Source: a virus
DNA: 20,596 bases
IMG/VR virus record: IMGVR_UViG_3300032268_000121
Location: 1 to 20,596 of that record
Strand: one strand, 5' to 3'
Shown: in pieces, positions 1 to 20,596 of the stretch
Layout: each line of letters begins with the position of its first letter
How positions within the stretch are numbered: position 1 is the first letter of the stretch
The notes under the pieces: generated by a model
Told to the model about the DNA's origin: nothing
What the model saw: the letters and a program-made list of their open reading frames with translations, nothing else
Database searches by the model: none
Position numbers and translations under genes: made by a program

Positions 1-435
1 AGAAGTCTGACTAGCAAACAACTGGTCTGGCACTTCAGGTAATTGAGTAACATACTTTTGCTCCACAGAGAATCCAACACCAGTACCGCACAACAGGATA
101 TACATCGCCTCATCGAATGCTTTAGGGTCATCGATAGGAAGATAGCTACAGTTAAATGCTGCTACGTTCTGACGCTCTAGTGCAGTACCAGCAGTCATCA
201 CTGCTCTCATAGAAGGCACTACATCCAGGTGTGTTACTGCTTCTTGTAACTCTTTACGAAGCTCAGGAGTCAGCTTGTAATTCTGCTTAGTAGCTAAGTG
301 CTTCTCCATGAAATCGAAGTAACGTGCTACAGTTTCACCCCAATGCTCACGACGATTCTTATCATCGAGAAACCGTGAGTAACGGCTCTTGGCAATGAAG
401 GTATTGTAAGGTGTCATTTGATATTTGTTGGTCAT
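1..435 (-). CDS. nrdJ: Class II (adenosylcobalamin-dependent) ribonucleotide reductase, N-terminal part
   Basis: Partial gene: the first 145 codons are present and the rest lies beyond the left edge. The product would reduce ribonucleotides to deoxyribonucleotides for phage DNA synthesis, using a B12 radical. The translation contains the block typical of monomeric class II enzymes: VPSMRAVMTAG (73-83), the LERQNVAAFNCSYLP stretch with Cys96 (a likely redox cysteine by family analogy), and YILLCGTGVGFSVE (112-125). The ATG start overlaps the stop of the upstream 57-aa gene as ATGA, with a weak purine-rich GAAGAG before it, so translation is probably coupled. It is the last visible gene of the leftward replication and nucleotide-metabolism block. 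The family call is firm; class II versus other classes rests on the N-terminal half only. Confidence 0.85.
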   Translation of the reverse strand, partial: MTNKYQMTPYNTFIAKSRYSRFLDDKNRREHWGETVARYFDFMEKHLATKQNYKLTPELRKELQEAVTHLDVVPSMRAVMTAGTALERQNVAAFNCSYLPIDDPKAFDEAMYILLCGTGVGFSVEQKYVTQLPEVPDQLFASQTS

Positions 436-605
436 TCAGTCTCTTCCCAGTCTACCTCTTTGCAGAGGCTCTCATAATTGTTTTCAATGTTATCGCTAAA
501 ACTATCGACAAGCTCTTCTGAAGATATGTTTAATAACTCCAGAAGAGATACCTCATCTAAACGCTTTAGTCGCTCTTTTAACACAGGCACTGTCAGCGTT
601 AACAC
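432..605 (-). CDS. Small acidic protein upstream of ribonucleotide reductase, 57 aa, GTG start
   Basis: The frame opens with GTG two codons after the stop of the preceding gene, in the same reading frame, with AAGAAGAAG as a likely ribosome-binding purine tract. The product reads MLTLTVPVLKERLKRLDEVS and continues with LLELLNISSEELVDSF and an acidic tail ending in EETE. It looks mostly helical, with two leucine-rich segments. The stop is shared with the nrdJ start (ATGA), so its translation probably feeds nrdJ. I recognise the sequence style from small conserved phage proteins but know no function. The non-ATG start is the least certain point; an in-frame GTG four codons later is an alternative. 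Confidence 0.7.
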   Translation of the reverse strand: MLTLTVPVLKERLKRLDEVSLLELLNISSEELVDSFSDNIENNYESLCKEVDWEETE

Positions 606-608
606 AGT

Positions 609-923
609 TTACTTCTTCTTCTTAGGTGCAACCTTGGCTGCTTTGGTATCCTTAGCAGCGGTAGTTTCTACCTTGGCTCGATTGCGAAACTTAGCAATAG
701 CATCCTGCGCTTTGGATACTGCAGTAGCTAACTCATTCAAGAAGGCATCTGCATTCTTATCGTAGTCTGTTACCCACACATAAAAAGAATCTCGTGATCC
801 GCTGTTCACAGTTACGTTAACTTCCCAGTTATCGTGATCCCAATAGTTTCCCTGTAAATTAACAAACTGATTATCTTCAGGGAAAAACTTACTATGTGCT
901 ACTTTCTCTTTTGCTTTACGCAT
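609..923 (-). CDS. Small phage protein with lysine-rich tail, 104 aa
   Basis: Unrecognised protein. It begins MRKAKEKVAHSKFFPEDNQF, has an aromatic middle (NYWDHDNWEVNV, then a DSFYVWVTDYDKN segment), a helical stretch rich in Ala, and ends in Ala/Lys repeats with a terminal KKKK. The basic tail suggests nucleic-acid binding or electrostatic docking (inference). The start chosen is the ATG at 923, preceded by AGGAG with a 6-nt gap. The frame stays open to an upstream ATG at 980, also preceded by AGGAG, which would add 19 residues. However, a strong promoter at 983-1011 would start RNA at about 976, downstream of that ATG, so the shorter form is the one this promoter can express. Confidence 0.8.
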   Translation of the reverse strand: MRKAKEKVAHSKFFPEDNQFVNLQGNYWDHDNWEVNVTVNSGSRDSFYVWVTDYDKNADAFLNELATAVSKAQDAIAKFRNRAKVETTAAKDTKAAKVAPKKKK

Positions 924-982
924 TTGTAACTCCTGTATTAATTGTTTAAGACTGCCTCTGATTGGTGATATCTCACTCATAT

Positions 983-1011
983 ATTATACTCCTATTTACT
1001 ACTGTTGTCAA
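983..1011 (-). promoter_or_regulatory. Sigma70-like promoter TTGACA-17-TATAAT
   Basis: On the minus strand TTGACA (1011-1006) is followed after exactly 17 nt by TATAAT (988-983), a perfect consensus match. It overlaps the last codons of the DUF3310 gene. It points at the 104-aa gene, the 57-aa gene and nrdJ, giving the ribonucleotide reductase segment its own promoter. Predicted transcription start is about 976. Confidence 0.8.
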
Positions 1012-1309
1012 TCATTCGTTGCAGATACCACTGAGCTTTCTTCAGATCCTCTACACCGTTCTTGTGCTTCCACCGCCACAGATACTTGATTGTATTGCCA
1101 GTACACATTGCTTCCATGCCTTGCAAGTCTTTCACCACTTGTGCTATGGCATCGATGCACTCGATAGATCCCTGGGTATAATGACTAGGCGAGTTAACCA
1201 TGTCTTCCTTATCATCTGCAAAGTCCATCTGTACTAAACCCCTAAAGTAATTCTCAAGAGTAAACTCTGGTTCATGTCGTTCACCGTATGGCTCAGGCAT
1301 TGCTATCAT
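992..1309 (-). CDS. DUF3310 family protein (T7 gp1.7 nucleotide-kinase-like C-terminal domain)
   Basis: The 105-aa product carries the DUF3310 signature: VNSPSHYTQG (38-47), IECIDAI (49-55), then CTGNTIKYLWRWKHKNG (69-85) and EDLKKAQWYLQRMI (87-100). In T7, gp1.7 (which carries this domain) phosphorylates dTMP and dGMP. This protein is about the length of the isolated domain, so a kinase role is possible but unproven. The start at 1309 overlaps the metallophosphoesterase stop (ATGA) and has AAGAGG five bases upstream. A later ATG (codon 4) is less well placed. It lies in the nucleotide-metabolism and replication run. Confidence 0.85.
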   Translation of the reverse strand: MIAMPEPYGERHEPEFTLENYFRGLVQMDFADDKEDMVNSPSHYTQGSIECIDAIAQVVKDLQGMEAMCTGNTIKYLWRWKHKNGVEDLKKAQWYLQRMIDNSSK

Positions 1310-2070
1310 AGATACCTCTTCTTAAGAAAGTCAAGAGACACAAACATCTCATCGAAACAACCATCCTTCACCTCATGCAACACTACGATACCTCGCCAGT
1401 AGTGGTTACCTTGAGCACCCATGTAATCCTCATCATGCTCGTAGCAGCTACCAGCTATAATAGCCGTAAGCGTCTTGCCATCTGCTCTAATAGCGTAAGC
1501 AACTTGTCTACCTTGCTGGTGACCCACAACACACGACTGGTGTTTCTTGGAGATGATGGCTGCAGCTGATCCAACAGGACGGTTAAGAGCACCAGCAGTG
1601 ACATAGTGGGCATAAAGAACACCATCAATAATAACAGGCTGCTCAAACGGTAGAACATCCCAACCAGCTTTCTCATATCCTAAGTCCTCTAAAGAGATAG
1701 TCCCATCCAGCATTGAATCGTTCTCTATGGCACGATTGATACGATGCTCATGGTTACCTATAGTCAACACCATGCGTGGCTTGTAGACCTTCTCCTTGTT
1801 CCTACGCTGCCTATCCTGCAGCTGACGTAGTGGCTTTAAGAGGATGTCCATTGCACTATGAACTGCTTCAACATCATGCTTATATCGTCTACCTTCAAAG
1901 GACTTCTTACCCTTGTCGTAGCTAGATAAGCTTGGCATGTCCGCAAAGTCTCCAATATTAACAATAACATCAGGACGCTTCTTAACAATGTAGTTGCCAA
2001 CTGCTTTCAAGAAAGTGAAGTCCTGCCCTGGCTTTACCTGTACATCGGGTATCACTAAATGAGTCGGCAT
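1306..2070 (-). CDS. Calcineurin-like metallophosphoesterase
   Basis: This 254-aa protein has the ordered metal-binding motifs of the superfamily: PDVQ with Asp9 (Gln11 stands where the usual DxH His would be), GDF with Asp41, GNHEH (105-109), a His155 segment and GH (183-184). It would hydrolyse phosphoesters (nucleotides, nucleic acid ends or phosphoproteins) in the host cytoplasm. The substrate cannot be told from sequence. A charged helical insertion rich in Arg, Gln and Lys (about 79-97) separates the second and third motifs. The start overlaps the preceding stop as TAATG, with AGAGG upstream. Its place between nuclease and DUF3310 genes fits a role in nucleic-acid or nucleotide processing. 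Confidence 0.85.
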   Translation of the reverse strand: MPTHLVIPDVQVKPGQDFTFLKAVGNYIVKKRPDVIVNIGDFADMPSLSSYDKGKKSFEGRRYKHDVEAVHSAMDILLKPLRQLQDRQRRNKEKVYKPRMVLTIGNHEHRINRAIENDSMLDGTISLEDLGYEKAGWDVLPFEQPVIIDGVLYAHYVTAGALNRPVGSAAAIISKKHQSCVVGHQQGRQVAYAIRADGKTLTAIIAGSCYEHDEDYMGAQGNHYWRGIVVLHEVKDGCFDEMFVSLDFLKKRYL

Positions 2071-2270
2071 TATTCATCCTCTGGATCTAGCGGATTCTCA
2101 TAATTAGCTTTTGCTTTACCAATCGGATAACCGTAGACAAGTGACAACAGTCTATCAAAGTGTTCCTGCAAAGTATCATAACGAGTACCATCAGGTAGAT
2201 TCATATCAATCGATGCAGCTGAGTGATCAGGTGCTCCTTCGTACTCTACTAAATGTACAATCAATTTCAT
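2070..2270 (-). CDS. Hypothetical small acidic protein, 66 aa
   Basis: No family recognised. The product begins MKLIVHLVEYEG and ends in an acidic PLDPEDE tail; the middle looks amphipathic helical. The AAAGGA sequence 7-8 nt upstream is a good ribosome binding site that falls inside the end of the nuclease gene. The stop overlaps the next start as TAATG. Tight packing on both sides supports a real gene. Confidence 0.7.
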   Translation of the reverse strand: MKLIVHLVEYEGAPDHSAASIDMNLPDGTRYDTLQEHFDRLLSLVYGYPIGKAKANYENPLDPEDE

Positions 2271-2271
2271 T

Positions 2272-2655
2272 TCATTTTCCTTTAACTAAAAGTAGAACAT
2301 CTACCTGGTGCTTTAGATCATTCAGTTTCTGTAGCATATCCAAGAAGTGTTCAGCATCAACTAAGGCTAGTGGCTTACTGTTATTCTGTTTCAAGATAAC
2401 GAGTGGCTCTACTAGTCCATGTGTCTTTGCTTGTTCGTAATCCTTAAACACTGCAATAGCTTTACGATTCTTACATTCAATCGTGTAGCTGACCAGCGAC
2501 CTAGCGAGAGGACTAAGTTGAACATCCTCTCCACCCGCTCCCATGCTCGTTGACCTGCAATCATCGGGACTCAGCACTGGAAAGCGCAGCAGTATCTGAT
2601 CCCGTACCCACTGCTGTAACTTTCTTCCTTTTGCTTTTGCTGACTGGGGCTTCAA
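2272..2655 (-). CDS. PD-(D/E)XK-like nuclease, Holliday-junction-resolvase type (predicted)
   Basis: The 127-aa product starts with a basic helix (KAKGRKLQQWVRDQIL, 7-22), then RSTSMGAGGEDVQLSP with Asp44 and YTIECKNRK with Glu60 and Lys62. The spacing D44...E60-x-K62 after a helix matches the PD-(D/E)XK core as seen in archaeal Hjc-type and many phage endonucleases. It would cleave branched or nicked replication intermediates, the job T7 gp3 does. The start is TTG, with AAAGG about 9 nt upstream. It is chosen because the helix and catalytic core need this length, though it forces a 95-nt overlap with the upstream gene. Fold assignment is by motif only. Confidence 0.7.
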   Translation of the reverse strand: MKPQSAKAKGRKLQQWVRDQILLRFPVLSPDDCRSTSMGAGGEDVQLSPLARSLVSYTIECKNRKAIAVFKDYEQAKTHGLVEPLVILKQNNSKPLALVDAEHFLDMLQKLNDLKHQVDVLLLVKGK

Positions 2656-2905
2656 CTTTAATTACCTTTCTAGATTTAATCCATGCTTTAGGAATATGCA
2701 TCCTAGCATTGGTAAATGTGCCTGACACAGTAGAAGCAATACAGATGGCATCTTTGTTTTCAGAAACAATATACCCTGCTGTAGTTACTTCATGAATGTC
2801 AGGCTTCTCGTGTTCTTCCCAGCCACCATCACTTACTGCGTCCACCCATTTAATTACTATGAGCTTGGAGGTGTCCACAACTGGTTGTGCTGCCTTCGTA
2901 TCCAC
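2561..2905 (-). CDS. Small phage protein with basic C-terminus, overlaps both neighbours
   Basis: The core reads LIVIKWVDAVSDGGWEEHEK, then TAGYIVSENKDAICIAS and a HIPKAWI segment. This is a pattern I know from small conserved phage proteins of unknown function (a short beta-rich domain). A Lys/Arg/Ser-rich tail follows. The frame is open to an ATG at 2992, but that would overlap the 5' nuclease gene by 136 nt and add a low-complexity basic segment. I chose the GTG at 2905, which has GGAAG six bases upstream; a GTG at 2878 also fits. The 3' end overlaps the nuclease gene by about 95 nt, so this stretch is read in two frames. Confidence 0.6.
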   Translation of the reverse strand: MDTKAAQPVVDTSKLIVIKWVDAVSDGGWEEHEKPDIHEVTTAGYIVSENKDAICIASTVSGTFTNARMHIPKAWIKSRKVIKVEAPVSKSKRKKVTAVGTGSDTAALSSAESR

Positions 2906-3537
2906 AGTAGTCTTCCGTTTTCCAGCACCCTTTCTGCGTTCCCGTCGTAAGCTTCCAGGATAGCAAGATACATCTCGTTTTCGTTTTTGCATTCTTTGAG
3001 TAGCCTTTCCGCTTTAACTGTTCCAATGCCCTTGATACCGATGATATTGTCAACTCGATCTCCCATTAGCAACTGTTTATAAAAGTTCTTGATTCCTTCT
3101 TCTTCAGTAATGAAGTACCGTTCATCCTTGACAAAGTTATAGTGGTCTCCTCGGAGCATATCCAGGTCTTTATCAATAGAACAAATACAGTACTCACCTA
3201 CTTCCATCTCGTATGCTGCGATACCAATAGCATCATCTGCTTCTTGATCTTCGATCATAGTGAATGACCAAGCAGACTCCATGTAGTCCCGCAGTAACTG
3301 GTAATGCTTAGGCTTAGCTGACTTACGGTTGCCCTTGTAAGGTGCAGTAACAGCTATCTCATTCCTAAAGTTCTTCTTACCAGTTAAGTATCCTTGGTAC
3401 TCACCGAACCCGTTGAACAGAATCAAGTCCTCTATGAACTCACTACATCTAGCCATCGCAATAGACTCTGTTTCCTCTTCAGAAGCAAAGCCTATGCGAT
3501 ACACTAGTATGTCCCCATCAATAAGGGCTTTCATCAT
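2857..3537 (-). CDS. 5'-3' exonuclease / flap endonuclease (FEN family, T7 gp6-like)
   Basis: The 226-aa protein shows the FEN series of acidic motifs: LIDGDI with Asp7/Asp9, the basic arch patch YKGNRK (67-72), EDQEADDAIG (96-105), SIDKDLD (120-126), and GDRVDNIIGIKGIG (159-172), the helix-hairpin-helix-like DNA-binding element. It ends with a conserved-looking LLWIRR...LWTPP tail. It would remove RNA primers and 5' flaps and degrade host DNA. The start overlaps the SSB stop (TAATGATG; two adjacent ATGs), with GAAGAAG upstream. It sits directly behind SSB under the promoter at 3991-4019. Confidence 0.92.
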   Translation of the reverse strand: MMKALIDGDILVYRIGFASEEETESIAMARCSEFIEDLILFNGFGEYQGYLTGKKNFRNEIAVTAPYKGNRKSAKPKHYQLLRDYMESAWSFTMIEDQEADDAIGIAAYEMEVGEYCICSIDKDLDMLRGDHYNFVKDERYFITEEEGIKNFYKQLLMGDRVDNIIGIKGIGTVKAERLLKECKNENEMYLAILEAYDGNAERVLENGRLLWIRRQHNQLWTPPSS

Positions 3538-3956
3538 TAGAGAGCTTCTTCTTCCAGGTCTGCAAGGCTTACACCTTCAGGCTTGTACTCAATCAGTTCC
3601 TTAATAATCAACTTGCTGACACCTACACCAACACCCTTCTTGCCTTGGAAGCTATAGGGATAGGTCTTAATCAAAGCTACTGCTTTAGATCCGTTAGCAA
3701 TCTTCACATTCAAGAGATTACCAGACTCGTCTACTGCAGTGATAGGGTAGAGCTTGCTCTTAGCAGTCACGAAGAAACCCTGGTCAGGTCGCTTAGCATC
3801 GTTCTTAACTGTTACACCCATTGATTCTAATTCTCGTACAGCTTCCTTACTTAGATTGCTCAAGTCAACTTGATACTTTCCTGACAGCTTGTTTGGCTCA
3901 GTAAGACTAGCCCAGAAAACATCTGCTTGAATCGGTAAAGGTTTGCTTGTATCCAT
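3537..3956 (-). CDS. Single-stranded DNA-binding protein (T7 gp2.5-like role)
   Basis: A 139-aa protein of mixed beta composition with repeated GKK/GVGVGV turns and an acidic C-terminus ending LADLEEEAL, the layout of phage single-strand DNA-binding proteins. The body (ADVFWASLTEPNKLSGKYQV, KLYPITAVDESGN, KTYPYSFQGKKGVGVGVSKLII) fits an OB-fold replication protein. In T7-type replisomes the acidic tail docks onto polymerase and helicase; here it ends in Leu, not the Phe of T7 gp2.5. AGGAG lies 6 nt before the ATG. It is the first gene behind a strong promoter, consistent with the high copy number SSBs need. Confidence 0.8.
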   Translation of the reverse strand: MDTSKPLPIQADVFWASLTEPNKLSGKYQVDLSNLSKEAVRELESMGVTVKNDAKRPDQGFFVTAKSKLYPITAVDESGNLLNVKIANGSKAVALIKTYPYSFQGKKGVGVGVSKLIIKELIEYKPEGVSLADLEEEAL

Positions 3957-3990
3957 TTATTTCTCCTAATTAGTTATTACTACAACATAT

Positions 3991-4019
3991 ATTATACCAC
4001 AGTTTTAGTGCTGCGTCAA
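3991..4019 (-). promoter_or_regulatory. Sigma70-like promoter with extended -10, TGTGGTATAAT class
   Basis: On the minus strand TTGACG (4019-4014) and TATAAT (3996-3991) are 17 nt apart, with TGTGG directly before the -10, so an extended -10 (TGN) is present. The -35 lies inside the last codons of the 60-aa gene. It drives SSB, the 5' nuclease and following genes. The same TGTGGTATAAT string occurs in the promoters at 12908 and 17919. Confidence 0.85.
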
Positions 4020-4187
4020 CCTTTCGGGTTGTAAGTCTTCTTCTTTAAGAATCCGTATCGTCCGTTCCAACATCTCGATTGTGTCCTCATTCGTCATGAT
4101 TGTGTACACAACTAAGTAATCGTTATCATCACCTAGTATAACAAGAGGGTCGACATTCTCAGGGATTCCTTCGTACAGTTTCTTCAT
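4005..4187 (-). CDS. Hypothetical small protein, 60 aa
   Basis: Unrecognised. It begins MKKLYEGIPENVDPLVILGD, has a short beta-like segment (YLVVYTIM) and a C-terminal amphipathic helix (EDTIEMLERTIRILKEE). The start overlaps the stop of the 49-aa gene (ATGA) and no clear Shine-Dalgarno is visible, so translation probably depends on the upstream gene. Its last codons contain the -35 box of the SSB promoter. Confidence 0.7.
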   Translation of the reverse strand: MKKLYEGIPENVDPLVILGDDNDYLVVYTIMTNEDTIEMLERTIRILKEEDLQPERLTQH

Positions 4188-4333
4188 GGTCGCAGATCAC
4201 TCTCTTTAATTGCTTGCATGTAGATTGCTGCTATCTTTAATTCCTCTGCTACATAAGTCAAGTCTTTCTGAATAGTAGAAAGGTTCTGTCCTTGTCGCAA
4301 GAGTATCAGTACTGCTTGTTTAATTTCTTCCAT
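4184..4333 (-). CDS. Hypothetical helical protein, 49 aa
   Basis: The product is MEEIKQAVLILLRQGQNLST followed by IQKDLTYVAEELKIAAIYMQ and a short tail ending in LRP. It is probably two amphipathic helices. The start shares a base with the polymerase stop (TGATG), with AAGGA about 9 nt upstream inside the polymerase gene. The stop overlaps the next start (ATGA). Double overlap and helix periodicity support it. Being co-translated with DNA polymerase suggests, without proof, a replication accessory. Confidence 0.7.
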   Translation of the reverse strand: MEEIKQAVLILLRQGQNLSTIQKDLTYVAEELKIAAIYMQAIKESDLRP

Positions 4334-5982
4334 CAATGTGTTTCCTTCCATGAGTTACCTACTTTGTATTCACCACTAAGAGGACAGCGCATGTTCAGTA
4401 CCTTACCTGCCTTCTCAATAGCTAAGACACCAAGCTTACCTGCCTCTTCTGCTCTTGCTTCCTCTACTTCAATCTGCCATTCGTCATGCACATTAGCTAC
4501 GAACTTGTAGTTAATCTTAGCCCTGCGTAGTTCATCATTCAAGAGAACTAAAGCTTGCTTCATGACAATCGCACCCGCACTCTGGAGTAGTGTGTTAAGT
4601 GCTGCGTGGTCAGACCTAACCTGTACTCTACGTCCATCAAGACCTGGTAACGATCCCGACTTTTGAGAGATCGAACTGACTTGTTCTCTAAGTTTTTCAA
4701 GCGACGGAGTGTTCTTAAGAAAACGAGACTTGAGTTCTTTCCCTTCTTTCGCTCCAGCACCAACAACCGTCCCGATCTTGGCATCCCCTGCACCATAGAG
4801 GAATGCATATATAAAGGTCTTCGCTTGGTTTCGTGTTTCCAATCCAGCAGCTTTTTGATTTGCTGTGTGGATGTCACCTGAAACGACTTCACTTGTGTAT
4901 GCATCGTCTTTCATATAGTGAGCAAGCATTCGTAACTCCAGTCCTGAAGCATCGATACCTACTAACTTATATCCTTTTTCTACAATCCATAGATCCCTAC
5001 AGTCTTCACCGTAGGGGCTTCCGCTGTTTGGTACTTGTGCCATGTTAGGTGACATGTGCGTCATTCGTCCTGTGACTGCACCATTTGTAATTACCTTACC
5101 ATGTACTCGACCATCCTCTCCCACTGCCTTGAGCCACGATTCTATTTGAGCTACTCTCTTCTGCAACATCAAGAACTCATTGATCGCTTTGGCTTCAGGT
5201 ATATCTACACCTTCGAGCGTCCCTTCGTCGACGATCGGTTGACCTGTTTCGGTGTACCTGCTGGGTTTCCAACCCTTTTCTTGAAGTCTTTCACCAATTT
5301 GCTTTCGACTTCCTGGGTTGAAGACTTCGACTTTGTCCTTGAGGGGCTTGCCCGTTTTCTCTGAGACTCTTTCGATTGTCTTTGCAGGGAAGATACTCTG
5401 AAGTTCATTTTCAATAACAGCCAGCTTATTCTGCAGCGTTGAAAGAAGAGTAATACCTGCCACTTCATCCAACTTAAAACCGTTTCTTTCTTGCTTTGCG
5501 ATGATTGCTTGGACTTTGTGTTCAAGATCAATACTCCTTTGGTCAAATTTGTTAGACTTCAATTCACTTGTTAAGTGCTCATATAACTTCTGTGTTACTA
5601 GTGTGTCCTGGATACAGTACTCTTCCATCTCTGGAGTTAAGCCTCCATCCCAATCACTGAACTCACCTTTAGGAAAACCTAATCGCTTACCCCATGCATC
5701 AAGACTATGTCCTCCCTCTAGGCTTGGACTTAGTAGGCGACTTAACACGAGCGTGTCGCACACTTGGCTCGGCATTATCGAAGTCTTCCATGTCTCTCTC
5801 AGTACTGGGGCATCGAAGCTGATTCCGTTGTGCATTATAATCAAATCGCAGTTGTCCAAATACTTTTGTAATCCGCTTGCTTCCTTCCACGATTTCACTT
5901 CTCCTGTGTTAATGTCTCTCGTTACTGCTAACCAAATCTTATTGTGCTTACTGTTAGTCTCTATGTCTAGAACTATCTTCAT
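4333..5982 (-). CDS. Family A DNA polymerase with 3'-5' exonuclease (T7 gp5-like, shortened)
   Basis: Replicative polymerase. From the ATG at 5982 (549 aa) the exonuclease domain has DIE with Asp6 and Glu8, HNGISFD with Asp57, and YCIQDT with Asp126. The polymerase domain has motif A GIDASGLELR (Asp344), motif B RNQAKTFIYAFLYGAG (Arg384, Lys388, Tyr392) and motif C HDE (499-501). The closest family I recognise is T7 gp5, which is 704 aa. Here the stretch between KTGKPL and VFNPGSR, where T7 carries the bulk of its thioredoxin-binding insertion, is only a few residues. A GTG at 5991, with AAAGG upstream, is an alternative start adding three residues. It overlaps the DUF1289 gene by 29 nt. Confidence 0.95.
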   Translation of the reverse strand: MKIVLDIETNSKHNKIWLAVTRDINTGEVKSWKEASGLQKYLDNCDLIIMHNGISFDAPVLRETWKTSIMPSQVCDTLVLSRLLSPSLEGGHSLDAWGKRLGFPKGEFSDWDGGLTPEMEEYCIQDTLVTQKLYEHLTSELKSNKFDQRSIDLEHKVQAIIAKQERNGFKLDEVAGITLLSTLQNKLAVIENELQSIFPAKTIERVSEKTGKPLKDKVEVFNPGSRKQIGERLQEKGWKPSRYTETGQPIVDEGTLEGVDIPEAKAINEFLMLQKRVAQIESWLKAVGEDGRVHGKVITNGAVTGRMTHMSPNMAQVPNSGSPYGEDCRDLWIVEKGYKLVGIDASGLELRMLAHYMKDDAYTSEVVSGDIHTANQKAAGLETRNQAKTFIYAFLYGAGDAKIGTVVGAGAKEGKELKSRFLKNTPSLEKLREQVSSISQKSGSLPGLDGRRVQVRSDHAALNTLLQSAGAIVMKQALVLLNDELRRAKINYKFVANVHDEWQIEVEEARAEEAGKLGVLAIEKAGKVLNMRCPLSGEYKVGNSWKETH

Positions 5983-6148
5983 CCTTTCCACCGCACCTTT
6001 CGTTAGCTATTCGTTCCAAGACTTTCTGCTTCTGTACATCGTTCATAGTATACCAAGTACTAATCTCTTCTTTGTTTCTACCACAATCGTTGCAGCCCAT
6101 GATACTAATATCATAAGTACACTTACCTATACAAGGCGACTTAACCAT
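5954..6148 (-). CDS. DUF1289 family cysteine-rich protein
   Basis: The 64-aa product has the DUF1289 pattern: SPCIGKC (Cys6, Cys10), then MGCNDCGRNKEEISTW (Cys19, Cys22), followed by a helical segment and a charged tail. The C-x3-C-x8-C-x2-C arrangement probably binds zinc or an iron-sulphur cluster; the cellular role is unknown. GGA lies 8 nt before the ATG. Its 3' end runs into the polymerase start. Bacterial homologues are common, so it may have been acquired from a host (inference). Confidence 0.85.
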   Translation of the reverse strand: MVKSPCIGKCTYDISIMGCNDCGRNKEEISTWYTMNDVQKQKVLERIANERCGGKDEDSSRHRD

Positions 6149-6160
6149 TTGCTGTTTCCA

Positions 6161-6280
6161 TTATTCGTTTCGATGATATACATTCTTTGGATTCTTTAAC
6201 ATCGATTTAATAAGCTCATCCATATTAAAGAACCATTGAATAAACATTGTGCCACTAGGTTCATAGATTGTAAAACTCAT
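6161..6280 (-). CDS. Hypothetical small protein, 39 aa
   Basis: A short frame reading MSFTIYEPSGTMFIQWFFNM and DELIKSMLKNPKNVYHRNE. AAGGA is placed 4 nt before the ATG, and the ATG overlaps the stop of the 76-aa gene (ATGA). The aromatic middle and amphipathic C-terminal half give no family match. It is supported by signal and packing rather than by homology. Confidence 0.6.
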   Translation of the reverse strand: MSFTIYEPSGTMFIQWFFNMDELIKSMLKNPKNVYHRNE

Positions 6281-6507
6281 TCTGTCCTTCCATGTTTAAC
6301 TCTTGGTTCTGCTCTTGCTCTCCTGGGATGTTCATTCTCTAACCAAAAACATCTAACCTCATCATGATTAAAGGATACATAACCGACCCATGTAGCATGC
6401 TTAGTGGTATAGCTTGGACACTTTACTAAGTCGACAGTATGCTCTGCCTTGTGCAATGTATACCCTCCAAGTACTCCAACACAGAACCAAAATACAATCT
6501 TAATCAT
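6277..6507 (-). CDS. Small protein with N-terminal membrane segment or signal, 76 aa
   Basis: The N-terminus is a short basic start followed by a hydrophobic run (IVFWFCVGVLGGYTL, about residues 4-18). A polar domain with two cysteines (Cys30, Cys53) follows, then a basic C-terminus rich in Arg. It could be an N-in membrane anchor or an exported protein. AAGAAG just before the ATG lies inside the coiled-coil gene upstream. No family recognised. Inner-membrane or lysis-related roles are possible but not supported by a motif. Confidence 0.65.
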   Translation of the reverse strand: MIKIVFWFCVGVLGGYTLHKAEHTVDLVKCPSYTTKHATWVGYVSFNHDEVRCFWLENEHPRRARAEPRVKHGRTE

Positions 6508-6667
6508 TCTTCTTAAGAGTAGGTTTCTTATTCACAAGTGGCTCTTCAATCACAGTAACCTTGTTCTGCTGATTGATTAGTGATTGCACCTTCTGCTCTA
6601 ACTCACTGACTTTAAACGATAAACTGTTTACTAACTCGATTACTTTTGGTAGTTGAATCAAACTCAT
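6500..6667 (-). CDS. Short coiled-coil protein, 55 aa
   Basis: The product begins MSLIQLPKVIELVNSLSFKV and continues SELEQKVQSLINQQ, a heptad pattern with Leu/Val/Ile at a and d positions over about residues 9-37, then a basic tail ending in KKND. It would form a small parallel or antiparallel coiled coil. AAGGA is 5 nt from the ATG, and the 3' end overlaps the next gene by 8 nt. Function unknown. Confidence 0.65.
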   Translation of the reverse strand: MSLIQLPKVIELVNSLSFKVSELEQKVQSLINQQNKVTVIEEPLVNKKPTLKKND

Positions 6668-6675
6668 ATTGTTCC

Positions 6676-6891
6676 TTAGTTAATTAGCCATGTCACCATG
6701 CCTACAAAATAGATTACTACTGCCACTGCCTCCACCAGGAAGAGTGGTACATCTCGCTGCAAGAATCCAGCTAGTGTCCATAGTGCAGACCCTACCAGAC
6801 CGAACACTACATTCGCAGGATAGATATTAAAACTAGTCAAAGCAATACCAATCAAGCAGAGTATAGTGCCAGCCCACTTCAGTAGAATCAT
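6676..6891 (-). CDS. Small polytopic membrane protein, 71 aa
   Basis: Three hydrophobic stretches fill the protein: about 5-20 (WAGTILCLIGIALTS), 25-43 (NVVFGLVGSALWTLAGF) and 50-69 (FLVEAVAVVIYFVGMVTWL), separated by short polar loops including QRD. The reading frame could be extended upstream to a GTG at 6924. The ATG at 6891 overlaps the stop of the cysteine-rich peptide as ATGA, the standard coupling in this block, so it is preferred. Function unknown; holin-like size and topology are noted, but the position among replication genes argues against a firm lysis call. Confidence 0.7.
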   Translation of the reverse strand: MILLKWAGTILCLIGIALTSFNIYPANVVFGLVGSALWTLAGFLQRDVPLFLVEAVAVVIYFVGMVTWLIN

Positions 6892-7022
6892 GAACACACC
6901 ACGATAGTGCCACAGTTGGTACACACTACCGTCTTCTCACCTGTCACTACTGTTGTAGTAGTGCAAGCCATACTACTATTATACACTAGAACCAGTGTTG
7001 CTGCAAGTAAAATCTTCTTCAT
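6888..7022 (-). CDS. Cysteine-rich exported or lipoprotein-like peptide, 44 aa
   Basis: The product starts MKKILLAATLVLVYNSSMAC, a classic signal peptide (basic n-region, hydrophobic core), with SMAC as a near-lipobox, then a Thr-rich stretch, VVCTNCGTIVVCS and stop. If processed at Cys20 the mature peptide is about 25 residues with four cysteines (20, 34, 37, 43). GGAGG lies 10 nt upstream, inside the end of the preceding gene. Both ends overlap neighbours by ATGA. It could be a lipoprotein, or a periplasmic peptide whose CxxC binds metal or forms a disulphide. Confidence 0.65.
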   Translation of the reverse strand: MKKILLAATLVLVYNSSMACTTTTVVTGEKTVVCTNCGTIVVCS

Positions 7023-7237
7023 TTGATTACAACCTCCGCTTGTGTTTCGATCCATACCCTAGCACCACACGATAGTGGTTTATCAGCTGAGTATACTACC
7101 TTGCTTTCTCCCTTGATCTCTACCTCATTGGCATACTTGTTATCCTTGTAAGTCTTAACTGTTAGCACTGGATCATTCGTTCCATTCTTAGCATTCGCTT
7201 TCACTACATGCTGGTTTACATGGATGATAGTCTTCAT
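7019..7237 (-). CDS. Conserved-looking small phage protein, 72 aa
   Basis: The sequence begins MKTIIHVNQHVVKANAKNG, with VLTVKTYKDNKYANEVEIKG and a KPLSCGARVWIET segment, a beta-rich pattern I associate with small uncharacterised phage proteins found near primase-helicase genes. No function is known to me. Its ATG overlaps the primase-helicase stop (ATGA), with AGGAG 8 nt upstream. Its stop overlaps the cysteine-rich peptide start. Confidence 0.75.
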   Translation of the reverse strand: MKTIIHVNQHVVKANAKNGTNDPVLTVKTYKDNKYANEVEIKGESKVVYSADKPLSCGARVWIETQAEVVIK

Positions 7238-8922
7238 AGGTTATTCTCCTCTGGTGGTAACTCTGACATACGACCTGTCATCCTATTGTACAACAACCGA
7301 CATGCTAACCCAGTCAACCCACTGAATCGATTCTTAAGGATACGCACATAAGTAGTGTTCCTCTCCATCGCATCAGTATGCTGCCCATTACGCTCTAATC
7401 CTATCACCATGTCACTGAGCTGAGCGATTGCACCTGACCCCCTTAGCTGTGCCAGTGAAGTCGCTGCACCCTCCTCATGCCCCTTAGATTCAGGACGCTT
7501 GAGGTGAGACACCACGAACAAACTAATGCCTGTCTCTTGCACCAGCATACGAAGCTTCGTCATGATCTCATCGATTGCCTTACGCTCGTCTCCTGACTCC
7601 TGAGCACTTACAATAATACTGATATGATCAACGAAAATATATTTGCAATCCAAGCCCCTAGCCATAAACCGCACACGATTGACAATGTTATCAACGGAAG
7701 TGCTACCAAAATGATCAAACAAATACAGCCTATCTGTTCCAAGTGTTCTATTAAACGCATCTTTTATATCCTCATCTGTTGCCTCACAATCAGGCAGGTG
7801 TAGTGGTTTGTTTGCTGCCAATGCCATCAATGATTTTGCTGTCTTCTTTACTGACTCCTCCAGGAACATGAGTCCAATATTATCTTCTGTCTTACTGAGT
7901 ATCTGCCACACAATCTCCCGCAAGAACTGAGACTTACCTAGTCCTGATCCTGCAGTCACTGTTACTAACTCACCTAGTCTGATACCGTAGGTTAGATCAT
8001 TGATCCCCTCGTAGGGATACATTACTTCTGCCTTCTCCTCTGCTTGGTTAACTAGATCCCACAGCGTAGAGCCTGATACAATCCCGTCGGGTACATACTT
8101 CTCTGCATTCCACCATGTATCCACGAACTCCTTCGTCTTACTCGTAGACAAGTAGTCGCATGCATCCTTGAGATCCTTGGTAGGGTACTTGAAGATGTGT
8201 GCCTTAGCACCAAACAATTCTGCTACCTGATTCGCTGCTTGCTGCCCAGGTTCATCGTTATCAAAACAGATTACAATCTTCTCGAAAGAATCCAAGTACT
8301 CGTAACTGGCACGACAATCCTTCAATGCTGCTGACGCACCGTTACGAACAGACACCACTGGAAACCGTGAGCCTGTCAACTGATAGACTGCCAGTGCATC
8401 GAACTCACCCTCGGTAATCGTGATAGCCCTGCCACCTGGAGTGAACTTGCTCTGCCCGAACATGGTCGCACTCTTCCAGTCACCCTGTACACTGAACTCC
8501 TTCGCAGTCATAGACCTAGTCTTGGCTGCTACAGTCTTTCCTGCTGCATCGCAATATGGAAAGTAGTAATTCTTACCGTCTGATCCTGCACCAAAGAAGT
8601 GCATAGTTGCTTTACTGATACCACGCTCTGCAACATGGACTGCCTCTGTGTTTTTAAATACCTCTAGGACTTGCATAGAGCCTCGCTGTTGAGTTTGTTT
8701 ATCTAGGTAGATACCTAGCCCTTCCATGTCTTCCATCGTCGCTCTAGGAGCTGCTATACGAGTGTGACACACATGGCAATACTGGTGACCATCATCGTAT
8801 AGTGAATTAGCATCACTAGACCCACAATTATTACATGGTATATGCTTTAAGAAATTTGATTCTACGCTACCCACGGCATCTCCTCTTGGCTTTCCTGCCT
8901 CTTCATCCGTAAGTGATAGCAT
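7234..8922 (-). CDS. Bifunctional DNA primase-helicase (T7 gp4-like)
   Basis: The 562-aa protein (T7 gp4 is 566) unwinds DNA and lays primers at the fork. The N-terminal zinc finger is PCNNC...YCHVC (Cys30, 33, 49, 52). The TOPRIM primase core has TEGEFDAL (Glu171) and CFDND (Asp221, Asp223). The RecA-like helicase has Walker A GSGLGKS (325-331), Walker B IFVDH (429-433), SHLKRP (472-477) and RGSGAIAQLSDMVIGLERN (494-512) with a likely arginine finger. The C-terminus ends ELPPEENNL, acidic but without the terminal Phe of T7 gp4. GGAGG is 10 nt upstream. The start lies inside a 56-aa gene in another frame. Confidence 0.96.
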   Translation of the reverse strand: MLSLTDEEAGKPRGDAVGSVESNFLKHIPCNNCGSSDANSLYDDGHQYCHVCHTRIAAPRATMEDMEGLGIYLDKQTQQRGSMQVLEVFKNTEAVHVAERGISKATMHFFGAGSDGKNYYFPYCDAAGKTVAAKTRSMTAKEFSVQGDWKSATMFGQSKFTPGGRAITITEGEFDALAVYQLTGSRFPVVSVRNGASAALKDCRASYEYLDSFEKIVICFDNDEPGQQAANQVAELFGAKAHIFKYPTKDLKDACDYLSTSKTKEFVDTWWNAEKYVPDGIVSGSTLWDLVNQAEEKAEVMYPYEGINDLTYGIRLGELVTVTAGSGLGKSQFLREIVWQILSKTEDNIGLMFLEESVKKTAKSLMALAANKPLHLPDCEATDEDIKDAFNRTLGTDRLYLFDHFGSTSVDNIVNRVRFMARGLDCKYIFVDHISIIVSAQESGDERKAIDEIMTKLRMLVQETGISLFVVSHLKRPESKGHEEGAATSLAQLRGSGAIAQLSDMVIGLERNGQHTDAMERNTTYVRILKNRFSGLTGLACRLLYNRMTGRMSELPPEENNL

Positions 8923-9032
8923 GAATAGATATCCTCCATCACCCTATCGACACCGTACAATTGAATGAAGTCTACTGCATCCTGGATCATGAAGTGGTAG
9001 ACCATCTCTTCACTATGTTTGTTGCAACTCAT
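8862..9032 (-). CDS. Small protein overlapping the primase-helicase start, 56 aa
   Basis: The frame begins MSCNKHSEEMVYHFMIQDAV and continues with DFIQLYGVDRVMEDI, then a tail ending EEMPWVA. It has AAGGTG six bases before the ATG, a strong site, and is the first gene after the promoter at 9128-9156. Its last 61 nt overlap the primase-helicase in a different frame, so ribosomes finishing it pass the gp4-like start. I recognise the general pattern of a small helical phage protein upstream of primase but not a function. Confidence 0.7.
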   Translation of the reverse strand: MSCNKHSEEMVYHFMIQDAVDFIQLYGVDRVMEDIYSCYHLRMKRQESQEEMPWVA

Positions 9033-9070
9033 GTTGTTCACCTTATTAGTTAACTACTTAGATACTTATA

Positions 9071-9112
9071 TAAAAAACAATAATATATAAATCTACTTAA
9101 GACTACTTAGTA
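9071..9112. repeat. Copy A of a 42-nt composite element (13 + 9 + 20 nt)
   Basis: TAAAAAACAATAA (9071-9083), nine unrelated bases, then CTACTTAAGACTACTTAGTA (9093-9112). The same two blocks with the same 9-nt gap and the same plus-strand orientation recur at 12972-13013. CTACTTA occurs twice in the 20-mer ten bases apart, and a further CTACTTAG sits at 9054-9061. Copy A lies in the leader of the minus-strand primase-helicase transcript. Confidence 0.85.
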
Positions 9113-9128
9113 TAACTCTATAGTTATA
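9111..9128. repeat. Inverted repeat at the transcription start of the primase promoter
   Basis: TATAACT (9111-9117), a 4-nt loop CTAT, then AGTTATA (9122-9128): perfect 7-bp arms. Its right end touches the -10 of the minus-strand promoter at 9128-9156, so it spans roughly -7 to +10. That is where an operator or a 5' RNA hairpin would sit. Confidence 0.6.
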
Positions 9129-9156
9129 GTATAACACTATTCGCTATATATGTCAA
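9128..9156 (-). promoter_or_regulatory. Sigma70-like promoter TTGACA-17-TATACT
   Basis: On the minus strand TTGACA (9156-9151) is followed after 17 nt by TATACT (9133-9128). It lies in the 3' end of the zinc-finger gene and reads toward the 56-aa gene and primase-helicase, giving a leader of about 90 nt that contains the 42-nt element. Confidence 0.8.
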
Positions 9157-9364
9157 CCCCATTCCCCATATCATCACACAAAAAAGTGTCGTCTTCCAAT
9201 TCGTCTTCATTGCCATCAAATAAGTCGTATCTTTCTTCTGCATATAAGTCATCCTTGATTGTTGAGTAACACTTGTTGCACATGTCTAAGAACTCACCAG
9301 TCGTTGCACTCTTACGGGTAGACTCAAAGTCGTTTAGGTTTTTATCGCAGCAATAGCATCTCAT
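9137..9364 (-). CDS. Small zinc-finger protein with acidic tail, 75 aa
   Basis: The N-terminus reads MRCYCCDKNLNDFESTRKSA and then GEFLDMCNKCYS: two CxxC knuckles (Cys3/Cys6 and Cys29/Cys32; Cys5 is extra) forming a probable zinc ribbon. The C-terminal half is strongly acidic (DGNEDELEDD). Similar short CxxC...CxxC proteins are common in T7-like and related phages, with unknown roles. AGGAG is 10 nt from the ATG, which overlaps the preceding stop (ATGA). The primase promoter is embedded in its last codons. Confidence 0.8.
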   Translation of the reverse strand: MRCYCCDKNLNDFESTRKSATTGEFLDMCNKCYSTIKDDLYAEERYDLFDGNEDELEDDTFLCDDMGNGVDIYSE

Positions 9365-9549
9365 AATATGGAATCTCCTAGTACTGTATACGCTTTAATG
9401 TATACATTGTCTTTTAACTTCTTCTTAAATACTTTAATTGTTTCTATCTTCAGTGATCTGTCTAGTGCTAAGAACTTCTCTGCTTCTTCCTTGTAACTAA
9501 AGATCCTGATAACACTACCATCTGTCTCTATAATCTTATACAATTTCAT
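9361..9549 (-). CDS. Hypothetical small basic protein, 62 aa
   Basis: The product begins MKLYKIIETDGSVIRIFSYK and has a helical EEAEKFLAL segment, then a Lys-rich stretch (KVFKKKLKDN). No family recognised. GGGGAA lies about 6 nt before the ATG. It is the first gene after the promoter at 9583-9611, with a leader of about 27 nt. Confidence 0.7.
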   Translation of the reverse strand: MKLYKIIETDGSVIRIFSYKEEAEKFLALDRSLKIETIKVFKKKLKDNVYIKAYTVLGDSIL

Positions 9550-9582
9550 ATCGTTCCCCTGGCTATAGCAATGTACACATGT

Positions 9583-9611
9583 ATTGTAAAGTATATTGCA
9601 GTGATTGTCAA
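9583..9611 (-). promoter_or_regulatory. Sigma70-like promoter TTGACA-17-TACAAT
   Basis: On the minus strand TTGACA (9611-9606) and TACAAT (9588-9583) are 17 nt apart in the short gap between the 70-aa and 62-aa genes. It would drive the 62-aa and zinc-finger genes and could read on into primase-helicase. Confidence 0.75.
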
Positions 9612-9633
9612 TAGATACTTAATAAATTTATCT

Positions 9634-9846
9634 TCACTCATCCTTGTAGTCTCCAGCAATGAACTGGTCTGTAGTGATACCCCTCTTCTTAGCCTCCTGC
9701 GTGATCCATACGGCTTCATCGTAGTGCTCTTGATACTTAGCCCTTACCGCAGGATCAACAGGCTCTACAGCCCTGCATTTCAGTCTGTTACCGCCTACTC
9801 TATTGGCTTCATGAATCCCTGCTAGTGCTTTATGTAAGTAACTCAT
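9634..9846 (-). CDS. Hypothetical protein, 70 aa
   Basis: The sequence begins MSYLHKALAGIHEANRVGGN and ends with a helical DEAVWITQEAKKRGITTDQF segment and an acidic tip (DYKDE). No family is recognised. AAAGGA lies about 7 nt upstream, at the end of the 54-aa gene. It is one of a run of small early genes. Confidence 0.7.
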   Translation of the reverse strand: MSYLHKALAGIHEANRVGGNRLKCRAVEPVDPAVRAKYQEHYDEAVWITQEAKKRGITTDQFIAGDYKDE

Positions 9847-9849
9847 AAC

Positions 9850-10014
9850 TTAATCCTTTGACTGTTCAATAAATTGTTTAACTGAATCCATCTCATCCTT
9901 GGTAAAGATACATCGATACTTATTCTCAGTAATCAGTAACTCATCCGCATAAGTCCTGGCTTCCTGGTAAGTATTAAACCCTTTACCATCTACATAAAAA
10001 TTAAACTCACTCAT
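9850..10014 (-). CDS. Hypothetical small protein, 54 aa
   Basis: The frame reads MSEFNFYVDGKGFNTYQEAR, TYADELLITENKYRCIFTKD and a helical EMDSVKQFIEQSKD tail. GAGG with a purine-rich run precedes the ATG, which overlaps the stop of the 47-aa gene (ATGA). The pattern (short beta strands, then a helix) resembles other tiny proteins in this run, but no function can be assigned. Confidence 0.65.
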   Translation of the reverse strand: MSEFNFYVDGKGFNTYQEARTYADELLITENKYRCIFTKDEMDSVKQFIEQSKD

Positions 10015-10154
10015 TTTCCACACCTCTCTAACATATCAATTGCATCTGATAAATTAACTAGTCCATCTTCTATTAACAGCGCATCATCATCATTGCTGCC
10101 TTCTAAAATTTCTCTATATGCTTGCCTCAATAATTTCATTGCTTGCTCTTTCAT
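10011..10154 (-). CDS. Hypothetical helical protein, 47 aa
   Basis: MKEQAMKLLRQAYREILEGS, then an acidic NDDDALLIEDGLV loop and a helical LSDAIDMLERCGK end. It has a near-perfect ribosome binding site (GGAGG, 5-nt gap) and its stop overlaps the next ATG. Two helices joined by an acidic turn; function unknown. Confidence 0.65.
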   Translation of the reverse strand: MKEQAMKLLRQAYREILEGSNDDDALLIEDGLVNLSDAIDMLERCGK

Positions 10155-10155
10155 C

Positions 10156-10461
10156 TTACCCTCCAACATGAATGAATTTAAAATGATCTTTAATAAATTG
10201 TTGCGTCTCTTTTATTGCTTGCTTGCGTATCTGATTTAATTCAGTGGCAATTGCATGCCCTTCTATATCCTTGATCCAACCGCCACCATACCACTGCTCT
10301 TGACCAGGATGATAGTCTATATCTATTTGATTCTCTCCCCATGTAATACTAAAACACTTACCGCCTTGCTTTAAATACTCTCCCAGTGTACGCATGATTA
10401 CCGCCTTGCTAGGTTTGCGCTTGTGATATTCAATTTCAATTGTTGGATACATTGTGCTCAT
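10156..10461 (-). CDS. Hypothetical protein, 101 aa
   Basis: The protein has a beta-like N-terminal half (TIEIEYHKRKPSKAVIMRTL), a compact aromatic/glycine middle (FSITWGENQIDIDYHPG, then WYGGGWIKD) and a C-terminal amphipathic helix (LNQIRKQAIKETQQFIKDHF). AAGGG is 8 nt upstream and the start overlaps the previous stop as ATGA; Met4 is a second possible start. The family is not recognised. Confidence 0.7.
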   Translation of the reverse strand: MSTMYPTIEIEYHKRKPSKAVIMRTLGEYLKQGGKCFSITWGENQIDIDYHPGQEQWYGGGWIKDIEGHAIATELNQIRKQAIKETQQFIKDHFKFIHVGG

Positions 10462-10658
10462 TGTTTAATCCCTTCATTAAATGATTCATTAAAAGAATCC
10501 ATATCTTCTGTATTTTGTGCGTCGTCTACATAACATAAGTCAGCACTAAACCCTATCCGTATTCTATCACACTCTTCCGTTATGCTGTTAATAATTTTAT
10601 CTGCCATCTCGCTATCACAATCTACCCCATCAAAATCCAGTGCTAGATATACTCTCAT
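10458..10658 (-). CDS. Hypothetical acidic protein, 66 aa
   Basis: Begins MRVYLALDFDGVDCDSEMAD and ends in an acidic, Asn-rich DMDSFNESFNEGIKQ tail. The start LALDFDGVD resembles the DxD loop of haloacid dehalogenase proteins, but the protein is far too short for that fold, so no enzymatic call is made. AAGGG is placed 8 nt before the ATG, and both ends overlap neighbours. Confidence 0.65.
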   Translation of the reverse strand: MRVYLALDFDGVDCDSEMADKIINSITEECDRIRIGFSADLCYVDDAQNTEDMDSFNESFNEGIKQ

Positions 10659-10825
10659 GATATGATCCCTTCATTTAATAATTGGTTTAATGTTCTACCA
10701 AAAAATCCCTGCAGTTGATACCCTAATTTTGTATCGTGCAAGTATTGCCATGCTTCTATTACTTGCTCTTCCGATTCTGCTTCAATGAATCCTTCTGCTA
10801 ATCCCACTGCCGTATAATTATCCAT
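10655..10825 (-). CDS. Small conserved-looking phage protein, 56 aa
   Basis: The product is MDNYTAVGLAEGFIEAESEE followed by QVIEAWQYLHDTKLGYQLQG and FFGRTLNQLLNEGIIS. The AVGLAEGFIE...AWQYLHDT...YQLQGFFGR pattern is one I associate with small phage proteins of unknown function. GAGGG is 7 nt upstream. Its initiation region (GGGAATGATCATGGA) is nearly identical to that of the gene before it. Confidence 0.75.
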   Translation of the reverse strand: MDNYTAVGLAEGFIEAESEEQVIEAWQYLHDTKLGYQLQGFFGRTLNQLLNEGIIS

Positions 10826-10827
10826 GA

Positions 10828-10977
10828 TCATTCCCTCTCTGCTTTATCTAAAGTAATTAATTCGTAACACTCTTCAACAGTATCAAAACAATCCTTCCCT
10901 TCTAATGATTCTAGATAATCCCGTTCAGGATCTAGCACCATGAATCCTATACTGTTTTTGATAATCTCGTATTCCAT
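10828..10977 (-). CDS. Hypothetical small acidic protein, 49 aa
   Basis: MEYEIIKNSIGFMVLDPERD, then YLESLEGKDCFDTVEECYEL and a short tail. It is a probable beta-hairpin followed by a helix, similar in layout to the 54-aa protein at 9850. The initiation region is AAGGGAACGATCATGGA. No function is known. Confidence 0.65.
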   Translation of the reverse strand: MEYEIIKNSIGFMVLDPERDYLESLEGKDCFDTVEECYELITLDKAERE

Positions 10978-10987
10978 GATCGTTCCC

Positions 10988-11632
10988 TTATTTGATTGAT
11001 TGAATCTTAATTACTTTTGCCATCTTGATACCATGCGCCTTATAAGCAATCACTGGTACATCCTTATTATAACACGCTCTACATCCATTGCATTTACCAT
11101 CATGCTGGTATGCCTGGCACTCTACCGCTCCGACTGGTACTGTATCGCTAAATATGGTGCTAGTAGTTTGCCCTTGAATGATCTCACCATTAACACTATC
11201 GCTAGAGAATCTTACCACTACATTAGGCAATGCCATCATGGAATCGATTGTATGCTGAAATTTAATAAATTTATGCATTCTAGTCGGTAACCAGTGCTTA
11301 CAATGCGGAGTCTTTTCCATGACTGCTAGAATCTTAATCGCTAGGCTTAGATCATACATATCACCACTATCAAACCATCTAAAATATCTGCTAGAGTCTA
11401 AAGCCTGTACCATATCAGATACCCATGAATCCCGCTTCCAGTCTTCCCTATTAAATTCCCTTGGCTTCTTAACATTAGCGAAGCGATAGTTTCCCGTCGT
11501 CGCATAACATCCTTGGCATGCTGGTACTAGACCGCCATTACCATCACTACTACCAGGACAAGTGTCAATCGCTTGTAATGACCATGACATAATCCCATCT
11601 AGTTTACTTGTTTTACTTAGTTTGATGGACAT
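10988..11632 (-). CDS. GP88-family phage protein (cysteine-rich)
   Basis: The 214-aa product matches the phage GP88 family as I remember it: KTSKLDGIMSWSLQAIDTCP at the start, LVPACQGCYATTGNYRF (35-51), YFRWFDSGDMYDL (83-95), PHCKHWLPTRMHKF (109-122), NVVVRFSSDSVNGE (137-150). It ends with C-x2-C-x2-C (Cys181, 184, 187). Eight cysteines (25, 39, 42, 111, 172, 181, 184, 187) suggest iron-sulphur or zinc binding. The family's biochemical role is unknown to me. GGGG is 6 nt before the ATG, and it overlaps the upstream gene by 16 nt. Confidence 0.85.
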   Translation of the reverse strand: MSIKLSKTSKLDGIMSWSLQAIDTCPGSSDGNGGLVPACQGCYATTGNYRFANVKKPREFNREDWKRDSWVSDMVQALDSSRYFRWFDSGDMYDLSLAIKILAVMEKTPHCKHWLPTRMHKFIKFQHTIDSMMALPNVVVRFSSDSVNGEIIQGQTTSTIFSDTVPVGAVECQAYQHDGKCNGCRACYNKDVPVIAYKAHGIKMAKVIKIQSIK

Positions 11633-11808
11633 ACATTACCCCTATAAAAATTTAATGGTTTTGTTTTAGCATTAGTTTGATCGTTTTGTTTTTTCCGTCC
11701 GTCAATCTTACTAATGATTGTCATGCCTTCATTGAATTGTGCCATATAACGGGCTTCCTTCAATGTCTTATATTTAAACTGTTTACCATTTACTGTAAAA
11801 GCATACAT
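11617..11808 (-). CDS. Hypothetical basic protein, 63 aa
   Basis: MYAFTVNGKQFKYKTLKEAR, then a YMAQFNEGMTIISKI segment and a Lys/Asn-rich tail (GRKKQNDQTNAKTKP). GGAGGG lies 6 nt upstream. It is the first gene after the promoter at 11834-11862 and runs 16 nt into the GP88-family gene. A small beta-hairpin-plus-helix protein is likely; function unknown. Confidence 0.7.
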   Translation of the reverse strand: MYAFTVNGKQFKYKTLKEARYMAQFNEGMTIISKIDGRKKQNDQTNAKTKPLNFYRGNVCPSN

Positions 11809-11833
11809 ATTAAACCCTCCGTCGTTGATAATA

Positions 11834-11862
11834 AATATACTCTAGGATTTTGAACCAGTCAA
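11834..11862 (-). promoter_or_regulatory. Sigma70-like early promoter TTGACT-17-TATATT
   Basis: On the minus strand TTGACT (11862-11857) is followed after 17 nt by TATATT (11839-11834). It reads toward the 63-aa and GP88-family genes and the run of small genes. Its -35 lies between the arms of an inverted repeat (11842-11874). Confidence 0.75.
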
Positions 11863-11874
11863 GTAAAACCCTAG
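11842..11874. repeat. Inverted repeat CTAGGATTTT ... AAAACCCTAG over the early promoter
   Basis: Arms at 11842-11851 and 11865-11874 are 10 bp with one mismatch, separated by 13 nt. They bracket the -35 box and part of the spacer of the promoter at 11834-11862. The CCTAG/CTAGG half-sites recur at the next promoter upstream, suggesting a regulator's operator. Confidence 0.55.
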
Positions 11875-11889
11875 ATATAATTACTACAA

Positions 11890-12075
11890 TTAACCTACAA
11901 TCAATATTTCCAATACTCTTAATTGCTCTAATCGTCTAGTCAAATAATCTTCAATATATGGTTTATCAATTTCAGCAACAATCTTATCCTTCTCATTGCC
12001 TATCAAATTCCACAATAATACTCGTTCATCCCTAGTTAATGCAATATTCATTTTATCTTGCAGTTTGCGATCCAT
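11890..12075 (-). CDS. Hypothetical helical protein, 61 aa
   Basis: MDRKLQDKMNIALTRDERVL, then LWNLIGNEKDKIVAEIDKPY and a helical LTRRLEQLRVLEILIVG end. It looks all-helical and could be a small DNA- or protein-binding factor, but no motif shows this. GGAGG sits only 4 nt before the ATG. It is a single gene behind the promoter at 12095-12123. Confidence 0.65.
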   Translation of the reverse strand: MDRKLQDKMNIALTRDERVLLWNLIGNEKDKIVAEIDKPYIEDYLTRRLEQLRVLEILIVG

Positions 12076-12094
12076 ATATCCTCCATTAGTTTTA

Positions 12095-12123
12095 ATAATA
12101 CCCTAGTCAACTGAATCAGTCAA
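12095..12123 (-). promoter_or_regulatory. Sigma70-like early promoter TTGACT-17-TATTAT
   Basis: On the minus strand TTGACT (12123-12118) and TATTAT (12100-12095) are 17 nt apart. It drives the 61-aa gene with a short leader of about 15 nt. The spacer and -35 are covered by the CCCTAGT/ACTAGGG inverted repeat. Confidence 0.75.
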
Positions 12124-12129
12124 CTAGGG
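12101..12129. repeat. Inverted repeat CCCTAGT ... ACTAGGG over the early promoter
   Basis: Perfect 7-bp arms at 12101-12107 and 12123-12129 with a 15-nt centre. The element runs from the -10 edge across the -35, the position of a steric operator. Similar half-sites flank the promoter at 11834-11862, and a related ACCCTATA palindrome occurs at 12450-12469. Confidence 0.6.
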
Positions 12130-12136
12130 CAAACCC

Positions 12137-12394
12137 TTACCCTTCCCAGACTGTAAGTCTACCAGGATTTTGCCATTCAGCATATAATCCACAAGTATTC
12201 AATACCTTAGTAATCTTAGGGTTAATTCCAAAATCCCAGCCTGGTATTCTATAACCATCATAATAATCAGCCCATATCTCAGATGAATCCCTTTCGGTAC
12301 TGATACTGAAATTACCTTGATCGTCTGCATGCTGATAAACTGGACAACCTAATTTTTCTAAGGTATTAAATGCCTTGATATATTTACGCTTCAT
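12137..12394 (-). CDS. Small conserved-looking phage protein, 85 aa
   Basis: The first gene of the leftward block. The product begins MKRKYIKAFNTLEKLGCPVY, continues QHADDQGNFSISTE and has a SEIWADYYDGYRIPGWDFGI segment with a YAEWQNPGRLTVWE end. I recognise the WADYYDG...PGWDFG...KITKVL...LYAEW pattern as a widespread uncharacterised phage family. AAAGGA is placed about 8 nt before the ATG. No clear promoter with good boxes was found directly upstream. Confidence 0.75.
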   Translation of the reverse strand: MKRKYIKAFNTLEKLGCPVYQHADDQGNFSISTERDSSEIWADYYDGYRIPGWDFGINPKITKVLNTCGLYAEWQNPGRLTVWEG

Positions 12395-12449
12395 TTTTAT
12401 TTCCTTTCCTGAGTTGATGAGTCTATTGTAACAGCATTTAAGATATTGT

Positions 12450-12537
12450 ATATAGGGAAAACCCTATATTTTGATTGATTGTTACTATCGAGATGATAGT
12501 TAAATACTATGCAGAGTGTCACTACTCCGTACACTCT
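12450..12537. repeat. Three consecutive hairpins
   Basis: First: ATATAGGG, AAAA, CCCTATAT (12450-12469), perfect 8-bp arms. Second: ACTATC, GAGAT, GATAGT (12484-12500), 6-bp arms. Third: AGAGTGT and ACACTCT (12513-12519 and 12531-12537) with an 11-nt loop. The first resembles a weak bidirectional terminator or an operator; none is followed by a strong T tract. Confidence 0.55.
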
Positions 12538-12606
12538 CTAGTACTTTTGTCAATAGGTATTTTCCCTAATTGACTTTATAATATTTTTATGTATGGGGGA
12601 GGGGCT

Positions 12607-12634
12607 TTGACACAGATTGTAGCGTATATATATG
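12607..12634 (+). promoter_or_regulatory. Possible weak promoter TTGACA-16-TATATG
   Basis: TTGACA (12607-12612) is followed after 16 nt by TATATG (12629-12634). It is the only plus-strand candidate found that could transcribe the tandem repeat and the foldable segment at 12792-12872. The -10 is imperfect and the flanking TATA repeat makes a chance match plausible. Confidence 0.3.
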
Positions 12635-12663
12635 CTCCAGTACACCTAAAAAGTGGAATTAAG

Positions 12664-12703
12664 ACTGCCTAATAATTAAGCAAACTGCCTAATATTTAAG
12701 CAA
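12664..12703. repeat. Tandem 20-bp repeat, two copies
   Basis: ACTGCCTAATAATTAAGCAA (12664-12683) is followed immediately by ACTGCCTAATATTTAAGCAA (12684-12703), with one mismatch. Two helical turns per unit is typical of protein-binding iterons. Confidence 0.8.
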
Positions 12704-12791
12704 CTATAGTAATAGACAATATGTTCAATGTAATCAATGAGTTATGTTAGTGTAACTTAACAACAGAAGACACCATAATAAAGGAAGTTAA

Positions 12792-12872
12792 ATAGGGACA
12801 GAGTCATTAGCTGCGGAATATGTGCAAGCTCGTCTCACCAGACCCGCAGGAGTAGACACTTAGTCTCCCTAT
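12792..12872 (+). ncRNA. Candidate structured RNA with two competing stems
   Basis: ATAGGGA (12792-12798) pairs perfectly with TCCCTAT (12866-12872), closing a domain. Inside it CTGCGG (12811-12816) pairs with CCGCAG (12844-12849), capped by GTCT/AGAC (12832-12835 and 12840-12843); a short GAC/GTC stem is at 12855-12865. An alternative hairpin TCCCT-ATAG-AGGGG (12866-12879) uses the same 3' strand, so the two forms exclude each other. It is not a tRNA (no T-arm or anticodon arm). It is an RNA only if transcribed; the DNA inverted repeats could instead be protein sites. Confidence 0.35.
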
Positions 12873-12907
12873 AGAGGGGTTCATAAGGAAGATAAGTAAA
12901 ATAAAGC

Positions 12908-12936
12908 TTGACAAATCTAAGAAGTTGTGGTATAAT
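12908..12936 (+). promoter_or_regulatory. Consensus sigma70 promoter for the packaging/head operon, TGTGGTATAAT class
   Basis: TTGACA (12908-12913), 17 nt, TATAAT (12931-12936), with TGTGG before the -10 giving an extended -10. Expected start is about 12943, leaving a leader of about 135 nt before terS that contains copy B of the 42-nt element. Confidence 0.9.
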
Positions 12937-12971
12937 AGTTGTACTAAGAAGAAGACTAAGAGCAAACTAGG

Positions 12972-13013
12972 TAAAAAACAATAAGAACCAAAACTACTTA
13001 AGACTACTTAGTA
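12972..13013. repeat. Copy B of the 42-nt composite element
   Basis: TAAAAAACAATAA (12972-12984), nine bases, then CTACTTAAGACTACTTAGTA (12994-13013), matching copy A at 9071-9112 in both blocks and in spacing. A further degenerate unit CTATTTAG follows at 13016-13023. It lies in the terS leader. Confidence 0.85.
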
Positions 13014-13078
13014 AACTATTTAGTATGAAACTTTAAGTTTATTTTATTTTGTTCTCTGCGATAGCAGGTAAAGGATAT

Positions 13079-13519
13079 ATGTCTCAAGATGATAAGGATT
13101 TGTCTTCTTTAAAAGTGGATGTCTCCAATGTAATAGCCCTAGCACCACAGACTCGTAGGAGAGGTCGTCCTCCTAAGTCACTTGTGGAGGCGAAGAAGAA
13201 GCCAGGAAAAGTAGGTAGACCAGTAGGTGATGCAGGACGAATCCAAGAGTTTAAAGCTAGACTATTATCAACGAGTGGTACGAAAGTAATTGATACTGTA
13301 CTCCGTAAGGCATTAGATGATGACGATAAAGATCAAGTAGCTTGCCTCAAGATGTGTATGGATAGATTATTACCCACATCATTATTTGAGAAAGATGCTA
13401 AAGGACAACGTAATGCAGTAACGATTAATATTACTGGATTAGGTGAAACTAAAGTAGAAGCAATAGAAGAGATTGATGCTGAGATAATCGATTATACTGA
13501 GGTTGATAATGAATCTTAG
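13079..13519 (+). CDS. Terminase small subunit (predicted), with AT-hook-like motifs
   Basis: The 146-aa protein lies directly before the large terminase, the usual place for TerS, which recognises the genome for packaging. The N-terminal part carries RRRGRPPK (26-33) and GKVGRPVG (43-50), two AT-hook-like minor-groove motifs. A helical region follows (FKARLLSTSGTKVIDTVLRKALD, with KMCMDRLLPTSLFEKD further on), then a TINITG beta end of the kind seen in phage TerS proteins. The start is the ATG at 13079 with AAAGGA close by; the open frame extends to a TTG at 13049 without a comparable site. It overlaps terL by 11 nt. Confidence 0.75.
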   Translation: MSQDDKDLSSLKVDVSNVIALAPQTRRRGRPPKSLVEAKKKPGKVGRPVGDAGRIQEFKARLLSTSGTKVIDTVLRKALDDDDKDQVACLKMCMDRLLPTSLFEKDAKGQRNAVTINITGLGETKVEAIEEIDAEIIDYTEVDNES

Positions 13520-14762
13520 TTTCGAGTTACTACCTTGGCAGAAAGAAGTATTCCAAGATAAGACTAGGTTTAAAGTTATTGTTGCTGGACGACGATGCGG
13601 TAAATCAAGATTATCTGCTGTAGCATTATTAGTAGAAGGACTACGTTGCCCACAAGGTTCTGCTGTAATGTATGTCGCTCCTACTCAAGGACAGGCTAGA
13701 CAGATTATCTGGGATGTCCTGATGGATTTAGGAAGAGAAGTTATTCAGAGTAGCCATGTTAATAATATGGATATCACTTTGATTAATGGTGCTAAGATAT
13801 ATGTTCGAGGTGCTGATAGACCAGATACCCTTCGAGGGGTCAGCTTAACATACCTAGTATTAGACGAGGTAGCTGACATTAAACCAGATACCTGGGAGAA
13901 GGTCTTAAGAGCTGCTCTTTCAGATAAGAAGGGTTCTGCATTATTTATTGGAACTCCTAAAGGAAGAAACTGGTTCTACGATATGTACAACCTGGGTGTC
14001 TCTGAAGAAGATGAAGAGTGGAAGGGTTGGCACTTCACTACCAAAGATAACCCACTGATTGATCCTAAAGAGATCGATGGTGCAAGAAAGACATTAAGTA
14101 GCTTCTCATTCAAGCAAGAGTATGAAGCTTCGTTTGATAATGCAGGTACAGACCTGTTTAAAGAACAATGGATTAAAGAAGGCGAAGAACCAAGTAACGG
14201 AGTATGGTATATTGGTATCGACTTAGCAGGATTCACCAACACCAATTATTCGGCAGCTCGTCAGCAAAAGTTAGATAAATCTGCTATTGCAGTGGTCAAG
14301 GTGACGGATGATGGTGAATGGTGGGTAAAGAAGATAGAGAATGGTAGATGGGATGTCAAGGAGTGCGCTGAGCGTATTCTAAAGAACATTAGAGACTTCC
14401 AACCAATCGCTGTAGGGATGGAGCGTGGTACAGTTAGAAACGCTGTGTTGCCCTATCTAAGCGATCTGATGAGGGCTAACAACACCTACTGTCATATCAC
14501 TGATCTTACGCATGGTGGTAAGCAAAAGACTGAGCGTATTGTCTGGGCATTACAAGGACGATTCGAGCACGGTAAGGTAACACTGAATGAAGATGAGGAC
14601 TGGAGGGAATTCCAAGACCAGCTTCTAATGTTCCCTACCAACCAGGTGAAGGATGACTTAGTGGATGCTCTGTCATTCATTGATCAGCTGGCAGTAACTA
14701 CCTACTTCATGGATGACGGTGAAGATGAATATGAACCAACCGATTTTATATCAGGATACTAA
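13509..14762 (+). CDS. Terminase large subunit (packaging ATPase-nuclease)
   Basis: The 417-aa motor pumps DNA into the prohead and cuts it. The ATPase half has Walker A GRRCGKS (27-33), Walker B YLVLDE (115-120) and the coupling motif FIGTPKG (146-152). The RNase H-like nuclease half has IGIDLAG (Asp238), GMERG (Glu306) and DDLVDAL (Asp386) as probable metal ligands. The start at 13509 has GAGG six bases upstream; an in-frame TTG two codons earlier is less likely. Gene order TerS-TerL-protease-portal differs from T7, where the terminase genes are late and separate, so this module is not T7-derived. Confidence 0.95.
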   Translation: MNLSFELLPWQKEVFQDKTRFKVIVAGRRCGKSRLSAVALLVEGLRCPQGSAVMYVAPTQGQARQIIWDVLMDLGREVIQSSHVNNMDITLINGAKIYVRGADRPDTLRGVSLTYLVLDEVADIKPDTWEKVLRAALSDKKGSALFIGTPKGRNWFYDMYNLGVSEEDEEWKGWHFTTKDNPLIDPKEIDGARKTLSSFSFKQEYEASFDNAGTDLFKEQWIKEGEEPSNGVWYIGIDLAGFTNTNYSAARQQKLDKSAIAVVKVTDDGEWWVKKIENGRWDVKECAERILKNIRDFQPIAVGMERGTVRNAVLPYLSDLMRANNTYCHITDLTHGGKQKTERIVWALQGRFEHGKVTLNEDEDWREFQDQLLMFPTNQVKDDLVDALSFIDQLAVTTYFMDDGEDEYEPTDFISGY

Positions 14763-15962
14763 ATGAGTATAGTTGCTGGATTGTTTAGACAAGTAGCTCC
14801 TGGGTTAATTGATAACCTAGAGGCTCAAGGTTTGTTTAAAGGAGTTACTCGTTCTACTCCTAGCCTAACCCCTGAGATGTTCATTGGTGGTGAAGGAATC
14901 AGTAACCTAGGTAGACAAGGCTTAGTAGATGCTGATGCTTTGACTGCTACGATGGCAAGAGCAGAGCAAGACAGAGGACTTCTATCTCCTGCTGAGTGGG
15001 ATAAAGAGTATGGAGCACTTGGATTATCGTATGATCCTGTAGCTCAAAAAGCTATGTTTGAGATTAGTGATCGTAATGTTGATTTCCAAAAAGGGATTGA
15101 CATCAATACTCTTACGAATAAAGATTACTACGGGTTTGATGAAATATTTAATGCACCTACATTAAAGAAGACCTATCCTGAGATAGCTGATGTAAAGATC
15201 CTAATGAAGGACGACAGTCAGAACACTGCTCTCGCAGCTTTTGATCCTGAGAACAACACCATTCAGTTTAACAGAAAGTCTCCTGCTTGGAATTCTTCTG
15301 ATCCTCTAGGAACTACTCTGCATGAGATACAGCACTATGTACAGCAGAGAGAAGGATTAACTGGAGGTGAAAGCTTTAGAGGTGTTTTAAATAGCAATCC
15401 TTTGTTTAGCGATACTTATAAAACACTAGAGCAAAAGATTAATCAAGCTTCTCCTGATATCATTCGATTCTTAAAACAGAATCCTCGTTCTGGTTTTGAT
15501 GTAGATTCAATAATCGAAGCCACTCAGTTTCTTAAACAGCGTAACGGTTTAACAATAGAAAAAGCATTAGAGCGTGGCTTTAATAGCAAGTCATTAGCTA
15601 ATAAGTTCATGAAGCTAGTAGAAGCTAAACAGAATGATGGATCTCCTAAGTTCCAAAACTTAAGTGATATCTTATTATTAAAAGATGTTAACTCTGCTGC
15701 ATACAATACGGCAGCTGGAGATTATATGCGTGTAGCTGGTGAGACCTTTGCAAGGCAGACAGAACAGCGTAGGCTTCTCTCTCCTGAAGAACGTTTAGCT
15801 AACCCTGCTATGACAGCAATTGATGATGATCGTATCAATAAGCTATACAATATCGATACTGCAAACCTCACTCCTCCGAGAACACAAGCACCTCAGCAAC
15901 AACAGTTCGCTGATCCGTTTGCTATGCAAGTACCTCAATCCACAATCCCTGAAGGAATGTAA
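14763..15962 (+). CDS. Predicted zincin metallopeptidase, head module
   Basis: The 399-aa protein sits between terL and portal. It contains TTLHEIQHYVQQREGL (184-199), an HExxH zinc site (His187, Glu188, His191), in the context TLHE.QH..Q.REG seen in metallopeptidase-like domains of large polyvalent phage and plasmid proteins. A second conserved-looking segment, YMRVAGETFARQTEQR (321-336), offers Glu327 as third ligand and is followed by LLSPEER, as in those domains. The N-terminal 180 residues and the Pro/Gln-rich end (about 370-399) are unassigned. AGGA lies 8 nt upstream; the start directly follows the terL stop. It could process virion proteins or be packaged; neither is shown. Confidence 0.75.
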   Translation: MSIVAGLFRQVAPGLIDNLEAQGLFKGVTRSTPSLTPEMFIGGEGISNLGRQGLVDADALTATMARAEQDRGLLSPAEWDKEYGALGLSYDPVAQKAMFEISDRNVDFQKGIDINTLTNKDYYGFDEIFNAPTLKKTYPEIADVKILMKDDSQNTALAAFDPENNTIQFNRKSPAWNSSDPLGTTLHEIQHYVQQREGLTGGESFRGVLNSNPLFSDTYKTLEQKINQASPDIIRFLKQNPRSGFDVDSIIEATQFLKQRNGLTIEKALERGFNSKSLANKFMKLVEAKQNDGSPKFQNLSDILLLKDVNSAAYNTAAGDYMRVAGETFARQTEQRRLLSPEERLANPAMTAIDDDRINKLYNIDTANLTPPRTQAPQQQQFADPFAMQVPQSTIPEGM

Positions 15963-15964
15963 GA

Positions 15965-17911
15965 ATGGCTGAATTTAAAGAAGACATAATGACGGACGAA
16001 GATGAAGAGTTAGTTTCTTTTATCGTTGATCAGTGTAACACATGGCGAGATCACCGTGATGTCAACTACTTGGATAAGTGGGAAGAGTATGAGCGTTTGT
16101 TTCGTGGTATCTGGGATGCGCTAGATAAGACACGAGAGTCTGAGCGTAGTCGCTTAGTTACTCCTGCGCTGCAGCAAGCCATTGAGTCCAAGCAAGCAGA
16201 GATCTCAGAAGCAGTGTTTGGTCGTGGTGAGTTCTTTGATATCGTGGATGATAGAAACGATCAAGACCCTAGCGATGTAGCTCTGGTTCGTAAACAGATG
16301 CACGAGGACTTTAAGACTTCACGCATTAAGAAGTCGCTCGATGACATCATCTTACTGGGTGAACTCTATGGTACTGGTATCGGTGAGATCCTAGTTAAAG
16401 AGAAGACAGTTATGTCTCCAGCTACTCAGGCTATTCCTGGTACTGAGATGGCAGCTATCGGTGTACAAGAGACAAAGCAGTTCATGATTGATCTGTATCC
16501 TGTTAATCCTCGTAACTTCCTTATTGAGCCTAACGCTCGTACAGTAGAAGATTCTCTTGGTGTTGCTATCGAAGAGTATGTCTCGTACCACTCTGTGGTT
16601 CGTAGCATGGCTGATGGTACATACCGTAAAGTAAACATCTCTCCTAGCTACTCCAACATGGAGCTAGAGCCAGTACAAGAAGTAACGCATGAGCAGGATG
16701 ATCGTATTCGTGTTACTCGCTACTACGGTTTAGTTCCAAGAGAGTACCTTGAGAATGTAGACAAAGAAGAAGGTACTGAAGTAGTAGACCTGTTCCCTGA
16801 AGGTTCTAAAGGCGAAGACTACCAAGACATGGTAGAGGCTATTGTTGTGATTGCTGATGACCAGTACTTACTCAAAGCTGAAGCTTCTCCTTACATGATG
16901 AAGGATCGTCCTATTGTTGCTTATCAAGCTGACTCGATGCCAGGTCGTTTCTGGGGTCGTGGTACTGCTGAGAAGGGCTACAATATGCAGAAGGCTATTG
17001 ATGCTCAGATCCGTAGTCACTTAGATTCCTTAGCTTTAACCACAGCACCTATGATGGCAATGGATGCTACAAGGCTTCCTCGTGGTGCTAAGTACGAAGT
17101 ACGACCAGGTAAGAACATGCTGGTCAATGGTAATCCTAACGAGATCATGATGCCATTCAAGTTTGGCACTACAGATCCAGCTAACTTCCAGACAGCACAG
17201 AACTTCCAGGGAATGCTCCAGCAAGCCACAGGAACGCTCGATAGCACTGCTATGCCAAGTAAGGTAGCAGGTGGTGAAGCCAGCGGTGCAGGACTCTCTA
17301 TGGCTCTCTCAGGGTTAATGAAGAAGAACAAGCGTACCTTGATCAACTTCCAAGAAGATTTCCTGATTCCATTCATTACTAAGGCTGCGTATCGCTTTAT
17401 GCAGTTCGATCCAGACCGTTATCCAGTACAAGACTTTACCTTTATCCCTGTTTCTACTATGGGAATGGTAGCTCGTGAGTACGAACAGCAGCAGATGATG
17501 GGTTTAATGTCTACTTTAGGACAGTCTCCTATCACTCCTGTACTGCTACAGGGTATCATTCAAGGTTCTAGTATCTCTAATCGTGAAGAAATCATCGCCA
17601 AACTCCAGGAAATGAGCCAACCAGACCCAATGCAGCAGCAGATGCAGCAGATTGCTATGGAAACAGCGATGGCTGAGCTACAGAAGACACAGGCTGAGGC
17701 AGCTAAAGCACAGGCAGAAGCAGCAAAAGCCCAAGCCCAGGCTCAAACAATCCCCATAGACACCCAAATCAGGGCGATAGAGGCACAATCGAAGCAACAA
17801 GGTAGTGATCCCTTCTCTCAGGTTGAAAAGGTCGCTAACCTAGCTCTAAAGGAGCAGGATATCGCTTCTAATGAACGCATCGCTATGCTACAAATGGCAT
17901 CACGAGGTTAA
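15965..17911 (+). CDS. Portal protein (head-tail connector)
   Basis: The 648-aa protein would form the dodecameric ring through which DNA enters and leaves the head. The N-terminal EEYERLFRGIWD...RSRLVTPALQQAIESKQAEI segment, the RFWGRGTAEKGYNMQKAID region and AGGEASGAGLSMALSGL are in keeping with portals of podovirus-like phages. The size and the position between terminase and scaffold agree. The C-terminus (about 555-600) is a long Gln/Ala helix with an imperfect KAQAEAA repeat, like the barrel or coiled-coil extension of some portals. AAGGA is 8 nt before the ATG. Confidence is high from context, moderate from sequence alone. Confidence 0.85.
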   Translation: MAEFKEDIMTDEDEELVSFIVDQCNTWRDHRDVNYLDKWEEYERLFRGIWDALDKTRESERSRLVTPALQQAIESKQAEISEAVFGRGEFFDIVDDRNDQDPSDVALVRKQMHEDFKTSRIKKSLDDIILLGELYGTGIGEILVKEKTVMSPATQAIPGTEMAAIGVQETKQFMIDLYPVNPRNFLIEPNARTVEDSLGVAIEEYVSYHSVVRSMADGTYRKVNISPSYSNMELEPVQEVTHEQDDRIRVTRYYGLVPREYLENVDKEEGTEVVDLFPEGSKGEDYQDMVEAIVVIADDQYLLKAEASPYMMKDRPIVAYQADSMPGRFWGRGTAEKGYNMQKAIDAQIRSHLDSLALTTAPMMAMDATRLPRGAKYEVRPGKNMLVNGNPNEIMMPFKFGTTDPANFQTAQNFQGMLQQATGTLDSTAMPSKVAGGEASGAGLSMALSGLMKKNKRTLINFQEDFLIPFITKAAYRFMQFDPDRYPVQDFTFIPVSTMGMVAREYEQQQMMGLMSTLGQSPITPVLLQGIIQGSSISNREEIIAKLQEMSQPDPMQQQMQQIAMETAMAELQKTQAEAAKAQAEAAKAQAQAQTIPIDTQIRAIEAQSKQQGSDPFSQVEKVANLALKEQDIASNERIAMLQMASRG

Positions 17912-17918
17912 AAAGTAC

Positions 17919-17947
17919 TTGACTTTTTAGTAAAAGTGTGGTATAAT
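17919..17947 (+). promoter_or_regulatory. Sigma70-like promoter, TGTGGTATAAT class
   Basis: TTGACT (17919-17924), 17 nt, TATAAT (17942-17947), preceded by TGTGG (extended -10). It lies just after portal and gives the scaffold and capsid genes their own strong promoter, consistent with the high copy numbers those proteins need. Confidence 0.88.
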
Positions 17948-17993
17948 ATTTACTATATCACAAATAATCTCCAAAGTCAAGGAAAAAGATTAA

Positions 17994-18239
17994 ATGAATC
18001 GTGAATTACAGGATTACTACGAGAATAGATTTGCAATGATGTCGACTCAAGGTTGGAAAGACCTGGTAGAAGATGTCCAAGTAATGATAGATGCTACAGA
18101 CCGCTTAGGCGGTATAGAAACAGAACAACAACTCCACTTCAAGAAGGGCGAACTGTCCATCATGAACTGGATTAAGACTTTAAGAGAGTCTAGTACAGAA
18201 GTCTATGAGCAACTTTCTGAAGAGGAAGATAATGCCTAG
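17994..18239 (+). CDS. Small conserved-looking head-module protein, 81 aa
   Basis: MNRELQDYYENRFAMMSTQG, then WKDLVEDVQVMIDATDRLGG and a helical LHFKKGELSIMNWIKTLRES segment with an acidic tail (EEEDNA). It is almost wholly helical. Proteins of this pattern occur between portal and scaffold in related phages as far as I recall, without a known role. AAGGA is upstream with a long gap. It is the first gene after the 17919 promoter and overlaps the zinc-ribbon gene. Confidence 0.75.
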   Translation: MNRELQDYYENRFAMMSTQGWKDLVEDVQVMIDATDRLGGIETEQQLHFKKGELSIMNWIKTLRESSTEVYEQLSEEEDNA

Positions 18240-18477
18240 ACGAATGTACGATTTTAAGTGCAACGATTCGCATATCACTGAGTCCTTCGTCGATGTTGAC
18301 ACAAAAGAAGTTCAGTGTAGCGTATGTGACGGGACTGCTACCCGTATCCTCACCCCACCGAGGATCTATTTAGATCCAATCAGTGGCGACCACCCTTCAG
18401 CAACATCGAAGTGGGCTAGACAGAGAGCTGAGAAGCTGGCTGTGGAGAGGAAAACAAATGCAAATCACGGCTCATAA
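18232..18477 (+). CDS. Small zinc-ribbon protein, 81 aa
   Basis: The ATG at 18232 is chosen because GAGGA lies 5 nt upstream and overlap with the previous gene is then only 8 nt. The open frame begins earlier, at 18205, without a comparable site. The product MPRRMYDFKCNDSHITESFV has Cys10 and His14, then VQCSVCDG (Cys29, Cys32), a four-ligand zinc site similar to FmdB-type ribbons. A basic helix (KWARQRAEKLAVERK) follows. In a head operon it could be a minor capsid or assembly factor; no function is established. Confidence 0.75.
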   Translation: MPRRMYDFKCNDSHITESFVDVDTKEVQCSVCDGTATRILTPPRIYLDPISGDHPSATSKWARQRAEKLAVERKTNANHGS

Positions 18478-18540
18478 GTGAACTCTTGATCACCGAGCTA
18501 TTTTTAATTATCCTAAAATCGCATTGCGACAGGAGTATAC

Positions 18541-19374
18541 ATGGCTGCTAATTTTATCGAACTGCAAGAAGAGACTCAAGAAGAAGGTATCACCGAATTA
18601 GAACAAGGGCAAGGTACAATCCCAGCCCCTACTGAAGAAATGGTAGGACAACCTGAAGAGATTGCTAAAGAACCTGATGTACCTGAGAAGTATCGTGGTA
18701 AATCTCTTGAAGAGGTTGTCCGCATGCACCAAGAATCTGAAAAGCTTATTGGTCGTCAGGCACAAGAAGTAGGTGAGAATCGTCGTTTACTTGATCAATT
18801 CATTAAGCAACAACTCGAATCTAAACAAGAAGCACCGCCAAGTAAAGCACAAGAGATTGATTATTTTGAAGATCCTGCAAAGGCAATTAATCAGGCAGTA
18901 GAGAATAATCCGATTCTAAAGCAGCTACAAGAACAACAAGCTTATCAGGCTCAGTTGGTTGCGAAGCAAACTATAGAGAAGGCTCATCCTGATTATTTAA
19001 GTGTAGCACAGTCTGACGATTTCGCAGCATGGATTCAAGCGTCTAAAGTCAGGGTACAACTCTTTGCTCAAGCCAGTAACTATGATGTAGATTCAGCTTT
19101 AGAACTCCTGGAAACTTACAAGTCTCTTAGAGGTATACAAGCTCAGAAGGCAGAAGCAACTAAAGCTGCTGATGAATCACTGAAGAAGACTGACGATGAG
19201 AGTCGAGGCAAAGCACTTAAAGCAGCTTCCGTTCAACAAGGCGGTACAGGTGAATCAACAAAAAACATTTATCGTCGTGCAGACTTAATTCGCTTAAGAA
19301 TGCAAGATCCGAGCAGGTACGAAAGTATGGCAGACGAGATTCTCGCTGCTTACGCAGAAGGACGAGTTCGGTAA
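18541..19374 (+). CDS. Scaffolding protein (capsid assembly)
   Basis: The 277-aa protein directly precedes the major capsid gene. The N-terminus is acidic and Gln/Glu-rich. The PEKYRGKSLEEVVRMHQESE segment (49-68) with LIGRQAQEVGENRRLL following is the pattern of T7-like scaffold proteins, and the C-terminal IYRRADLIRLRMQDPSRYES region with AYAEGRVR is another one I recognise. The composition is highly helical and charged, as expected for an internal scaffold that exits during maturation. AGGAG is about 7 nt before the ATG. The capsid-binding part is probably the C-terminal helix-turn-helix (inference from P22 and T7). Confidence 0.85.
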   Translation: MAANFIELQEETQEEGITELEQGQGTIPAPTEEMVGQPEEIAKEPDVPEKYRGKSLEEVVRMHQESEKLIGRQAQEVGENRRLLDQFIKQQLESKQEAPPSKAQEIDYFEDPAKAINQAVENNPILKQLQEQQAYQAQLVAKQTIEKAHPDYLSVAQSDDFAAWIQASKVRVQLFAQASNYDVDSALELLETYKSLRGIQAQKAEATKAADESLKKTDDESRGKALKAASVQQGGTGESTKNIYRRADLIRLRMQDPSRYESMADEILAAYAEGRVR

Positions 19375-19408
19375 CTTTATTTTATAATTTTATTTAGGAG
19401 CATTAAAA

Positions 19409-20365
19409 ATGGCAACAGCAGCATACCCAGGTGGATCGGGATCGATCGTAGCAAAAACGCAAGCAGATAAGTTTATTCCAGAAATTTGGAGTGACGAAGT
19501 AGTAGCTGCTTATAAGAAAAACTTGGTTCTCGCAAACCTCGTAAACAAGATGACCATGAAGGGCAAGAAAGGTGATGTACTTCACATTCCTAAGCCAACT
19601 CGTGGTGTAGCAACTGCTAAGGCAGCAAACACAGCTGTAACAATTCAAGCTGATACCGAAACTGAAGTAAACGTATCTATTGACCAGCACTTTGAGTACT
19701 CACGTTTCATTGAGGACATCGTTGAAGTTCAGGCTTTGGCATCACTCCGTCGCTTCTACACAGAAGATGCTGGCTATGCTTTGGCTAAGAAGATTGATGA
19801 CACCTTGTTCCAATTAGGTAAGTCTTTTGGTAACGGTGACGCTTCTGACTGGACACACAGCACCAGCTATTACATCGACTCTTCTACTGGTTTAACTGCT
19901 TACGCAGAAGACACAGTTGTATCAGGCGACGTATTCACTGACGCTGGCTTCCGTGCCTTGATCAAGCTCATGGACGATGCTGATACCCCAATGGATGGTC
20001 GTTTCTTCGCAGTTCCTCCATCACTCCGTGCTGCTATCATGGGCATCGATCGCTACAATTCTAGCGACTTCGTTGATGGTCGTGGTGTTCAGAACGGCAT
20101 GATTGGTCAGCTGTATGGTATCGATATCTATGTATCGAGCAACTGCCCAGTTATCGAAACTGACGCTAACAACAGCGTTGGTGGCGATGTTAAAGCAGCT
20201 ATCTTGGCTCACCGTGATACAATGGTGTTGGCTGAGCAGATGGGTGTTCGTTCACAGACTCAGTACAAGCAAGAGTATCTCTCGACTCTGTATACTGCCG
20301 ACACGCTGTACGGTGTTAAAGTATTACGTCCAGAGACTGGCTTTGTATTAGCAGTTAACGGCTAA
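19409..20365 (+). CDS. Major capsid protein
   Basis: The 318-aa product has the composition and order of an HK97-fold coat protein: an N-terminal arm (ATAAYPGGSGSIVAKTQADK), the FIPEIWSDEVVAAYKKNLVL helix region, the VLHIPKPTRG strand, then FEYSRFIEDIVEVQALASLR (spine helix area) and a C-terminal LYGVKVLRPETGFVLAV strand. A strong AGGAG lies 9 nt upstream. It follows scaffold and is closed by a strong terminator, the arrangement expected for the most abundant virion protein. No decoration domain is visible. Confidence 0.9.
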   Translation: MATAAYPGGSGSIVAKTQADKFIPEIWSDEVVAAYKKNLVLANLVNKMTMKGKKGDVLHIPKPTRGVATAKAANTAVTIQADTETEVNVSIDQHFEYSRFIEDIVEVQALASLRRFYTEDAGYALAKKIDDTLFQLGKSFGNGDASDWTHSTSYYIDSSTGLTAYAEDTVVSGDVFTDAGFRALIKLMDDADTPMDGRFFAVPPSLRAAIMGIDRYNSSDFVDGRGVQNGMIGQLYGIDIYVSSNCPVIETDANNSVGGDVKAAILAHRDTMVLAEQMGVRSQTQYKQEYLSTLYTADTLYGVKVLRPETGFVLAVNG

Positions 20366-20380
20366 GCAGTAAGTAATCAG

Positions 20381-20409
20381 GATAGCCTCTTCGGAGGCTG
20401 TCTTGTTTT
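20381..20409 (+). terminator. Intrinsic terminator after the capsid gene
   Basis: GATAGCCTC (20381-20389), TTCG tetraloop, GAGGCTGTC (20394-20402): nine pairs including one G-T, followed by TTGTTTT. A very stable UUCG-capped stem with a T tract right after it. It would stop or reduce transcription between capsid and the next gene. Confidence 0.9.
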
Positions 20410-20438
20410 AGTGTATTCAAAGAGTGCATTAAAACAAG
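20402..20438. repeat. Inverted repeat CTTGTTTTA / TAAAACAAG
   Basis: Perfect 9-bp arms at 20402-20410 and 20430-20438 with a 19-nt loop. The left arm contains the terminator's T tract, so in RNA that has read past the terminator the tract can re-pair downstream, just before the ribosome binding site of the next gene. Confidence 0.6.
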
Positions 20439-20451
20439 TCAAGGAGAATAA

Positions 20452-20596
20452 ATGGGTATCTATCGTGGAGCTGGCGGTACAGGCGATGCTGTCAATGACG
20501 CTTCTAGCGAAGCAGTATTAGTCCAACAACTCGTTGTAGAAGCCCAAGCCGATGCAGACGCTGCTCAAGCCTCTGCTACTGCTGCTGCAAGTTCTG
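20452..20596 (+). CDS. Alanine-rich structural or tail-fibre-like protein, N-terminal part
   Basis: Partial: the first 48 codons, cut by the right edge. It begins MGIYRGAGGTGDAVNDASSE, then AVLVQQLVVEAQADADAAQA and a run of Ala/Ser. The GIYRGAGGTGDA start followed by Ala-rich heptads is one I associate with phage tail-fibre or virion-attachment proteins encoded after the capsid gene. AAGGAG is 6 nt upstream. The rest of the gene is needed for a firm call. Confidence 0.65.
   Translation, partial: MGIYRGAGGTGDAVNDASSEAVLVQQLVVEAQADADAAQASATAAASS

Follow-up and report, generated by a model that had tools for sequence, protein, structure and literature searches.

Palindromic unit arrays at the replication and terminase promoters of an uncultivated phage group as putative shared operators

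Gene organization and promoters of the window

The window, which is the whole stretch of DNA analyzed here, represents an entire virus record of 20,596 b with a GC content of 41.7%. Its leftward genes encode a T7-like primase-helicase, a family A DNA polymerase, an exonuclease, and an SSB-like protein (weak match), and its rightward genes include TerL and an SU10-like portal. The replication operon is driven by a predicted sigma70 promoter on the minus strand, designated P_prim (9128–9156), which consists of TTGACA (9156–9151), a 17-nt spacer, and TATACT (9133–9128), with a predicted +1 at about 9121. A 56-aa ORF (8862–9032) and the primase-helicase gene (7234–8922, minus strand) are the first genes after P_prim. 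The gene designated zn (9137–9364, minus strand) is located just upstream of this promoter, overlaps its −35 element, and encodes a 75-aa zinc-finger-like protein with a CxCC...CxxC pattern. The terminase (late) operon is driven by a second predicted sigma70 promoter on the plus strand, P_ter (12908–12936), in which TTGACA, 17 nt, and TATAAT occur with 0 mismatches and the predicted +1 lies at about 12943. The first genes after P_ter are putative TerS and TerL (13079–14762, plus strand), with the TerS ATG at 13079. We judged the gene preceding TerL to be a putative TerS from its position and an AT-hook-like RGRPPK motif; a family match was absent for this candidate. Both promoters are conserved in relatives, and all start sites given here are predicted positions.

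Relatives of 38–41 kb have the same layout as the window, plus a class II ribonucleotide reductase-like gene recognized by its sequence alone, and no phage RNA polymerase was recognized among their listed genes. The closest isolated phage, as judged by the primase, is Pelagibacter phage HTVC115P (51% identity). A megablast search of the region against isolated phages gave zero matches, and a host search with TerL in bacterial genome contigs gave no match. The habitat of the phage is, by loose inference, of the freshwater type.

The 42-nt repeat and its palindromic units

The initial annotation of the window described a 42-nt element shared by the leaders of the two operons, and both copies are present, at 9071–9112 (TAAAAAACAATAATATATAAATCTACTTAAGACTACTTAGTA) and 12972–13013 (TAAAAAACAATAAGAACCAAAACTACTTAAGACTACTTAGTA). 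They lie on the same strand and are 88% identical to each other. The extra units claimed to flank them were also found, at 9054–9061 (CTACTTAG) and 13016–13023 (CTATTTAG). When the 20-nt block of the repeat was searched for with ≤3 mismatches, the window contained 2 matches, compared to 0 in 100 dinucleotide shuffles. As had been noted, the two transcripts run in opposite directions, because P_prim reads the minus strand and P_ter the plus strand, so that one leader contains the element in sense and the other in antisense orientation.

The repeat is better described as an array of palindromic ACT-N4-AGT units, such as ACTACTTAGT, ACTCTATAGT, and ACTTCTAAGT, which have fixed arms and a free centre and are spaced 10–13 bp apart. 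At P_prim, the palindromic unit ACTCTATAGT (9115–9124) lies over the predicted start site and is followed by ACTACTTAGT (9102–9111) and a degenerate unit, TCTACTTAAG (9092–9101), 10 bp from the next unit. An AT-rich spacer (9063–9091) containing the A-tract TAAAAAACAATAA (9071–9083) separates these units from the distal unit ACTACTTAGA (9053–9062). At P_ter, a half-unit series (12943–12971) begins at the predicted +1 and comprises ACTAAG (12943), ACTAAG (12955), and ACTAGG (12966), the first ACTAAG being nearly invariant. It is followed by an AT-rich spacer (12972–12992), again with TAAAAAACAATAA (12972–12984), and by a unit array (12993–13024) composed of ACTACTTAAG (12993), ACTACTTAGT (13003), and ACTATTTAGT (13015). 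Both arrays are located directly downstream of near-perfect sigma70 promoters, and the window's four other sigma70 promoters are without an array.

The number of exact units per leader far exceeds that in dinucleotide shuffles, with means of 1.95 vs 0.16 for P_prim and 2.05 vs 0.24 for P_ter. In the window and two further genomes (G1 and G2), unit clusters are found at P_prim and P_ter only, and one genome (G4, also G004) has one extra, weaker unit triplet besides those at the two promoters. In the same genome (locus L034), amplification of the degenerate unit has produced six tandem CTACTTAAG copies that precede the last unit and repeat exactly every 10 bp.

Other elements are conserved near the arrays. 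Upstream of P_ter, the window contains a highly conserved 36–38-nt element, TGCGGAAYAYGTGC...AGACCCGCA (12812–12850, TGCGG...CCCGCA), of which 30 distinct forms were found, all in this position relative to P_ter. Its outer TGCGG/CCGCA arms can pair, the inner stem is inconsistent, and no match was found in Rfam; a packaging, origin, or RNA signal is possible. Between the early genes and P_ter (12590–12710), a conserved G-run, GGGGGAGGGG, is followed by ACACCTAAAAAG and then by the repeat pair CTGCCTAATAATTAAGCA / CTGCCTAATATTTAAGCA. The GC-skew minimum of the relatives lies nearby, and this region may be a stronger candidate for an origin or packaging site than the array is. In addition, a small conserved hairpin, CTGC-GATA-GCAG (13056–13067), is located just 5′ of the TerS ribosome-binding site, TTCTCTGCG(A/T)TAGCAGGTAAAGG.

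Conservation of the units at the two promoters

An exact search of IMG/VR identified the 20-nt block in 41 further stretches, and alignment of the flanks placed every copy in a primase-type and/or terminase-type leader. In loci with both copies, these lie on one strand, about 3.5–4.8 kb from each other. The block is present in both leaders of two of the three longest records, and the third, G004, retains only a diverged terminase leader. The copies persist at the same two promoters in relatives with 82–100% identical TerL, whereas other intergenic sequence varies. Neither of the outcomes that the initial annotation had named as contrary to its claim, namely many scattered single blocks or loss of the blocks in close relatives, was observed.

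A composite of two blocks in fixed spacing and orientation was borne out in the window's clade, but the AT-rich block and the units are reshuffled elsewhere; in the L080/L093 clade, for example, a multi-unit P_prim cluster is located on the far side of the AT-rich block. Because the order of the block and the units shifts among clades, fixed spacing and orientation are features of one clade, and a rigid composite with a fixed 9-nt gap was rejected as a general rule. The gap had been called non-conserved. It does differ between the two leaders, but within each leader it is conserved across close relatives (TATATAAAT in primase leaders and GAACCAAAA in terminase leaders), and it does not vary within a leader class, with a slightly longer gap in other clades. 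The A-tract block TAAAAAACAATAA, together with the AT-rich sequence around it, is present in both leaders and in several clades and absent from distant zn-bearing loci; in the distant relatives, the start-site unit alone remains.

To describe this unit, we collected, from every locus retrieved, the promoter directly following the conserved zn gene (P_prim set, 47 distinct sequences) and defined the start-site unit as ACT-N4-AG[T/A] or CTANNTAG with its centre 5–9 nt after the −10 box. It is present in 33 of the 47 sequences, several others contain a near-match, and it reaches relatives whose zn protein is about 60–70% identical. The centres vary (ATAT, CTAT, ATGT, ACGT, CTAG, TTAG, and others), and the ACT/AGT arms are constant. 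As a control, the same loci provided 638 distinct promoter-like sequences; a start-site unit is present in 39, of which 34 are P_prim. The units at other promoters amount to 5 of roughly 590, one being zn's own promoter in L170 and four lying elsewhere. Since the surveyed sequences share ancestry, these counts show consistency and not independent trials. Repeated palindromic sites at a promoter, as in an operator array, are accompanied at P_prim by a position that is fixed relative to the promoter elements across relatives; at P_ter, the window's clade has no more than a half-site (ACTAAG) at the start. A start-site palindrome, TATAATATTACTATACAGT, was also observed in an otherwise different Manatee Spring phage (L211, MW202796.1), at a minus-strand promoter at 1378 that points toward the terminase genes.

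The two leaders also change together. Both contain ACTACTTAAGACTACTTAGTA in the window's clade, ACAACTTAAGACTACTTA or a one-base variant in L079 and L119, and ACTCCTAAGT in L069 and L120. The leaders of one genome have more 9-mers in common than permuted pairs do (10.3 vs 7.9, p = 0.0007, not corrected for ancestry), and common ancestry contributes to this sharing. A joint change of the leaders would be the outcome expected from a common binder or from gene conversion.

Proposed function of the arrays and candidate binding proteins

We propose that the arrays are probably operators for one common regulator acting on the replication and late operons together. This DNA-binding protein, likely dimeric, would recognize ACT-N4-AGT, and neighbouring units would be bound cooperatively. 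The protein would cover the start site and the first transcribed turns at P_prim (replication genes) and P_ter (terminase and structural genes), and block initiation or stall early elongation. Both gene blocks would thereby remain off or limited until the protein is lost, titrated, or replaced. The A-tract AT-rich segment between the two unit groups may introduce a DNA bend that helps both groups to be bound jointly (looping). The regulator is most likely a repressor or roadblock, rather than an activator, as a unit over +1 and units in the first 20–90 transcribed bases are where such a protein would be expected to act. It could be an early phage protein or a host factor. Because the units are palindromic, the array can work in either orientation, which would account for its opposite sense in the two leaders. 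The DNA-level role suggested at the outset is thus favored, in the form of regulator binding, by the invariant arms of the palindrome, the tandem period of a helical turn, the fixed place relative to the −10 box, and the near-restriction of the units to P_prim and P_ter.

Similar arrangements are known. Tandem operators are present at phage promoters in lambda OR/OL with CI and in the Arc/Mnt system, and the arrays described here resemble them in having short tandem palindromes at a promoter, near-helical spacing, and few sites per genome. However, the present units lie at or after +1 of two distant divergent promoters, and the unit ACT-N4-AGT is different. The met boxes of MetJ are ribbon-helix-helix operator arrays with an 8 bp unit, AGACGTCT. 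As with MetJ, the number of short palindromes, which would be read cooperatively, is variable and expandable, as in L034; the unit here is 10 bp instead of 8 bp, and no ribbon-helix-helix protein was found among the window proteins scanned. The C-boxes, which are operators of the controller (C) proteins of restriction-modification systems, are paired ACT/AGT-like palindromes, a likeness to the present units that extends to a possible downstream roadblock, but the spacing differs, and no restriction-modification system or C protein was seen here. The small DNA-binding controller protein C.Kpn2I, when bound downstream of a promoter, can obstruct elongation as a roadblock (PMC6237814). In cluster A mycobacteriophages, one phage repressor recognizes repeated stoperators, which are also located in transcribed intergenic DNA (PMC9283540). 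The likeness to the present arrays lies in the repeated sites in transcribed intergenic DNA and, as proposed here, in the single regulator. Stoperators are asymmetric, number >20 per genome, and depend on orientation (PMC9283540), whereas the present units are palindromic, form two clusters, and differ between the clusters in orientation relative to transcription; many asymmetric sites oriented with transcription were not found. In a limited literature search, no description of the array was found for this phage group, and a search on Zobellviridae promoter palindromes returned nothing relevant.

The initial annotation also considered origin iterons. In such a model, an initiator would bind the repeats beside an AT-rich unwinding region and transcription from P_prim or P_ter would prime synthesis. 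An AT-rich block, present in the genus-level group, does adjoin tandem 10-bp repeats beside the primase-helicase gene, and a cumulative GC-skew minimum lies within a few kb. However, the unit position follows the −10 box within a few nt, two arrays of equal kind are present per genome with one at the late operon, and the start-site unit is kept in distant relatives without the AT-rich block. The skew minimum is nearest to P_ter, in a divergent intergenic region, and coincides with the change in gene direction; therefore, it is not decisive on the origin. Since the sites track promoters, we consider it improbable that the arrays are an origin. An RNA leader element (a hairpin, attenuator, or mRNA stabilizer), which had been disfavored from the start because the two transcripts contain opposite strands of the repeat, is very unlikely. 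The first and last units of P_ter transcripts can pair, with a mean fold z-score of −1.8, but P_prim leaders fold like shuffles (mean z +0.16), the z-score of the window's P_ter leader is −1.06, and unusual RNA stability is not a consistent feature of either leader. Conserved structure with compensatory changes was not seen, as the arms lack such changes while the centre varies freely, and an Rfam search of the leader element gave no match. Two long similar copies in one genome could also result from a recent, functionless duplication of a leader segment, which is hardly credible given their persistence at the same promoters amid varying intergenic sequence, as described above.

In another version of the operator model, the phage would have recruited the signal of a host regulon, e.g., one for stress or nutrient state. 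Both promoters resemble ordinary host sigma70 promoters, and a clear phage DNA-binding regulator was not found in the small conserved proteins scanned; in contrast, diverse relatives have retained the unit, and its position is linked to the phage gene zn. We regard a host factor as a plausible option, though less probable than not.

Within the shared-operator model, zn is one candidate regulator of the arrays. It is present in 25 of 25 genomes compared and in at least 563 IMG/VR loci, has an acidic tail and an invariant core (MRCxCC...TRK...LDMCNxCY), and corresponds to PHROG 10364, for which no function is annotated. The isolated OM43 phages MEP401 and MEP402 encode a relative of zn, and none of their promoter-like sequences has a start-site unit; zn alone is therefore no predictor of the array. 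Family scans gave no DNA-binding assignment for zn, no clear HTH or ribbon-helix-helix emerged when the small conserved proteins were scanned against Pfam and PHROGs, and PDB profile searches for a candidate binder returned nothing credible. The structure models of zn and its 62-aa neighbour (9361–9549), with pLDDT 53 and 62, were too poor for searching. A 70-aa early-region protein in genome G004 (L049 5495–5707, minus strand) has a weak sigma-70 region 4 / HTH-like match. It is doubtful, although conceivable, that zn or its 62-aa neighbour represents an undescribed class of phage regulator that binds ACT-N4-AGT arrays and coordinates the replication and late promoters. If true, this class would span a large set of uncultivated phages without a recognized phage RNA polymerase.

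As a putative cis-regulatory element, the array is conserved and well supported, and it belongs to a known general kind. The two arrays would form a single point of control over the replication and late operons in a widespread uncultivated phage group, and they supply a precise 10-bp site that can be tested, along with two promoters ready for reporter assays. If the binder were identified, the master regulator of the group would be known and one of its many small uncharacterized proteins would gain a function, or else a host signal read by the phage would come to light.
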